NCBI GenBank assembly: GCA_904419785.1 | Contig: CAJFSY010000003.1 | Span: 1 to 64,000 of the forward strand | Source: an uncultured Neglectibacter sp. | GTDB lineage: Bacteria > Bacillota > Clostridia > Oscillospirales > Acutalibacteraceae | Direction: 5' to 3' | DNA: 64,000 nt | Shown here: one piece after another, positions 1 through 64,000 of the stretch | Layout: the number at the start of each line of letters is the position of its first letter | Position numbering within the stretch: the stretch's first letter is position 1 | Made by a program: the position numbers and the translations under genes | Notes under the pieces: model-generated | Seen by the model: the letters and a program-made list of their open reading frames with translations, nothing else | Told to the model about the DNA's origin: nothing | Database searches by the model: none

Positions 1-5
1 CATAT

Positions 6-82
6 TGGCGCGCCAAAAGGGACTCGAACCCCTGGCCTACTGCTTAGAAGGCAGTTGCTCTATCCAGCTGAGCTATTGGCGC
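6..82 (-). tRNA. tRNA-Arg (anticodon TCT)
   Basis: Read on the minus strand this is a complete 77-nt cloverleaf. The acceptor stem GCGCCAA pairs with TTGGCGC, the anticodon loop sits in CTGCCTTCTAAGCAG giving anticodon TCT, the T arm contains GGTTCGAGTCC, and the 3' CCA is encoded. It lies downstream of tRNA-Gly with a 21-nt spacer and is probably co-transcribed with it. Confidence 0.96.
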
Positions 83-103
83 ATCTTTTGGCCCGCACAT
101 TTT

Positions 104-177
104 TGGAGCGGGTGATGGGAATCGAACCCACACGACCAGCTTGGAAGGCTGGGGTTCTACCACTGAACTACACCCGC
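104..177 (-). tRNA. tRNA-Gly (anticodon TCC)
   Basis: A complete 74-nt cloverleaf on the minus strand. The acceptor stem GCGGGTG pairs with CACCCGC, the anticodon loop CTTCCAA gives anticodon TCC, the T arm is GGGTTCGATTCCC, and the CCA end is encoded. It is the first gene of a two-tRNA unit with tRNA-Arg. A near-consensus promoter lies directly upstream. Confidence 0.96.
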
Positions 178-196
178 ACATTTTGCGACGGTGATT

Positions 197-225
197 ATTA
201 TATCACGCTCTTTCTTTTTCGTCAA
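197..225 (-). promoter_or_regulatory. Sigma-A promoter of the tRNA-Gly/tRNA-Arg unit
   Basis: On the minus strand TTGACG (220-225) and TATAAT (197-202) are separated by exactly 17 nt, and the -10 box ends about 20 nt before the tRNA-Gly 5' end. This is a near-consensus housekeeping promoter. Confidence 0.85.
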
Positions 226-254
226 GGGATTTTTCTTACTTTTTTATAGAAATC

Positions 255-293
255 TAAAAAAATACGAGAACGCCTATCACAGCGTCCTCGTAT
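255..293 (-). terminator. Intrinsic terminator downstream of clpE
   Basis: On the minus strand ATACGAGGACGC and GCGTTCTCGTAT form a 12-bp stem with one G-T pair around an 8-nt loop. A run of seven T residues follows. It lies 16 nt beyond the clpE stop. Confidence 0.9.
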
Positions 294-308
294 CCATAGA
301 TCAGTCGT

Positions 309-2600
309 TTAAGAAATATAAGAAAGCTTCAACTCGTCATCCTGAATAGACAAGGAGACGCCAGTGAGGGCGCCCTCGCCTTTCTCCACCAGGAGCATGG
401 CAAGCTTATCTTCCACCATGCGCCGGATGTTGTTGCGCAAATCTCTGGCTCCGCTTTGGCCATGAATGGACTTCTCCGCCAGGTATCCGCATACTTCTTC
501 GCTGTAAGTCAGGCTGATGCCCTTTTCCTTCAATGCGTCCACATACTCGCCCAGCATCAACGCTGCGATCTTCTTGTAATCTTCCACATCCAGGGGACGG
601 AACACGATCACTTCATCGATACGGCTCAAAAACTCCGGCCGCAGAAAATCACTGAGAGCTTTCATCACCTTTTCGCGGTTCATATCCACCGCGGTCTTGG
701 CAAAGCCCAGCATACCTTCTTTCTTCTCACTGCCGGCATTGGAGGTCATCACGATCACTGTATTCTCAAAATTCACAGTGCGGCCATGAGCGTCGGTAAT
801 ACGGCCTTCATCCAAAATCTGCAAAAGGATATTGAGCACATCCGGATGAGCCTTTTCGATCTCGTCAAACAGCAGCACCGAATAAGGACGGCGCCGTACT
901 TTCTCCGTCAGCTGGCCAGCCTCATCATACCCCACATATCCGGGAGGGGAACCAATGATCTTGGAGACAGAGTGCTTTTCCATAAATTCAGACATATCCA
1001 GCCGGATAAGCGTTTCGGGCGTATCGAACAGCTCTTGAGAGAGCACCCGCACCAATTCTGTTTTGCCGGTGCCTGTAGGCCCGACAAAAATGAAGGAAGC
1101 CGGATGGCGCCGGGGGCTGATCTGCACGCGGCTGCGGCGGATAGCCGCCGAAATGGCTTTGACAGCCTCGTCCTGGCCGACGATCTTCTTGGAAAGCACT
1201 TCTTCCAGGTTCGCCAGTTTGGCAAGCTCGTTTTCCGCCACACGAGAAGCAGGGATGCCGGTCCACAGTTCGATGACCTTGGCCACGTCCTGTTCTTCCA
1301 CCTGGGCGAAAATCTCTTCGCTCTTCAATTTATCCAGGCTCTCTTCCAAAGTTGCGATGCGGTAATGGGTCTTGGCCAGTTCCTCATAATCTATGGCGTT
1401 GCCAGTAGTTGGATTGGAAAGGTCCTGTTCCCGCACACGTTCTTTTGAAAGGGCCATCTGCGTATTGTCGTATTCTTCCAGCTTTTTATTGCGCAGAGCC
1501 GCGCAAGCGCAGGCTTCGTCCAGCAGGTCGATGGCCTTGTCAGGCAGATACCGGTCATTGATATACCGCTCGGCCAGAACCACCATCCTGCGCACGATCT
1601 GTTCAGAAACCTTTACCCGGTGGTATTCCTCGTAATAGCCTTTGATCCCCAGCAAGATCTGCACCGCATCCTCAATGGAAGGTTCCGCCACAGTAACAGG
1701 CTGGAAACGGCGCTCCAACGCGGCGTCTTTCTCGATATATTTCCGGTATTCAGAAAACGTGGTGGCGCCAATCACTTGGATCTCCCCACGGGACAGGGCG
1801 GGTTTCAAAATATTGGCGGCGTTCATGCTGCCCTCGGCATCACCGGTCCCCACCAAGTTGTGGACTTCGTCGATAAACAGAATCACATTCCCGTCGGCTT
1901 TGACCTCGTCCACCAAGCCTTTGATACGGCTTTCAAACTGGCCCCGGAACTGGGTGCCGGCCACCAAAGCGGTCAAATCCAGCAGCTGTATTTCCTTGTT
2001 CTGCAGTTTCGCAGGCACTTCTCCCCTGGCGATGCGCAGGGCCAAACCTTCCGCTACAGCGGTTTTGCCCACGCCGGGCTCGCCGATAAGGCAGGGGTTA
2101 TTTTTCGTGCGGCGAGAAAGAATCTGCACCACACGTTGGATTTCTTTTTCCCGGCCAATGATATTGTCCAACTGGCCGTTGCGGGCTTTGGCGGTAAGAT
2201 CGGTACAGAAGTTTTGGATATGTTTCCGCTTTTTCTTATGGAAATTCTCCTTTTTCTGCTGGGTGCCGTTTTCGCCAACACCGCCATTCTCGCCGGGACG
2301 TCCTCCCAGCATTTGATCCACCGGCAAAGTGGTGGCTCCGCCTGGGGCGAAAAGATCGTCCGATCCTTCCTCCTCTTCCTCATCGTTGTCATGATCTAAG
2401 TTCATCAGTTCAGTCATTTGGGCAGTGGCCGCTTCCAGTTCTTCGTCGGTGATGCCCATTTTCTCCATGATATCATTGACGGGCTTAATGCCCAGTTCCT
2501 TAGCGCAGACTAAGCAAAGCCCCTGAGGATTTTGGCTGTCCAGCCCACTGGACACAAAGACCACCGCCGGACGTTTTTTGCAGCGTGTACACATCAGCAT
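309..2600 (-). CDS. clpE: ClpE/ClpC-type ATP-dependent Clp protease ATPase
   Basis: A 763-aa AAA+ unfoldase expected to feed substrates to ClpP in the cytoplasm. An N-terminal zinc finger is visible as C4-X2-C7 and C29-X2-C32, which is the ClpE hallmark and takes the place of the Clp-N repeat of ClpC. An acidic, Glu-rich linker follows (about 68-85). The first AAA module has Walker A GEPGVGKT (173-180) and Walker B ILFIDE (about 240-245). A short coiled middle domain is followed by the second module with GPTGTGKT (507-514), LLFDEIEKAH, and a C-terminal D2-small domain. The ATG is preceded by AGAAAGGA. No CtsR-type operator was recognised upstream. The call as Clp ATPase is firm; ClpE rather than ClpC rests on the zinc finger. 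Confidence 0.93.
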   Translation of the reverse strand: MLMCTRCKKRPAVVFVSSGLDSQNPQGLCLVCAKELGIKPVNDIMEKMGITDEELEAATAQMTELMNLDHDNDEEEEEGSDDLFAPGGATTLPVDQMLGGRPGENGGVGENGTQQKKENFHKKKRKHIQNFCTDLTAKARNGQLDNIIGREKEIQRVVQILSRRTKNNPCLIGEPGVGKTAVAEGLALRIARGEVPAKLQNKEIQLLDLTALVAGTQFRGQFESRIKGLVDEVKADGNVILFIDEVHNLVGTGDAEGSMNAANILKPALSRGEIQVIGATTFSEYRKYIEKDAALERRFQPVTVAEPSIEDAVQILLGIKGYYEEYHRVKVSEQIVRRMVVLAERYINDRYLPDKAIDLLDEACACAALRNKKLEEYDNTQMALSKERVREQDLSNPTTGNAIDYEELAKTHYRIATLEESLDKLKSEEIFAQVEEQDVAKVIELWTGIPASRVAENELAKLANLEEVLSKKIVGQDEAVKAISAAIRRSRVQISPRRHPASFIFVGPTGTGKTELVRVLSQELFDTPETLIRLDMSEFMEKHSVSKIIGSPPGYVGYDEAGQLTEKVRRRPYSVLLFDEIEKAHPDVLNILLQILDEGRITDAHGRTVNFENTVIVMTSNAGSEKKEGMLGFAKTAVDMNREKVMKALSDFLRPEFLSRIDEVIVFRPLDVEDYKKIAALMLGEYVDALKEKGISLTYSEEVCGYLAEKSIHGQSGARDLRNNIRRMVEDKLAMLLVEKGEGALTGVSLSIQDDELKLSYIS

Positions 2601-2731
2601 GGCGCATTCGTTCCTTTCTTTCGTCTCAACACAGCTTTCCCATTAAACCGGAAAATCATGTCCGGAATATGAATCCACCGTGAAAAAAGCGGAAACTCCC
2701 AAATCTACGCGGAGCCCCGCAGGATGTTTTA

Positions 2732-3376
2732 TCAGCTTTTCCTCTTCTCCCGCACAGTTTTGGCGCGGATCTCATCATGAAGGGAAAGCTCATATCGTTC
2801 GTCGTTTGAGCGGAGTATCTGCAAGAATATCTTAAAATACTTTACCGCGGAATAGATCATCATAACCGCCGTCAAAATCAGCAGCACGTTAGAGACCACG
2901 TCAAACGTGAGCCCAGTTACGTGGAAAAAGCCATCCATTACCACAATGGCCGCCACTGAAATATAAAACATGACCGTAGCCACTTTGCCATACCATTTGG
3001 CGGCACAGGGGCGCTTCTGTTTCTTCAAAAGCACCACAGCGCAGCACAGCATCAGCAGCTCTTTGGCAATGAACACCAAAAGCACAGGGCAGATCACCGG
3101 GAACTTTATGGCCAGACACAGCGCCACCACCCCTTGGGTCAGCTTATCCGCAAAGGGGTCCAGCATTTTTCCAAGCTCTGTCACCTGGTTCAGCTTGCGG
3201 GCGATCAAGCCGTCTACCATGTCCGAAAGGCCCGAAAGCACCAGCAAAGCTACTGCCGTCACCAACTGGCCCTGCAAAAAATACCACGCGAAAAACGGGA
3301 CGATCAAAATACGCACCAGCGAAATGGCGTTGGGTATTGTCAAGTTTTGGTTGATAGGTTTCTTCTCTTGGGGCAT
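2732..3376 (-). CDS. pgsA: CDP-alcohol phosphatidyltransferase, probably phosphatidylglycerophosphate synthase
   Basis: An integral membrane enzyme that would transfer a phosphatidyl group from CDP-diacylglycerol, most likely to glycerol-3-phosphate for phosphatidylglycerol synthesis. The family signature D-G-X2-A-R-X8-G-X3-D-X3-D is complete, starting at DGLIAR and ending in MLDPFAD. Several hydrophobic helices follow and the tail is charged. The ATG at 3376 is chosen because AGAGGGAAG sits just upstream; a TTG 33 nt earlier is open but less convincing. The substrate is inferred, since other CDP-alcohol transferases share the same motif. It lies downstream of the CvpA-like gene on the same strand. 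Confidence 0.85.
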   Translation of the reverse strand: MPQEKKPINQNLTIPNAISLVRILIVPFFAWYFLQGQLVTAVALLVLSGLSDMVDGLIARKLNQVTELGKMLDPFADKLTQGVVALCLAIKFPVICPVLLVFIAKELLMLCCAVVLLKKQKRPCAAKWYGKVATVMFYISVAAIVVMDGFFHVTGLTFDVVSNVLLILTAVMMIYSAVKYFKIFLQILRSNDERYELSLHDEIRAKTVREKRKS

Positions 3377-3534
3377 GGGTCTTTCTTCCCTCTTTCTCAC
3401 AAATCTCAATTAACGCTATCCCTTTATATATACTCCATAAATCTCCAAAATGTCTCTACATCCCCGGCTGCCTTTTCCCCCAAGGCATTCAGAGCACCCT
3501 CGTCATACTCCCCGAAAAAGCTATTGAAAATATT

Positions 3535-4233
3535 TTACTGGAACATAATCCCCAAGGGGTTCCAATGGACCATCATCCCCGCTATCAAAGACTGGCGCAG
3601 AGCGGTTTCCACCTGCGCCTGGGTATCCGCGGCCAGCATGGGAGTAAACACACGGACAGCGGCTAAAACGATCCAAATCGAAACCACTGCCAGCAAGAAG
3701 CCGAACACACCGCCTAAAAGACCGTTCACCGCGTTTAAAACCGGCAAATGGAACACTGTGGAAAGCATATTGGCCAAGATGCGCACCACCACCATAAACA
3801 GGCAGAACAGCACGATCACCGCCAGCACCTTCAAAAATCCCACAAACACAGGGGAAAGTGAATCCGCGATAAGGTCCGCCGCCTGGCCAGACTGCCCCGC
3901 TAAAGCCTCTGTAACGCTGGCGGCCGTAACTCCTGCGTCTTCCAGCGCACGAAGCACAAACTCCGGCAAGGAACTAAACACTCCCTGCACTGCTGTATAA
4001 GTGTCCCCGTTTCCCAAATTCGCCAGGGATTCCCCGATACGTTCTACCAAAGCAGGGCGGAACAGGGCATCGAACACCCATTGCGCCACTGCGCCTCCCA
4101 AAAGGGCAGCTAAACAAGCGGAAATCACAGCGCCTAAAAAATGAGCCGCCGAGCGGATGAACCCCCGGTGAGCCCCAATAGCCACAAACGCCACGCAAAT
4201 TCCCACGAACACAACGTCCCACACATAGCCCAT
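3535..4233 (-). CDS. CvpA-family membrane protein
   Basis: A 232-aa protein with four or five predicted membrane segments. The first starts at the N-terminus (MGYVWDVVFVGICVAF) and is followed by GAHRGFIRSAAHFLGA, the usual beginning of the CvpA/colicin-V-production family. The molecular role of the family is not settled. The start at 4233 follows GGAAAGGAG at good spacing; the open frame begins 51 nt earlier. Oddly, the TAA stop at 3535-3537 is followed in the same frame by 36 further sense codons that read like ordinary protein (to a TAA at 3424-3426). The gene may therefore be C-terminally truncated by a nonsense mutation. Confidence 0.8.
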   Translation of the reverse strand: MGYVWDVVFVGICVAFVAIGAHRGFIRSAAHFLGAVISACLAALLGGAVAQWVFDALFRPALVERIGESLANLGNGDTYTAVQGVFSSLPEFVLRALEDAGVTAASVTEALAGQSGQAADLIADSLSPVFVGFLKVLAVIVLFCLFMVVVRILANMLSTVFHLPVLNAVNGLLGGVFGFLLAVVSIWIVLAAVRVFTPMLAADTQAQVETALRQSLIAGMMVHWNPLGIMFQ

Positions 4234-4274
4234 GGAAGATACCGCTCCTTTCCGCAAATTTTGGTTACCTGATA

Positions 4275-4303
4275 AATATAGCACAAACGCGGTCTTTCCA
4301 CAA
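4275..4303 (-). promoter_or_regulatory. Promoter of the CvpA-like gene
   Basis: On the minus strand TTGTGG (4298-4303) and TATATT (4275-4280) are separated by 17 nt. The -10 box lies about 42 nt before the chosen ATG. Confidence 0.6.
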
Positions 4304-4345
4304 GCCCTATCCCTCTTACGGAAATCTTAATGAACAGCTTTTTTC

Positions 4346-4374
4346 TTGCAAAATAGCTGGCAAAACTCTATAAT
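4346..4374 (+). promoter_or_regulatory. Promoter of the ferredoxin gene
   Basis: TTGCAA (4346-4351), a 17-nt spacer, and a perfect TATAAT (4369-4374). It lies 55 nt before the ATG at 4429 and diverges from the CvpA-gene promoter. Confidence 0.75.
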
Positions 4375-4428
4375 CAGTATGTCCAACAGAATCTTTTTTC
4401 ACACATTTAACAGAAAGGTCTTGATTTT

Positions 4429-5184
4429 ATGGCCGTGTACGCCGCCGTCTTTTCTCCCACGGGAATCTCGCGGAAAGGGGCTTGGGAAATGGCTTCCGCT
4501 TTAGGGGAAGCCGTCCTTTTGGACACCACTTGTTCCCCCGCGCCCCAAACGCTGTTTTCCCCTCAAGACTTGGTTGTGTTCGGCGCCCCTGTGTATGGGG
4601 GCCGCGTATTCGCGGGAGCTTTAGAACGTTTTTCCCCATTGCAGGGGCAAGACACCCCTTGTATCGTCACTGTTACTTATGGCAACCGGGACTTTGACGA
4701 CGCCCTTTTGGAACTGGCCGACTTCTGCCGCAGCCATGGGTTTCTCCCCTTCGCGGGAGCCGCTTTGATCGGGGAGCACACTTACGGGTCCATCCAAATA
4801 GGCAGACCCAATGAGGAAGATCTACAGCAAGACCGGGCTTTCGCGTTGGAAGCATGGGATGATTTTACCGCCGGCTGGGAGAACTTCACCCCCACCGGGA
4901 ACCGCCCGTACAAGGATGGCGGCAAGGGCGGCAGTTTTATCCCCACCACAAAGGACACTTGCGTCCATTGCGGCCTTTGCCGGGACCAGTGCCCCATGGG
5001 CGCCATCGGCGAGGACTGCGTCACCGTTGACCCACAAAAATGCATCTCCTGTTTCCGGTGCGTAAAATCTTGTCCGGTAAAAGCCAAAGGCTGCTTTACC
5101 CCGGAATATGAGGCTTTCGCGGCCGCTTTCTCAGAAAAACTGAAAGACCCGAAAGAAAACCGCTATTTCCTACCCCGCGGTTAA
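4429..5184 (+). CDS. EFR1-type flavodoxin-domain ferredoxin (2x[4Fe-4S])
   Basis: A 251-aa cytoplasmic electron carrier. The N-terminal 150 residues resemble a flavodoxin-like fold (FSPTGISRKGA, then FGAPVYGGRV). The C-terminus has two complete [4Fe-4S] motifs: C178-X2-C181-X2-C184-X3-C188 and C205-X2-C208-X2-C211-X3-C215. This matches the EFR1 family of clostridial ferredoxins. The electron partner is unknown. It is a single-gene plus-strand unit between minus-strand genes, with its own promoter, a start preceded by AGAAAGG, and a strong terminator. Confidence 0.85.
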   Translation: MAVYAAVFSPTGISRKGAWEMASALGEAVLLDTTCSPAPQTLFSPQDLVVFGAPVYGGRVFAGALERFSPLQGQDTPCIVTVTYGNRDFDDALLELADFCRSHGFLPFAGAALIGEHTYGSIQIGRPNEEDLQQDRAFALEAWDDFTAGWENFTPTGNRPYKDGGKGGSFIPTTKDTCVHCGLCRDQCPMGAIGEDCVTVDPQKCISCFRCVKSCPVKAKGCFTPEYEAFAAAFSEKLKDPKENRYFLPRG

Positions 5185-5189
5185 ATCGT

Positions 5190-5223
5190 AAAGAGGCAGA
5201 CACATGATGTGCCTGCCTCTTTT
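5190..5223 (+). terminator. Terminator of the ferredoxin gene (possibly bidirectional)
   Basis: AAAGAGGCAG and CTGCCTCTTTT form a long stem extended by CAC/GTG around a short loop. It begins 6 nt after the ferredoxin stop, and the convergent DUF5711 gene ends 20 nt further on. A tracts and T tracts flank both sides, so it could serve both genes. Confidence 0.85.
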
Positions 5224-5243
5224 GTCATTTTCCCGGTTGGATT

Positions 5244-6542
5244 TTAAAATTGCAGCCTGCGTATCTCGCTTCCCCCCAGCACATAGGCGGTGCTCTCGTT
5301 GGCCAGGGCAACGCTTTTCGCGTCGCTGCCCACATCAGCCCGTGCCAGTTCACTGCCGGTAGAGGCATCGTAGAGGATCATCTCCTGCTCTACCAGCGCT
5401 CCCACCGTACCGCCGGAAACAGAAAGGGCTTGCACACGTTCCGCCACTTGGATTTCCACCGGTTCTTCCACCCCGCGGAACACCAGCAGCGTACAAGGGC
5501 CGGCGTGCTGATATGCGGAGACAGACAAATACAGCTTGCCGTCCCCAAACTGGAACGCCGTTGGCGTTCTGCCATCATAGCTGTATTCTGAAAAAGCCAG
5601 GTCTGACGACTTGGCCCGTATCAGACTTCCGTCCCCCACAGCGTATAAAACGTCGTTTTCTCCCCAATAAGCGCCCAACAGCAAATTGTCTTGGACCTCA
5701 TATTCCGCCACAGGATCGCTCTGGTTCAAGTTGAACACCGTGATTTTAGAAACCAGTTCACCGCCTTGGCTGCGGGCAGTGCAAACCATCGCCCAAGTAC
5801 CGTCTTCATTCAACGCCAACGTGGTGATGTAATCCTGGGCAAAGCTATACGTGAACTGCTCTTCACCGTTGGCCAGATACACGGTCAGCTCAGAGGCCCC
5901 TTCTTTTCCCTGGGTGGCCAAGGCAAACTTACCGCTGTTCGAAACAGCCCCCGCCAGAATATCCCGCTCCATAGACCCGTCAATCTTGATTTCCGTTCCG
6001 GAAACCAACATATAACCGGTGCTGTTCTGGTTATAAAGCAGATAGTGGCCCCCGGCCGCTTTCAATATGGGCTGGCTGTAACTGTGGCGCAGCGAGGCAA
6101 GCTCCCCTCCGGAAGAATCCAGAATCGTCAGAGAAGTGTCGCTCAATGTCACGGCATTCCCATAAACGGAAAGGAAATTTCCTGCTGTCACCGAAGAGCC
6201 GGTAAGGCTTACAGGGTAGCCATCCCCGGAACCCTCGCCGGCTACCTGCATTTGCAGCCAGCTGGAAATATTCTGAGGGGTCAGGTTTTCCCGGTTGACC
6301 CAAATCGCCAAACCAAGCACCGCCACAAGCAGCGCCACAGAAACCCGGTAAAAGGCCTTGGGCGCCTGCCACGCTTTCTTCTTCCCGCCAGATTCCGGCC
6401 CATCTCCATATTCGATCTCCACCCGCGGGCTTTCCTCTTCCAGAAATTCGTCGGGGGGCGGCGCTTTTCTGGGCTGCTGGGGCAGATGGTCTTTTAGCTG
6501 AATCACCTTGCGCCTGTCCGGCTGTTTGCTGTGCCTGGCCAT
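5244..6542 (-). CDS. DUF5711-family membrane-anchored beta-propeller-like protein
   Basis: A 432-aa protein with a basic, Pro-rich cytoplasmic N-terminus of about 65 residues, one membrane segment (around VSVALLVAVLGLAIWV), and a large extracytoplasmic part. That part is made of repeated beta-strand units such as LTILDSSGGELASL, which suggests a WD40/PQQ-like propeller. It matches the DUF5711 family of Clostridia, whose function is unknown. The start at 6542 follows GGAAAGGAAG; an ATG three codons upstream is worse placed. It lies directly downstream of truA on the same strand with a 33-nt gap. Confidence 0.78.
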   Translation of the reverse strand: MARHSKQPDRRKVIQLKDHLPQQPRKAPPPDEFLEEESPRVEIEYGDGPESGGKKKAWQAPKAFYRVSVALLVAVLGLAIWVNRENLTPQNISSWLQMQVAGEGSGDGYPVSLTGSSVTAGNFLSVYGNAVTLSDTSLTILDSSGGELASLRHSYSQPILKAAGGHYLLYNQNSTGYMLVSGTEIKIDGSMERDILAGAVSNSGKFALATQGKEGASELTVYLANGEEQFTYSFAQDYITTLALNEDGTWAMVCTARSQGGELVSKITVFNLNQSDPVAEYEVQDNLLLGAYWGENDVLYAVGDGSLIRAKSSDLAFSEYSYDGRTPTAFQFGDGKLYLSVSAYQHAGPCTLLVFRGVEEPVEIQVAERVQALSVSGGTVGALVEQEMILYDASTGSELARADVGSDAKSVALANESTAYVLGGSEIRRLQF

Positions 6543-6575
6543 TGGATACACTTCCTTTCCCTGGGCATATTCCCC

Positions 6576-7316
6576 TTAATAAAACACCTTGTTGAGGTAC
6601 AATCCCCAAGCTGGGGCTGTGGGCCCCGCGGCTTTGCGGTCTTTCGCCTGGATGATTCCCGGGATGTCCTCCGGGGCAAATTTCCCCTGCTGCACCCGCA
6701 GAAGGGTCCCCACCATGATGCGCACCATGTTATATAGGAACCCATCCGCCGCCACGGTAAACGTCACCAGATCCCCACAGCGCTCTACCTTGGCCTCCGT
6801 CACGGTGCGGGTGAGGTCGCCCTTTTCCCGTTTATCCAGTGTGCAGAAAGAGGAAAAATCATGGCTCCCCACATAGTTTTTCGCCGCCCGGTCCAACAGT
6901 GCTTCGTCCATGGGATACCAATAGTGCAGCGCCCGGCCCGCTAAAAAGGGGTCACGCACCGGATGGTTCCAAATCTGATAGATATATTCTTTCCCCAGGC
7001 AGGAATATCTGGCATGGAAATCCAGCGGCACTTCCTCACAGGACCTGACTGCCACATCTTCCGGAAGATAATGGTTCAGCGCCGCCAAAAGGCGTTCGGG
7101 CGCGATGGGGCTTTCGGTTTTCAGGCTGACGCAGAATTCCCGTGCGTGCACCCCAGTATCCGTGCGGGAACAAGCTTTGATGTCCTCCCGCAGGCTGGTG
7201 ATCTTATAAAGGGCCTCTTGAAAAACCTGCTGGACCGTCAAGGCGTTTTCCTGAATCTGCCAGCCGTGATACCGGGCGCCGTCATAAGAAAGCTTTATGA
7301 GCATGTTCCGTTCCAT
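6576..7316 (-). CDS. truA: tRNA pseudouridine(38-40) synthase
   Basis: A 246-aa TruA isomerising uridines 38-40 of tRNA anticodon arms. The catalytic aspartate lies in CSRTDTGVHA, preceded by the N-terminal LIKLSYDGARYHGWQ. The C-terminal FLYNMVRIMVGTLL motif is also typical. The start at 7316 was chosen because GGAGG lies 5 nt upstream; the frame is open for 33 more codons into ecfT. It is the last member of the conserved ecfA1-ecfA2-ecfT-truA block. Confidence 0.95.
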   Translation of the reverse strand: MERNMLIKLSYDGARYHGWQIQENALTVQQVFQEALYKITSLREDIKACSRTDTGVHAREFCVSLKTESPIAPERLLAALNHYLPEDVAVRSCEEVPLDFHARYSCLGKEYIYQIWNHPVRDPFLAGRALHYWYPMDEALLDRAAKNYVGSHDFSSFCTLDKREKGDLTRTVTEAKVERCGDLVTFTVAADGFLYNMVRIMVGTLLRVQQGKFAPEDIPGIIQAKDRKAAGPTAPAWGLYLNKVFY

Positions 7317-7330
7317 AAAACCCTCCGACC

Positions 7331-8149
7331 TTACACACGGCCCACAGAGGGCACCAGGATATTTAACGCGATAAACAGCCCCAGCATCACAAAGGCTGTC
7401 AGAAGCACCGCCCAATCCCCTTTGCCAAAATGAAGGCTCTTCATCTTGGTACGACCTTCGCCCCCATGATAGCAGCGGCTCTCCATAGCGGTGGCAAGGT
7501 CATAGGCCCGGCGGAACGCCGACACGAACAAGGGGATGAGCACCGGCACCAAAGCCCGTATCCGCTGGGTGATGCCCCCGCTCTCCATATCGGCTCCCCT
7601 TGCTTTCTGCGCGGCCATGATCTTGTCGGTCTCTTCCAGCAAAGTGGGGACGAACCGCAGGGCAATGGTCATCATCATGGCAAACTCATGAACAGGCACA
7701 TGAAGCATCGCCAAAGGCTTGAGCAGCCGCTCGATGGCGTCAGTCAGCTGGGTGGGCGAAGTGGTGAAGGTGAGCACCGAACTGGCCAAAATCAGCGTCA
7801 CGATGCGCACAGAGACAAAGATGCAGGTGAAAATTCCGTTTAACGTGATTTTCAAAAAGCCGAATTGCCACAAGGGCACTCCTGTGCCGTAAAAAATGTT
7901 CAATATCCCTGTAAAAGCCACCAGGAACAAGATGGGCTTCAAACTTTTCAAATATAGTTTCAGCGGGATGCGGGAAAGGGCCATGCCCAAGCCGATATAT
8001 CCCACCGCCAGCGCCAAAGAAGCAAAATTATCCGCCACAAACAGCAGGACGATGGCGTAAATCACCAGGCATATCTTCATCCGGGGATCTGCCCGGTGCA
8101 TCAGGGACTTTTGGGGAAAATACTGCCCTAAGGTGATGTCGGAAATCAT
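7331..8149 (-). CDS. ecfT: ECF transporter transmembrane component EcfT
   Basis: A 272-aa integral membrane protein coupling the EcfA1/EcfA2 ATPases to exchangeable vitamin-binding S components. Several hydrophobic helices span roughly residues 28-130 and one lies near the C-terminus. The coupling helices are visible: the first carries the Ala-Arg-Gly motif in AQKARGADMES. The second, usually another Ala-Arg-Gly, reads MESRCYHGG here, a small deviation. The ATG overlaps the ecfA2 stop by 4 nt (ATGA), indicating translational coupling. The substrate cannot be told because S components are encoded elsewhere. Confidence 0.95.
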   Translation of the reverse strand: MISDITLGQYFPQKSLMHRADPRMKICLVIYAIVLLFVADNFASLALAVGYIGLGMALSRIPLKLYLKSLKPILFLVAFTGILNIFYGTGVPLWQFGFLKITLNGIFTCIFVSVRIVTLILASSVLTFTTSPTQLTDAIERLLKPLAMLHVPVHEFAMMMTIALRFVPTLLEETDKIMAAQKARGADMESGGITQRIRALVPVLIPLFVSAFRRAYDLATAMESRCYHGGEGRTKMKSLHFGKGDWAVLLTAFVMLGLFIALNILVPSVGRV

Positions 8150-9012
8150 CGCAGCTCCTCCTTCCGCTTTAAAATGGGGATCAGCTGATGAAGGGCGTCA
8201 TCCACCGTCAAAGTAGAGTCATCCACGGGCAGTCCCATTTTTTTCAGTTCTTGCAGGATTTTGGTGATCTGCGGCACCCGCAATCCCATTTTTTCCAGCT
8301 CTTCCCCACGGGCAAAGACATTTTTCGTGGTGTCCAGCATGGCCGCCTTGCTCCGGTTCATCACCAGAATACGGTCAGCGGTACGGCCAATGTCCTCCAT
8401 GCTGTGGGAAACAAGCAAAATCGTATTTCCCCGCGCTTTATGATACTGGGTGATCTGGGCCAGCAGCACGTCTCTGCCCCGGGGGTCCAGACCGGCTGTA
8501 GGCTCGTCCAGAATCAGCACATCCGGGTCCATGGCGATCACACCCGCAATGGCTGCCCGGCGTTTTTCCCCGCCTGAAAGCTCAAAGGGGGATTTTTCCA
8601 GCAATTCTTCTTTCAGCCCTGTAAAGTGGGCAGCTTCCTTGGCCCGGTTTTCCGCTTCCGTGTCGGAAAGTCCCATGTTTTTGGGGCCAAACATAATATC
8701 CTTGAGCACGGTTTCCTCAAAAAGCTGGTATTCGGGATATTGGAACACCATCCCTACTTTAAAGCGCACTTGCCTGATCTTTTTGGGCTCGGCCCAAATA
8801 TCGTTCCCATCCAGCAGCACCTGGCCCGAAGTGGGCCGCAAAAGGCCGTTGAGCATTTGGATCAGCGTAGACTTGCCGCTGCCCGTATGACCGATGACCC
8901 CTAAGAACTCCCCTTTCTCCACCTGGATGGAAACACCACCCACGGCGGTTTTTTCAAAGGGCGTTCCGGGACTGTACCGGTAAACCAGGTCCTTGGTTTC
9001 AATGATCGCCAA
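8146..9012 (-). CDS. ecfA2: ECF transporter ATPase EcfA2
   Basis: A 288-aa ABC ATPase. Walker A is GHTGSGKS (41-48), the signature is LSGGEKRRAAIAG, and Walker B is VLILDEPTAGLDP. A TTG start at 9012 is preferred: AAAGGGG lies about 10 nt upstream, and the resulting N-terminus LAIIETKDLVYRY matches the usual beginning of the family. An ATG at 9090 would overlap ecfA1 by 46 nt and add 26 atypical residues. The gene lies between ecfA1 and ecfT in the same operon. Confidence 0.94.
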   Translation of the reverse strand: MAIIETKDLVYRYSPGTPFEKTAVGGVSIQVEKGEFLGVIGHTGSGKSTLIQMLNGLLRPTSGQVLLDGNDIWAEPKKIRQVRFKVGMVFQYPEYQLFEETVLKDIMFGPKNMGLSDTEAENRAKEAAHFTGLKEELLEKSPFELSGGEKRRAAIAGVIAMDPDVLILDEPTAGLDPRGRDVLLAQITQYHKARGNTILLVSHSMEDIGRTADRILVMNRSKAAMLDTTKNVFARGEELEKMGLRVPQITKILQELKKMGLPVDDSTLTVDDALHQLIPILKRKEELR

Positions 9013-9044
9013 AACTTGTTTTCCCCTTTCCTTTCCCGGTGTCC

Positions 9045-9896
9045 TTAATGGGCTTCTCCCCGCAGATACCGCCTGAACATCTTTACGCATTCCTCCACGC
9101 CCAAAGGCATTCCCGGCAGCTTGATGCCCGCCGCCGAAAGCCTGTAGGCCAGCTCCGTGGCCTGGGGAACGTCCAAATCGTGGCGCTTTAAAAACTCCAC
9201 GTCGCTGAACACCTCACGGGGCGTGCCGTCCCGCAGCACGTTTCCCTCGTCCATCACCACGACCCGTCCGGCCTGCACCGCTTCATCCATATAGTGGGTG
9301 ATCAGCACGATGGTAATGCCTTTTTCACGGTTCAGCCGCTGGATGGTTTCCATCACTTCCGAACGGCCTCGGGGGTCCAGCATGGCGGTGGGCTCGTCCA
9401 GCACGATGCATTTTGTCTCCATGGCAATAATGCCCGCGATAGCCACCCGCTGTTTCTGTCCGCCGGAAAGCTTGTGGGGAGCGTGCTGGCGGTACTCGAA
9501 CATGTCCACCGCTTTAAGGGCCTCTTCTACCCTGCGGCGTATCTCCTCCGGGGGAACGCCAAGATTTTCCGGGCCAAAGGCCACGTCCTCTTCCACCACG
9601 CCGGCTACCAGCTGGTTATCCGGGTTTTGCAGCACAAGGCCTACACGGCGGCGGACATCCAGCTGTGTTTCTTCCACGCTGGTGTCGATGCCGTCCACAA
9701 AGACTTTTCCGGAAGTAGGCACCAGCATACCGTTGAAAAGCTTGGCCATAGTGGATTTTCCGCAGCCGTTATGGCCTAAAAGCGCCACGAACTCCCCTTC
9801 CTCAATGGAAAGGTCTACCCCGTGGAGCACTTCCCTGGCGTCTAGCGTTTCGGCGTCATAGGAAAAACGCACTTGCTGGGCTTGGATAAAGGGCAT
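9045..9896 (-). CDS. ecfA1: ECF transporter ATPase EcfA1
   Basis: A 283-aa ABC ATPase. Walker A is GHNGCGKST (41-49), the signature is [13 protein letters not shown], Walker B is [13 protein letters not shown], and the switch histidine is in LITHYMDEA. It forms the energising heterodimer with EcfA2 for vitamin-type uptake through EcfT. The ATG is preceded by ACGAGGTGA. The ribosomal genes that often precede this block in Firmicutes are absent; the upstream neighbour is an RNA methyltransferase gene 49 nt away. Confidence 0.95.
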
Positions 9897-9945
9897 GGAA
9901 TCACCTCGTAAAACTTAAAAAATCAAAACCGAAAAGGGGCGGGAG

Positions 9946-10827
9946 TCAGCGGGCGCCGTTTTCCCAAATAGCCGTGCTGCCGCAAGGCAGCACCAACCCG
10001 GTGCTGGTTACAGGCAGGCCGATCTCGTCAGAGCTGACCTTGCCCCCAAACCGCTTTTGCAGCAGCAGGCCCAGCAGATATTCCATTACAGAGGGAGAGA
10101 GCCCGGTGGTATAGGAGTTCAAAATAAAGAACAAAGGCTGCTCGCTGAGGATGGGCACACACATCTCGATCAAACCGTAAAGCTGTTCTTCCAGCTTCCA
10201 TACCTCGCCGCCGGGCCCCCTTCCATAAGAGGGCGGGTCCATAATGATTCCATCGTATGTACGGCCCCGGCGCTGCTCCCTTTGAACGAATTTCACACAG
10301 TCGTCCACCAGCCACCGCACCGGACGGTCCGCCAAAGAACTGGCCTGGGCGTTCTCTTTCGCCCATTGCACCATGCCTTTGCTGGCGTCTACGTGGGTCA
10401 CCACGGCGCCGGCTTTCATGCAGGCCAAAGTGGCCGCCCCCGTATACCCGAACAGGTTCAGCACCCGCACCGGGTCTTGGGGGGAACGGCCGGCCCCTTT
10501 GATTTTTTCCATGGCGAACTTCCAGTTCACCGCCTGCTCCGGAAAAATGCCCGTATGCTTAAAGCCCATGGTCTTTAACCGGAAAGTCAGCCCATCCCAG
10601 TGGATCTTCCATACAGGCGGGACTTTTTTATATTCTGTCCACTTGCCCCCGCCCGAACTGGAACGCTGATAGCGGGCGTCTGCCTGGCCCCAGCGGGAGT
10701 CGGTTTTCTCCCCAGACCAGATGATCTGCGGGTCCGGCCGGATGAGGACAACATCCCCCCACCGTTCCAGCCGTTCCCCGTCCAGGGTATCGATCAGTTC
10801 ATAATCCTGCCACTGTGCCGTACGCAT
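9946..10827 (-). CDS. Class I SAM-dependent methyltransferase, probably acting on RNA
   Basis: A 293-aa protein of the RlmI/RlmK-like methyltransferase group. The SAM-binding motif I is VLNLFGYTGAATL, the acidic loop THVDASKG follows, and motif IV is MDPPSYGRG. The extra N-terminal PUA-type RNA-binding domain of RlmI is absent or much reduced. The likely substrate is an rRNA base, but the exact nucleotide is not deducible. The ATG follows GGCGGAG. It sits 20 nt downstream of glmM and is probably co-transcribed. Confidence 0.8.
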   Translation of the reverse strand: MRTAQWQDYELIDTLDGERLERWGDVVLIRPDPQIIWSGEKTDSRWGQADARYQRSSSGGGKWTEYKKVPPVWKIHWDGLTFRLKTMGFKHTGIFPEQAVNWKFAMEKIKGAGRSPQDPVRVLNLFGYTGAATLACMKAGAVVTHVDASKGMVQWAKENAQASSLADRPVRWLVDDCVKFVQREQRRGRTYDGIIMDPPSYGRGPGGEVWKLEEQLYGLIEMCVPILSEQPLFFILNSYTTGLSPSVMEYLLGLLLQKRFGGKVSSDEIGLPVTSTGLVLPCGSTAIWENGAR

Positions 10828-10847
10828 CGCGCTCCGCCTTTCTGTCT

Positions 10848-12200
10848 TTATACCAATTCTTCCTGAATGACTTTTGCCACATCCTGGGCCAGTTTTTCGA
10901 TCAGGGCTTCATCCTGGCCTTCCACCATCACCCGCAGCAAGGGCTCGGTGCCGGAAGGCCGCACGATGATCCGGCCATTGTGCCCCAGCGTCTGGGCCGC
11001 CTGGTCGATGGCTTGCCGCACTTTATGGTCGGTGTAAAAGGCCAGTTTCCCCTCGGGAGACACCTGGATGTTGAGCATGGTCTGGGGGAAACGCTGCATC
11101 AGCGTAGCCAGGGAAGAAAGCTTCGCTTCCCGGCGGCGCATCAGGCTCAAAAGCTGGCAGGCAGTCAGCTGGCCGTCGCCGGTGGTGGCAAAATCCCGGA
11201 AGATCACATGGCCGCTCTGCTCGCCGCCAAAATTGTAGCCATCCAGACGCATTTCCTCCAGCACATAGCGGTCGCCCACCTTGGTCGCCTCGAACTTCAT
11301 GCCGTTCTCTTCGCAGAAACGCTGGAAGCCCAGGTTGGTCATGATGGTGCCCACTACGGCGTTGCCGGCCAATTTGCCCCGGCTCTTCATATCCATGGCG
11401 CAGATGGCCATAATGAAATCGCCGTCCACGAAATTGCCCTTTTCATCCACCATCAGGCAGCGGTCGGCGTCGCCGTCAAAAGCAACGCCGGCATCTACGT
11501 CATGGGTCTTTACGTATTCCATCAAAGACTCCATATGGGTAGAGCCGCAATCACGGTTGACGTTGATGCCGTCGGGCTTATCGTGCAGCATCACCACTTC
11601 CGCCCCCAGCTCGGTGAACAAAGTCTCCGCTGTGGCGCTGGCAGAGCCGTTTGCCGTATCGATGGCGATCTTCAAGCCGTCCAAAGAGAAATGCACGGAA
11701 TTTTTCACATGGTCGATATAGTCCCGCACGGCGTTCTCCGCGTGGCTGACCGTACCGATGCCGTCCTCTGTGGGGAACTCATGGGAGATATCTTCCTTAC
11801 CAAGGATGATATCTTCGATCTTTTCTTCCAAATCATCCGGCAGCTTATAGCCGTCGCCGGAAAAGATCTTGATCCCGTTGTATTCAAAAGAGTTGTGGGA
11901 AGCGGAGATCATCACACCGGCGTCAGCCTTATACTTCTCCACCAGATAAGCCACCGCCGGAGTAGGCACCACGCCCAGAGTCACCACACTGGCGCCGATG
12001 CTGCACAAGCCCGCGGCCATAGCGGTTTCCAGCATATCTGAAGAAAGCCGGGTATCTTTGCCGATAAGCACCCTGGGATGCCGGTTGGATTTGTTCGTCA
12101 ATACTTTGGCAGCCGCCCGCCCGAGCTGGGTGGCCAGTTCGCAAGTCAAATCCTTGTTTGCGATGCCGCGGATACCGTCTGTTCCAAACAATCTGCCCAT
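10848..12200 (-). CDS. glmM: Phosphoglucosamine mutase
   Basis: A 450-aa enzyme interconverting glucosamine-6-phosphate and glucosamine-1-phosphate on the way to UDP-GlcNAc and peptidoglycan. The N-terminus GRLFGTDGIRG, the phosphoserine loop ISASHNSFEYNG, the metal-binding loop DGDADR and the C-terminal phosphate-binding RPSGTEPLLRV are all present. Length is as usual for the family. A GGAAGG lies about 11 nt before the ATG. It lies downstream of ruvB on the same strand with an 88-nt gap. Confidence 0.97.
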   Translation of the reverse strand: MGRLFGTDGIRGIANKDLTCELATQLGRAAAKVLTNKSNRHPRVLIGKDTRLSSDMLETAMAAGLCSIGASVVTLGVVPTPAVAYLVEKYKADAGVMISASHNSFEYNGIKIFSGDGYKLPDDLEEKIEDIILGKEDISHEFPTEDGIGTVSHAENAVRDYIDHVKNSVHFSLDGLKIAIDTANGSASATAETLFTELGAEVVMLHDKPDGINVNRDCGSTHMESLMEYVKTHDVDAGVAFDGDADRCLMVDEKGNFVDGDFIMAICAMDMKSRGKLAGNAVVGTIMTNLGFQRFCEENGMKFEATKVGDRYVLEEMRLDGYNFGGEQSGHVIFRDFATTGDGQLTACQLLSLMRRREAKLSSLATLMQRFPQTMLNIQVSPEGKLAFYTDHKVRQAIDQAAQTLGHNGRIIVRPSGTEPLLRVMVEGQDEALIEKLAQDVAKVIQEELV

Positions 12201-12288
12201 AATCGATCCATCCTTCCAAATCGTTCAGTTTTTGGTGTTATTCAATACTTATGAAATGGAAAACCTTGTCATATCAAAATTTCCCAGT

Positions 12289-13377
12289 TTATTCTCCATC
12301 CAAAGTCAGCTGCATATCTTCTTTCAGCCTGCCCGGCACCGGGAAACCCAAATGCAGATATGCCGCCGCAGTAGCGCAGCGCCCCCTGGGAGTCCTGGTA
12401 AGAAAGCCGATCTGCATCAGGTATGGCTCGTTCACATCCTCAATGGTGACAGCCTCTTCCCCGATCACCGCGGCCAAAGTCTCCAGCCCCACAGGCCCGC
12501 CGTTGTAATTCTCGATGATCGCCCGCAGCATCGTGCGGTCGCTGGCATCCAGCCCCAGCTCGTCGATCTCCATACGGTCCAAAGCGATCTTAGCGGTATT
12601 CAAGGTAATGACCCCGCCGCTCATCACTTCGGCGAAATCCCGCACGCGCTTTAAAAGGCGGTTGGCGATTCGGGGAGTCCCCCGGGAACGGGAAGCGATC
12701 TCCAGTGCGGCATCGGCCTCGATCTCCGCCCGCAGGATATCCGCGCTGCGCATGACGATCTTTCCCAGCTCCTGGGGAGAATACAGTTCCAGCCGCAAAA
12801 CCACTCCGAAACGGTCCCGCAAAGGCGCGGAAAGCTGGCCGGCACGGGTGGTTGCGCCCACCAAGGTGAACCGTGGCAAGGGCAAATGGTAAGAAGCGGC
12901 CATCTGCCCCTTGCCGGTGATGATATCCAAAGCAAAGTCCTCCATAGCGGGGTAGAGGATTTCCTCTACCGTGCGGGGCAGCCGGTGCACCTCGTCGATA
13001 AACAGCACATCGCCCGGGCTCAAATTGGTAAGCAATGCCGCTAAGTCGCCGGGCTTCTCAATGGCCGGGCCGCTGGTGATCCGCAGGTTCACGCCCAGCT
13101 CGTTGGCCACGATGCCCGCCAAAGTGGTCTTGCCCAAACCAGGGGGGCCGTAAAGCAGCACATGGTCCAGCGATTCTTTCCGGCTTTTCGCTGCCTCGAT
13201 ATAGATCTTCAAGTTTTCCTTGACTTTATCCTGCCCCACATACTCGGAAAAACTCCGGGGCCGCAGTGGATTCTCTACCGCTTGGTCCTCTGGGGTATAA
13301 CCCGGTTCCATCATGCGGTTCTCATAGTCCAGTTCGTCATCCCAATCGGCTTTTCCGCCATAAGGCTCTACAGGCAT
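12289..13377 (-). CDS. ruvB: Holliday junction branch-migration helicase RuvB
   Basis: A 362-aa AAA+ motor that drives branch migration of Holliday junctions with RuvA. Walker A is [12 protein letters not shown], Walker B is [10 protein letters not shown], sensor 1 is VGATTRAG, and the arginine-finger region is APLRDRFG. The C-terminal winged helix contains [11 protein letters not shown] and the family's typical RTPRGR end. The start follows AAAGGAGG. It is the distal gene of ruvC-ruvA-ruvB, 31 nt after ruvA. Confidence 0.97.
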
Positions 13378-13408
13378 GGCTGTTCCTCCTTTCGTTTGGT
13401 TCTAGTCC

Positions 13409-14014
13409 TCATTTCCCGCTTCCAAAACCTCTCAGCGCCAAACGTATCAGTTCTTCGGGCGGCAGGGAGGAATCCAGCCTGCCCACAGCCGCCGCGGCGT
13501 CCGAGGGGGAATAGCCCAAGGTCACCAGCGCGTTCACCGCCTGGGAGGCATTCCCCGAAGCCGACGGCCCGCCTGGTTGGGGAACATTCTCCATGCTCAC
13601 TCCCCCGGACAAGTCCCGGACTTTATCTTTCAGTTCCAGCACAATGCGCTGGGCCAGCTTGGGCCCTACGCCGTTGGCTTTGGTAAAGCGTTTGGCATCC
13701 CCTGCCGCAGCGGCAAGAGCCACATCCTCCGGCGTCAGCTGAGAAAGGATGGCAAGCCCCACTTTTGGCCCCACACCGCTGATGGTGGTCAAAAGCCGAA
13801 AGCAGGAAAGTTCCCCCTTGGTGGCAAAGCCGAACAAATCAAGGGCGTCCTCCCGGACGTTCAAATACGTATACAATGTGGTTTTCTCCGACAGCTTGGG
13901 CAAACAGCGCAAAGTATTCATAGATGTCATGCACCGAAAAGCCACGCCGCCCACATCCACTATCGCCGCTCCCGGCTCGGTATGCACTAGCGTTCCTGTC
14001 ACACTGTAAATCAT
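13409..14014 (-). CDS. ruvA: Holliday junction-binding protein RuvA
   Basis: A 201-aa protein that binds four-way junctions as a tetramer and recruits RuvB. An OB-fold N-terminus starts at MIYSVTGTLV. The helix-hairpin-helix motifs are visible as TISGVGPKVGLAIL and KANGVGPKLAQRIVLEL. The C-terminal domain III (from about 155) has the RuvB-contacting VTLGYSPSDAAAAV. The start at 14014 is set by GAGGAGAT upstream; the frame is open for 23 further codons. Confidence 0.96.
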   Translation of the reverse strand: MIYSVTGTLVHTEPGAAIVDVGGVAFRCMTSMNTLRCLPKLSEKTTLYTYLNVREDALDLFGFATKGELSCFRLLTTISGVGPKVGLAILSQLTPEDVALAAAAGDAKRFTKANGVGPKLAQRIVLELKDKVRDLSGGVSMENVPQPGGPSASGNASQAVNALVTLGYSPSDAAAAVGRLDSSLPPEELIRLALRGFGSGK

Positions 14015-14107
14015 CCTGGCATCTCCTCGCGCCTGAACATCCAGCGCGTCCAGGCAAAGAACTGGTTGTCTAATTGTTTCCACGGTGGCGAAAACCCTTC
14101 ACCCGCT

Positions 14108-14632
14108 TTATATGACCTTGTCGGGTTTATGGGCTTTTTTGAGCATCACCTGCCGCAAAGGCGAACCTGCCGCCTGCCCATGGCAGATCGCCAAGGCTAA
14201 AGCGTCGGCAGTGTCATCGGGCTTGGGGACTTTTTTCAAATTCAAAAGCCGCCGGGTCATTTCCTGAACCTGAGGCTTCAAAGCCTTGCCGTAACCGGTG
14301 ACAGCCTGTTTCACCTGCATTGGGGTATACTCATATAAAGGCACGCCCGCCTGGGCCAGGGCCAATAAAATGACTCCACGGGCTTCCGCCACACCAATGC
14401 CCGTGGTCTTGTTGTTGGTAAAATACAGTTTTTCCACCGAAGCCGCCTGAGGCTCGAGCCGTGTGAGGATCTCCCCCATGCCCCGGTAGATTTCTTCCAG
14501 CCGCAAACCGAAATCCACTCCGGCGGCTGTAGTGATCGCGCCATATTCCAAGGGACGGTACCGCCCTCCTGCTGTTTCGATCACGCCATAGCCTACGATG
14601 GCGTAGCCGGGGTCGATTCCCAGTATCCGCAA
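14108..14632 (-). CDS. ruvC: Holliday junction resolvase RuvC
   Basis: A 174-aa endonuclease that cuts Holliday junctions. The first catalytic aspartate is in LRILGIDPG, the glutamate is in SVEKLYF, and the last acidic pair is in KPDDTADALALAICHG. A TTG start at 14632 is chosen because GGGAGGGG precedes it and the product then begins exactly as family members do. A GTG two codons earlier would overlap the ribosome binding site. It is the first gene of the ruvC-ruvA-ruvB order. Confidence 0.95.
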   Translation of the reverse strand: MRILGIDPGYAIVGYGVIETAGGRYRPLEYGAITTAAGVDFGLRLEEIYRGMGEILTRLEPQAASVEKLYFTNNKTTGIGVAEARGVILLALAQAGVPLYEYTPMQVKQAVTGYGKALKPQVQEMTRRLLNLKKVPKPDDTADALALAICHGQAAGSPLRQVMLKKAHKPDKVI

Positions 14633-14719
14633 GCGCACCCCTCCCAGATAGAATATCCGTTTTATTATACCACAAACCCTTTTCGGGGTAAAGTCAATTT
14701 GCCTTTTTGCCAAAACAGC

Positions 14720-14750
14720 AAAAAGGAGGAACCCAAAGGCTCCTCCTTTT
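14720..14750 (-). terminator. Intrinsic terminator downstream of the GH43 gene
   Basis: On the minus strand AAAAGGAGGA and TCCTCCTTTTT pair around a 10-nt loop. It lies 33 nt after the GH43 stop and upstream of ruvC, insulating the ruv genes from GH43 transcription. Confidence 0.85.
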
Positions 14751-14783
14751 AACTGTCGGTCCACGCTCCCAGCTTGTGCCGTG

Positions 14784-16334
14784 TTATACTTTTTCGTCGG
14801 GCTGGGGCAGATAGCGGAAACTCTTAAATCTGGCTTGGGCCCCTTGCTCACCTTGGCAATAAAGGCCGAAGAAGCACCCCGTAAAGGTGCAGATCATGCA
14901 CTCTGTAGAGATCAGCTGAGTCGAGGCCGTCCCCAAAGACTGTTGCCCAGTCCCCTGGGCCTGCACGAAGAACTGGAACTTCAAAGCATCCGCCTGGATA
15001 GTCAGCGTCAGGCTCCCCTCTTCGGGCAGTGAGACCGGCTGGGATTCCGCCAGCATATCGGCGCACCGCCTGCGCAGGAACGCCACACGTTTCCCATCCC
15101 GCCGGGTGATTACCAGATCATAGTGATGGTCTTTGGTGTGGAACACCGTCAGGCCGGCTTCCTCTTTCCCGCTCTGGGGAGCAAAATCCACAACCGTTTC
15201 CACGTTCACGTTAAAATGCTGCTGGCGCCTTCCCACGAAGCTGGGAGAACCCAGGCTTTCCAGGCAGTCCTCCCCAGCGGTAAGGAGCAAGCCGTTTTCC
15301 AATTTATAATTTTCCTCATGGAAATCTCGCAAATACGCCCAAACCGGAGGCAGTTTCTCTTCTTTCGTAAAGTCCTCTTCCTGAACAAAAAGGTTCTGCC
15401 GGGCAAAGCCGTCCGGTAGGGTCTCCTCCGGTTCACCGGGGACTTCCATCTCTGCCAGAATCGGCTTGCCTCCGCCCACAACAGGCCAACCCTCTTCGTC
15501 CCAGGTGACTGGGGCCAGCATGGTTTCTCTGCCCATATGATGGAGCATGAACTGGGAGGGCCGTATGCCATGGAACACCATCCACCAGTTCCCGTTCCCA
15601 TCTTCCACCAGATCGGCATGGCCCAGCCCTTGGAATTCCCTGGGCTTTGGGTTGATATCCCGGTGGGTCAGGATGGGATTATGGGGACAGCTTTCAAAGG
15701 GACCCCAAATGGAATCGCTGCGGGCGATCGTCTCCATGTGGCCATACTCTGTGCCGCCCTCGGCAATCATCAGATAATACTTTTCTCCGATTTTATAGAT
15801 GTGGGGCCCTTCGGGGCATTTCCCACCGGTACCATACCAGATGGGGCGAACCTCGGAAAGGGCTTCACCTGTTTCCAAATCCACTTGGAACTGGCCGATG
15901 CACGACACGCCGTTTTCATCCATATGGGTGCGCTGCATATATACTTTTCCGTCCTCATCCCAGAACAGAGAGGGGTCAATGCCGCCCCTATCGATCCACA
16001 CCGGGTCGGACCAAGGGCCTTTAGGGTCCTCTGTCCACACCACAAAATTTCCCCCGTTAGTGACGTTGGTGGTGATCATGTAATATTTGCCCTGGTGATA
16101 CCGGATGGTAGGGGCAAATATACCTCCGGAGACCCGTGCGTTTTCCAAATTCAACTGGCTTTTCCGGTCCAGAACGTGGCCCAGCTGTTCCCAGTTCACC
16201 AAGTCCCGGCTGTGCCACAGGGGCACTCCCGGAAAAAACTCAAAAGAACTATTTACCAGGTAGTAATCCTCCCCTACCCGGCAAATACTGGGGTCCGGAT
16301 GAAATCCGGGAAGCAGCGGGTTACGGTATTTCAT
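14784..16334 (-). CDS. Glycoside hydrolase family 43, beta-xylosidase/alpha-L-arabinofuranosidase type
   Basis: A 516-aa inverting glycosidase. The five-bladed propeller carries the GH43 catalytic triad: base D14 in HPDPS, pKa-modulating D120 in GIDPS, and acid E175 in CPEGPH. A C-terminal beta-sandwich domain (from about 330) is typical of the two-domain GH43 xylosidases and arabinofuranosidases. No signal peptide is seen, so it should act in the cytoplasm on imported xylan or arabinan oligosaccharides. The ATG at 16334 follows GGGAGGAA; a TTG two codons earlier is less likely. It is a single-gene unit with its own promoter and terminator. Confidence 0.9.
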   Translation of the reverse strand: MKYRNPLLPGFHPDPSICRVGEDYYLVNSSFEFFPGVPLWHSRDLVNWEQLGHVLDRKSQLNLENARVSGGIFAPTIRYHQGKYYMITTNVTNGGNFVVWTEDPKGPWSDPVWIDRGGIDPSLFWDEDGKVYMQRTHMDENGVSCIGQFQVDLETGEALSEVRPIWYGTGGKCPEGPHIYKIGEKYYLMIAEGGTEYGHMETIARSDSIWGPFESCPHNPILTHRDINPKPREFQGLGHADLVEDGNGNWWMVFHGIRPSQFMLHHMGRETMLAPVTWDEEGWPVVGGGKPILAEMEVPGEPEETLPDGFARQNLFVQEEDFTKEEKLPPVWAYLRDFHEENYKLENGLLLTAGEDCLESLGSPSFVGRRQQHFNVNVETVVDFAPQSGKEEAGLTVFHTKDHHYDLVITRRDGKRVAFLRRRCADMLAESQPVSLPEEGSLTLTIQADALKFQFFVQAQGTGQQSLGTASTQLISTECMICTFTGCFFGLYCQGEQGAQARFKSFRYLPQPDEKV

Positions 16335-16369
16335 AAACAATTCCTCCCAAAAGATTAGATTTCATTACT

Positions 16370-16398
16370 ATCATATAAAAATCCCGCAAAAAGCGCAA
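16370..16398 (-). promoter_or_regulatory. Probable promoter of the GH43 gene
   Basis: On the minus strand TTGCGC (16393-16398), a 17-nt spacer and TATGAT (16370-16375), placed 36 nt before the ATG. No sugar-regulator operator was recognised. Confidence 0.5.
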
Positions 16399-16414
16399 GG
16401 ACCTTCCCGCAAAA

Positions 16415-16440
16415 CAAAAAAAGCGGCAAAGCCGCTTTTT
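16415..16440 (-). terminator. Terminator downstream of parC
   Basis: AAAAAGCGGC and GCCGCTTTTTTT form a perfect stem with a short loop on the minus strand, 16 nt after the parC stop. A and T tracts on both sides make it symmetric. Confidence 0.92.
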
Positions 16441-16455
16441 CCCGGAGACACAGCC

Positions 16456-18690
16456 TTACAACTGCAGCTGCTCTCCCCCGTTTTCTTCCCCATCCGGCAA
16501 AGCGCCAAGGGCGGGCAAGTTCTTTTTATAACGGTCGGGATTCTTCAGCATCCCTTCCTCATAAAGCCGCGCCTGCATCAGGCGTTGGCCTTTTTTCAGG
16601 TTCATGGCCTGAACACCCTGGGTATTTTTTGTAGCCTTGGGCTGAATCAAACCGGTATGGAACAGCAGCATCCGGCCGGAGGAAGCTGTCAGCAGCACTT
16701 CGCAGTCCTCTTTCACATAGATCGCCGCCGCCAAAGGCGATTTATCGCTGTAAGCGTTCAGCAGCTTTTTGCGGTTCTGCTTTGTCTGGTAAGCGGACAT
16801 ATCCACCTTGGCAACTTTCCCGTTTTCAAAGAAGAACAGCATATACCCTTCATATTTGTGGGTAACCGCCATATATACCGCCCGTTCATTTTCATCCATC
16901 TGCGCTTTAGCCGGGATATATTCCCCCAAAACGCTGGCCTTGGTATCGGCGAAATCGTTGGCTTTCATCTTATAAACTTGGCACCTGTCTGAGAAAAACA
17001 GCAGTTCGGCGCTGTTCTGCTCTTCCATCTGCTGGGCGATCTCATCCCCTTCTTTCATCTTCTGCTCTCCGCTCATGCGCAGAGACTGGGGAGTGATCTT
17101 TTTGAAATACCCCTCTTTGGTAAAGAACAGGTTTACCGGATAATCGGGCACTTCGTCCTCGATCTCCACCTCTTCCACCTCGTCGGCATAAAGGATCATG
17201 GAACGCCGGGGCTGGCCGTATTTCCGGGCAACCTCTTCCAGCTCCTGCACGATGATGCTCTTCACCTTCGCTTTAGAGCCCAAAATGCTTTCCAGTTCCG
17301 CAATGCTCTTTTCCAGTTCTTCGATCTCCTGGGTACGCTTTAAGATATATTCACGGTTCAAATGGCGCAGCTTGATCTCCGCCACATATTCGGCCTGTAT
17401 CTGGTCGATACCGAAACCGATCATCAGGTTCGGCACCACTTCCGCTTCCTCTTCCGTCTCCCGTACGATGCGTATGGCTTTATCGATATCCAGCAGGATC
17501 ATCTGCAAGCCTTGCAGCAAGTGGAGCTTTTCCTTTTTCTTTTGCAGGTCGAAATAGGTGCGGCGGCGGACACATTCCACCCGGAACGCGGTCCATTCCT
17601 CCAAAAGCTGACGCACGCCCAACACCCGGGGGGAACCTCCGATCAGCACGTTGAAATTGCAGGCGAAGCTATCCTCCAAAGTGGTGAGCTTAAAGAGCTT
17701 CTGCATCAGTTTGTCCGGGTCTGTGCCGCGCTTTAAGTCGATGGTGATCTTCAAACCGTTCAAGCCCGTTTCATCCCGGATATCCGCGATCTCTTTGATC
17801 TTGTTCTGCCGCACCAGGTCCACCACCCGCTCCACGATCACTTCCACAGAAGTGGAAGGCGGGATCTGGGTAACGTCGATGCACCCGGCGGACTTGTCAT
17901 AGGACCAGCGGCTGCGCACCCGGAAGCTGCCCCGGCCAGTCTGGTAGATCTTGTCCATCTGCTCTTTGTCAAAAATGATCTGCCCGCCCCCTGGGAAATC
18001 AGGAGCCTGCATGGTTTGGAACAGGTCGGTTTCCGGATCGCGGATCAACGCGATGGTGGTGCGGCACACTTCCGCCAAATTAAAGGGACAGATATTGCTG
18101 GCCATGCCCACGGCGATGCCTGTGTTGGCGTTGACAAGCACACTGGGGAACGTAGCCGGCAGCAGCGTGGGCTCTTTCATGGTGTTGTCATAGTTGTCCA
18201 CAAAGTCCACGGTGTCTTTGTCGATATCCTGAAACAGCTCTTTGCAGATATTATCCAGCCTTGCCTCTGTATAACGGGACGCCGCCCAGGCCATATCCCG
18301 GGAATACGCTTTGCCGAAGTTCCCCTTGGAATCCACATAGGGATGGAGCAATGCCTCGTGTCCACGGGAAAGCCGCACCATAGTGTCGTAGATGGCGGAG
18401 TCGCCGTGGGGGTTCAGCTTCATGGTCTGGCCCACGATGTTGGCGCTTTTCGTGCGGGCAGACCCCAAAAGCCCCATTTTATACATGGTGTAGAGCAGCT
18501 TCCGGTGAGAAGGCTTGAACCCGTCGATCTCCGGAATAGCCCGGGACAAGATCACGCTCATGGCATAGGGCATAAAGTTCTGCCGCAGGGTATCGCTGAT
18601 ATCCTGCTCTACAACCTCCCCCGCCCCGGCAATAAATCCCTGGGTCTTGGGAGAACTTCCCCCAGCGGGCTGCTGTCTTTTTCTTGCCAT
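16456..18690 (-). CDS. parC: DNA topoisomerase IV subunit A (ParC type)
   Basis: A 744-aa type IIA topoisomerase breakage-reunion subunit. The active-site tyrosine is in AASRYTEARL, and the quinolone-contacting region NPHGDSAIYDTMVRL keeps the usual Ser and Asp. The tower and coiled-coil region is followed by a short C-terminal domain (from about 500) with few beta-pinwheel repeats. Pairing with parE immediately upstream and the short C-terminus favour topoisomerase IV over gyrase. The ATG follows AAAGGAGG at slightly long spacing. The parE-parC gap is 21 nt. Confidence 0.9.
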   Translation of the reverse strand: MARKRQQPAGGSSPKTQGFIAGAGEVVEQDISDTLRQNFMPYAMSVILSRAIPEIDGFKPSHRKLLYTMYKMGLLGSARTKSANIVGQTMKLNPHGDSAIYDTMVRLSRGHEALLHPYVDSKGNFGKAYSRDMAWAASRYTEARLDNICKELFQDIDKDTVDFVDNYDNTMKEPTLLPATFPSVLVNANTGIAVGMASNICPFNLAEVCRTTIALIRDPETDLFQTMQAPDFPGGGQIIFDKEQMDKIYQTGRGSFRVRSRWSYDKSAGCIDVTQIPPSTSVEVIVERVVDLVRQNKIKEIADIRDETGLNGLKITIDLKRGTDPDKLMQKLFKLTTLEDSFACNFNVLIGGSPRVLGVRQLLEEWTAFRVECVRRRTYFDLQKKKEKLHLLQGLQMILLDIDKAIRIVRETEEEAEVVPNLMIGFGIDQIQAEYVAEIKLRHLNREYILKRTQEIEELEKSIAELESILGSKAKVKSIIVQELEEVARKYGQPRRSMILYADEVEEVEIEDEVPDYPVNLFFTKEGYFKKITPQSLRMSGEQKMKEGDEIAQQMEEQNSAELLFFSDRCQVYKMKANDFADTKASVLGEYIPAKAQMDENERAVYMAVTHKYEGYMLFFFENGKVAKVDMSAYQTKQNRKKLLNAYSDKSPLAAAIYVKEDCEVLLTASSGRMLLFHTGLIQPKATKNTQGVQAMNLKKGQRLMQARLYEEGMLKNPDRYKKNLPALGALPDGEENGGEQLQL

Positions 18691-18711
18691 ATCTCTTTCT
18701 GCCTCCTTTCT

Positions 18712-20694
18712 TTAAGACACGTCCAAGTCGTCCAGATATTCCCCGCCGTGCTCGGCGATGTAATCCTTCCGGCCGCTTAGGTTATCCCCCAGCAGCACGT
18801 CGAACATTTCCGCCGTGCGCTCCACATCTCCCGGCTTCACTTGAATCAGCCGCCGGGTCTTGGGATTCATGGTGGTCAGGTTCATCATATCGGGCTCGTT
18901 TTCGCCCAAACCTTTGGACCGCTGAATGGTATATTTCTGCCCTTCCAGTTCTTGCAGGAACTGTTCCTTCTCCCGTTCGTTATAGGCGAAATACGTTTTT
19001 TCTTTGGAAGTGATCTCATACAGGGGAGATTCCGCGATGAACACCTTGTGTTTCTCGATCAATTCCGGGGTAAGCCGGTAAAGCATGGTCAGCAGCATGG
19101 TGCGGATATGGAAGCCGTCCACGTCTGCGTCGGTGCACAGGATGATCTTGCTCCACCGCAGGGAATTGATATCGAAAGCGCCGATGGACTTGTTGGCTTT
19201 GGACTTCACCTGCACCCCGCAGCCCAGCACCTTGATCAAATCGGTGATGATCTCGCTTTTGAAGATCTTGTCATAGTCGGCCTTCAAGCAGTTCAAAATC
19301 TTGCCCCGGATAGGCATCACCGCCTGATAATCGGGGTCCCGGGCCTGCTTTACCGAACCCAAAGCCGAATCGCCCTCCACGATGAACAGCTCCCGCTGGT
19401 TCACGTCTTTAGAACGGCAGTCCACCAGTTTGGCCACACGGCTGGTAATGTCCATTTTGCCGGTGAGCTTCGTTTTCAAATTGAGCCGGGTCTTTTCCGC
19501 ATCCTCACGGCTGCGCTTGTTCACCAGCACCTGGTTGGCGATCTTCTCCGCGTCCAGTGGGTTTTCAATAAAATAGACCTCCAGGTTATGCCGGAGCATC
19601 TCCACCATGGCCTCTTGGATTCCCTTATTGGTGATGGCTTTTTTTGTCTGGTTCTCGTAGGAAGTTTGCGTGGAAAAAGAGGAAATCACGATCACCAGGC
19701 AATCTTCCACATCCTGAAACGTGATCTTGCTTTCACCTTTGTTGTATTTCCCGTTCTGCTTCAAATAGGCGTCGATCTGGTACACAAACGCGTTGCGCAC
19801 CGCTTTTTCCGGAGCCCCGCCGTGCTCCAGCCAGCTGGAATTGTGGTAATATTCCGCCACATGCACCCGGTTGGAAAAGGCCGCGGCCACGTTGATCTTC
19901 GTGTTATAAAGAGGCATATCCGCCCGGTCCCGGACCTTTTTCTCGCTCTGCCAGAACTGTACCGGGGTCAGGCTGTCCTCTCCCACCAGTTCCCTGGCGT
20001 GGTCCAGGATGCCGTTTTCATAGCAGAAATCCGTGGTTTCAAACTTTCCGGGAGCTGTCTCGTTTTTCAAGTGGAAGGTGATCCCCGCATTGACCACCGC
20101 CTGACGCTTGATGATATCCAAATAGTATTCCAGCGCCACATCGATGTCGGTAAACACTTGAAGGTCCGGTTTCCATTTGATGAGAGACCCGGTATCTTTC
20201 TTGGCGTAAGGCTCCTTTTGCAAGCCCCCCACGTTCTCGCCATGCTCAAAATGCAGGGTGTAGCGGTATCCGTCCCGGCGGATATCCACATCCATATACT
20301 CCGAGGCGTATTGGGTAGCGCAAAGGCCCAAACCGTTCAGGCCCAGGGAATATTCATAGTTTTCGCCGGAAGTGTTGTTGTACTTGCCGCCGGCATACAT
20401 TTCGCAGAATACCAGTTCCCAGTTATACCGCTCTTCCTTGGTGTTATAGTCCACCGGGATGCCCCGGCCGTGGTCCTCCACCTGCACGGAATGGTCTAAA
20501 AACCGGGTGATGGTGATCTCTTTGCCGAAGCCTTGCCGCGCCTCGTCAATGGAGTTGGACAATATCTCGAAGATAGAGTGCTGGCAGCCGTCGATGCCAT
20601 CGGAACCGAAAATCACCGCGGGCCGCAGCCGCACACGGTCCGCGCCTTTTAAACTGGTGATACTATCATTGCCATAGGTCTGCTTTTTTGCCAT
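18712..20694 (-). CDS. parE: DNA topoisomerase IV subunit B (ParE type)
   Basis: A 660-aa ATPase subunit. The GHKL ATP-binding motifs are visible: EILSNSIDEA, DHGRGIPV and GLNGLGLCATQ. The transducer domain follows, then the TOPRIM domain with VEGDSALG and the DADVDG metal site. The PIRGKILNC motif is also present. A start preceded by AGGAGG and the adjacent parC support a ParE call, although GyrB cannot be fully excluded from sequence alone. Confidence 0.9.
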   Translation of the reverse strand: MAKKQTYGNDSITSLKGADRVRLRPAVIFGSDGIDGCQHSIFEILSNSIDEARQGFGKEITITRFLDHSVQVEDHGRGIPVDYNTKEERYNWELVFCEMYAGGKYNNTSGENYEYSLGLNGLGLCATQYASEYMDVDIRRDGYRYTLHFEHGENVGGLQKEPYAKKDTGSLIKWKPDLQVFTDIDVALEYYLDIIKRQAVVNAGITFHLKNETAPGKFETTDFCYENGILDHARELVGEDSLTPVQFWQSEKKVRDRADMPLYNTKINVAAAFSNRVHVAEYYHNSSWLEHGGAPEKAVRNAFVYQIDAYLKQNGKYNKGESKITFQDVEDCLVIVISSFSTQTSYENQTKKAITNKGIQEAMVEMLRHNLEVYFIENPLDAEKIANQVLVNKRSREDAEKTRLNLKTKLTGKMDITSRVAKLVDCRSKDVNQRELFIVEGDSALGSVKQARDPDYQAVMPIRGKILNCLKADYDKIFKSEIITDLIKVLGCGVQVKSKANKSIGAFDINSLRWSKIILCTDADVDGFHIRTMLLTMLYRLTPELIEKHKVFIAESPLYEITSKEKTYFAYNEREKEQFLQELEGQKYTIQRSKGLGENEPDMMNLTTMNPKTRRLIQVKPGDVERTAEMFDVLLGDNLSGRKDYIAEHGGEYLDDLDVS

Positions 20695-20751
20695 AGTGCC
20701 TCCTGTATCCCTATCAAGCCAACTGGCTTTAACTGCTTATAAACAGCAAGA

Positions 20752-20773
20752 AAGGGAATGTGACCATTCCCTT
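20752..20773 (-). terminator. Hairpin downstream of ftsH, weak terminator
   Basis: AAGGGAATG and CATTCCCTT form a perfect 9-bp stem with a 4-nt loop, 20 nt after the ftsH stop. The following T tract on the minus strand is short (TTTCTT), so termination may be partial and allow read-through into parE. Confidence 0.6.
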
Positions 20774-20792
20774 GGTTGCCATGTTCTTAAAA

Positions 20793-22790
20793 TCATTCTT
20801 GGTCCGGTGAACCGGAAGTATCCTCTGAGGACCCGCTTTCTTGGGGAAGTTCCCCGGAAGGCTGCTCTTCGGACAAGTCCTCCGCCTGCGGCAGAGATTC
20901 TTGGGGCTGAGTATCCTGAGACATGGCCGGGACCTCCCCGCTGGGAAGCAAGTTGCCGTCCATAACCTGCTGGAACTCTACGCCGTCTACCTTTTCCTTC
21001 TCATACAGCACGCCTGCCAGCCGGTGAAGTTCTTCCATGTGCTCTTTCAAGATCTTCTCGGTCTTGGCATAGGCGGTGGAAATAATGCTCTGAATCTCTT
21101 CGTCGATCTCAGAAGCGGTCTGTTCTGAATAATTGCTGATATGGCCCATCTCTTTACCCAAGAAGGGGTTGCTGTCGTCTGTGCCATAAGTGATGGGGCC
21201 CAGCTTGTCGCTCATGCCATACTTTGTAACCATGGCCCGGGCGATCTTGGTAGCCCGCTCGATATCGTTGGAAGCGCCTGTGGAGATATCGTCCAGCACC
21301 AAAGCTTCTGCCACACGGCCGCCCAGCAGCACCACCAGCTCTTCCCGCATTTCGTCCCGGCTCTTATAGGTCCGGTCCTCCGTAGGCAGGTGCATGGTAT
21401 AACCGCCAGCCATGCCCCGGGGGATGATGGAGATCTGATGGACAGGGTCCTGGGTCTTGCAGTAATAAGAAGCGATGGCGTGGCCGGCCTCGTGGTAAGC
21501 GGTCAGCTTCTTTTCCTTCTCGCTCATCACGCGGCTTTTCTTTTCGGTGCCAACCACCACTTTGATGGTAGCTTCCTCGATCTCTTCCATGGTGATAGCC
21601 CGATGGTTCTTCCGGGCTGCCAGCAAGGCGGCCTCGTTCAAAAGGTTCTCCAAATCAGCGCCGGTAAAGCCTGCGGTGGACTTGGCAATGGTAGAGAGCA
21701 CCACGTCGGGAGCCAAGGGCTTGCCTTTGGCGTGTACCCGCAAGATCTCTTCACGGCCCTTGATATCGGGATAACCCACCATCACCTGGCGGTCGAACCG
21801 GCCGGGACGCATCAGGGCGGGGTCCAGGATATCGGGACGGTTGGTGGCGGCGATCATGATGACGCCTTCGTTGGCGCCAAAGCCGTCCATCTCCACCAGC
21901 AACTGGTTCAAAGTCTGCTCACGTTCGTCGTGGCCGCCGCCTAAGCCAGCGCCTCTCTGCCGGCCCACGGCGTCGATCTCGTCGATGAAAATGATGCAGG
22001 GGTGGTTCTTTTTCGCTTTGTCGAACAGGTCACGGACACGGGAAGCGCCCACGCCCACGAACATCTCCACAAAGTCGGAACCGGAAATAGAGAAGAAGGG
22101 CACGCCGGCCTCGCCTGCCACGGCACGGGCCAACAGTGTTTTACCAGTACCGGGAGGGCCCACCAGCAGCACGCCTTTGGGGATACGGGCGCCCAGGGTA
22201 TTGTATTTGTTGGGGTTTTTGAGGAACTCCACAATCTCCCGCAGCTCTTCCTTTTCCTCGTCGGCGCCGGCCACATCGGCAAAAGTGGTCTTGCGCTTCT
22301 CGTCGCTCATCTGCTTGATCTTGGCCTTGCCGAAATTCATCTGCTTGTCGCCGCCCATGCTGCTGCCAAGGCGCCGCATCATGAACATCCAGAAAATAAT
22401 CAATCCCACAAACAAAATCAGCGTGGGCAGCAGGCTGATGAGCCAGCTGGTTTCCTGGGGACGGATGATGTCCTGAACCATTTTTGTCTCGTGGGTCGTG
22501 TTATACGTCTCGATGTCATCCTTCACATCCATGTAAAACAGATCCACACTGGGGAGCACATAGCCAATGGTCTTGCCGTCTTCCAGCTTGATGGCCATCT
22601 CACCGGTACCCAGATTCAGCCGGTATTCCGTTACCTTTTGGGTCTGGAAATAATCGATGATATCAGAATACTTATACGTTGCCGACTGGGGTGTTCGGTT
22701 GCTGAACAGGAATATGATGATGAAGAGCACCACCACAGGAATCCCGATATACAGCAACAGGTTTCGAATCTTCTTTTGATTGCTGTCCAA
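20793..22790 (-). CDS. ftsH: ATP-dependent zinc metalloprotease FtsH
   Basis: A 665-aa membrane protease. The first membrane helix is at residues 9-27 and the second around 110-130, enclosing a small extracytoplasmic domain. The AAA domain has Walker A GPPGTGKT and Walker [13 protein letters not shown], with second region of homology motif [20 protein letters not shown]. The zinc site is HEAGH. The C-terminal 50 residues are a Gln/Glu/Ser-rich acidic tail with no known fold. The start is a TTG at 22790 with AGGAGG 8 nt upstream. It follows hpt and tilS, the order common in Firmicutes. Confidence 0.96.
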
Positions 22791-22839
22791 GAATTTATCC
22801 TCCTATATTCAGTAAAACTCTATCCGCTTTCTTATCCCT

Positions 22840-23394
22840 TTATTCATACACAGAAGATTTTAACACTCCTACAAAGGGCAGGTTGCGGTATTTTTCATCA
22901 TAATCCAAACCGTAGCCTACAATAAAGGCATCGGGAATGGGAGAACCCACATAGGTGGGCGTCACTTCCACTTCCCGGCGTTCGGGTTTATCGAACAACG
23001 TGCAGATACGGATGCTCTTGGGCCCACGGGAGTGCAGCAGCTCCAAAAGATAGCTCAGGGTCTTGCCGCTGTCCAGAATATCCTCCACGATGACGATATC
23101 ATAACCGGCAAGTTCCAGGTCCAGGTCTTTTACGATCTTCACCACGCCGGAAGTCTTTACTCCCGCGCCATAGCTGGAAGTAGCCATAAAGTCGATACGG
23201 GCGGGGATGGTGATGGCACGCATCAAATCCGCCATGAACACCACAGAACCCTTTAACACGCTGACCAGCAGCAGGTTCTTCCCCGCGTAATCCCGGGATA
23301 TTTCCCCGCCGATCCGCTGGACGATCTCCGCGATCTGTTCCTCTGTAAATAATACTCTTTCAATATCCTGCCGCATGTCGAGTTGTGTTCCCAT
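22840..23394 (-). CDS. hpt: Hypoxanthine phosphoribosyltransferase
   Basis: A 184-aa purine-salvage enzyme converting hypoxanthine or guanine plus PRPP to IMP or GMP. The PRPP loop is VIVEDILDSGKT, and the catalytic-loop segment SSYGAGVKTSG and the base-contacting VGYGLDYDEKYRNL are present. The start at 23394 follows AAGGGAG at 9 nt; the frame is open 24 codons further into tilS. It lies between tilS and ftsH. Confidence 0.95.
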   Translation of the reverse strand: MGTQLDMRQDIERVLFTEEQIAEIVQRIGGEISRDYAGKNLLLVSVLKGSVVFMADLMRAITIPARIDFMATSSYGAGVKTSGVVKIVKDLDLELAGYDIVIVEDILDSGKTLSYLLELLHSRGPKSIRICTLFDKPERREVEVTPTYVGSPIPDAFIVGYGLDYDEKYRNLPFVGVLKSSVYE

Positions 23395-23425
23395 ATTCTT
23401 CGTCTCCCTTTTTTCCCGCCGTTTT

Positions 23426-24766
23426 TCAAGCTTTCTTTTCCTCGCGGATCTGTACAAGCAAAGCACGCTCCGTGCGTTCCGTCACCTGAAAACCTTCCGC
23501 AGGACCCACTCCCTCGCAAAACACCAGCTTTCCCGCCGCTTCCAGCAGGACCGTGCGGTTTCGCTGTGACAGTGGAATTTTATTTTCCTGAAACAGCTGC
23601 TTCAGGCTTTTCGTGACCCGCCGCCCCGCTGGAGAAAACCGGTCTCCCTCCTGACGGGAACGGGCCCTTAAATTTCCTGTAATTATATCATAGTCCAAAG
23701 CGTTTTTAAACAACAAATTATGAATTTTTGGCTTTTCCTGCCCCTTCTCAAGGGGTTTTACCTCTAAAATCAGGTCCTTTCCGCAGGGAAGAGAGGTCTT
23801 TCCCAACGCCGCCCCCACAGAAAACCCGCCCGGCTCCCGGCCGAATTCAAACGAAAACACCCCTTGGGAGCAACGGGCCCGCACACCGCCGGGCAAGTCG
23901 GTTTCTCCGCCTTGCTCCAAGCAGAGCAGCATGGCGTCCAAATGTTTCTTTTCCAGAGAAGCCCCGCCCTGTTCTTCCCAAAAGCGGCGCAGGGCACGGC
24001 TGCGCACCGCCGGATGGGCCTCCCGCAGTGCTTTTCCATCCAACCCCCAAGGCACGCGGGCCCTTTTCAGAAGGGCCTGCCCCTGGCCTTCCAGGAAATC
24101 CTGGTCTTGGGCCAGAGTTTCCGTCATGCGGGATACCGCTTCCAAAAAGCCGGGATTGAGTTCCTCAAACACAGGGAGCACTTGAAGCCGCACTTTGTTC
24201 CTGGCGTATTGGCGCGAAAAATTGGAGCTGTCCGTCACATAGGAAAGGCCGTGGTCCCGGCAATACTGTTCGATCTCAGCCCTGGATACACCCAGCAAGG
24301 GGCGCAAAATCTTCCCCCGGCTGTAAGGAATGCCCAAAAGCCCCGGAAGGGAAGCTCCCCGGCACAGGTGCATAAGCACCGTTTCAGCGTGATCGTTGGC
24401 GTTGTGGGCCGTGAGAATCCTGTCGTCCCCACCAGGAGCCAGAGAATCAAAGAAGCGATACCGCACCATGCGGCCGCACTCTTCCAGCCCCATTCCACTC
24501 TTTTGGGAAAGGGCGGCCACATCCTCCCGGAAAACAGCAAAGCGAAGCCCGAACCGCCCAGCGAACTGCCGGGCAGCGGCTTCGTCTCTTTCTGATTCTT
24601 CCCCCCGAAGCTGGTGGTTCACATGGGCCAGCACCAGCCGCTGGGAATCCACTTTTCCCAACAGCCAGTGGGCCAGCGCGGTAGAGTCCGCCCCGCCGGA
24701 AAAGCCCACTACCACCAGCCCGCGCTGGGGAAGTCCGGAAAGGTCCGCCGCCAAAAACTCACTCAT
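23426..24766 (-). CDS. tilS: tRNA(Ile)-lysidine synthase
   Basis: A 446-aa PP-loop ATPase that converts C34 of tRNA-Ile2 to lysidine. The PP-loop is SGGADSTALAHW near residue 24. The C-terminal substrate domain includes RSRQEGDRFSPAGRRVTKSLKQL. The ATG overlaps the end of dnaB by 8 nt (ATGAGTGA), so it is probably translationally coupled. Confidence 0.93.
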   Translation of the reverse strand: MSEFLAADLSGLPQRGLVVVGFSGGADSTALAHWLLGKVDSQRLVLAHVNHQLRGEESERDEAAARQFAGRFGLRFAVFREDVAALSQKSGMGLEECGRMVRYRFFDSLAPGGDDRILTAHNANDHAETVLMHLCRGASLPGLLGIPYSRGKILRPLLGVSRAEIEQYCRDHGLSYVTDSSNFSRQYARNKVRLQVLPVFEELNPGFLEAVSRMTETLAQDQDFLEGQGQALLKRARVPWGLDGKALREAHPAVRSRALRRFWEEQGGASLEKKHLDAMLLCLEQGGETDLPGGVRARCSQGVFSFEFGREPGGFSVGAALGKTSLPCGKDLILEVKPLEKGQEKPKIHNLLFKNALDYDIITGNLRARSRQEGDRFSPAGRRVTKSLKQLFQENKIPLSQRNRTVLLEAAGKLVFCEGVGPAEGFQVTERTERALLVQIREEKKA

Positions 24767-26144
24767 GGCGGATGACCTCCCGTGAAGTATAACGCATATA
24801 TTCGCCCTGCCAATGGACCGGGATGGGCTTTGTTTCGCCATGACGGTTCTTGGCCACGATGATCTCCGCGGCGTTCTGGTCCATGTCCTCCGTGACCTGG
24901 CCGCCTTCGCTGGTGGCGTTGTAGGCTTCCCGGTGAAGGAAAATGACGATATCCGCGTCCTGTTCGATAGAGCCGGAATCACGCAGCTCAGAAAGGCCCG
25001 GACGGTGGTCTTTGGTCCGGTCGGTAGGACGGCGCAGCTGGGAAAGGGCGATCACAGGCACATTCAGCTCTTTGGCCAGTACCTTCAAGTTCCGGGTGAT
25101 CTCTGAAATCTCATTCACCCGGTTGTCGTTCTTGCGGGTGCCCGTCATCAGCTGCAAATAGTCTACCACCACCAGGTCCACATAGTCTAAACGGCGCAGC
25201 TTGCCTTGCAGCTCCAGCACCGTCAAACCGGGGGTATCGTCAAAGTAAAGGTCCGCCCGACGGAGGATATCCCCCGCCTCGATGAGCCGGGCCCACTCCG
25301 CTTCTGTCAAGTCGCCCGAACGCAGTTTGGTGCCTTCCACCAAAGCTTCGCTGGCCAGCAACCGGGAAGCCAGCTGCTCCCGGCCCATTTCCAGCGAGAA
25401 AAAAGCCACCCGGCGGCCGGCGGTCACCGAGACATGGCGGGCGATATTCAGCCCCAAGCTGGTTTTACCCACGCCAGGCCGGGCCGCCAGCACGATCAAG
25501 TCTGAGCGGTTCAGGCCGGTAATGGTATTATCAAGCTCTTTAATGCCCGTAGGCAGGCCTTTGTATTTTTCCCGGTCTACGGAATTCAGCTTATCCAGCC
25601 GGTCGAAAGTTTCCAGCAGGATCTCCCGCACCGGCTGCAAGCCCTGGTCGCTTTTCCCCCGGCGGATATCATAGATCCGCTTTTCCGCGGAATCCAGCAG
25701 CAGGGAAGTCTCCCGCTCCCCCGAAGTGGCGTCGTCCAAAATCCCCCGGGCGGCCTGCATCAGCGTGCGCAGGTCATATTTATCCCGCACGATCTTGGCG
25801 TAAGTCTCTACATGGGAAATGGCAGGCACCAGCTGGGCCAGCTGGGTCAGATACACCTTGCCGGTGGCTTCATCGAACTCTTTCTCTTCTTTCAGCCGCT
25901 CCAGCACGGTGACAAAATCCACCGGCAGCCCCAAGGCGAACATCTCCATCATCGCCCCGTAGATCAGCCGGTTGTTCACCGCGTAGAAATACTCTTTCCG
26001 GGGCAGGATGTCCACCACCGTGGCAAGGCAGGAAGGTTCCAGCAGAATGGCGCCCAGAACCGACTGTTCCGCCTCCAAGCTAAAAGGCATGTTCATTCCC
26101 GGCTGTGCCTGGGTATCCAAATAGCCTTCCGAACCGTAATCCAA
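24759..26144 (-). CDS. dnaB: Replicative DNA helicase DnaB
   Basis: A 461-aa hexameric helicase of the replication fork. The N-terminal DnaB domain begins at FSLEAEQSVLGAIL, and the RecA-like ATPase domain has Walker A ARPGVGKTSLG, Walker B DLVVVDYLQLM, and an arginine finger region near the C-terminus. A TTG start at 26144 is supported by AAAGGAGG; an internal ATG at residue 16 is possible. It lies in the conserved gdpP-rplI-dnaB order. Confidence 0.95.
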   Translation of the reverse strand: MDYGSEGYLDTQAQPGMNMPFSLEAEQSVLGAILLEPSCLATVVDILPRKEYFYAVNNRLIYGAMMEMFALGLPVDFVTVLERLKEEKEFDEATGKVYLTQLAQLVPAISHVETYAKIVRDKYDLRTLMQAARGILDDATSGERETSLLLDSAEKRIYDIRRGKSDQGLQPVREILLETFDRLDKLNSVDREKYKGLPTGIKELDNTITGLNRSDLIVLAARPGVGKTSLGLNIARHVSVTAGRRVAFFSLEMGREQLASRLLASEALVEGTKLRSGDLTEAEWARLIEAGDILRRADLYFDDTPGLTVLELQGKLRRLDYVDLVVVDYLQLMTGTRKNDNRVNEISEITRNLKVLAKELNVPVIALSQLRRPTDRTKDHRPGLSELRDSGSIEQDADIVIFLHREAYNATSEGGQVTEDMDQNAAEIIVAKNRHGETKPIPVHWQGEYMRYTSREVIRHE

Positions 26145-26191
26145 CGTCAGCGCCTCCTTTCCCGGACTTTCTCCCTAACAAGGGAACATTC

Positions 26192-26641
26192 TCACTCTTT
26201 CTCGCAGACAGCCACACTCATGGTTGCGGTGATGCCGGCGTAAAATTTCACATCGAAATTATATGTGCCAAAAGCCTTGATATCTCCGGAAAGGGCCACT
26301 TTCCGCTTATCCACTTCCACGCCGAACTGCTTCTTGATCTCTTCCGCGATCTCCTTGGGCGTGACAGAGCCGAAGATCTTCCCGCCCTGTCCGGGCTTGG
26401 CGTAAATCTTCAAAGTTTTTCCGGAAAGAGTTTGGGCGCACTGATTGGCGTGGTCCGTTTCGGTTTTTACTTTATATTCCCGGGCAGCCTCGGCGTTTTT
26501 CAGCTCGTTCATAGCCTGGGCGTTGGCTTCTTTGGCCAGCTTGCGGGGCAGCAGGAAGTTCCGGGCGTAACCGTCGGAAACATTGCAAAGCTCCCCTTTT
26601 TTTCCAATAGATTTCACATCTTGCAGCAGCACCACTTTCAT
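26192..26641 (-). CDS. rplI: 50S ribosomal protein L9
   Basis: A 149-aa protein of the large ribosomal subunit, of normal length. The N-terminal rRNA-binding domain [17 protein letters not shown] with the conserved [13 protein letters not shown] is followed by a long connecting helix and a C-terminal domain ([15 protein letters not shown]). It lies between gdpP and dnaB as in most Firmicutes. Confidence 0.98.
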
Positions 26642-26704
26642 GGCTGATCCCTTCCTTTCACAAGGCGGCCGAAAACTGCTTCTTCCGCCGCCGGGTCGTT
26701 AGAT

Positions 26705-28681
26705 TCAATTCTGTACCGAGGATTCCTCCAGCTTGTCATCCAGTTCCCGGATCAAAGCGCGGCGGGCATCCCCAATGGTTATATTTTTCAGCTGAGCGCC
26801 GGCCATGGTGAAATGACCGCCGCCGCCAAATTCCTCTAAGATCACCTGGACGTTCACGTCGCCCAAACTGCGGGCGGAAATGTTCACATCCCCGTTTACT
26901 TTATACAGCACAAACGAAGCGTGCACCCCCATAATGGAAAGCAGCTCGTCGGCCGCCTGAGCCGCCGCCACGCGGTAATCCCCATGCTCCCAGCTGGAAG
27001 TGGCGATGGCGCAGCCCTTGTAAATCTCCGCTCCCGAAACCAGCTGGGCCTTTTGCTTATAGGTATCCAGCGAATCGGAAAACAGCTTTTTCACAGCCAC
27101 GGTATCCGCGCCCCGCCGCCGCAGGAACGCGGAAGCCTCGAAGGTGCGCACGCCCGTTTTCAGCACAAAGTTCTTGGTATCCAGCATAATGCCTGCCAGC
27201 AGCGCCTGGGCATCGGCCCCGTCGATGGCGGAGGATTTGATGTATTGGGCCAGCTCCGTCACCATTTCCGACGCGGAACTGGCGTAAGGCTCGTGATAAA
27301 AGATCAGGGCGTTTTTGATGTGGGTCACCATCATCCGGTGATGGTCGATGACCACCACTCTGGGAATCCGTTCCAAAAGTTCCCCGCTCTCCACAAAGTT
27401 CACCGAATGGGTATCCACCACGATCAGCAGGGAACGCTCCGTGGCAGACTGCAGGGCTTCCAATGGGCTGATAAACATGCTTTCTCCGGGATAGGCTTTC
27501 TCGGTCATCTCCACAAGGGGCCCTGCAAGGGTCTGGTTCCGGTTGAGCACGATGTGCACCGGCTTTTCCAACCCCTTGTGCAAAGCCGCCCATATGCCTA
27601 CCGCGCTTCCAACGCTGTCCAGGTCGGAGTTCTTATGGCCCATGACAAATATCTGGTCGCTGGCTTTCACATGGTCGGTAAGGGTGGCGGCAATGACGCG
27701 GGTACGCACTTTGTCGCGTTTCTCCACCCCTTTGGACAGGCCGCCGAAGAATTCATAGGAATCCCCTTCCTGTTTGACGGCCACCTGGTCGCCGCCCCGG
27801 CCCAGGGCCATATCCAAAGCCTGGCGGGCCCAGCGTTCGCTTTCCGCGATATCTTTGGCGCCCCGGCCCACACCGATAGAAATGGTGGCGCTCATATTGT
27901 TCCGGGCGCTGCGGATGGCCCGCACCTCATCCAACACATGAAAGCGCTTCTGCTTGGCCTGTTCCACATGGGCGTCATCCACCACAAACAAGTAGCGGCT
28001 GCTGTCCAGCCGGCGGACAAAACCGTTCATATCCTGAATGACCCAGCGGCGCATTACCTCGTCCACCTGGGCCGTGATGCGGGAGTCGTCCCCGCCAAAG
28101 CTGTCCCGGACAAGTTCCTCGCGGTTGTCAAAGGCCGCAAGGCACACCACCGGCCGTTTCTCACGGTATTCCTTATTGATGGCTTTGAAATAGGTGTCAT
28201 CCACAAAATAAAGGATATACCCTTCCTTCGCCCGGGCTCCGTAAACGGTGTATTCCCGGCCGTTGTGGGTAACCGCCGTGCCCTTTTCCCCCATTACCTG
28301 GCGGAACGTTTTGGGGTAGATATATTTCAGCACGTTATCCCCTAAAAAGCTGCCACCGTTACAAAGGGAAGCCGCGAAAGCCTCGTTGGCCCACACGATA
28401 TCCCCTGCTGGGGCAACCACCGCCACCGGAAGGGCAAAGGCTTGGAAAGCCGCTTCCTCCTCGCCGGTGAGCACACGCTTGGCGCTTTTCACCGTGGTGG
28501 AGATGTTCCGCCGGTACAAAAAGTCGGACACCAACACCGCCAGCACCGAAAGGCCCGCCATGGTGCCTTCCACCAGGAACAATATCTTATTGTAACGCCA
28601 GCTTGCCAGCGCCATCAGCACCATAGCCCCCGCCATGAGATAAAACAGGGGGGAAACCACCCAAACCTTTTTCCGTCGCAC
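26705..28681 (-). CDS. gdpP: Cyclic-di-AMP phosphodiesterase GdpP
   Basis: A 658-aa membrane enzyme hydrolysing c-di-AMP, the regulator of potassium and osmotic balance. Two N-terminal membrane helices (about 8-28 and 33-52) precede a PAS-like region and a degenerate GGDEF domain (around SATISIGVGRGAKDIAES). The DHH phosphodiesterase domain has MGHKNSDLDSVGSA, VDTHS and VIDHHRM. DHHA1 has FGGGGHFTMAGAQ. The start is GTG at 28681 with GAGGAAG upstream. It follows the RNase J gene by 44 nt and leads into rplI-dnaB. Confidence 0.95.
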   Translation of the reverse strand: MRRKKVWVVSPLFYLMAGAMVLMALASWRYNKILFLVEGTMAGLSVLAVLVSDFLYRRNISTTVKSAKRVLTGEEEAAFQAFALPVAVVAPAGDIVWANEAFAASLCNGGSFLGDNVLKYIYPKTFRQVMGEKGTAVTHNGREYTVYGARAKEGYILYFVDDTYFKAINKEYREKRPVVCLAAFDNREELVRDSFGGDDSRITAQVDEVMRRWVIQDMNGFVRRLDSSRYLFVVDDAHVEQAKQKRFHVLDEVRAIRSARNNMSATISIGVGRGAKDIAESERWARQALDMALGRGGDQVAVKQEGDSYEFFGGLSKGVEKRDKVRTRVIAATLTDHVKASDQIFVMGHKNSDLDSVGSAVGIWAALHKGLEKPVHIVLNRNQTLAGPLVEMTEKAYPGESMFISPLEALQSATERSLLIVVDTHSVNFVESGELLERIPRVVVIDHHRMMVTHIKNALIFYHEPYASSASEMVTELAQYIKSSAIDGADAQALLAGIMLDTKNFVLKTGVRTFEASAFLRRRGADTVAVKKLFSDSLDTYKQKAQLVSGAEIYKGCAIATSSWEHGDYRVAAAQAADELLSIMGVHASFVLYKVNGDVNISARSLGDVNVQVILEEFGGGGHFTMAGAQLKNITIGDARRALIRELDDKLEESSVQN

Positions 28682-28725
28682 CTTGCTTCACTTCCTCATT
28701 TGCCTTCGCTCCCGTGCCGCCCCGG

Positions 28726-30816
28726 TCACACCTCCATGATGATCGGCAGGATCATGGGGCTGCGGCGGGTCTTTTGATACAAGAAGCGGGAAAGCTCCTC
28801 TTTGATGCTCTGCTTCATGCCGCTCCAATCCCGCACATGGTTGCGGGCACATTCCTCCAGGGTATTATACACCAGATCACGGGCTTCGTCCATAAGAGCT
28901 TCAGATTCCCGCACATATACGAACCCGCGAGAAACAATGTCCGGGCCGGACACCACCTGTCCGCTGGAAGCGTCGATGGAACACACCGCCACGATCAGGC
29001 CGTCCTCTGAAAGATGGCGCCTGTCGCGGAGCACGATGCTGCCCACATCTCCCACGCCGAGACCGTCCACCATCACGCTGCCGGCGGGCACGTCGCCCAG
29101 CTGCTTCATGTGGTCCTCGTGCAGCTCCAGCACGTTGCCGATATCGCCAATAAAGATATTCTCCCGTGGCACGCCCATCATCATAGAAAGCCCCGCGTGT
29201 TTTCTCAGATGTTTCTGCTCCCCATGGACAGGGATGAAATATTTGGGGCGGGTCAAAGCCTGCATCAGTTTTAATTCTTCTTGGCAGGCGTGGCCTGAAA
29301 CGTGCACATCATACATGCTTTCGTAGATAACCGTGCAGTCCTGCTTTAAAAGTTCATCTACCACGGCTCCCACAGTCTTTTCGTTGCCGGGAATGGGACG
29401 GGCGGAAATGATGATAAAATCGTTGGGGTTGATGGCCACCTGGCGGTGGTCGGAAAACGCCATGCGGGTCAGCGCTGACATGGGCTCCCCCTGGCTGCCG
29501 GTGGTGATCAGCACCAGCTGGTCGGGCTCATAACGGTTGATCAGGTTCAAATCCACCAGCACGCCGTCCGGCACATCCAGATAGCCCAGCTCGCTGGCGA
29601 TGCCCATCACGTTGACCATGCTCCGCCCGGAAAGCGCCACTTTCCGTCCATATTTCACCGCACAGTTGATGATCATCTGCACCCGGCTGATGGAGGAAGC
29701 GAACGTCGCCACAATGATCCGCTTGCCTTCGGCCCGCATAAACAGGGAGTCCAGGGAATTGTTCACCGTTTGCTCAGTTTGGGTAAAGCCCGGCCGCTCC
29801 GCGTTGGTGGAATCGGCCAGCAGGGCCAGCACCCCTTCCTTGCCCAGCTCGGCGAACCGGGCGAGGTCGATCATGCCACCCTCAGCGGGAGTCATATCGA
29901 TCTTGAAGTCACCGGTGTGGATGATCACGCCGGCAGGGCTGTGGATGGCCAGGGCCACCGCGTCGGCAATAGAGTGGTTCACATGGATCAGTTCCACATC
30001 CATGCATCCCAGCTTGATATGGGACCCTGCGGGAGTCACGTGAAGCTTTGCCGAACCGTTCAAATTGTGCTCTTTCAGCTTGCCTTCGATCAGGCCGATG
30101 GTCAAAGCCGTGCCGTAAACCGGCACATTCAGTTTTTTCAGCAAATACGGCACCGCGCCGATATGGTCCTCGTGGCCGTGGGTAATCACCACGCCCCGGA
30201 TTTTTTCCCGGTTTTTCTCTACGAACGTAAAATCCGGAATAACGCTGTCCACGCCGGGCATATCGTCATCAGGGAACGAAAGGCCGCAGTCCACGATGAT
30301 CATATCGTTCTGGCACTCATACAGCGTGAAATTCTTGCCGATCTCGTTTAACCCCCCAAGGAAATACACCTTGATAGGCGGTTTCTGAGATTTCTTCGGA
30401 CGGCCCCGACCTTTGCGGGAAGCCCGTTTTTCCTGGGCTTCCTGCTGGGCTTTCATAGCCTCCACCTGGGCCGCTGTTTGGCTGATAGCGGGCTTCTGGC
30501 CCTTTCTTCCGCCCTTGGCTCCAGCTGTTTTATGGCCGTTCTCGGTCTTTTTCTTGCCCACAAGCCCTTGGCTTTTCTCCGCAGCCTTTTTAGATTCCGC
30601 TTTCTTCCCGTCTGTCCTTTTCGTCTCCGGCTGCTTGTTTTCCGATTTGCTCCGGGAGCGCTGCCCGCTCTTTTCCGAAGTCTTTTTAGGGCCTGCGATC
30701 TTCCCGATTCTCGGGGCGTCTACCGCGCCGCTCAAAACCTGATCCTGCTGGCGTCCGCTATTTTCCGATGACAGAGAGCGTCTTGTTCTAGTATTCTTTT
30801 TTTCTTTTTCTGACAC
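28726..30816 (-). CDS. rnj: Ribonuclease J with a long basic N-terminal extension
   Basis: A 696-aa metallo-beta-lactamase/beta-CASP ribonuclease expected to process and degrade RNA by 5'-exo and endo cleavage. The HxHxDH zinc motif THGHEDH lies near residues 212-218, followed by other metal ligands such as HTGDFKID, and the C-terminal domain completes the family. A GTG start at 30816 is set by AAGGAGG upstream. The catalytic region only begins at about residue 147. The preceding stretch is low-complexity, Lys/Arg/Ser/Gln-rich and contains GRGRPKK, an AT-hook-like core. Such an extension is not part of the core family. Confidence 0.92.
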   Translation of the reverse strand: MSEKEKKNTRTRRSLSSENSGRQQDQVLSGAVDAPRIGKIAGPKKTSEKSGQRSRSKSENKQPETKRTDGKKAESKKAAEKSQGLVGKKKTENGHKTAGAKGGRKGQKPAISQTAAQVEAMKAQQEAQEKRASRKGRGRPKKSQKPPIKVYFLGGLNEIGKNFTLYECQNDMIIVDCGLSFPDDDMPGVDSVIPDFTFVEKNREKIRGVVITHGHEDHIGAVPYLLKKLNVPVYGTALTIGLIEGKLKEHNLNGSAKLHVTPAGSHIKLGCMDVELIHVNHSIADAVALAIHSPAGVIIHTGDFKIDMTPAEGGMIDLARFAELGKEGVLALLADSTNAERPGFTQTEQTVNNSLDSLFMRAEGKRIIVATFASSISRVQMIINCAVKYGRKVALSGRSMVNVMGIASELGYLDVPDGVLVDLNLINRYEPDQLVLITTGSQGEPMSALTRMAFSDHRQVAINPNDFIIISARPIPGNEKTVGAVVDELLKQDCTVIYESMYDVHVSGHACQEELKLMQALTRPKYFIPVHGEQKHLRKHAGLSMMMGVPRENIFIGDIGNVLELHEDHMKQLGDVPAGSVMVDGLGVGDVGSIVLRDRRHLSEDGLIVAVCSIDASSGQVVSGPDIVSRGFVYVRESEALMDEARDLVYNTLEECARNHVRDWSGMKQSIKEELSRFLYQKTRRSPMILPIIMEV

Positions 30817-31126
30817 GTACTGTTCCTCCTTACGCGAAGTGGTGTTAATTACATCACGTTTTGCTTTCGTGAAAGAGGCCAATGGTCCTGGAAAACGCCG
30901 CTTTCATAGCGGTGTTTGGGCTAGAAAGGCGTTCGGCAGCGCAAGCGCCGGATAAACTCTCCATTCCGGCGCCAACCTTTCCGCTTTTGTTCCGGACCGC
31001 GGGAGCTTCCCTGCCCCCCCTGAGCGCCCATTTCCAAAAATAATACAAGCGCTCCTGTTTCCGTTTCTACCGGCCCCTTTTTCCGTTCTATCAAAATACA
31101 CGCGGCATTTGCCGCAGCGATGCCAT
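30817..31126 (-). promoter_or_regulatory. Structured untranslated leader upstream of RNase J
   Basis: No convincing coding sequence was found in this 310-nt stretch. It holds GC-rich inverted repeats, including a perfect 8-bp stem GCGCCGGA/TCCGGCGC (30945-30972), GCGGCA/TGCCGC (31102-31115) and an imperfect CCGC-type hairpin at 30894-30917. It lies between the upstream terminator hairpin (31127-31173) and the rnj ribosome binding site, so it would be the 5' leader of rnj mRNA if transcription reads through. Confidence 0.5.
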
Positions 31127-31280
31127 AAAAAACCGTCGTCTCACAGGCATGGCTGTTCCAGCCAGTTGAGACGCAAACAATCATATGGCCACGGCGTGCC
31201 CGCGGCCCATTCCCCTTCATCCTGCCGCGTTGCAAGCGGCTTGGGGACCCACATGCCGGAGAACCTCTTCTCCGGGTAAT
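31127..31280 (-). ncRNA. Unidentified structured RNA of about 150 nt with its own promoter and terminator
   Basis: On the minus strand a perfect promoter is followed by a transcript that could start near 31280. A perfect 8-bp hairpin CCGGAGAA/TTCTCCGG (31256-31275) comes first. Next are GCCGC/GCGGC inside flanking CCCC/GGGG, and an 8-bp GGCCGCGG/CCGTGGCC stem. The transcript ends in a terminator hairpin (CGTCTCA/TGAGACG with an inner GGCT/AGCC stem, 31137-31173) and six T residues. No start codon with a ribosome binding site was found. It does not match what I know of 6S RNA, tmRNA, SRP RNA, RNase P or common riboswitches. It could be a stand-alone sRNA or an attenuated leader of rnj. Confidence 0.6.
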
Positions 31281-31286
31281 ATAGAT

Positions 31287-31315
31287 ATTGTACCGTTTTG
31301 CCTTTGCCCTGTCAA
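31287..31315 (-). promoter_or_regulatory. Consensus sigma-A promoter upstream of the unidentified RNA and rnj
   Basis: TTGACA (31310-31315) and TACAAT (31287-31292) on the minus strand with a 17-nt spacer. No coding sequence follows for more than 450 nt. Confidence 0.88.
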
Positions 31316-31469
31316 GCCGCAAGGCCAGAGGGCTTCCAGATATTCCTAGTTTCGTCCCGCCCCTTCCGCTTTATTCCGCCGACCCCTTCTAAAAACCTTT
31401 CTCAGACATTTGACACGCGAAATTTCCCGATATAAAGAGAAATTTTTTTAAAATAATCGCCTATGGGTA

Positions 31470-31498
31470 TTGAAAAGTATACTAAAAAGGTGTATATT
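31470..31498 (+). promoter_or_regulatory. Promoter of iscS-iscU
   Basis: TTGAAA (31470-31475), a 17-nt spacer, and TATATT (31493-31498). A short inverted repeat TATAC...GTATA (31478-31496) covers the spacer and -10 box and could be a repressor site. The stretch 31316-31469 between the two divergent promoters shows nothing else recognisable. Confidence 0.65.
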
Positions 31499-31580
31499 TA
31501 GTTCGACTCAAGTAAACACTGGTGGAAAAGGGATAAAAAACTACCTTTCCATCTACCTATATAGAAAGGATGATACTTTC

Positions 31581-32780
31581 ATGAACAGAAAGGTCTACGC
31601 GGATAACGCCGCCACCACCGCCGTTTCCCCGGAAGTGCTGGAGGCCATGCTGCCTTATTATAAAGAAATATATGGAAATCCTTCCAGCTTATACGCCTTG
31701 GGCCAAGAAGCCAGAAAGCCCTTGGAAGAAGCCCGGGCCACCGTGGCGGAATGTTTGGGCGCCCAGCCCCGGGAGATCTATTTCACCAGCTGCGGCACGG
31801 AAAGCGACAACTGGGCCATCAAAGGCGCCGCCCACGCCATGAAGAAAAAGGGCAAGACCCATATCATCACTTCCGCGTTTGAACACCACGCGGTGCTGCA
31901 CACCTGCCAGGCTTTGGAAAAAGAAGGCTTTACCGTCACCTATTTGGACGTTCACGAAAACGGCATCGTCCGGCCTGATGAACTGGAAAAAGCCATCACC
32001 GAGGAGACCGGCTTGGTCACCATCATGTATGCCAACAACGAAATCGGCACCATCCAGCCCATTTCTGAGATCGGCGCTATCTGCAAGCGCCATGGGGTTC
32101 TCTTCCACACCGACGCGGTACAAGCCGTGGGCAATGTGCCGATCGACGTAAAGGCGCAAAACATCGATATGCTCTCCCTCAGCGGTCACAAGCTCCACGC
32201 GCCCAAGGGCGTAGGCGCTCTCTACATCCGCAGCGGTGTTACCATCCAGAACTTTATGGACGGCGGCGCTCAGGAGCGGGGCCACCGTGGCGGCACGGAA
32301 AACGTGGCTTCCATCGTGGGACTGGCCACCGCTATGAAGCTGGCCTGCTCCACCATCGACCAGCGGGCGCAGCGTCTTTCCGCCATGCGGGATAAGCTTA
32401 TTGAGGGCCTTTCCAAAATAGAGCGCAGCCGCTTAAACGGCGACCCTGTCCACCGTCTGCCCGGAAATGTAAGCTTCTGCTTCCAGGGAGTGGAAGGGGA
32501 ATCCCTGCTGCTGATGCTGGACATGAAAGGCATCAGCGCTTCTTCCGGCTCCGCCTGCACCAGCGGTTCCTTGGACCCCAGCCATGTGCTGCTGTCCATC
32601 GGCCTGCCCCATGAAGTGGCACACGGCTCCCTGCGGCTCTCTTTTGGGGATTACAACACCATGGAGGACGTGGACTATATCCTGGAGACTTTGCCTCCCA
32701 TTATCGAACGGCTTCGTTCCATGTCCCCGCTGTGGGATGCTATTGAGAGCGGCCGGGTAAACTACGACCAGTATATGTAA
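31581..32780 (+). CDS. iscS: Cysteine desulfurase, IscS/NifS family
   Basis: A 399-aa PLP enzyme that takes sulfur from cysteine for Fe-S cluster assembly. The N-terminus [15 protein letters not shown] is typical, the PLP lysine is in [12 protein letters not shown], and the sulfur-carrying cysteine is in [15 protein letters not shown]. The ATG at 31581 is preceded by AGAAAGGA; upstream open codons lack a start signal. It pairs with the scaffold gene iscU 122 nt downstream. No IscR/Rrf2 regulator gene lies next to it. Confidence 0.94.
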
Positions 32781-32902
32781 AACGGTGGACCGGCGCCATC
32801 TCGCTGGGGACCCGGATAACCACCGCATTACGGTTCCGGCCTGGTGGGCGCCTTCAAAAACAGCCACCACAACTTGATATTCAAAAGAAAGGATGACTTT
32901 TT

Positions 32903-33334
32903 ATGGCATACAGCGCGAAAGTTATGGACCATTTCGCCAATCCCCGGAACGTGGGAGAAATGAAAGATTTCAGCGGCATGGGAGAAGTAGGCAATCCCAA
33001 GTGCGGCGATATCATGCGGATGTATATCAAAGTAGAGGGCAACACCATCACGGATGTATCCTTTATGACCTTTGGCTGCGGGGCCGCTATCGCCACCAGC
33101 AGCATGGCAACGGAAATGATCAAAGGCAAGACCATCGACGAGGCCCTCACCCTGACAAACAAAGCGGTTATGGAAGCTCTGGACGGCCTGCCGCCAGTGA
33201 AAGTCCACTGTTCTGTTTTGGCAGAACAAGCCATCAAGGCTGCCGTGGCCGACTATTATAAACGCCAGGGCATCGACCCCACCCCCATTGTGGGCGAGCT
33301 TACCGAGTGTGAGGAATGCGCCTGCGACCTTTAA
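32903..33334 (+). CDS. iscU: Fe-S cluster scaffold protein IscU/NifU-N type
   Basis: A 143-aa scaffold on which IscS builds Fe-S clusters. The three conserved cysteines are in NPKCGD, TFGCGAA and VHCSVLA. The C-terminus has three further cysteines in ECEECACDL (C136, C139, C141), which are not part of the canonical scaffold site. AGAAAGGA precedes the ATG. A terminator follows, closing the two-gene operon. Confidence 0.94.
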   Translation: MAYSAKVMDHFANPRNVGEMKDFSGMGEVGNPKCGDIMRMYIKVEGNTITDVSFMTFGCGAAIATSSMATEMIKGKTIDEALTLTNKAVMEALDGLPPVKVHCSVLAEQAIKAAVADYYKRQGIDPTPIVGELTECEECACDL

Positions 33335-33343
33335 GAATCCCCT

Positions 33344-33378
33344 AAGCCGGAAAGCGCGGTTGCCGCTTCCGGCTTTTT
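33344..33378 (+). terminator. Terminator of iscS-iscU
   Basis: AGCCGGAA/TTCCGGCT with an inner GCG/CGC extension, followed by five T residues, 10 nt after the iscU stop. Confidence 0.92.
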
Positions 33379-33479
33379 CTATGCCTTTCCTTCCACTTAA
33401 AAACGGGGAGCCCATCCCGTTGGGAACCATGCCCCACTCTAAAAGAAAACAATTTTCTATATTTCTTTTTCCTTTTTTG

Positions 33480-33488
33480 TGCTACAAT
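33480..33488 (+). promoter_or_regulatory. Extended -10 promoter of the GH125 operon
   Basis: TGCTACAAT is an extended -10 element (TG-n-TACAAT) 49 nt before the GH125 ATG. The -35 region is T-rich without a good match, as is common with extended -10 promoters. Confidence 0.5.
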
Positions 33489-33537
33489 AGCAGTAACATT
33501 CCACTTCCGCAAATGGGAGAATAAGGGAGGAAAAGAT

Positions 33538-34815
33538 ATGATTCCAAAAATTCTATTGCAAAAGGCCGAAGAACTGGAACAAAAGGCCGCCAAAAAATAC
33601 CCCGCGCTGGCGCCTCTCGCCAAGCAGTGCTTTTTGAACACCATCGAAACCACGGTTACCCAGCTGGACGATGGCAGCTATTTCGTCATCACCGGGGATA
33701 TCCCCGCCATGTGGCTGCGGGACAGCGCCGCCCAGTTAAAGCCTTATATCAAATACGCCGACCAGGACGAGGACTTGAAAGCCATCCTGAAAAGCGTGAT
33801 CCAGAAGCACGCGTTCTATATCAATCTGGACCCTTACACGAACGCGTTCAACAGCCGTCCCCTGGAAAAAGGCTACAGCGAAGACGACCTGAGCAATTTC
33901 CAAAGCGGCTGGATTTGGGAACGGAAGTATGAGGTGGATTCCCTTTGCGCTTCCCTGTATCTGGCCCACGAATACTTCCAGGTCACTGGGGACAAGTCCA
34001 TCTTCACCGAAGAATTCCGCATGATGATCCAGAAGATCGCCGACACTTTCTTCACCGAGCAACGGCACGACCGCTCCCCTTACTGGTTCGTGCGGGAAAA
34101 CGCCTGGGCCCCCAGCGATACCCTGCCCATGTCCGGCCGCGGCCGACCCGTCAACTTCACCGGCATGACCTGGTCCGGCTTCCGGCCCTCGGATGATTCC
34201 TGCAAATTCGGTTATCTCATCCCCTCTAACATGATGGCCGTGGTAGCCCTGAAAAAAGCCATCGAACTGCTGCAAGCCGGCTACGATGATAAAGTGCTGG
34301 AGAGCCGCTGCTACAGCTTGGCGGAAGCCATTCAGGACGGCATCGAAGCATACGGCATTGTAGACCATCCCAAATACGGGAAGATCTACGCCTATGAGAC
34401 AGACGGCTTTGGCAATTACAACCTGATGGACGACGCCAATTCCCCCAGCCTGCTGGCCATTCCCTACCTTGGCTACAAGCCCGCCGACGACCCCATCTAT
34501 CAAAACACCCGGCGGTTCATCCTCTCTGAGGACAACCCCTATTATTTCGTGGGCAAAGCCGCCAAGGGCATCGGCAGCCCCCACACACCTCCCCGTTATA
34601 TTTGGCACATCGGCCTGACCATGCAGATCCTCACCAGCACAGACCCCGCCGAAAAGCAGGAATGCCTGGATACGATTGCTCGCACCCACGCCGGGACCAA
34701 CTTTATGCATGAAGGCTTTGACGTGGACGATCCCACTCAGTTCACCCGTCCCTGGTTTGCCTGGGCCAATACATTGTTCGCCCAGATGCTGGAAAGCGAG
34801 GTCGCGGACGCCTGA
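33538..34815 (+). CDS. Glycoside hydrolase family 125, exo-alpha-1,6-mannosidase
   Basis: A 425-aa (alpha/alpha)6-barrel enzyme, with length and motifs typical of GH125. These include GDIPAMWLRDSAAQ, the acid-bearing GFRPSDD (D219/D220) and the base-bearing FMHEGFD near residue 395. Characterised GH125 enzymes remove non-reducing alpha-1,6-mannose, for example from N-glycans. No signal peptide is seen, so it should act on imported mannosides. GGAGG precedes the ATG. The next gene starts inside its stop (TGATG). Confidence 0.92.
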   Translation: MIPKILLQKAEELEQKAAKKYPALAPLAKQCFLNTIETTVTQLDDGSYFVITGDIPAMWLRDSAAQLKPYIKYADQDEDLKAILKSVIQKHAFYINLDPYTNAFNSRPLEKGYSEDDLSNFQSGWIWERKYEVDSLCASLYLAHEYFQVTGDKSIFTEEFRMMIQKIADTFFTEQRHDRSPYWFVRENAWAPSDTLPMSGRGRPVNFTGMTWSGFRPSDDSCKFGYLIPSNMMAVVALKKAIELLQAGYDDKVLESRCYSLAEAIQDGIEAYGIVDHPKYGKIYAYETDGFGNYNLMDDANSPSLLAIPYLGYKPADDPIYQNTRRFILSEDNPYYFVGKAAKGIGSPHTPPRYIWHIGLTMQILTSTDPAEKQECLDTIARTHAGTNFMHEGFDVDDPTQFTRPWFAWANTLFAQMLESEVADA

Positions 34816-35423
34816 TGACTTTGGAAGAACGGATGGAAAGCGGCAAGTTATACGACGGCGCATCCGAAGAACTGCAAGCCAAACAGCGCATTTTTAACGA
34901 ATTGGTGTATGACTTTAACGCTACCCGGCCCTCAGAAGTGGAAAAACGCCTGGAACTTCTCCGCCAGCTCTTCGCCGAAGTGGGAGAAGGCTGCTGGATC
35001 GAGCCGCCCTTGCGTGCCAACTGGGGAAGCCACACCCATCTGGGCAACCATGTTTACGCCAACTTCAACCTGACCCTGGTGGACGATACCCACGTTTACA
35101 TTGGCGACCACGTGATGATCGGCCCAAACGTGACCATCACAGCGGCAGGCCATCCCATCGAGCCTTCCCTGCGGTGGGACGCGGCCCAATACAATTTCCC
35201 AGTGCGCATCGAGGAAAATGTGTGGATCGGCGCGGGGGCCATCATCCTCCCTGGGGTGACCATTGGGAAAAACTCGGTGATCGGCGCGGGCAGCGTTGTG
35301 ACGAAAGATATTCCCCCAAACGTAGTGGCTGTAGGGGTGCCATGCCGCGTGCTGCGGGAGATTGGCCCCAGAGACAAAGAATATTATTTCCGCGACCACC
35401 GAATCGAAGATGGCTTGAAATAG
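34815..35423 (+). CDS. Sugar O-acetyltransferase, hexapeptide-repeat (Maa/LacA) family
   Basis: A 202-aa left-handed beta-helix acetyltransferase using acetyl-CoA. The N-terminal MTLEERMESGKLYDGAS cap is typical of maltose/galactoside acetyltransferases. The hexapeptide repeats include the active-site region NFNLTLVDDTHVYIGDHVMIGPNV and WIGAGAIILPGVTIGKNSVIGAG. The start overlaps the GH125 stop by 1 nt, so the two are coupled. Linkage to GH125 suggests acetylation of a released or accumulating sugar; this is an inference. Confidence 0.88.
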   Translation: MTLEERMESGKLYDGASEELQAKQRIFNELVYDFNATRPSEVEKRLELLRQLFAEVGEGCWIEPPLRANWGSHTHLGNHVYANFNLTLVDDTHVYIGDHVMIGPNVTITAAGHPIEPSLRWDAAQYNFPVRIEENVWIGAGAIILPGVTIGKNSVIGAGSVVTKDIPPNVVAVGVPCRVLREIGPRDKEYYFRDHRIEDGLK

Positions 35424-35481
35424 GCCCTCCAGCCGCGGAAACTTTCTATAACACTTTTTTCACGCCCCAGGAGGCTTGTTT

Positions 35482-36447
35482 ATGAAAAACCAGGTTCTTT
35501 TGCCGGATTCCGGCTATTTTAAGGCGAATCTGCATTGCCATACCACTCTTTCCGACGGAGAATTCACCCCGGAACAGATCAAAGAGGCCTATCAGGCTCA
35601 AGGGTATTCCATCGTGGCTTTCACCGACCACCGGAAATATTTCCACCACACCGAGCTTTGTGACAGCGGATTTTTGGCTTTGGCGGCTTTTGAAGCCGAC
35701 CTCACCCAGGAACCCACCCCTGGCCGTGACTGGCCCGTTTTGAAAACATATCACTTGAACCTTTTTGATACCGACCCCAGCCAGAACACTGCCGCGAAAC
35801 AGACATCCCCCATACCCAACTGCTCCTATGAGGACTTGGACGGAATCAACGAATACATTGCCCAAATGAACAAACTTGGGTTCCTGGTCTGTTACAACCA
35901 CCCCTATTGGTCCTTGCAGGACTACCGGGATTACAGCGGCTTGAAAGGGCTTTTCGCCATGGAGATCTATAACCATGGGTGCGAACACGACGGGCTCTAC
36001 GGGTTCAATCCACAAGTCTACGACGAAATGCTTCGCAGCGGTCAGCGCCTTTATACTCTGGCTACCGATGACAACCATGACCGTCTGCCTTTGGGCCATC
36101 CCCTCAACGATTCTTTCGGGGGCTTCGTCATGATCGCCGCACCGGAGCTTACATACCCCTCTGTCATGGAAGCGCTGAAAACCGGCAGGTTCTATTGGTC
36201 CCAGGGGCCGGAACTGCGGGGGCTTTCCATTGAGGACGGTGTGCTGAAGGTGAAAACCTCTCCCGTGGAGAAAATCTTCCTCACTCTGGAAAACCGGGAT
36301 TCCTACAAGGCTGTGGTATCCCCCGGCCAGACCATGACCGAAGCACAGTTCCCGCTAAATGGGAAAGAGGGCTGGTTCCGGGTGCAGGTCCGGGACAGCC
36401 GTGGATTGTTCGCCGGCAGCAACGCCTACTTTATCGACCAGCTGTAA
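35482..36447 (+). CDS. PHP-domain metal-dependent phosphoesterase-like protein
   Basis: A 321-aa protein with the PHP metal-binding motifs: NLHCHTTLSDGEF, AFTDHRK, CYNHPYW and LATDDNHD. These ligate two or three metals in family phosphoesterases. The C-terminal 100 residues resemble a beta-sandwich. The substrate is unknown; context with GH125 and an acetyltransferase suggests sugar-phosphate or glycan metabolism. The ATG at 35482 follows AGGAGG at 7 nt. Last gene of the plus-strand operon. Confidence 0.8.
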   Translation: MKNQVLLPDSGYFKANLHCHTTLSDGEFTPEQIKEAYQAQGYSIVAFTDHRKYFHHTELCDSGFLALAAFEADLTQEPTPGRDWPVLKTYHLNLFDTDPSQNTAAKQTSPIPNCSYEDLDGINEYIAQMNKLGFLVCYNHPYWSLQDYRDYSGLKGLFAMEIYNHGCEHDGLYGFNPQVYDEMLRSGQRLYTLATDDNHDRLPLGHPLNDSFGGFVMIAAPELTYPSVMEALKTGRFYWSQGPELRGLSIEDGVLKVKTSPVEKIFLTLENRDSYKAVVSPGQTMTEAQFPLNGKEGWFRVQVRDSRGLFAGSNAYFIDQL

Positions 36448-36489
36448 GGGAAGGTTTTCCTGCCACGACGCTGGTTTCCCACATCACGC

Positions 36490-36528
36490 AAAAGGACCGC
36501 AAGGCGATCGCCTTGCGGTCCTTTTTTT
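36490..36528 (+). terminator. Strong terminator between convergent PHP and GH127 genes
   Basis: AAAAGGACCGCAAGGCGATC continues into its own complement as a perfect long palindrome, followed by seven T residues on the plus strand and four on the minus strand. It is likely to work in both directions. Confidence 0.93.
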
Positions 36529-36555
36529 ACAGATCGGCCAGCGGCCAAAAGGTAG

Positions 36556-38487
36556 TTATGTCTCCGGCAGCCATACCCGCATTTGGTTCTCTCCACGGTT
36601 CCCCCAGGTATAATAAGGCACCATATGGATCATCTCCGGCTCTCGCTGAGGACGCTTCCGGCTGTAAAGCTCTTGGGAAGAGCAGGTTCTCCAGCCTTCC
36701 GCCTCCAACGGCACGATACCGCCCAGCAGCTGGGGGTCATACGCTCCTTCCCGCACAACGCCGTTTTCCGACAGGGAAAGGGACAACACATCGCCGCCAT
36801 TGTCCACGCCTTCGGCGCAGTACACCACCGGCCCACGCTGCACCGCTGCGCAACCTGTATCTGCCGGGACCCGGCTGCTGGCGTAGACCTTATAGGGGGT
36901 CATATCAAAAACGATCTCTATCACGTCGCCTTCTTGGAACACACGGCTTACATAGGCGTAACCGTCTCTTGCGCAAGAGGACAAGTCCCAGGTTTCCCCA
37001 TTGACGGTGAGGACTGTTTTTTCGCTCCACGCCGGAACATGGAACGCCAAGGTAGTTTCTTTCTCACCGTGGAAGGTGAACCGGGCGCTGCCCAGCCGGG
37101 GATATTCCGTCTCACAAGAAAGGCGGTACCCCAAAGCGCTGGTCACTTCTCCCCCCAGATACAAGTGGATGAACAACGTGTTGTCCCCTTCCCCATAGGC
37201 GTAGCTTCCAATAGAAGAAAGGAGCCGCGCTACATTGGGCGGGCAGCAGGCACAGGCATACCACGGGGGACGCTGGGGCAGGTCATGCTCCTGCGTAACC
37301 GCTTTTCCGGAAATGCCCGGGACCACTTCCAAGGGGTTCACATAGAAAAACCGTTTTCCGTCCAGCTGCATACCTCCCAGCACCGTGTTGTACAGGGCGC
37401 GCTCTATAACGTCGGCATACTCCCCTTTGGTTTCCAGCTGGAGCATTTGACGGGCAAAAAAGATCAGCCCGATGGAAGCGCACGTCTCGGCGTAGACCGT
37501 GGCGTTGGGCAGGTCATAGTCCACTGTGAAAGCCTCTCCCAGCACGGTAGAGCCGATGCCGCCGGTAACATACATCTGCCGGTGGGTAACGCTCTCCCAC
37601 AAAGCGTGGCAAGCGTCTTTCAAGCCCTGGTCGCCAGACTCCCCGGCCATATCCGCCATAGCTGTGTAAAGATACACCGCGCGCACCGCATGGCCCACGG
37701 CGTCTTTCTGTTCCCGCACCGGCAAAGTGCTTTGGGTATAATCTGTATCCACCGTTTTGCTGGAGGAACTCCATAGGTTCCAGCCACGGGTGGCCTTTTC
37801 TTCCACAAAATAGTTGGGCTTCTGGCCCCGCACATCCAGGAAATGGGCGCATAAGTCTTTGTATTTTTCTTTACCGGTGGCACGATACAGCCGCAGCAGC
37901 GCCAATTCCACCTCAGGGTGACCGGAATAACCACGGGGATTCTTTTCCAAGAACTGCCGGTAAATACAATCGGCATTCTTCTCCATCACCTTTAGGAGCC
38001 TGTCCTTTCCGGTGGCCTGATAATAGGCGCAGGCCGCCTCCATCAAGTGGCCGGCGCAATAGAGTTCGTGGGCTTCTTGAAGGTTCGTCCATTGGCGGCC
38101 GGGCTCCTTCACCGTAAAATAAGAATTGAGATAGCCATCCTCCTGCTGGACTTCTTCCAGCAAATCGATCAGGCTTTCCACTTTCTCTTCCAATTCCGGA
38201 TTGGGCGCCTGGCCCAAAGCGTAAGCGGCGGCTTCCAACCATTTCGCCACGTCGCTGTCTTGGAACACCATGCCGTAAAATTCGTCCGCCACTTTCTCCC
38301 CGCGGTTTTTGCGGGCCGCCAGACGAAGGTTTTCCAGGGCATGGCTTTTCTCCACCCCTTCCATCTTGTCATCCAACACCTGATACTGGTAGGGGATCAC
38401 TACCTCCCGCACCAGCTTTTGATAAACTGGCAGCAAACCCTCTCCCGCATGGTAAGCGGCGACGGGCACTTCCCGGCTCACTTTCAT
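36556..38487 (-). CDS. Glycoside hydrolase family 127, beta-L-arabinofuranosidase
   Basis: A 643-aa zinc-dependent glycosidase. The metal and nucleophile set known from Bifidobacterium HypBA1 is conserved: E334 and C336 in AETCASIG, and C414-C415 in ACACCPPNVARLL, the cysteine being the nucleophile. The (alpha/alpha)6 barrel covers roughly residues 1-420, followed by two beta-sandwich domains. No signal peptide, so a cytoplasmic role in removing beta-L-arabinofuranose from imported oligosaccharides is expected. The ATG at 38487 follows GGAAAGGAG; 14 extra in-frame codons lie upstream. Confidence 0.93.
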   Translation of the reverse strand: MKVSREVPVAAYHAGEGLLPVYQKLVREVVIPYQYQVLDDKMEGVEKSHALENLRLAARKNRGEKVADEFYGMVFQDSDVAKWLEAAAYALGQAPNPELEEKVESLIDLLEEVQQEDGYLNSYFTVKEPGRQWTNLQEAHELYCAGHLMEAACAYYQATGKDRLLKVMEKNADCIYRQFLEKNPRGYSGHPEVELALLRLYRATGKEKYKDLCAHFLDVRGQKPNYFVEEKATRGWNLWSSSSKTVDTDYTQSTLPVREQKDAVGHAVRAVYLYTAMADMAGESGDQGLKDACHALWESVTHRQMYVTGGIGSTVLGEAFTVDYDLPNATVYAETCASIGLIFFARQMLQLETKGEYADVIERALYNTVLGGMQLDGKRFFYVNPLEVVPGISGKAVTQEHDLPQRPPWYACACCPPNVARLLSSIGSYAYGEGDNTLFIHLYLGGEVTSALGYRLSCETEYPRLGSARFTFHGEKETTLAFHVPAWSEKTVLTVNGETWDLSSCARDGYAYVSRVFQEGDVIEIVFDMTPYKVYASSRVPADTGCAAVQRGPVVYCAEGVDNGGDVLSLSLSENGVVREGAYDPQLLGGIVPLEAEGWRTCSSQELYSRKRPQREPEMIHMVPYYTWGNRGENQMRVWLPET

Positions 38488-38540
38488 CACAACTCGCTCC
38501 TTTCCATATAGCCCAGGGCAATTCCCCAAGCTTTTGTCAC

Positions 38541-38570
38541 ATCATACCACAAAAGAAATCACGCTCACAA
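38541..38570 (-). promoter_or_regulatory. Probable promoter of the GH127 gene
   Basis: On the minus strand TTGTGA (38565-38570), an 18-nt spacer, and TATGAT (38541-38546), 53 nt before the start codon. Confidence 0.5.
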
Positions 38571-38600
38571 GATGCTTGCCGAAAAAATGGAGAACCCCTT

Positions 38601-39227
38601 TTAGAACTCTTCGGGGCGTCCCTCCGCCGCTTGGAGCAACTCAGCAGGCGCTTCCGCAACCTCCAGCCGCTGGAAGCTTTCTTCCGGCATGGCTTCACGC
38701 AGATAGGGCAAGCTTTCCTCTAGATCGTTCGTCCGAGCGCCTACCGCCGGGCCTGACAAAAGCTTGAAACCGAATTCCTGATACAAATGAACCGCCCGGT
38801 AACAGCTGGGATGGGTATGCAGATAAATGGGAAATTCCCCTTCCCCTGCCTGGCTTAACACGTGGGACAGCAATCCCCGTCCAATCCCCTGCCCCTCATA
38901 CTCCGGGAGGACTTTCAACCAGTGCAGCGTAGTGATTTTCCCATAAGCCCGCCACAGGAAACAAGTTCCCACAGGACGGTCCTTTTCATCACAGACAAAT
39001 GTGCATTTCTGAAAAAACAGTTCTTTTTCTTTTGCGTAGACACGCTGGAAATAGTCGTCTAAAAACCCTATGGATTCAGGGTTTATACTGTTGAGCTCTT
39101 TCCAGCAGCACAGTTCTTCCGGGCGGCAGAGCCGGGCATGATATCCCTGGGGCAGTTGGCGGAATGCTTCCCGTCTGGGCTTGGGACACATCATAAACAA
39201 ATTCAACGCCGGTATCTCGAGAGCCAT
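38601..39227 (-). CDS. GNAT-family N-acetyltransferase
   Basis: A 208-aa acetyl-CoA-dependent acyltransferase. The N-terminal half is poorly conserved. The GNAT core is in the second half: WLKVLPEYEGQGIGRGLLSH is the pyrophosphate-binding motif A, followed by LHTHPSCYRAVHLYQEFGFK as motif B. The substrate is unknown. The ATG at 39227 follows GGAAGGAG at 9 nt; the frame is open further upstream but that would run into the tRNA-Gly terminator and gene. Confidence 0.85.
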   Translation of the reverse strand: MALEIPALNLFMMCPKPRREAFRQLPQGYHARLCRPEELCCWKELNSINPESIGFLDDYFQRVYAKEKELFFQKCTFVCDEKDRPVGTCFLWRAYGKITTLHWLKVLPEYEGQGIGRGLLSHVLSQAGEGEFPIYLHTHPSCYRAVHLYQEFGFKLLSGPAVGARTNDLEESLPYLREAMPEESFQRLEVAEAPAELLQAAEGRPEEF

Positions 39228-39268
39228 TTCTTCCATCTCCTTCCAATGGGAACGCTTCACATAGCAAC

Positions 39269-39296
39269 AGTATAGCACAACCCTTGGAAGGCGCAA
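39269..39296 (-). promoter_or_regulatory. Probable promoter of the GNAT gene
   Basis: On the minus strand TTGCGC (39291-39296), a 16-nt spacer and TATACT (39269-39274), 42 nt before the ATG and just downstream of the tRNA-Gly terminator. Confidence 0.5.
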
Positions 39297-39326
39297 CCTT
39301 TTCTTCCGCAAAAGTCCGGCAAACAC

Positions 39327-39355
39327 AAAAAAACGGTACGCAGTGTGCGTACCGT
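39327..39355 (-). terminator. Terminator of tRNA-Gly(GCC)
   Basis: ACGGTACGCA and TGCGTACCGT form a perfect 10-bp stem with a 3-nt loop, followed by seven T residues on the minus strand. It begins only 4 nt after the tRNA 3' end. Confidence 0.93.
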
Positions 39356-39358
39356 TTT

Positions 39359-39434
39359 TGGAGCGGAAGACGAGGCTCGAACTCGCTACCTCCACCTTGG
39401 CAAGGTGGCGCTCTACCAGATGAGCTACTCCCGC
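39359..39434 (-). tRNA. tRNA-Gly (anticodon GCC)
   Basis: A 76-nt cloverleaf on the minus strand. The acceptor GCGGGAG pairs with CTTCCGC (one G-T pair), the anticodon loop TTGCCAA gives GCC, the T arm is GAGTTCGAGCCTC, and CCA is encoded. A single-gene transcription unit with a consensus promoter and tight terminator. Confidence 0.96.
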
Positions 39435-39470
39435 ATATTTACTTTTGCGCCCTCTCTCGAGCGCTTGTTT

Positions 39471-39499
39471 ATTATAAACGCTGGCTCGAAATTTGTCAA
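39471..39499 (-). promoter_or_regulatory. Promoter of tRNA-Gly(GCC)
   Basis: TTGACA (39494-39499) and TATAAT (39471-39476) on the minus strand with a 17-nt spacer, 37 nt before the tRNA: a full-consensus promoter. Confidence 0.9.
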
Positions 39500-39542
39500 G
39501 GACTTTTTTAAAAAAATATAAAAAAACAAAAAAGAGGGATTT

Positions 39543-39590
39543 AAAACAAAAAACAAGGGCACAGCCCCGTATTGGGAGGCCGGCCCCTGT
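39543..39590 (-). terminator. Terminator of the cold-shock gene
   Basis: On the minus strand AGGGGC pairs with GCCCTT around an imperfect inner GC-rich stem, followed by TGTTTTTTGTTTT. It begins 18 nt after the csp stop. Confidence 0.7.
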
Positions 39591-39607
39591 CTTTGGTCAT
39601 TAAAGAC

Positions 39608-39817
39608 TTAGATCTTCTGGACGTTAACAGCGCGCAGCTTGGAGCTGTTCTTGGGATCGGGCTCGGTCTCGAAGGTAACCTTCTGACCCTCTTCCAAAGT
39701 CTTGAAGCCGTCGGCTACGATAGCGGAGAAATGCACGAACACGTCGTCGCCGCCCTCGTCGTTAGAGATGAAGCCATAACCTTTTTCTGCGTTGAACCAT
39801 TTGACTGTACCGTTCAT
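39608..39817 (-). CDS. cspA: Cold-shock domain protein
   Basis: A 69-aa single OB-fold nucleic-acid chaperone. RNP1 is KGYGFIS and RNP2 is DVFVHFSAI, with the N-terminal [11 protein letters not shown]. Length and sequence are canonical. TAGGAGG precedes the ATG at 9-10 nt. The mRNA would have a leader of about 195 nt from the promoter at 40020-40048, and this leader carries a strong terminator-like hairpin. Which Csp paralog this is cannot be told. Confidence 0.96.
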
Positions 39818-39927
39818 AAATCGGCACCTCCTAGTGTAAGATCGTATTATGCTAGCAGCGCCGGCACCGGTTTCCCGGCATGTTAGAAGGCTTTGCGCTT
39901 CACCGAAGAGGGAGCCCCCCGGCTTTT

Positions 39928-39989
39928 AAAAAAACTCACAGCTTGTGTAAATCATTCAAACAGTCCAATGACTTACAAAAGCTGTGAGT
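39928..39989 (-). promoter_or_regulatory. Attenuator-like hairpin in the csp leader
   Basis: On the minus strand an 11-bp arm ACTCACAGCTT/AAGCTGTGAGT continues as TGTAA/TTACA and TCATT/AATGA, giving a helix of about 22 pairs with one mismatch and one G-U pair around a 10-nt loop. Six or seven T residues follow immediately. It lies 24 nt after the predicted transcription start and 110 nt before the csp ATG, so it would stop most csp transcripts unless melted. Confidence 0.75.
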
Positions 39990-40019
39990 CCATCTTCCGT
40001 GCTATCAGAATACATGCTC

Positions 40020-40048
40020 ACTATATCATTCTCACGGCCCTTTGTCAA
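40020..40048 (-). promoter_or_regulatory. Promoter of the csp transcript
   Basis: TTGACA (40043-40048) and TATAGT (40020-40025) on the minus strand with a 17-nt spacer. The next gene downstream on this strand is csp. Confidence 0.85.
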
Positions 40049-40186
40049 CCGTTTTTGAAAAAATATTTTGGCAAAAAGCCTTTTATTTTTCCAATCCTCC
40101 TCTATTTCTTTGGGCATTTTGGTCCTTTTTCCACGGATGGTCTTTGAAACTTTTTTAGGATTTTTCTTTAAAGCATGGAGAATATC

Positions 40187-40216
40187 TTGTCCCCTTTCCC
40201 CAGATTATAGTATAAT
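40187..40216 (+). promoter_or_regulatory. Promoter of the MoxR-DUF58-transglutaminase operon
   Basis: TTGTCC (40187-40192), an 18-nt spacer and a perfect TATAAT (40211-40216). The ATG of the MoxR gene follows after 120 nt. The rest of the 40049-40336 stretch is AT-rich with no recognised gene. Confidence 0.65.
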
Positions 40217-40336
40217 AGCTGAAAACATCCCTATTTTTCAAGGGGCCTTTTTGAGTATATCCCCTTCTTTCCAGACAAAGGCTTTTGCTGAAAGTTTCGG
40301 GAAGAATGACGAATAAAGACAGAGGAGGGAACCATC

Positions 40337-41272
40337 ATGCTGCAACCCAAAGCCATGGCGGTGGTCAACGAGGTGCGCAAAGCCATCCTTGGCAAAGACA
40401 CCATTGTGTGCAAGGTGTTTATGGCTATTTTGGCCCGGGGGCATATCCTGCTGGAGGACAACCCCGGCGTGGGAAAAACCACTTTGGCCCTGGCGTTCTC
40501 AAAGGCCATGGGCTTACATTATAACCGAGTGCAGTTCACCCCTGAGATCATGCCTGCGGACGTGGTAGGCTTTTCCGTTTGGGACCGTGAAACCGGAGAA
40601 TTCTCCTACCGGCCCGGAGCCGTGCTGTGCAACTTGTTTCTGGCAGACGAAATCAACCGTACCAGCGCCAAAACACAAAGCGCCCTGCTGGAAGCCATGG
40701 AGGAAAACCAGGTCACCGTGGACAACGTCCGCCACCCCCTGCCCCAGCCCTTTACCGTCATCGCCACCCAGAACCCTGTGGGTTCTGCCGGGACCCAGCT
40801 TTTGCCCGAATCTCAGCTGGACCGGTTCATGCTGCGGCTTTCCATCGGGTATCCTTCCTTAGAACAAGAAATCCTTATATTGAAACAGACAGAAGGCGGG
40901 CGTCCCGTAGACGCTTTGCGCCAAACCACCACCTTGGAAGAAGTGCGCCAAATGCAGGCAGAAGCAGCCCAGGTCCATGTGGCGGAGGACCTTTACCGCT
41001 ATGTGGCCAGCCTTTGCGCCGCCACCCGGAACCATCCCCTGCTGCGCCTGGGAGCCAGCCCACGGGCAGGGGGCGCGTTGATAAGGGCTTGCCGCGCTTC
41101 CGCCTGGATGGCTGGCAGAGACTATGTCATCCCAGAAGATGTGCGCCTGCTCTACTATGATGTGCTGGAACACCGTGTCACAGCCGACCCACAAGCCCGG
41201 CTCAGCGGCCGCAGCACCCACGCTCTGCTTACCGAAGTGTGGGACTCCGTGCCCCAGCCCAAACTGGTATAG
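40337..41272 (+). CDS. MoxR-family AAA+ ATPase
   Basis: A 311-aa chaperone-like ATPase. Walker A is EDNPGVGKTTLA (near residue 40), Walker B is LFLADEINRTSAKTQ, and sensor 1 is VIATQNPVGSAGT. The C-terminal lid follows. MoxR proteins linked to DUF58 genes are thought to assist folding or activation of partner proteins, usually with a VWA-type or transglutaminase partner. AGAGGAGG precedes the ATG. First gene of a three-gene operon. Confidence 0.93.
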   Translation: MLQPKAMAVVNEVRKAILGKDTIVCKVFMAILARGHILLEDNPGVGKTTLALAFSKAMGLHYNRVQFTPEIMPADVVGFSVWDRETGEFSYRPGAVLCNLFLADEINRTSAKTQSALLEAMEENQVTVDNVRHPLPQPFTVIATQNPVGSAGTQLLPESQLDRFMLRLSIGYPSLEQEILILKQTEGGRPVDALRQTTTLEEVRQMQAEAAQVHVAEDLYRYVASLCAATRNHPLLRLGASPRAGGALIRACRASAWMAGRDYVIPEDVRLLYYDVLEHRVTADPQARLSGRSTHALLTEVWDSVPQPKLV

Positions 41273-41323
41273 GCCTCTAAACAGACGCTTCTGGCGCCAT
41301 CCCGCGGAAAGGAGGGGAACTCT

Positions 41324-42496
41324 ATGTGGAAGAGCCGGCTTCGCTATTTTCTGGTCCTTTTGGGGACCAGCACGTTCTTTATCTGCTTTAACGGATACCT
41401 TTCTTTGTATCTATGGGTCTTGTCATTGCTGCTCCCGGTGGTTTCCCTTCTGGTCTCCCTTCCAGGAATGCTGGGGACACGTGCCTCCCTCTCTGCCGGT
41501 GAGACAGGGGGCTCCGTCCCTGGGGCCAGAAAGGGGGAGACCATTCCTTTGCAGCTGGAAATCTGGAACGCCACACCTTTTTCCAGTGGGCGGGCACGGG
41601 CACGCCTTTCCGTGACCAACACCTTTACTGGGCTGCGCCAGCGGGAACAGTTCCTTTTTACGGCCGGCCCTCACCATCAGGTGTTCCAGCACCAGCTTTC
41701 GTCCCAAACCTGCGGTCAAGTGATCTGCCGGTTGGAACGCTTATGGGTCTGCGATTATCTGGGGCTGGTCAGTTTACCGGCAGGCAGGCCCAAGGAGGTC
41801 GCGGCTTATTTTTGGCCTACCGTCTACAACTTGGATTTGGATATTGAGGAAAGCCCCGTACCTGACGGCGAAGGGGAACGGTATTCCCAGAAAAAGCCCG
41901 GGGACGACCCCACTGAATTATTCGCTCTGCGGGATTACCGGGAAGGGGACCGGCTTTCGCGGATTCATTGGAAGCTTTCCCAAAAGCTGGGCCGTGTTTT
42001 GGTGAAGGAACTTGGGATGCCCCTTTCCGACCAGCTGCTGTTTTTGCTGGACTTAAACGGCAGCGGCCAGGAGACCGACATGCTGCTGGATGCTTTTGCC
42101 AGCCTTTCCAGTTTTTTGGCGGAACGGGAGGTGGCCCACCGGGTGCTGTATTGGCAGCCCCAGGCCCAGCAGTTCCAATGCCGAGAAATTTCCCAGGCTT
42201 CCGACTTGCTCCCCCTGTGGCAGGAGGTTTTGGCTTCCGGCAGAGGAGCGGCGCTCCCTATCCTGAAAGAAGAGTTCCTCCCCACTGGGATCTCCCATGG
42301 TTTATATGTATGCTGTTCTCCCCAAACGCAGCCGCTGCTGGTCTTGAAAGACTGTTATCCCAGCGCCCGGCTCACGGTGATCCAAACCGGGCCTCTCCAA
42401 GAAGAGGCATCCTTGGGAAAGCGTTTCGCCGGAATCTCTCACATCGTTTTAGAAACCGGGAAAACAGCTCAGAATCTTACCGGCGTGACTTTATAA
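41324..42496 (+). CDS. DUF58-domain membrane protein
   Basis: A 390-aa protein with two adjacent N-terminal membrane helices (about 5-45), then a beta-rich domain and a C-terminal DUF58 region. The family motif is visible as DPTELFALRDYREGDRLSRIHWKLSQK, read in two parts around residues 200-225. The function of DUF58 is not established; it nearly always accompanies MoxR. GGAAAGGAGG precedes the ATG. The next gene starts within 14 nt of its stop. Confidence 0.88.
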   Translation: MWKSRLRYFLVLLGTSTFFICFNGYLSLYLWVLSLLLPVVSLLVSLPGMLGTRASLSAGETGGSVPGARKGETIPLQLEIWNATPFSSGRARARLSVTNTFTGLRQREQFLFTAGPHHQVFQHQLSSQTCGQVICRLERLWVCDYLGLVSLPAGRPKEVAAYFWPTVYNLDLDIEESPVPDGEGERYSQKKPGDDPTELFALRDYREGDRLSRIHWKLSQKLGRVLVKELGMPLSDQLLFLLDLNGSGQETDMLLDAFASLSSFLAEREVAHRVLYWQPQAQQFQCREISQASDLLPLWQEVLASGRGAALPILKEEFLPTGISHGLYVCCSPQTQPLLVLKDCYPSARLTVIQTGPLQEEASLGKRFAGISHIVLETGKTAQNLTGVTL

Positions 42497-42509
42497 GGAG
42501 GTGCGGCTC

Positions 42510-45125
42510 TTGGCAAAACGAACACAAGCGGCAGGCCGCCTTCCCCTGCTGGACAAGCCCCGTATCCTTTACGCGGACCCGGGGACATTCTCCCAAAGCT
42601 TATTTTACGGCCCCCTATTCTTGTTGGAATGCGTTGGGGCTCTTGGCTGCTTTTTCGGGACCTTTCAGGTCCCTATAACGCCTGCCCCGGCCATCGCCGT
42701 AGGATTGGCATGTTTTTTCTTCTCGCTGTTTCTGTTTTTGGCGAAGCGGCCTTCCTGGCTGGTTTCCCTTTTTGGAATTCTGGCGTGGCTTGGCGGCGTC
42801 TGGTACTTTTTCGACGACCTGGTGCAAGGCTGCGCCCACACAATCAACCTGGTGCTGGAAGCCTATGAAGAAAAACTGGGAATGCCTCTTCCTTTTTTGA
42901 CGGTCACTCCCGGGCTGAGCAGCCAGGAAATCTCTTTTCAGTGCACCGTGTTTTTCTGCTTATTCACTTTTCCCTATCTCTTCTTTTTGGGATGGCTGCT
43001 CATCAACCGCAAAAGCGGTTTTGGCACTTTTTGCTTAACCGGGCTGATGTTGCTGTTCCCCATGGCCATCTCGCTGGTCCCTCCCACGCCTTACCTGGCG
43101 GCGCTCCTGCTGTTTTGGGCGGTACTGCTGCTGTCCTCCCACGCTTTTGGGGCGCGCCACCGGCTTTTGGAGGACAGAGGCCGGTTCCACGCGGGCGGAG
43201 GAGGAGGGGCCCGTCCCTCCATGATGGCGCTTCTGCTGGGCAGCGCTGTTCTGTCCATGGCGCTGACTTACTTTCTTGTGCCTTATTCCACCTATGAACG
43301 GCCCAAAATCGCCATAGATTTATGGAATGGCTTTACCCAGGGATTCGGTTTGAACGAAGCCCTGCAAGGCGGGGTGGGAAACGGCAACAACCAAGTGAAG
43401 TTATCTTCGCTGGGAGCCCGCAGCTACACCGGAAAGACGGCTCTGCGGGTACGTTATCAATGGGATGACACATCCGAGTTCCCAACCCAATCCACCAACC
43501 AGCAAAAGGACTATTTAAAAAGCTTTGTGGGCAGCGTCTACACCGGCGGCAGCTGGGAACGCCTCTCCTCTCAAGACAGCGCAGAGCTGCGGGAACTGCT
43601 CGGGGGGGAACACCCGCAAACGCTGCTGGACAGCTTTTCCACCGTCTTTTTTCCTCAAAGCCAAATCAAATACCACCTGGACGTGGAAAACGTCAGCGCG
43701 AACCCCCGGTGCGTCTATACACCTTACGGGCTTGTCGCCTCCAGTGTGGATGAAGAATCCCTAGGCTATGTAGAGGATGGCTTTTTGCAATCCACACGTT
43801 TCTTCAGCGGCACCCCTTCTTACAGCCTGGAAGCCTGGGGACTCCCCCAGCAGCCCCAGTATTATGGCAATCTGGTACTGACAAGTGTGTTCGACGGCTA
43901 CCTGAACGCATTGGATGACAGCCAAAACCCAGCCAGCAGCCGGCAGGACATGGTCAACGACCTTTGGAACCGGGTGAAAGCGGACTTTTACACGGAAGAC
44001 GGTGAACCTCTCCCCTCCAAGGATATAGAGCTGTGGACAATCCCCCAAGACCTTTTGGAATGCCTCGATGCGGAACAGCAAAAGCTTGCCCGCACTACAG
44101 AAGCTTACAACAAGTTCGTTTACGAGCATTATACCCAGCTGCCTGAGGATTTGCGGAACACCCTCATTCAGTTTTTGGAGGAACAAGGCATCATAACCAA
44201 CGCCCCATCCTCTTCCCTGTTTTCCCAGCTGCTTCTAAGCCAGCAGATCGCCAACATCCTGGCAGCCCGGTGCACCTATACCCTGACGCCCCCTTCCCTG
44301 CCCAGCGGCCGGGACTTCGTGGAATATTTCCTCTTTGAAAGCCACCAGGGATATTGCGTCCACTTCGCCACCGCCGCGGTAGCCCTGTTCCGGGCTGTGG
44401 GGCTCCCCGCCAGGTACGCCGAAGGCTATGCCGTTCCCTCGGGGGAGGAAGGCTGGGTGGACGTACCCGATTATAACGCTCACGCCTGGGTGGAGATCTA
44501 TCTGGGCGGCACCGGCTGGATTCCGGTGGAAGTAACCCCTGCCGGCCCGGACGCTCCTGCCGCAACGGCAAACGCCCGTCCCCCGGAGACCCAAGCGGCC
44601 ACGCCGACTCCCACTCCAACACCCAGCCCATCGCCAACGCCTACTCCTACCCCGCAAGCTTCTCCCTCCGCCAAGCCCAGCCAAGCCCCCAGCCCTTCTT
44701 CCTCTCCTGCGCCAGGAGCCGCGGAAAAAGAAGGCTCTGAGAGCAGCGGCCTTTGGCACGCAGTTTTAGGCACCGTGGGCGGGTTGCTGTTGGCGGCCGC
44801 CATTGTGTTGCTGCGCCGGGCAATCATCTTGAAATTCCGGCTGAAACGGTTCGCGCAAAGAGACCGGAACAAGGCTGCGCTGGAACTGTACGCTTCCATT
44901 TTAGAGCTGCACCGAATCGGGAAAAAACTTCTTCCCCATTGGCAGGAAGAACTCCCCTCAGAGCTGAAACAGTTAGCCTTAAAAGCACGTTTCAGCCAGC
45001 ACCGGCTCACGCAGGAAGAATACGCCGTTTTTTGGGAACAGCGGCAAAACGCTGTTTCACTGCTGAAAAAACAGCTGCCTCTTTCTAAAACATTGTGGTG
45101 CCAATATGGGCTATGCCTGTTCTAG
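42510..45125 (+). CDS. TgpA-like membrane transglutaminase-domain protein
   Basis: An 871-aa membrane protein. Six or seven N-terminal helices lie within the first 250 residues, and a large external region follows. The papain-like transglutaminase core has catalytic Cys in GYCVHFATAAVALFR and His in YNAHAWVEIYL. The third acidic position is Glu (PVEVTPA) where Asp is common. A Thr/Pro/Ser-rich linker with TPTPTPSPSPTP repeats leads to one more membrane helix and a cytoplasmic tail. The substrate is unknown; a wall or surface-protein target is likely. TTG at 42510 is preferred over GTG at 42501, which would sit inside the AGGAGG. Confidence 0.85.
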   Translation: MAKRTQAAGRLPLLDKPRILYADPGTFSQSLFYGPLFLLECVGALGCFFGTFQVPITPAPAIAVGLACFFFSLFLFLAKRPSWLVSLFGILAWLGGVWYFFDDLVQGCAHTINLVLEAYEEKLGMPLPFLTVTPGLSSQEISFQCTVFFCLFTFPYLFFLGWLLINRKSGFGTFCLTGLMLLFPMAISLVPPTPYLAALLLFWAVLLLSSHAFGARHRLLEDRGRFHAGGGGGARPSMMALLLGSAVLSMALTYFLVPYSTYERPKIAIDLWNGFTQGFGLNEALQGGVGNGNNQVKLSSLGARSYTGKTALRVRYQWDDTSEFPTQSTNQQKDYLKSFVGSVYTGGSWERLSSQDSAELRELLGGEHPQTLLDSFSTVFFPQSQIKYHLDVENVSANPRCVYTPYGLVASSVDEESLGYVEDGFLQSTRFFSGTPSYSLEAWGLPQQPQYYGNLVLTSVFDGYLNALDDSQNPASSRQDMVNDLWNRVKADFYTEDGEPLPSKDIELWTIPQDLLECLDAEQQKLARTTEAYNKFVYEHYTQLPEDLRNTLIQFLEEQGIITNAPSSSLFSQLLLSQQIANILAARCTYTLTPPSLPSGRDFVEYFLFESHQGYCVHFATAAVALFRAVGLPARYAEGYAVPSGEEGWVDVPDYNAHAWVEIYLGGTGWIPVEVTPAGPDAPAATANARPPETQAATPTPTPTPSPSPTPTPTPQASPSAKPSQAPSPSSSPAPGAAEKEGSESSGLWHAVLGTVGGLLLAAAIVLLRRAIILKFRLKRFAQRDRNKAALELYASILELHRIGKKLLPHWQEELPSELKQLALKARFSQHRLTQEEYAVFWEQRQNAVSLLKKQLPLSKTLWCQYGLCLF

Positions 45126-45141
45126 GATGGGCTTAAGAAAC

Positions 45142-45184
45142 AAAAAAACGGGCTTCCGTGGCATTCGCGGCAGTCCGTTTTCTT
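45142..45184 (+). terminator. Shared terminator between the transglutaminase and MarR genes
   Basis: AACGG/CCGTT with an extended imperfect stem (CT/AG, CCG/CGG), flanked by seven A residues on one side and four T residues on the other. The two flanking genes converge on it. Confidence 0.75.
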
Positions 45185-45188
45185 CTGT

Positions 45189-45650
45189 TTATTTTTGATT
45201 CTGGCCTGTCATTTTGGTAAGCAGACCGATCAAAGACGCGCATTCCTGGTCATCCAGACCAGCGGTTATGGTGCGCCCCCACTGGGCCATATATTCCCGT
45301 ATCACCGGCACCAATTCCCTGCCTTTTTCCGTCAGATAAAGATTGTTCTGACGGCGGTCGTTCTGGTCCGTCTCACGATAGAGATATCCCAAAGTTTCCA
45401 ACTTTTTTGTGCGCCGGGCTACGTTACATTTATCAATAAACATATGATTGGCTATATTATCCTGCGTGGTGCCGGGATGCCGCTCGATGTGAAGAAGAAT
45501 GAGATACATCGCGCCGGAAAAGCCATAGTCCCGCAACCGCTCCGACATAAACCGGCTACGGCTGCGATGCAGAAACGTAACCGCCCGTCCCAGTTCACGG
45601 GTAAAATGGGGCGGTAGTTCTCTTGTTTCAGAAAGTTTCACTATATCCAT
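45189..45650 (-). CDS. MarR-family transcriptional regulator
   Basis: A 153-aa winged-helix regulator. The DNA-binding region is TTQDNIANHMFIDKCNVARRTKKLETLGYL, split here as helix 60-75 and recognition helix 75-90. The wing follows with TDQNDRRQNNLYLTEKG. Family members often repress a neighbouring gene and respond to small phenolics or oxidants. No divergent target is obvious other than the GH25 gene upstream. AAAGGAGG precedes the ATG. Confidence 0.9.
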   Translation of the reverse strand: MDIVKLSETRELPPHFTRELGRAVTFLHRSRSRFMSERLRDYGFSGAMYLILLHIERHPGTTQDNIANHMFIDKCNVARRTKKLETLGYLYRETDQNDRRQNNLYLTEKGRELVPVIREYMAQWGRTITAGLDDQECASLIGLLTKMTGQNQK

Positions 45651-45693
45651 CGTCTTTTGGGACCTCCTTTCGCCGAGACTCTCTTAATCCTGT

Positions 45694-45722
45694 ATTATAT
45701 CCCCAAAGCCAGCGCTTGTCAA
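45694..45722 (-). promoter_or_regulatory. Promoter of the MarR gene
   Basis: TTGACA (45717-45722) and TATAAT (45694-45699) on the minus strand with a 17-nt spacer: a full-consensus promoter, 43 nt before the ATG. Confidence 0.88.
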
Positions 45723-45837
45723 AGAAAATCCTTGTAAAGCGCTTTTCTTCTTTTCACTGCGAAGTCACCCCATTTTTTCTGGTAAACGCTTTTACATCTT
45801 TATGAAAATGGGAATGGGAGGAAATGCCTATGCCCGG

Positions 45838-45866
45838 TTGCCTTTTCGACAAGATTCGTGTATAAT
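45838..45866 (+). promoter_or_regulatory. Promoter of the first GH25-like gene
   Basis: TTGCCT (45838-45843), a 17-nt spacer, and TATAAT (45861-45866), 87 nt before the start codon. The remaining intergenic DNA (45723-45837) shows no gene. Confidence 0.7.
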
Positions 45867-45953
45867 ATGGCTATTATTACGCTTTTCTAAAATTGAATTT
45901 ACTTTCCCTATGGATTTCTTTTTTCTCAGCATTAAGAAGGAGTAAAACACTGT

Positions 45954-46850
45954 ATGGATATGCTTAAAAGACGTAATCTTTTCTTGGCCGTGACACTGCT
46001 GCTGGTAGTGGCTATTGTAGCCGTTTCCGCCGTGATCCTGGCCCGGGGACCCCGGGAAAGCTCGGTGGAAATCGTCTCCCATAATCAAGACGGCACTCTG
46101 GTTGTCAACGATTTGAACGATGGCCAGATGACTATTCCCTATTACGACATCCCTGCCAACAGCTATAAGCCCGACGATTTCCAAGACGAAGGCAACGGGG
46201 TCATCACCTACGAGGGCGGCGAGTCGTATGTTGGGATCAACGTTAACGCGAAATCCGGCGATATCGACTGGGCCCAGGTAGCTGAAAGCGGCGTGGACTT
46301 TGCCATGATCCGGGTGGGCTACCGCGGAAAAGAGGATGGCAACATCGTTTTGGACACCAACTTTCAGACGAATATTACCGGCGCCACAGAGGCCAACATC
46401 CCCGTAGGCGTGTATTTTTACTCCAAGGCAGTCACCAATGACGAAGCCGACAAGGAAGCCGCTTTCGTGCTGGAGCAGATCCGGGGTTACAACGTGACAT
46501 ACCCCATCGCTTATTTTTGGGAATACGATACCACCGATGACGGCAGTGTGGACCAGTCCTCCCGCACCGTGCAGTGCAATGGCGACCAGGTCACTGGGTT
46601 TATAGACACTTTTTGCAGCAAAGTGGAACTGGCAGGTTTTACCGCCTGCTATTACGCTACCAAATCCATGGCCTATGAAAAGCTGGACCTTTCCAAACTG
46701 ACCAACTATGACCTTTGGTATGCGGAATACCGTTCCAAACCCAGCTTCCATTACGATTTCGGAATGTGGCAGTACACCCAGGAAGGGAACGTGCCCGGCA
46801 TCTCTAAAAGCGTGCCGATCACTTTGGCCCTGAAAAAGTACCCGAAATAA
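45954..46850 (+). CDS. Membrane-anchored GH25-like protein lacking key catalytic acids
   Basis: A 298-aa protein with a short basic N-terminus, one membrane anchor (about 10-31) and a GH25 lysozyme fold from about residue 90. Compared with the active paralog next door, the first catalytic Asp (VDVS) is Asn here (GINVNAKSG). The DWE motif (VFDWE) reads AYFWE, so only the Glu is kept. The C-terminal VDLN reads VPIT. General GH25 structural positions (RVGYRG, LWYAEY, MWQY) are intact. A non-catalytic binding or sensing role is inferred. AAGAAGGAG precedes the start. Confidence 0.85.
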   Translation: MDMLKRRNLFLAVTLLLVVAIVAVSAVILARGPRESSVEIVSHNQDGTLVVNDLNDGQMTIPYYDIPANSYKPDDFQDEGNGVITYEGGESYVGINVNAKSGDIDWAQVAESGVDFAMIRVGYRGKEDGNIVLDTNFQTNITGATEANIPVGVYFYSKAVTNDEADKEAAFVLEQIRGYNVTYPIAYFWEYDTTDDGSVDQSSRTVQCNGDQVTGFIDTFCSKVELAGFTACYYATKSMAYEKLDLSKLTNYDLWYAEYRSKPSFHYDFGMWQYTQEGNVPGISKSVPITLALKKYPK

Positions 46851-46855
46851 ACGAG

Positions 46856-46886
46856 ACCCGCCTGCTCGGGGCGGGTTTTCTTTTTT
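46856..46886 (+). terminator. Terminator after the first GH25-like gene
   Basis: ACCCGCC/GGCGGGT with a 6-7 nt loop followed by TTTCTTTTTT, 6 nt after the stop. Confidence 0.9.
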
Positions 46887-46919
46887 ATGAGGGATTTTTC
46901 CCCAGATTAAGGAGGATTT

Positions 46920-47822
46920 ATGGCAAGACATCATAACAGCAAACAGATTCCCCCTCTGCTTGTAATCGCCAGTGCCGCTGTCGCCCTGTTTGTGGTGATC
47001 GTGGTCATTGTTCTTTCCCTGGTAGGGGGCAACAACGAATCTCCCGTGGAAAGCGGACCCCAAATCCCGGATAACCAGCTTCTCGTCAACGATATCTACG
47101 AGGGAGAACGGCTGGCGCCGAAATTCGACATGGCCCTAAACGAATATGACACGGAAAAATTCGTGGAATCGGACGGTTACATACGCTACGACGATGGCAA
47201 GGCCATCCTGGGCGTGGATGTATCTGAGCACCAAGGAACCATCAACTGGCAGGCTGTCCAAGATGCCGGTATAGAATTCGTCATTTTGCGGGTGGGATAC
47301 CGGGGCATGACAGAGGGCCTTTTGAATGTGGACGCTACGTTTGAGCAGAATTATCAAGGCGCTGTGGATGCCGGCTTAAAAGTGGGAGTATATTTCTTCT
47401 CACAGGCCATCACGGAAGAAGAAGCTGAAAAAGAAGCGGATTTTGTTCTGGAAACCCTGGACGGCAGGGAACTGGCTTATCCTGTGGTGTTCGACTGGGA
47501 AACGCCCATCCCCAGCGAGGAACTGCTCGCCGAGGACCTGCGGGCTTATGATATGTCCGGCGAGGAAGTGACCAGCTTTGCCAAAGCCTTTTGCCAGAGG
47601 ATCGAGAGCAAGGGGTATGCTGCCTGTGTTTACACCAATAAGCACATGGCCTACAACTGCTTTAACTTGGAAGAATTAAAAGACTATCCCCTGTGGTACG
47701 CGGAATACCAGCCTGCCCCCAGCCTGTATTATGACTTCCGCATTTGGCAGTATTCCGCCACCGGTACTGTGCCCGGCATCGAGGGCAGCGTGGATTTGAA
47801 CATCTGCTTTGAACCCTATTGA
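46920..47822 (+). CDS. Membrane-anchored GH25 lysozyme (N-acetylmuramidase)
   Basis: A 300-aa extracytoplasmic muramidase-type protein. It has one membrane anchor (about 10-34), a spacer, and a GH25 domain from about residue 95. Catalytic residues are conserved: Asp in GVDVSEHQGTINW, Asp and Glu in VVFDWET, and Asp near the end in EGSVDLN. It would cleave the MurNAc-GlcNAc bond of peptidoglycan and may take part in wall remodelling. AAGGAGG precedes the ATG. It is a clear paralog of the upstream gene. Confidence 0.92.
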   Translation: MARHHNSKQIPPLLVIASAAVALFVVIVVIVLSLVGGNNESPVESGPQIPDNQLLVNDIYEGERLAPKFDMALNEYDTEKFVESDGYIRYDDGKAILGVDVSEHQGTINWQAVQDAGIEFVILRVGYRGMTEGLLNVDATFEQNYQGAVDAGLKVGVYFFSQAITEEEAEKEADFVLETLDGRELAYPVVFDWETPIPSEELLAEDLRAYDMSGEEVTSFAKAFCQRIESKGYAACVYTNKHMAYNCFNLEELKDYPLWYAEYQPAPSLYYDFRIWQYSATGTVPGIEGSVDLNICFEPY

Positions 47823-47839
47823 GGAAGGCGGCTTGCTCC

Positions 47840-48031
47840 ATGAAGAAAAAGAATGCCCGTTTTTTGGCAGCGGCACTTTGCGGAACAGCCGGCCTGATAT
47901 GGAGCGTCGTCACGATCTTGCATGTGGTGGTAAACTCTTCCGTGCAGCTGGTGTTGCTGAACCTTTTTTGCGCGGTGGTATGGTGGCTTGCCTGTATCAT
48001 GCAGGTTTTGCGGTATAAAAACGAAAAATAA
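47840..48031 (+). CDS. Small two-helix membrane protein, unknown function
   Basis: A 63-aa protein with two hydrophobic segments (about residues 8-30 and 33-53), a basic N-terminus (MKKKNARF) and a basic tail (RYKNEK). It begins 18 nt after the GH25 stop, with AGGAAGG upstream, and is followed by a strong terminator, so it is co-transcribed with the active GH25 gene. No family is recognised. Confidence 0.65.
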   Translation: MKKKNARFLAAALCGTAGLIWSVVTILHVVVNSSVQLVLLNLFCAVVWWLACIMQVLRYKNEK

Positions 48032-48033
48032 GC

Positions 48034-48082
48034 AAAATTCCCGGCAGGCGCTGAAATCGCGAAAAAAATGCCGGGAATTTTT
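48034..48082 (+). terminator. Terminator after the GH25/small membrane protein unit
   Basis: AAAATTCCCGGCA and TGCCGGGAATTTTT form a 13-bp stem around a 23-nt A-rich loop. It separates the GH25 unit from the sigma factor gene. Confidence 0.88.
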
Positions 48083-48090
48083 ATCATCAG

Positions 48091-48118
48091 CTTACCTTTT
48101 GGAAGGGAAGAACGTCTA
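48091..48118 (+). promoter_or_regulatory. Candidate ECF-type autoregulated promoter
   Basis: CTTACC followed by TTTT, and CGTCTA (48113-48118) after a 16-nt spacer. CGTC-type -10 boxes with about 16-nt spacing are a hallmark of Gram-positive ECF sigma promoters, and the -35 is only a partial match. It sits 56 nt before the sigma gene start. Confidence 0.4.
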
Positions 48119-48174
48119 ATGGACATAAAGTGGGAAACTAGAGGAATTTGCCTCGGGGGAAGAAGGAGGATGTT

Positions 48175-48708
48175 TTGGAACGATTGGTGCGAAAGGCCCA
48201 ACGAGGCGACAAAAACGCCTTTATGGACCTGATCGAGGAAAACCAGCTGGCCCTTTACCGGGCGGCAAAGGCTATCCTCCACCGGGAAGAGGATGTGGAG
48301 GACGCGGTGCAGGAAACGATTTGCAAAGCGTTTTATAAACTGAGTGACCTGCGGCAGCCAAAATATTTTAAAACCTGGCTGACACGCATTTTGATAAATT
48401 GCTGCTATGATCTTCTGCGGCAGCAAAAGGGCCTGGTGCCCTTGGAGATTTTGCCGGAAGAGGGCATGAACGAAGAACGGGAGACTTCTCTGGATGTGCA
48501 GCAAGTGCTGCGGGATTTGGGAGAAAACGACCGGCTTACATTGACCCTCTATTACTTAAACGATATTTCCGTGAAAGATATCGCCGGGATGCTCGCCATC
48601 AGCGAGGGCGCTGTAAAACAGCGGCTCTCCCACGGGCGAAAAAAATTCCGGGAAGCCTATGAAAAACGGGAACAGGGAAAGGTGGTGGCCCGCCATGAAA
48701 AAAGATGA
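48175..48708 (+). CDS. ECF-type sigma-70 family RNA polymerase sigma factor
   Basis: A 177-aa two-domain sigma factor. Region 2 covers about residues 10-75, with AILHREEDVEDAVQETICKAF as region 2.2-2.4. Region 4 covers about 115-165, with YYLNDISVKDIAGMLAISEG and the helix-turn-helix AVKQRLSHGRKKFR. There is no region 1.1 or 3. The TTG start at 48175 is set by AAGGAGG; a TTG at 48148 lacks a binding site. The downstream anti-sigma-like gene overlaps it by 14 nt, so the pair is coupled. Confidence 0.9.
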   Translation: MERLVRKAQRGDKNAFMDLIEENQLALYRAAKAILHREEDVEDAVQETICKAFYKLSDLRQPKYFKTWLTRILINCCYDLLRQQKGLVPLEILPEEGMNEERETSLDVQQVLRDLGENDRLTLTLYYLNDISVKDIAGMLAISEGAVKQRLSHGRKKFREAYEKREQGKVVARHEKR

Positions 48709-50602
48709 TCTGAGACGAACAAAGCGATTTAAAAAGCACCTTGCCCAGCAGCTTCAGGTAGAACAGCCGCCGGAATCCTATTTTCAGGCAGTACAGAACG
48801 CCTTTGACAACCTTCCCGACGAGCTTCCCGTCAAACGGCGGCCCTTCCATCAGACGGCCCTGCGCGCCTGCGCTGCCCTTGCAGCCTGCTTAGTGCTGGT
48901 GGCAGGTGGCGTTTACGGGACCTACCTGGTCAACCCCATGTTTATGGAAAGCCTGCCCGGCATAGGGCAGATTTTCCAGGAATGGGACAAAGAAAAGGCG
49001 CCTTCCCCCTCGCCTTCTCCTTCCCCCAACTGGGAGGAAGAAAGCCGCTTGACTGAAAAAGAAGCCCTTCCGGAAGTGCCTCCCTTTGACCCGGTATCCT
49101 TTGAAGGGAACGAAGGGACCCTTACGGTTCAAAACGCTTGGAGCGATGGAGTCTATCTTCATTTGGACTTGGCCGTGGAATGGCCGGATACGGATATGAG
49201 CATCCCCTATCTCACCCCCTGCTTAGAACCATACGCCCAAGAAACCGATACCAGCTCTGTGCTGATAAACGGGGAAGCCGTAAGCAATTTGCAACTTTCC
49301 CAACAAAGCGCCTTCACGCTGGGAGCCGCCCAAGCCGCCGATGAAAGGACGGCGGATAATCTCTCACCAGAAGCATCTCCCAACCCCACGGAACCAAGTA
49401 GAAACCCCAACGCCTACACTGCGTCCTGGATTTACAAGCTTCCGGAACAGCAGCCTCACAAAACGGAATTGACCGTGGAGCTATCCATCCCCACTTTAGT
49501 CGGAACGTCCGATATGGTTTTGGATAATTCGTGGCGTTTGGAGTGTGGCTTTTACGGTGATTTTACTGTCACTGTGGATGCCAGCCGCACACTGACACAA
49601 GAGCCCAACGTGGAAGATAACGGAGTCACTTTTAACAGCGTGGAAGTGACTCCTACCTGCGTGGTCACCAAGTTATCCATCCCCCAATTTGGATGGATGA
49701 ATTCCACTTTGCTGCTCCCCTATTTTCAGAATATCGCTACGGAAAGCCCCGTCCCTTTGGGAATCACGCCACAGTTGACCACTTCTTCCGGGGAAACCAT
49801 CCCCACTACCACCCTGCCGGTTGTGGATGGGTCCACTTCTTCCAATCCTTCCTTCAGTTTGTCCGAAACAGGCGCCTACGATTTAGTCACTGCGTTCGAC
49901 GGGCTGCCGGAAGGGACTGACCAGCTGATCCTCACACTGTACGAATATGACCCCAGCTACCTTGACGGGCAATACACCTCCGCCAACCGTGTCACCGCAG
50001 AGTTCACTATCGACTTGAGCCAGAACACGGTCTATCCTTCTCAAAATTACCTGTCGGCCGGCCGGCAAAAGCTGGATTATCGCATTAGCTCCAGCCTTGA
50101 CCGGACCCCTGACCCGGAAAACGGCTATATCTGTTCTATCCCCAATCCTTATGGGTCGTATTTGGAACTTATCCTTTATACGAAAGACAGTGAATATCAT
50201 CCGGTAACCTTAAACCGGTACGAGAACGACCAGTTGATCAGTTACTACAATTCCGTGCCCCAGGAGGAATATAACTCCGCTACCGATGCCCATTCCATCT
50301 ATCAAGACGCCAATTACGTGTTCTGGGAAGCCCCCTTGGATTCCCCCTACACCCCAGATGGATACACCATGCTCTGCTTCCAAATGTATGATGTAGATGT
50401 TCCTGCCAGTGCGGCAGGTTCTAGCTCCACTCGGTTTGAACTGGTAGACAGCGAAACCGGGGATGTTCTCATACCGGATATACAGCGCACTTACATGAAA
50501 CAATGCGACCAGGTGTTTGGCACCGAGTATCAGTCCTCATATTACGGAGAAGCCTCTGCCTTTGAAGAACAAGCAATCGCATCTACCCCCTCTGACAATT
50601 GA
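48695..50602 (+). CDS. DUF4179-type membrane protein, probable anti-sigma factor
   Basis: A 635-aa protein. A short, charged cytoplasmic N-terminus (about 1-50) would be the sigma-binding part, one membrane helix follows (around ALAACLVLVAGGVYG), then a large external region that begins with a Pro/Ser repeat and contains DUF4179-like beta domains. Overlap with the sigma gene is the usual layout for ECF sigma/anti-sigma pairs. AGGTGG lies 9 nt before the ATG. The external part is long for the family, which suggests a sensory role. Anti-sigma function is inferred from context. Confidence 0.75.
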   Translation: MKKDDLRRTKRFKKHLAQQLQVEQPPESYFQAVQNAFDNLPDELPVKRRPFHQTALRACAALAACLVLVAGGVYGTYLVNPMFMESLPGIGQIFQEWDKEKAPSPSPSPSPNWEEESRLTEKEALPEVPPFDPVSFEGNEGTLTVQNAWSDGVYLHLDLAVEWPDTDMSIPYLTPCLEPYAQETDTSSVLINGEAVSNLQLSQQSAFTLGAAQAADERTADNLSPEASPNPTEPSRNPNAYTASWIYKLPEQQPHKTELTVELSIPTLVGTSDMVLDNSWRLECGFYGDFTVTVDASRTLTQEPNVEDNGVTFNSVEVTPTCVVTKLSIPQFGWMNSTLLLPYFQNIATESPVPLGITPQLTTSSGETIPTTTLPVVDGSTSSNPSFSLSETGAYDLVTAFDGLPEGTDQLILTLYEYDPSYLDGQYTSANRVTAEFTIDLSQNTVYPSQNYLSAGRQKLDYRISSSLDRTPDPENGYICSIPNPYGSYLELILYTKDSEYHPVTLNRYENDQLISYYNSVPQEEYNSATDAHSIYQDANYVFWEAPLDSPYTPDGYTMLCFQMYDVDVPASAAGSSSTRFELVDSETGDVLIPDIQRTYMKQCDQVFGTEYQSSYYGEASAFEEQAIASTPSDN

Positions 50603-50619
50603 GAAAATTTTTAATCCCC

Positions 50620-50653
50620 AAAAGCGGCGAGCGAATGACTCGCCGCTTTTTTT
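50620..50653 (+). terminator. Terminator of the sigma/anti-sigma operon
   Basis: AAAAGCGGCGAG and CTCGCCGCTTTTTTT form a perfect 12-bp stem, 18 nt after the stop. Confidence 0.93.
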
Positions 50654-50745
50654 ATTTGATCATTCCACGATTACAGCACATCCTTACAAACCGCCTTGTC
50701 CCGAACGAATCCATAATTTTTACCATATTTGAGCAAGATCAAAAC

Positions 50746-50755
50746 AAAACGTTTT
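50746..50755 (+). promoter_or_regulatory. Candidate LacI-family operator
   Basis: AAAACGTTTT is a perfect palindrome with the central CG typical of LacI-family operators. It lies 48 nt upstream of the lacI-type promoter, and a second imperfect core (AACGTT) lies between that promoter and the gene. Autoregulation is inferred. Confidence 0.4.
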
Positions 50756-50802
50756 AGTATTTTGCAAATTTACTATTTTCCCTATTTATCAGCCTTATTT
50801 AT

Positions 50803-50831
50803 TTGACAGAGCCATAAATTTGTGTTATCTT
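50803..50831 (+). promoter_or_regulatory. Promoter of the LacI-family gene
   Basis: TTGACA (50803-50808), a 17-nt spacer and TATCTT (50826-50831), 51 nt before the ATG. Confidence 0.65.
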
Positions 50832-50882
50832 GACACTATCCAACTAACAACGTTTCTATATTATTGATAAGGAAGATTGCCT

Positions 50883-51905
50883 ATGGCCGCTACCATCAAA
50901 GATATCGCCCGGGAAACCGGATTGAGCCTCGCTACTATTTCAAAATATCTCAACGGGGGCAGCTTGCGTGAAAAAAACCGGGTGGCTATTGAAGACGCCA
51001 TCAAAAAGCTGGATTACCACGTGAATGAATACGCACGGGGGTTAAAATCAAAAAAGAGCCGCACAGTGGGCATGGTTCTTCCCGAACTGGCAAACTTGTT
51101 CAATATGAAAATTGTTTCCACCATTGAGCAAATGCTGCAAAAACATGGATACAGCGTGATCATCTGCGATTCCCAAAACAGCCTGGAACAGGAAGCCCGT
51201 TCTGTAGAATTTCTGTTAAACAAACAGGTGGATGGTATCATCAACATCCCCATGGGGAACAACAGCAAGCACCTGCGGCCGGCAGTGGAACACAATGTTC
51301 CCATACTGCTGTTAGACCGCCCTTTGGAAGATTTAAACGGCATAGCCAGTTGTGTGCTTATCGACAACCAAAGCGCTTCCCGGGGGGCGGTTCGCCGGCT
51401 CTTGGAAGCCGGGCACCGCAGAATTGGGGTTGTGGTTGGGCCGGAGGGAGTATATACGGCGGATATGCGCTTACGCGGGTATCGTGAAGCTTTGGAGGAA
51501 TACGGCATTGCTTACGATGAAACCCTTGTAGCGCGGGCTTCTCTTACTGTGGAAGGCGGCTACAGACAAGTAAAACGGCTGCTGAAAGACCCCAATAACA
51601 TGACAGCAGTATTTGTGACAAACTACGAGATGACCCTTGGCGCTTTGATTGCTTTGAATAAAGGCGGGATAAAAATCCCGGAGGAAATTTCCGTTGTGGG
51701 TTTTGACAATATTATGGACCTTTCCCAAGTATTTCGTCCATCGCTGACGATTGTTATCCAGCCTATGGAACAAATTGGGATGCAGGCCGCCCGGCTTATG
51801 CTGGAACGCCTTTCAGCAGACAACTCCGCGGCGCCAATGACCATAACCCTTTCAGCTTCTCTTCGGGAAGGGGCGTCCGTGGGACCTCACCTTCCCAAAA
51901 TATGA
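50883..51905 (+). CDS. LacI-family transcriptional regulator
   Basis: A 340-aa sugar-responsive repressor. The N-terminal helix-turn-helix is ATIKDIARETGLSLATISKY, followed by the hinge helix (VNEYARGLKSKKS). The periplasmic-binding-like effector domain has the usual SVVGFDNI and TIVIQPMEQIG segments. The ATG at 50883 follows AAGGAAG. The truncated GH95 gene downstream is in the same reading frame, separated only by the TGA and 13 codons. A role in controlling fucoside or other glycan use is inferred from the neighbour. Confidence 0.9.
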   Translation: MAATIKDIARETGLSLATISKYLNGGSLREKNRVAIEDAIKKLDYHVNEYARGLKSKKSRTVGMVLPELANLFNMKIVSTIEQMLQKHGYSVIICDSQNSLEQEARSVEFLLNKQVDGIINIPMGNNSKHLRPAVEHNVPILLLDRPLEDLNGIASCVLIDNQSASRGAVRRLLEAGHRRIGVVVGPEGVYTADMRLRGYREALEEYGIAYDETLVARASLTVEGGYRQVKRLLKDPNNMTAVFVTNYEMTLGALIALNKGGIKIPEEISVVGFDNIMDLSQVFRPSLTIVIQPMEQIGMQAARLMLERLSADNSAAPMTITLSASLREGASVGPHLPKI

Positions 51906-51944
51906 GAAATAAGCTGGTTTCGCAAAATAAAATGGCCAGAGACA

Positions 51945-53435
51945 ATGCATCGCCATGTAGCAGATTACCGCTTCTATTTCGACAGAGTCTCCATGGAACT
52001 GGGACCTGATGAGGACGATATCCCTACACCTCAGCGTTTGGCCCGCTGGGATGAAGATGTAGACCCCCAGCGTTACGCTTTGCTGTATCAATATGGGCGC
52101 TACCTTATTATTTCCGGCTCCCGTCCCGGCACCCAGCCCACCAACCTACAGGGAATTTGGAATCATCATTTGCGTGCTGCCTGGAGTTCCAATTTTACCA
52201 TCAACATCAACACTGAAATGAACTACTGGCCTGTTGAAACCGCCAACTTGCCAGAATTCCATCAGCCTTTACTGGCATTTCTCTGTGATACCCTCCGGTT
52301 TACCGGCGCCCATACCGCTTTAACACATTACGGGGCCCGCGGTTTTGTATCGCACCATAACACCGATATTTGGGGCCTATCCAACCCTGTTGGGGAGCAT
52401 GGCAAGGGTACCGCCAGTTACGCGTTCTGGCCGCTTTCCGCAGGATGGCTGAGCGCCCACGCGTATGACCATTATCTGTTTACCGACGATAAAGAATACC
52501 TGCGCAAAACCGGCTACCCCATTATCCGAGACGCCGCCCGTTTCTTTTTGGATGTACTCACCGAGAACACAGAGGGACAGTTAATGTTTTCGCCCTCCAC
52601 TTCTCCGGAAAACACTTTCATTTATCAGGGAGAACACATCGCCGTGGCTGAAACCACAACCATGACCATGTCTATTGTGCGGGAAACTTTAGAAAATGCC
52701 GCGGCTTGCTGCCGTATTCTGGATATAGATGCTGATCTCTCCTCCGAATTGCAGAAAGCGTTGTCAAATCTGCCGGAATTTAAGATTGGCTCCCGAGGAG
52801 AACTGCTGGAATGGAACGAGGAATTGAAAGAATCGGACCCGGAACACCGCCACACTTCCCACCTTTATCCACTATATCCAGGCCATCAGATCACCCCTGA
52901 AACCACTCCCGAATTAGCCCAAGCATGCCGCCGCACTTTGGAACTGCGCGGTGATGAGAGCACGGGATGGGCGTTAGCTTGGCGCATCAGTCTGTGGGCT
53001 CACCTGCAAGACGGAGAACGGGCCTACAAGGTGTTAAAAAAGCAGCTTCGCCCTATTCATAGCGGCATATCCCAGATTTCCCTTTCCGGAGGCGGTTCTT
53101 ACCCCAATATGTTTGGTGGGCATCCCCCTTTCCAGATCGATTCTAACTACGGGGCCTGCGCTGGCATCGCCGAGCTTTTTCTCCAAAGCTGGAACGGGCA
53201 AATCCTTTTGCTGCCCGCTCTTCCCACTGCTTTTGCCAACGGTAGTATCAAAGGGTTGCGGGCGCGTGGCGGCATAACGGTGGATATAAAATTCACAAAC
53301 GGGAAATTAGAACAAGCAACTTTCACGAAAACCACACCAGGAAATGGGAAATTCACTTTCTGCTACAAAGGAAAGTTTATTCAAGCAACTTTAGAAGAAA
53401 CTATTCCCCTCACTTTGGCGGGCTCTGACTTTTAA
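51945..53435 (+). pseudogene. Glycoside hydrolase family 95 gene lacking its N-terminal domain
   Basis: A 496-aa fragment matching the catalytic (alpha/alpha)6 barrel and C-terminal domain of GH95 alpha-L-fucosidases or alpha-L-galactosidases. It begins at HVADYRFYFDRVSMELG, which in intact proteins lies after an N-terminal beta-sandwich domain of about 250-280 residues. Motifs kept: NINTEMNYWPVE (substrate Asn pair), GRGELLEWNE without certainty on numbering, HRHTSHLYPLYPG and FQIDSNYG. No good ribosome binding site precedes the first ATG (51945). It is probably a 5'-deleted remnant, though a natural one-domain form cannot be excluded. Confidence 0.75.
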
Positions 53436-53605
53436 CATTACTGTGATTATAAGCCGGAATATTTTCTCAATCTTCCCGGCGTTCTGCGCTTTCTCTTTCA
53501 ACGCAAAAAACATCTCGCTTCTCGGCGGAGAAAGCTATCGGCCAGACGTTCTTCTAACCCGAGTAGTTTTTGCTATATTTTTAAGTGTATCTCCTCAAAA
53601 AACGG

Positions 53606-53634
53606 TTGAAATCAACACTATTACATAGTACAAT
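53606..53634 (+). promoter_or_regulatory. Promoter of the carboxylesterase gene
   Basis: TTGAAA (53606-53611), a 17-nt spacer and TACAAT (53629-53634). It is the only clear signal in the 247-nt gap after GH95; no gene was found at 53436-53605. Confidence 0.78.
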
Positions 53635-53665
53635 ACTATATAAAATAAATATAATTTTATATAGT
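53635..53665 (+). promoter_or_regulatory. Perfect AT-rich palindrome at the carboxylesterase transcription start
   Basis: ACTATATAAAAT and ATTTTATATAGT are perfect 12-nt arms around a 7-nt spacer. The palindrome abuts the -10 box, covers the expected transcription start and ends just before the GGGAGG ribosome binding site. It could be a repressor operator or a 5' mRNA stem that limits translation. Confidence 0.7.
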
Positions 53666-53682
53666 GGGAGGTATTTCATTTT

Positions 53683-55263
53683 ATGAAAGAGTTCGTGATG
53701 AGCAAAACCAGCCCCATTGTCTCTACCCCTAAGGGAAAGCTTCGGGGCTTCCTGTTTGACGGCGTAAACCACTTTTACGGCATCCGCTATGCAAAAGCCA
53801 AACGCTTTCAGATGCCCCAGCCTGTAGAGCCCTGGGATGGCGTGCGGGATGCCGGCAGCTATGGCATGAACTGCCCTGTCCTCAACGAGCCCATGCCTGC
53901 CGGGGAAGTGATGATCCCCCATCGCTTCTGGCCTTCTTCGGAACACTGCCAATACTTGAACGTTTGGACTACCGACTGCGACCCATCCGCTAAAAAGCCC
54001 GTTATGTTCTGGATCCACGGCGGCGGCTACTCCGCTGGCTCCGCTATTGAGCAGGTCTGCTACGACGGCTTCAATCTGGCGAAAAAGGATGACGTGGTGG
54101 TCGTCACAGTCAACCACCGGCTCAACGCTTTCGGATATCTGGACATGTCCGATTTCGGGGATAAATATAAGAATTCCGTCAACGTGGGAATGGCCGATCT
54201 GGTGGAAGCTTTACGCTGGGTAAGAGATAATATCTCCTGCTTTGGCGGAGACCCGGAAAATGTGACGATTTTCGGGCAATCCGGCGGCGGCGGAAAAGTA
54301 ACGGTATTAGGGCAGATTCCCGAAGCCGAGGGCTTGTTCCACAAGATGATCGTCATGTCCGGCGTTATCCCCAGCAATGATTTCGCTTCCGACTGCACTC
54401 CGAAAGAACTGGTTTTGGAGATTTTGAAGAATCTGCGCATCGAGGAAAAAGACGCGGAGAAATTGGAAAAAGTTCCGGTTCCCCAATTCATCTGGGCAGT
54501 CAATAAAGCTTGCAAAACTATGGAACGCCAAGGCAAACGTGTCAACTGGACCCCCGTTCCCAACGAATATTACACCTGCGATCCGCTGCAAGGCGATTTC
54601 TCCCCTGCCTCTTTGAAAATCCCCACCATGGTGGGCACAGTCATCGCGGAGTTCGGCATCGTACATGATTATGGCGATCGTTCCCAGCTCACCGTGGCGG
54701 AACAGGAAAAATATGTGAAGGAGCTTTATGGCGAAGAAGGCGGCGAAAAGATTTTGACCGCTTTCCGCAAAGCGTATCCAAATACCAGCGAAATCTACGC
54801 CACAGATTTGGAAACGTTCTTCCTGCCGGATACTGTGAAGTACATAAAGAAAAAAGCCAAAGAAGCCAGCGCGCCTGTTTACAATTACATGTTCGCGAAG
54901 GTTTTCGATTACGACGGCGGCCGCGCTGCCTGGCATTGTTCGGACATCCCTTATTTCTTCCATAACGGCGAGTTGATCCCCATTTGCCATCAAAAGGGAT
55001 GGGAAGAACTGGAGCGGGTCATGACAGGCGCTTTTGTAAACTTTGCCCGCACCGGCGATCCCAACGTAGAGGGCCTGCCTCAATGGGACCCCTGCACAGC
55101 AGAGAAAACGCTCACCATGGTGTTTGACGATACATGCGCCGTGCAAGAGAATATGCATGATGAACTTCTGCCTCTTGTGGAAAAATACAAACCGCCTTTC
55201 CAGCTCAACCACACCATCCCCGATGACGAGGACGATGAAGGCGGCAACGCCTGGGTGTTTTAA
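53683..55263 (+). CDS. Carboxylesterase family B protein
   Basis: A 526-aa alpha/beta hydrolase. The family's N-terminal VSTPKGKLRGF and GIRYA segment, the oxyanion-hole motif WIHGGGYSAGS and the nucleophile elbow GQSGGG are visible. The catalytic His lies in AWHCSDIPYFF. Canonical family B enzymes have GESAG at the elbow, so this is a variant. No signal peptide, hence cytoplasmic. In this glycan region it might remove acyl groups from sugars, but this is not shown. GGGAGG lies 10 nt before the ATG. Confidence 0.85.
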   Translation: MKEFVMSKTSPIVSTPKGKLRGFLFDGVNHFYGIRYAKAKRFQMPQPVEPWDGVRDAGSYGMNCPVLNEPMPAGEVMIPHRFWPSSEHCQYLNVWTTDCDPSAKKPVMFWIHGGGYSAGSAIEQVCYDGFNLAKKDDVVVVTVNHRLNAFGYLDMSDFGDKYKNSVNVGMADLVEALRWVRDNISCFGGDPENVTIFGQSGGGGKVTVLGQIPEAEGLFHKMIVMSGVIPSNDFASDCTPKELVLEILKNLRIEEKDAEKLEKVPVPQFIWAVNKACKTMERQGKRVNWTPVPNEYYTCDPLQGDFSPASLKIPTMVGTVIAEFGIVHDYGDRSQLTVAEQEKYVKELYGEEGGEKILTAFRKAYPNTSEIYATDLETFFLPDTVKYIKKKAKEASAPVYNYMFAKVFDYDGGRAAWHCSDIPYFFHNGELIPICHQKGWEELERVMTGAFVNFARTGDPNVEGLPQWDPCTAEKTLTMVFDDTCAVQENMHDELLPLVEKYKPPFQLNHTIPDDEDDEGGNAWVF

Positions 55264-55345
55264 CGCCAATCCAAACGGCAGAAATGCCTTCTAAAATCCA
55301 AAATTACTGCCTTGAGCATGGTTTTTTGAATAAGTCCACTAAAAG

Positions 55346-55396
55346 AAAAAATGCCCCTGGCGCAGCCTGTTTTTAAGCTGCTCCAGGGGCGTTTTT
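55346..55396 (+). terminator. Terminator after the carboxylesterase gene
   Basis: GCCCCTGG/CCAGGGGC with an inner GCAGC/GCTGC stem, flanked by A and T tracts. The DUF3737 remnant on the minus strand ends just beyond it, so it may be bidirectional. Confidence 0.88.
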
Positions 55397-55418
55397 GCCT
55401 GGTAAAAAGATTTTGGGG

Positions 55419-56258
55419 TCACGGACGTTGCACCACAACTTCTCCCAACGCCCCATCCAAGTCCCGTATCACCTCTCCCACTTGGGGGACCACGATGCGG
55501 CCCCTCATGGGGTTCTTAATGCTGATCACCGGCGTAGTGATGGTGGCTTCCACCTCAGAACGTTCAAAAGCCAAGTCAGTATCTACCATGCGGCAGTTTA
55601 TAAGCTTTAGACCTTTGCAATAGCACAAGGGCTGAGTACCTATGATCTCACAGTTCTCAAATGTGACGTTCTCACACTACCAGGCAAGATATTCCCCTTT
55701 CACCACGCTGTCACGTACCACCACGTTTTTAGCGTGCCAGAAGGCGTCTTTCGTGTCAAACCGGCAATTCTCGAACTGGGAATCCTCAATATATTGAAAG
55801 GAGTATTTTCCTTTCAAGCTTACATCACGGAAGCGCAGCCCTTGGGAGCGCATCATGAAGTATTCGCTTTGGACAGTGGAGCCAGCCATCTCTATGCCTT
55901 TCACCGACCAGCCGAACTCCGGGGAATCCACATCGCAGCCGGTCATAGTGACATCTGAGCATTCCCGCAGCGCCTTGATCCCATGCAGTTTCGTATCCTC
56001 AATGTGGATGTGATGGGAATACCACAGCGCCGCCCGGCAAGACCCTGTCATTTCCGAATTGCGTATATTCAGCTCCTCGTCGTGCCAGAAAGGATAGCGC
56101 AGGTTAAAAAAGCAGTGATCCACCTCCACCTGCCGGCATTCTTTGAACGCGCTTTCCCCATCCGCAGGGCCGTCGAAGGAACAATCCTTCACCAACACCT
56201 GAACGCTTCCATAAAGGGCACGTTCCTGGTCAAATGTTTGGTTTTCAATGGTTTTCAT
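55419..56258 (-). pseudogene. DUF3737 beta-helix protein interrupted by an in-frame TAG
   Basis: Reading from ATG 56258 (GGGAGG upstream) the frame encodes a right-handed beta-helix protein of the DUF3737 family (MKTIENQTFDQERALYGS), ending at a TAG at 55677-55679 after GEYLAW. The same frame then continues for 86 codons as CENVTFENCEIIGTQPLCYC and on to VVVQRP, which is the normal C-terminal third of the family. The stop replaces a position that is usually Tyr (GEYLxWY-x-EN). The total would be about 279 aa, the usual family length. A single TAT/TAC-to-TAG change explains it; suppression cannot be ruled out. Function of DUF3737 is unknown. Confidence 0.8.
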
Positions 56259-56520
56259 CAGAATAACCTCCCTCTTTCGCAGGCGTTTCCGTTTCTCCGC
56301 CTTTTTCCATTTCATACACCAGATAATCCAAGCAGCATATCTGCTGTTCTTTTCGGTGGACTGTATCAAGCAACTGTTGGCGGTGCTGTGAAAGCAGCCG
56401 CAGCTGCCCGTTTGTATCCCCACGCGCCCCTAAGGACAGGAACTCCTCTACAACCCTGCTACAGCATCCGGCGTCCCGCAGATTTTGAACCACGTTCGGT
56501 TTGGAAGCCCATGCTTTCAC
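56245..56520 (-). CDS. Small helical protein of unknown function, upstream of DUF3737
   Basis: A 91-aa protein, mostly helical, with a Leu/Gln-rich coiled-coil stretch (QLRLLSQHRQQLLDTVHR) then ICCLDYLVYEMEK. Small clostridial proteins of this general look, resembling MerR dimerisation helices without the DNA-binding domain, occur but have no assigned function. The GTG start follows GAGGCGG. Its end overlaps the DUF3737 start by 14 nt, indicating coupling, and it lies divergent from the LysR gene. Confidence 0.6.
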   Translation of the reverse strand: MKAWASKPNVVQNLRDAGCCSRVVEEFLSLGARGDTNGQLRLLSQHRQQLLDTVHRKEQQICCLDYLVYEMEKGGETETPAKEGGYSDENH

Positions 56521-56564
56521 AAAAACCGCCTCATTTCCAAATCTTTTCAGTTTGTTCTGGTATC

Positions 56565-56650
56565 TAGTATAAGTCTAAGAAAATCAAATAGCAATTACTT
56601 ATTACAAATAGATTTTTATAGTTGAAACTTATGAATCTATATGGCATACT
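56565..56650. promoter_or_regulatory. Divergent promoters between the DUF3737 operon and LysR
   Basis: On the minus strand TTGCTA (56589-56594), an 18-nt spacer and TATACT (56565-56570). On the plus strand TTGAAA (56622-56627), a 17-nt spacer and CATACT (56645-56650). Three copies of ATAAGT/ACTTAT (56568-56573, 56597-56602, 56627-56632) lie between and over the boxes and may be LysR-binding half-sites. Confidence 0.5.
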
Positions 56651-56673
56651 TATGCAAAGAAAGGAGGTCTAAA

Positions 56674-57588
56674 ATGGAACTTCGGGTTTTGCAATATTTT
56701 CTAGCAGTAGCCAGAGAACAAAATATCTCCGCGGCAGCCCAGTCCCTGCACCTGAGCCAGCCCACGCTTTCCACACAGCTCAAAGCTTTGGAGGAAGAGT
56801 TGGGCAAACAACTGCTGATCCGGGGCTCGAAAGGCTCCCGGAAAATCACCCTTACGGAAGAAGGGATGATTCTGCGGAAACGGGCGGAAGAAATTCTCTC
56901 CCTTGTCCACAAGGCGGAAGAAGAGATCACCCACTCTGACGAGACGGTGGTGGGCGAAATCGCTATTGGCGCCGGAGAAACAGATATTGTCCGCTATTTT
57001 GCCAAGGTCGCCAAGGCGCTTCAACCTCGTTATCCGGAAATCCGCTACCGCATTTCCAGCGGCAACGCCGAATATGTTTTGGAACGCCTAGATAAAGGGC
57101 TGATCGACTTTGGGCTGCTGTTCGGGGAGACCGACCCTCAAAAATACCAGTCCCTGGCCCTTCCCGCCAAGGACACCTGGGGTGTGCTGATGCCGGAAGA
57201 TTCCCCGCTGGCAAAACAGGAAACCATCTCCCCCCAAGACTTATGGGACAAGCCTTTGATCGTATCCCATCAGCGGGGAGGGAGCCATCTGTTATCTCGC
57301 TGGCTTCACCGGGAATATTCCCAGCTGAACGTGGTCGCCACATACAACCTGGTGTTTAATGCTTCCCTTCTGGTGGAAGAAGGGTTGGGTTATGCCTTAT
57401 GCCTGGATAAACTTATCCATACCCAGGGGACTTCCCTCTGCTTTCGGCCCCTTTCCCCGCGCCTGGAAGCTTCGGCTTATGTGGTTTGGAAAAACTATCA
57501 AGTGTTTTCCAAAGCCGCGGATACCTTTCTCACCTGCCTGCGAAAAACGCTGGCCCAAGAATCCCAGCAAGCACAGCAGCCCTATTGA
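56674..57588 (+). CDS. LysR-family transcriptional regulator
   Basis: A 304-aa regulator. The winged helix-turn-helix MELRVLQYFLAVAREQNIS with LSQPTLSTQLKALEEELG is at the N-terminus, and the effector-binding domain follows (GEIAIGAGETDIV onward). The ATG at 56674 follows AAAGGAGG at 7-8 nt. It is divergent from the 91-aa protein/DUF3737 unit, the classic arrangement for a LysR target. Confidence 0.92.
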   Translation: MELRVLQYFLAVAREQNISAAAQSLHLSQPTLSTQLKALEEELGKQLLIRGSKGSRKITLTEEGMILRKRAEEILSLVHKAEEEITHSDETVVGEIAIGAGETDIVRYFAKVAKALQPRYPEIRYRISSGNAEYVLERLDKGLIDFGLLFGETDPQKYQSLALPAKDTWGVLMPEDSPLAKQETISPQDLWDKPLIVSHQRGGSHLLSRWLHREYSQLNVVATYNLVFNASLLVEEGLGYALCLDKLIHTQGTSLCFRPLSPRLEASAYVVWKNYQVFSKAADTFLTCLRKTLAQESQQAQQPY

Positions 57589-57597
57589 TATAAAAAC

Positions 57598-57640
57598 AAA
57601 AATGCCTGCCATGGACAAACTTTCCACGGCAGACATTTTC
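57598..57640 (+). terminator. Shared terminator between LysR and the GH35-like gene
   Basis: AAAATG-CTGCC and GGCAG-CATTTT arms form an imperfect hairpin with T tracts on both outer sides; the flanking genes converge on it. Confidence 0.7.
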
Positions 57641-57687
57641 TATTTTATCCCCAAAACAAAACTACAATATTTTTATGAAAACAAAGG

Positions 57688-59247
57688 TCAATTTACTTTC
57701 CCCTTGACCCCCATGGTGGGGTTCAAGCGGATACGCACAACCTCCCCCTTACGGGCGTAAAGCTCATAATTGGTTTCGTCCCCATTGCGTCGGAAATCTA
57801 CCACCCATTTGTCCCCTTCAAAATGGCCCTCTTCCACCGTCAGGAAGTTCAGCTGGTTCGATTGCCGGCAGGCCATCCAGAAACGGGGCATTTCTTCATT
57901 CGGTCCTGGACGGGAAACAAAATCCAACGCCACGTTGTCGCCGGTAAGATAAAATTCCGTTTCCCCGGTCTGTACCAAAATACCCCGGCCGCGCGGCAGT
58001 GTTTCACGGGTATCCGGAATTCTGCGGCGAACATCAAAATGGGCGGTAATCCGGTAATCTGGAAGCTGGATGAGCTGCTCAGCCATAAATTCATCTTGGA
58101 TGATCGGGTGGATATTCCCTGTGCCATGGTATTTTACCAACAGCGGGGCAATATTGCGCACCATCTGGAAAGAAACCGCTGTATCCTTTACGTCTTCCCG
58201 CAAATTTCCTTCCTCATCCAACGTGCTTTCCGCGCCAAAGCAGCAAATACCAACAGCCTCATATTGCGCCGCGGCACGAATCACATTCAGCGCTGCCGCA
58301 GTTCCTACAAAACCGCTTTCAGGAATAAACAAGGCATTATCTTCTCGACGGTACGCTTCGCAGAAATGGGTATAATGGTCACGAGCGGGAGTATAAATAT
58401 CCGGGCAAAGCAGGTCAATGGAAGGGGCCGCTTTTTTCCAAATATCCAGCACCCGCACCGCCGGACCGCCGGAATTATAGGCCATGCCCCCCTCGCTGTA
58501 AGGGAAACCCAGCATAGCGTTTACATACATGGGAATGTTATAAACCTGTTTTCCTGCAGCGGCGATCTCATCAATGTATCTGGCTTGATACCACGCGGTA
58601 AACGCTTCGTTGGCATAGCGGCCAAACCGTCCCCGCCAGGAATTATCTTTTAAAGAAGCGCCGCTATCCTCGATCTCCACGCCATCCAGCTCTGCCGGCA
58701 CAGGCTTTTCAAAATCCTGCTGCGCCTCATCGGAATAATCCCGGTCTGTTCCTCCCAAACCAGCTTCATTTTCCACCTGCACCGCCAACACGGTGCCATA
58801 ATCCTCGTCTTCCTCTTTAATGCACTTCATCAGTTCCACAAACGCCCGCTGATCCGCGCGCATAGTGGCCTGGCAGTGGGGAGACATAGAAGGAACCGGC
58901 AAGCCATCGGGCTCCACCGCCAGACGATAGATATCGGGGCGAATTTTCACATATTCCGGCACATAGTTGGGATGGCCGTTTTTGTTGGTGGCAAACCAGA
59001 GGATTACCAAATACAATCCCGCTTCCCGTGCCGTGTGGATCAATTCCCGCACATGGGTTGTATCATAAACGCCTTCTTCCGGTTCCAGCCAATACCAATA
59101 GACAGGGGCTTCCAGCAGATTGCCGTGAAATTCCCGGATAGCGCGGATTGTTTGCTCCATCATTGGACTGCCTGTAGAAGAATTGTGGCTTTGTAAGCCG
59201 GTGAGCAGCAGAGGGTTCCCTTGCTTATCTTGAAAAAACGTTTTCAT
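57688..59247 (-). CDS. GH35-like (DUF5597-type) glycoside hydrolase
   Basis: A 519-aa clan-A glycosidase. The TIM barrel starts at FFQDKQGNPLLLTGLQSHNSS, with acid/base E161 in VQVENEAG and nucleophile E310 in FIPESGF. A C-terminal beta domain (about 390-519) is typical of DUF5597-type beta-galactosidase relatives. The substrate is probably a beta-galactoside, but other sugars are possible. No signal peptide. GGAAAGGAAA precedes the ATG. It is on the same strand as the GH42 remnant, 82 nt downstream. Confidence 0.82.
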   Translation of the reverse strand: MKTFFQDKQGNPLLLTGLQSHNSSTGSPMMEQTIRAIREFHGNLLEAPVYWYWLEPEEGVYDTTHVRELIHTAREAGLYLVILWFATNKNGHPNYVPEYVKIRPDIYRLAVEPDGLPVPSMSPHCQATMRADQRAFVELMKCIKEEDEDYGTVLAVQVENEAGLGGTDRDYSDEAQQDFEKPVPAELDGVEIEDSGASLKDNSWRGRFGRYANEAFTAWYQARYIDEIAAAGKQVYNIPMYVNAMLGFPYSEGGMAYNSGGPAVRVLDIWKKAAPSIDLLCPDIYTPARDHYTHFCEAYRREDNALFIPESGFVGTAAALNVIRAAAQYEAVGICCFGAESTLDEEGNLREDVKDTAVSFQMVRNIAPLLVKYHGTGNIHPIIQDEFMAEQLIQLPDYRITAHFDVRRRIPDTRETLPRGRGILVQTGETEFYLTGDNVALDFVSRPGPNEEMPRFWMACRQSNQLNFLTVEEGHFEGDKWVVDFRRNGDETNYELYARKGEVVRIRLNPTMGVKGKVN

Positions 59248-59329
59248 TGGTTATGTTTCCTTTCCATTTTCTTTTGGGAGATTACTATATTCAATTTCTT
59301 TTTTCCATATAAGCCCCGAAACAAAATCA

Positions 59330-61123
59330 TTAACGCTCTAAAAGTTCCACCTCATAGGGGGGCAGACATACTTGGCCCTTATATTCCTTGCCGGTAAACA
59401 AGCCCCGTCCTTCCCCAAGGAAGGTTAAAGGTTCTCTCGTGGTGTTCACATAGAGAGTCTTGTCCTCATCCAACGCCCTGGCGGCAATTCCCAAAGGCAA
59501 CCCGTTGAACGCCGGTTTGATAGCGCAAACATCTTCCAACAGTTTGCGCAGCATTTTTTCGTCGGCGGGAACGCCCACATAGATTGCTTTTCCTTTTCCA
59601 TAAGGGTTACAGCTAATCGCCGTAGTAAATGGCCCTTCTGCTCCTTCATATTCCACAAGCGGCTGGGCTGTGGTAAGCTCCAAAAACTCGTGATAATTGA
59701 TCTCATCCAGCCAGGTTTCCCCATTCTTGCCAATAGAGACTTTTCGCCGCAGCAGCTTCATGGGCGTCTTTTCCAGGCTTCCCACGTTAACCGCGGAAAC
59801 ATGGGTCACAGCCCGGTCAAATCCCCGGACTTTTACTCCAAACACATCGCACAATCTGCCTGGCAGGGAGGTATCGAACACTTGATTATTTTCGTCCACT
59901 TTGGCGGAAAAAGCGGTCATAATAACCGTCGCGCCGCCTTCCAACTGCTTTCGGATGGAAGCCTCTGTCTCCGGGGTCATCTCAGCGTTGCCGGGAAGAA
60001 TGAGCACACGGTATTGGTTTTCAATCTCCCGCAAATCCACCAAGGCGCAGTCGCGGTTCAGCCGGTAAGCTGCGGTGAAGGCTTCCACCGCCTGATCACG
60101 ATGGGAAACCGTATAGTAATCCTTGGCATATTCGCTGATAAGCAGATCTTCAAAAGAATAAGCGATCGCTATCTCAGGCTGTCGTTTTCTCGGAAACAGG
60201 CGTTTCTCTTCCAGAAGCTTGGCTTCTTCCGCGATCTGCCGGAATTCCCAAAGCTTCCAGCTGGGCTCGCCGTCATGGTCCAGCAAGCCAAAAAGATACT
60301 GCTCTTCCCCTCCCAGCATAGACCTCCAGGTCCAGGCCAGGATAGCTTGGCTGCCATAGATATAGGTGAGGTAAGCGTACATGCGCATGGCCTTTCGAGG
60401 GCATCCATAACCGCCGTTTCCCCCTACCTGGAATTCCAGGTTCCAGTCGGGCAAAGGATTTTCTACCGCCCGGTGAACATTGCAGAAACAAGCTCCTATA
60501 ATCCCTTTCTCATCTTCCGGATTGATTCCCGGATAAAAACCCTGGCCGGAAAAATCTGTCAAACGGCGCCAGCTGTGGTTGTAGTCAAAGCCTACCGCCG
60601 GGTTTTCCGCCCAATGGTTGGAAGACACAGGGATTCCCGGCGCGAACCGGTTCACGGTGTCTTTCAAACCCGCCATATATTCCACCAGCTCTTGCGAGAA
60701 AAACCGCCGCATATCCAAATACCGTTCCGGAGCTCCTACCACTTCCCCGCCAATCGGGAAATCCACTTGCTCAAAGGATTGCAGCTTCCGGCTCCAACGG
60801 TGGGAAGCCCAGGCGTGGTTCAACGTTTCCAAAGTGCAATACCGCCGTTTCAGCCAAGCCACAAACCGCTCTCTGGCAGTGGGGCTGTAAGAAATAAAGC
60901 CAGAGCCCAGCTCGTTGCACATTCCAAACGCCATCAGTGCCGGATGGGAAGCATACCGCTGGGCCATTTTCGCCGCCAGCCTGTAGGCGTATTCCTGAAA
61001 ATGGGGGTCGCCTACATCTTCCATATATCGGTAATGGGCGTTTTGGCGAATGCCGTTACGGTCCACTATATCGATAGAGGGGAATTTTTTATGCAGCCAG
61101 GTGGGCGCCGGCCGCGTGGGAAT
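59330..61123 (-). pseudogene. Glycoside hydrolase family 42 gene lacking its 5' end
   Basis: From about 61123 down the frame reads IPTRPAPTWLHKKFPSIDIV and then a full GH42 barrel. Acid/base Glu is in FGMCNELG and the nucleophile is in WNLEFQVG; numbered from the GTG at 61066 these are E52 and E211. Intact GH42 proteins have roughly 100 further N-terminal residues (first barrel strands), and no start codon with a binding site is present where homology begins. The upstream DNA is the antisense of a solute-binding gene, so the 5' end has been lost at a junction. A shorter product from GTG 61066 would lack part of the barrel. Confidence 0.8.
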
Positions 61124-62436
61124 ACACCAGCCAGAACAACGTGGAAGAAGAAGGCTTGTGGTGCGTTCCTTCTGAGATTTCTACCCGTGAGCCTACAGAG
61201 TCTCTGGCAGGCCTGGAGCCCAACTCCGCTTTATATATCCGCTGGGATCTGTATGAGCAGCTGGGATATCCGGAAATCAACACCCTGGAAGACCTGCTCC
61301 CCATTTTGAAAGATATGCAGGACCTGGCAGGCACCAGCGATTCCGGCCAGCCCGTTTACGGTATTTCCCTGTTTAAAGACTGGGACGGCGCTTACGCTTC
61401 CAACGTGGCTGAGCTGAGCTCTATGTATGGTTACGACCGCGTTGGCTACGCTTTCCATAAAGCCGATGGTTCCGGTGAGATCCAGAACATGCTGGACGAA
61501 GATTCCGAGTATATGCGCGCAATCCGGTTCTATAACAAAGCCAACCAGATGGGCATCCTCGATCCCGAATCCACCACACAAAACTACGATACCCTGACCG
61601 GCAAATATGCTGATGGCGCTGTTTTGTATTCTCAGCTGCCCTGGCATGGCGCCGTGGCCTATAACACCGACGCTCATACCTCCGAAGGCAAAGGCATGTA
61701 TATGGCAGAGCTGAAAGACGCCACAACTCGTCAGTGGGGCGCTTACAATGTGGGTAACACCGAGGTTGTCATGATGGTGGGCAGCAAGGCTCAAGACCCC
61801 CAGCGCATGGTAGACTTCATCAACTGGCTCTATTCTCCCGAAGGAATCGCTTGCGCCACTGACCGTTACTGCGGTCCTGAGGGCGTGCTGTATACCGTTG
61901 AAGATGGCGAGCCTGTCCTTACCGATCTGGGCAAACAGTGCTTTGTGGACGGTGATGGCACCATGCCTGAAGAATACGGCGGCGGTTCTTGGAAAGACGG
62001 CGGTTCCAAGTTGGGCTACAAGTTCATTTCCGCTGGTGATGTAAACCCCGAAACCGGTGTTCTGTATGCCCCCACCATGTGGGATTCTTACGCCGAACTG
62101 ACCACCAACCCGGCCATGGAAAAATGGAAAGAGCACATGGGCGCTGAAAATGCCATTGATTTCCTCACTCAGAAAAATGAGCTGATGGTATCTCCCGGTA
62201 TTTCCTTTGCTCCCGAAGCCGACTCTACTGAGATTGCCACACTGCGTTCCCAGGTTGGTTCTGTAATCGTGGAAAACACTTGGAAAGCTATCTTCGCCTC
62301 CACGGATGAAGAGTGCGAGCAGTATATCCAGGCAATGATCGAAACCGCCAAGGGCCTTGGTTATGACGACGTTTACGCTGTAGACGAAGCAAACGCTCAA
62401 GCCAAACGCGACGCTTGGAAAGCAGTATTGGAATAA
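61117..62436 (+). pseudogene. Family 1 extracellular solute-binding protein gene lacking its 5' end
   Basis: The frame is open across the junction and reads WEYTSQNNVEEEGLW, then an Lpl-type sugar ABC solute-binding protein down to DAWKAVLE. About 440 residues are kept, including GLEPNSALYIRWDLYEQLGYP near its start. Intact proteins of this kind are about 520-560 aa with a lipoprotein signal peptide; here the signal peptide and around 100 residues are missing. No permease genes adjoin it. It should be non-functional as it stands, unless the missing part lies across an assembly gap. Confidence 0.78.
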
Positions 62437-62472
62437 TGAAACATTACGCGTGAGTTTTCCTCACGAAATCAG

Positions 62473-62510
62473 AAGGACCACCTTCCCAATTTGGAAAGGT
62501 GGTCTTTCTT
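62473..62510 (+). terminator. Terminator after the solute-binding gene
   Basis: GACCACCTT and AAGGTGGTC arms with an AT-rich loop, followed by TTTCTTT. The sensor-kinase gene on the other strand ends 14 nt beyond. Confidence 0.85.
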
Positions 62511-62523
62511 TATGTCTTATCAG

Positions 62524-64000
62524 TTACACGGGCTGTAAAGGAAATGTCAATGTAAAACGGGTTCCCTGTCCCTCCCGGCTTTCTAAAGTCATGCCGTACT
62601 CTCCTCCATAGAACAGCTTGATACGCTGGTAAATATTGAACAAACCAATATTAGAGGTGACCATTTCCCCGTCTTTTCCGGCAATATGGTTGCGCAAGTC
62701 CTCTACTTTTTCCTGGGGGATGCCCACGCCGTTATCCTCAATGCGGATCACCAGCCGCCGCTCCTCTTCTTGAGGCTCCACAGAAATACGAATTATCCCC
62801 TTACGAGGACTCTCTTTGATTCCGTGGGAAATGGAATTTTCCACAATAGGTTGCAACAGCAGCGGTAAAATCTGATATTGGGCCGGTGAAAAAGAATCTG
62901 GTATTTCCAGCGTATAATTCACTTTTTCATCAAACCTCAATTTTTGAATAGCCAGGTAATTCTCGATATATCCCAGCTCCTTATCCAAAGTGGTTTGGGT
63001 TGTGCCGGTGTTTTCCAACACATAGCGCATGGTTTTCCCAAACAAGGCAGTAGCGCTGGCCACATCCTTGGCGCCTTCGCACAAGGCCATCATGCGAATA
63101 GTCTCCAACGTGTTGTAAATAAAATGCGGGTTGATCTGACTGGCCAACAACTTGAATTCCATTTTTTGCTGTCGGTTTACAAGCTCTTGTTCCTTTAGCT
63201 GAGATCGGTAAATTTTGGCTTGCTGTTCCCGCACGTTGGCAATCATATTCTGCAAGTCTACAAAAATAACAGAAAGTTCGTCATCCCCCTTAAAGGGACC
63301 TATAGTGTCAAAATCCCCTTGGGCAGCGTCGTGCATGGCGTTTTTCAAATGAGCAATGCGTTTGGTAAAGTAGTTTGTAAACATTAAAATCACCATGTAC
63401 GGTACCACAATGGCAATCACCAGCACCAACACGCTCAGCAGCCAGAAATTTGTGATATATCCAGGGGCGTCAAAGTCTAAAGAAGTAAAATACAAAAATG
63501 TGTTTTCCGCTTTGTAAGGAATAAAACTGGAAATATACGAAAAGGCCTGTTTCCCCTGATATTCCAGTTTTCCGCTGCTTTGAAACAGCCGTGTATCATA
63601 GTCGATGGGGGCCGTCTCCAACGTCCCTTGCAAAGAACGCTGGGTGCAGAAAAAGATGGGCTGCTGGTTCAGCGAAAGAGAAATAAAAAGCTGGTTATTC
63701 TGGATACGGTTCTTCACATAGTTATTGCTCATGCGTATTACCAGAATAGCGGAATATTCCCGATCGGTAAAAGGGAAAGAGCGCACCATTGTCAGTTCCG
63801 ATTCACCTGTCCCGGATTGTTCCGAAACACTGGTCTCCCAATAAACGCTTCCCGGAATCCGAACCTGCTGGAACCAGTCCTTTACTTGTTCGGAATTTGC
63901 GGATTGAATCTGCCCCTCCACTGGGAACGTATCGTTTTCCGTATACACGCAAATAGAAGAAATAGAAGCGTTGTTGGAAAGGGTTGTAGCCAAACGGCCA
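62524..64000 (-). CDS. YesM/LytS-type sensor histidine kinase (5' end outside window)
   Basis: At least 490 residues are present, with the frame still open at the window edge. An extracytoplasmic sensor region is followed by a membrane helix (near WLLSVLVLVIAIVVPYMVIL), a HAMP domain (ITKRIAHLKNA region), the His_kinase motif QINPHFIYNTLETIR with the phospho-acceptor His, and an HATPase_c domain with N-box PIVENSISHGI and G-box IEDNGVGIP. YesM kinases usually control ABC sugar uptake with an AraC-type response regulator, which would be off the window. Fits with the neighbouring solute-binding gene. Confidence 0.9.
   Translation of the reverse strand, partial: GRLATTLSNNASISSICVYTENDTFPVEGQIQSANSEQVKDWFQQVRIPGSVYWETSVSEQSGTGESELTMVRSFPFTDREYSAILVIRMSNNYVKNRIQNNQLFISLSLNQQPIFFCTQRSLQGTLETAPIDYDTRLFQSSGKLEYQGKQAFSYISSFIPYKAENTFLYFTSLDFDAPGYITNFWLLSVLVLVIAIVVPYMVILMFTNYFTKRIAHLKNAMHDAAQGDFDTIGPFKGDDELSVIFVDLQNMIANVREQQAKIYRSQLKEQELVNRQQKMEFKLLASQINPHFIYNTLETIRMMALCEGAKDVASATALFGKTMRYVLENTGTTQTTLDKELGYIENYLAIQKLRFDEKVNYTLEIPDSFSPAQYQILPLLLQPIVENSISHGIKESPRKGIIRISVEPQEEERRLVIRIEDNGVGIPQEKVEDLRNHIAGKDGEMVTSNIGLFNIYQRIKLFYGGEYGMTLESREGQGTRFTLTFPLQPV

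Follow-up and report, generated by a model that had tools for sequence, protein, structure and literature searches.

Does the hairpin-rich stretch ahead of the RNase J gene (rnj) of an uncultured Neglectibacter species encode a small RNA of its own, or is it the beginning of the rnj messenger and possibly a place where RNase J acts on its own expression? Both RNase E and RNase Y are reported to control themselves, and a preliminary description of this DNA had set both readings side by side: a new small RNA, or a leader of RNase J. We considered the question within a window of 64,000 nucleotides, by which we mean the whole stretch of DNA that was analysed, and in the corresponding loci of relatives.

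The rnj promoter and its leader

The following features frame the locus.

31315..31287, minus strand: rnj promoter, read from the sequence, with the -35 element TTGACA at 31315-31310, a spacing of 17 nt and the -10 element TACAAT at 31292-31287
28726..30816, minus strand: rnj (RNase J, TIGR00649), with a GTG start at 30816 that follows GGAGG
31581..32780, plus strand: divergent cysteine desulfurase gene (NifS; TIGR03402, 595.8 bits, cut-off 530.75)

The rnj product (28726-30813) scores 612.7 bits against TIGR00649 (cut-off 400) and 708.3 against the RnjA family NF047419, which is under that family's cut-off of 820. Its catalytic core is preceded by a long N-terminal extension of about 145 residues (30816-30390, minus strand), rich in lysine and arginine, and the extension is also long, and variable, in the relatives that we read.

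The promoter had been called a consensus one, and it does match the consensus on the minus strand at 11 of 12 positions; we infer an rnj start site near 31280. An important aspect of its assignment is recurrence among relatives. A protein search covered 29 genomes of the genus, and a contig scan covered the best 80 of 261 loci. Five of the 29 genomes (G002, G003, G016, G023 and G024) were left out, rnj there being undetected, incomplete or located at the end of a contig, which gave 25 usable upstream regions: 24 genus members, the window included, and the Scatolibacter locus L051. In one genome (G012) contig C154 carries the leader and contig C246 the body of rnj, and the two were treated as one gene by inference with their sequences not joined. 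Exactly one TTGACA promoter, with a spacing of 17 or 18 nt and a TA(A/C)AAT element, is present in all 25 regions, at promoter-to-start distances of 95-570 nt (470 in the window, 124 in L047). In a further 58 loci, a promoter with at least 10 of 12 matches was found in 51, a count that comes without a shuffle control; six had no promoter and one had no start. Loci L053, L054 and L056 were assessed by reading alone, outside the promoter scan.

Since the promoter is that of rnj in every usable region, the stretch 31281-31127 (hereafter the segment) makes up the opening third of the rnj leader. The leader reading of the preliminary description is thereby upheld: the segment is very probably the 5' part of an rnj mRNA leader of about 464 nt, running from near 31280 to the GTG at 30816, and promoter, leader and RNase gene follow one another on one strand, as expected of a structured RNase mRNA leader. 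Because the nifS neighbour is divergent, a terminator in the segment would act on rnj transcripts.

On the nifS side, a stretch of about 35 nt with GTATAC/GTATA (31465-31501) lies over the nifS promoter and recurs in many of the matched relatives (query positions 100-136). It resembles an operator, perhaps one for an Rrf2/IscR-type regulator; a repeat scan of the region found no strong perfect palindrome.

Structure and conservation of the segment

Within the segment, and on the same strand, we distinguish the following.

31256..31275, minus strand: hairpin H1, near the mRNA 5' end, from the minimum-free-energy fold; 7 of 8 pairs kept in the sister species
31211..31247, minus strand: hairpin H2, CCCC/GGGG with an inner stem, from the minimum-free-energy fold in the window; folds in the sister species vary and are ambiguous
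31187..31207, minus strand: hairpin H3, from the minimum-free-energy fold; 8 of 8 pairs kept in the sister species
31127..31172, minus strand: terminator-like hairpin T1, from sequence and folding, with a core stem at 31172-31138 (-15.2 kcal/mol) and U6 at 31132-31127
31254..31141, minus strand: open frame of 37 codons from an AUG at 31254, with GAGG upstream; sequence not conserved

The three good hairpins of the preliminary description were recovered. Together with the terminator-like hairpin and its U6 they give a minimum free energy of -66.2 kcal/mol (z = -2.90, equalled by none of 200 shuffles), and further shuffles with varied segment ends gave z of -1.72 (60 shuffles, 164 nt) and of -1.98 to -2.98 (300 shuffles). 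The claim of a terminator with six T residues holds in part. Hairpin and U6 are present, but the strong stem ends 5 nt ahead of the U-run, and extra pairing is needed to close the gap; T1 was listed by a loose terminator scan (-21.8 kcal/mol) but is absent from a stricter scan, which required a hairpin no longer than 50 nt adjoining at least five T, and in the sister species the U-run is missing and the T1 fold is ambiguous.

As had been stated, the segment matches no known class: Rfam 15 at gathering score returned only three tRNAs in the window, and nothing up to E = 5 in 30780-31360. 6S RNA (RF00013) was rejected as a candidate, with no match at E <=5 in this interval and the genome's own 6S located at G000:C1:48243-48446 (69.2 bits). 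The loci of 15 relatives yielded six Rfam matches at gathering score, none of them in the rnj leader. The switch suggested by GGCATG and CATGCC was not supported. The pair exists, but among 500 dinucleotide shuffles 75.8% hold one or more 6-nt complementary pairs at a comparable spacing (mean 1.85), and this pair, the one anti-terminator pairing examined, was set aside as being at chance level; by eye, the two motifs are not complementary in the sister species.

The absence of a translatable start, on the other hand, was an error, as the AUG at 31254, with its GAGG in the H1 loop, opens a frame of 37 codons that stops inside the T1 hairpin. Such an arrangement would suit a leader-peptide attenuator, in which a ribosome translating the frame would unfold T1, and frames of at least 37 codons behind a Shine-Dalgarno-like site arose in 18 of 500 shuffles. 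However, the equivalent in the sister species, a frame open across 38 translated codons from a nearby GTG, encodes a peptide unrelated to that of the window, and the alignment has gaps of 2 and 17 nt, neither of them divisible by three. We do not think that the frame is a conserved leader peptide, and an attenuator of this type appears very improbable.

How the segment has changed among close relatives bears directly on whether it is an entity of its own. The sister species (locus L101, genome G013) has an RNase J core 97% identical to that of the window. Compared with it, identical columns amount to 0.78 upstream of the -35 element, 0.85 in the promoter, 0.51 in the segment, 0.77 in 31126-31066, 0.59 in 31065-30925, 0.65 in the remainder of the leader and 0.61 in the first 60 nt of rnj, which makes the segment the least conserved of the seven parts, though not by far. 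For promoter, segment and the H5 block described below, the corresponding values are 0.76, 0.29 and 0.87 in L004 and 0.56, 0.25 and 0.74 in L036, the latter with two other parts as low as the segment (0.26 and 0.24). A BLAST search with 31330-31120 in 98 other genomes returned three matches: one in G013 (31328-31239), which is the sole rnj-linked match that reaches into the segment, one in G012 confined to the promoter, and one of 30 nt in G022 that is not at rnj. The same kind of search found no second copy of the segment in its own genome.

In the comparison with L101, H1 and H3 retain 15 of their 16 pairs, a count from two sequences without a control, with double changes at one pair in each hairpin (A-U to G-C in H1, G-C to A-U in H3). 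Folding of the segment of L101 is not beyond shuffles (z = -0.52). The whole leaders fold somewhat better than shuffles, with a mean z of -1.96 and 8 of 25 under -2.

These observations speak to the idea of a trans-acting small RNA, about 155 nt long, that termination at T1 would release. In the window species the unit from promoter to U6 is complete, and there is a precedent in UpsM of Rhodobacter sphaeroides, where a Rho-independent terminator in the dcw leader is reported to yield a small RNA restricted to one family (PMC5089854). That system resembles ours in its long leader with a terminator, but it concerns a different gene, and the U-run of T1 is absent even in the sister. Across the 98 other genomes, and with identities of 0.51, 0.29 and 0.25, we found no independent small RNA conserved as a unit, and the new small RNA of the preliminary description could not be sustained as a conserved entity. 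Since neither the segment nor its U-run is conserved among the closest relatives, and the genome has no second copy, we consider a trans-acting product improbable.

A hairpin module downstream of the segment

Directly 3' of T1, a shorter element is shared more widely.

31069..31129, minus strand: H5 block, from an alignment of 25 sequences (A1), pair counts, a held-out model and T-richness
31124-31122, minus strand: GGC of the H5 block
31115-31111 with 31106-31102, minus strand: GCGGC/GCCGC hairpin of the H5 block, followed by a U-rich stretch
31092-31080, minus strand: GAUAGAACGGAAA of the H5 block
30925..31065, minus strand: leader region with further structure, comprising GCGCCGG...CCGGCGC and its flanks, aligned among four leaders only

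In the window the module reads GGCAU-CG-CU-GCGGC-AAAU-GCCGC-GUGUAUUUUGAUAGAACGG. Equivalents were chosen by eye in all 25 leaders (24 of 24 usable members of the genus and Scatolibacter) and then aligned as A1. The hairpin lies 20-63 nt past the -10 element in 20 leaders and 86-169 nt past it in the other five, the window having the longest distance, so that the segment resembles sequence inserted after the start site and ahead of the module.

The hairpins in A1 were hand-picked, and the pair counts from it therefore lean towards structure. They show 89.3% of cells paired, as against at most 57% in slid versions, and 11 cells with changes on both sides as against a shuffled mean of 3.4 (0 of 500 shuffles as high), and the covariation score is 0.192 as against 0.099 in shuffles (again 0 of 500). 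Two further measures stayed within shuffles, of which 70 in 500 reached the observed three pairs with double changes and 181 in 500 the observed number of further pair types. In 14 of 25 leaders the outermost pair is missing; three pairs are invariant, and the CGG/CCG core is kept in all 25. This conserved hairpin falls just beyond the stretch 31127-31315 to which the preliminary description referred.

Because A1 had been chosen by eye, a held-out model (R2) was trained on 11 sequences and searched against 19 untrained loci (160,517 bases, both strands, E <=2). It returned 13 matches, 12 of which fall at the pre-chosen positions in rnj leaders, covering 12 of 14 untrained genus or Scatolibacter loci; four of these have E <0.03 and eight are weak (E 0.06-0.62), and the one off-target match, at 14.4 bits, equals the weakest correct one. 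The module was not found in L050 or L021, nor in any of five more distant outgroup leaders. The test set includes L043, which barely differs from the trained L042, and one close group (L044, L048, L049 and L023) that matched only at model positions 15-37. With another model (R1), the rnj site of the window genome, itself a training sequence, scored 44.6 bits and the next match 18.2 (150 of 575 candidates scored), and no RNase gene was seen beside the four next-best matches when open frames were inspected by eye. Over 150 genomes of the family, R1 gave a match at E <=0.01 in 50, under stricter filters and with 36 candidates scored in each. The 44 loci L116-L159, taken from the best matches only and each covering about 3 kb or less, include four with rnj, all of them training places, and H5 was not extended beyond the genus and Scatolibacter.

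The surroundings of the hairpin also recur. At least six T in the 14 nt after the stem were found in 19 of 25 leaders, compared with 15% of random positions in the same leaders and with 8 of 25 before the stem; an upstream GGC in 19 of 25, compared with 40% of random positions; and an ACGGA-type motif within 40 nt downstream in 12 of 25, compared with 13% of random 40-nt stretches. In its form H5 resembles ordinary terminators, and weak R1 matches elsewhere include hairpins with T-runs. Several long leaders have, by eye, a putative closing pair of GGCAU with AUGC/ACGCC around the H5-H6 region, from which we do not claim a multi-branched domain.

Could the leader be a riboswitch or another ligand-sensing RNA? 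It carries multiple hairpins, and an RNAalifold consensus of four species has pairing in parts of the H5-H6 region. Against this stand the lack of an Rfam match, the low sequence conservation outside the H5 block and the chance-like character of GGCATG/CATGCC, and we give this explanation very little credence.

Terminator-like sites over the whole leaders were counted in two ways. The strict scan found 10 in the 25 leaders, compared with 5.9 in shuffles (sd 2.4, maximum 12) and 7 on the reverse strand. The loose scan found 45, compared with 18-37 across ten shuffles; at least one such site was present in 17 of the 25 leaders, which is within the shuffle range of 11-19. Tandem terminators as a general trait of rnj leaders were weakened by these counts, the strict scan being not clearly enriched and the loose leader count within shuffles.

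Another explanation is a constitutive leader whose hairpins merely protect the mRNA 5' end or slow nucleases, with no regulation. The spread of leader lengths (95-570 nt), the quick shifts in hairpin content and the lack of significant enrichment in the strict scan are all in its favour, but the CGG/CCG core in 25 of 25 leaders and the upstream GGC in 19 of 25 (40% at random) exceed what a generic stem would need. We regard it as rather unlikely, though a contender.

Other motifs were noticed in passing. The long leaders L036, L038, L040, L041, L046, L058 and L021 have a further hairpin with five or six T behind it, about 110-285 nt upstream of rnj; five of these seven are also in the strict scan, and there is no significant enrichment overall. 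GAACGGAAAA occurs upstream of the Shine-Dalgarno site in several Ruminococcus-type rnj leaders (L061, L063, L069, L074, L075, L077, L087 and others). The longer leaders of another group (L067, L070, L088 and L095, with variants in L068 and L080) have a recurrent hairpin-like GAAUAUGG(C/U)CGYUAAAUAUUC.

Candidate control of rnj after initiation

The explanation that we favour overall, at about even probability, is an rnj leader that is tuned after initiation; that hairpin and U-rich sites do the tuning is plausible, though we would put it somewhat short of even. RNA polymerase would start near 31280 and transcribe about 464 nt to the GTG at 30816. The segment would be a fast-changing, hairpin-rich addition before the H5 module (hairpin 31115-31102, GGC before it and U-rich RNA after it). 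Hairpin and U-rich RNA could stop part of the rnj transcripts, serve as a nuclease entry or stalling site, or both, and read-through or the lifetime of the leader would then set the level of RNase J. The identity of the promoter, the position of the leader and the conservation of the module are established; the start site, termination, effects on decay and any feedback by RNase J are presumed.

Tuning after initiation is favoured by precedents in other leaders. In Helicobacter pylori, the activity of the rnj promoter region is reported to rise when RNase J or its helicase partner is missing, and the rnj 5' UTR is proposed to be under negative feedback (PMC5874925). The enzyme is the same, whereas the phylum is distant and the hairpin module is not described in the accessible part of that source; we liken the two leaders by literature description, not by sequence or structure. 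In the rne 5' UTR of Synechocystis 6803, a six-U stretch and premature termination are reported (PMC10989929; PMC7283877); RNase E is reported to cut the U6, and the termination to be modulated (PMC10989929). This is likewise the leader of a major RNase gene, whereas the U6 of our segment is known from sequence alone. In Bacillus subtilis, RNase J1 trims the 164-nt leader of rny, which encodes RNase Y, and the message is controlled through cuts in its 5' UTR and within the first ~100 coding nucleotides (PMC10303841). A core decay enzyme and a long leader are common to both cases; control there is by cleavages, and the part of the source available describes no conserved hairpin module.

A more specific version of tuning after initiation makes H5 (GGC, GCGGC/GCCGC hairpin, U-rich stretch, GAUAGAACGG) an rnj-specific self-control element. 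RNase J, by itself or together with a further nuclease, would use it through premature termination or through entry from the 5' side at the hairpin, and the segment would be a recently gained second terminator stacked ahead of it. We consider this combination doubtful, while self-control of RNase J through its leader, in general terms, is possible.

Leader control of RNase genes is already a known kind of regulation, and feedback on an rnj 5' UTR has already been proposed elsewhere. The accessible parts of the open-access literature on RNase leader control name no element for RNase J self-control, and the H5 module is undescribed as far as Rfam and that literature go. Overall, a short conserved hairpin near the start of the rnj mRNA in a gut genus provides a concrete target for the question of whether RNase J polices itself.
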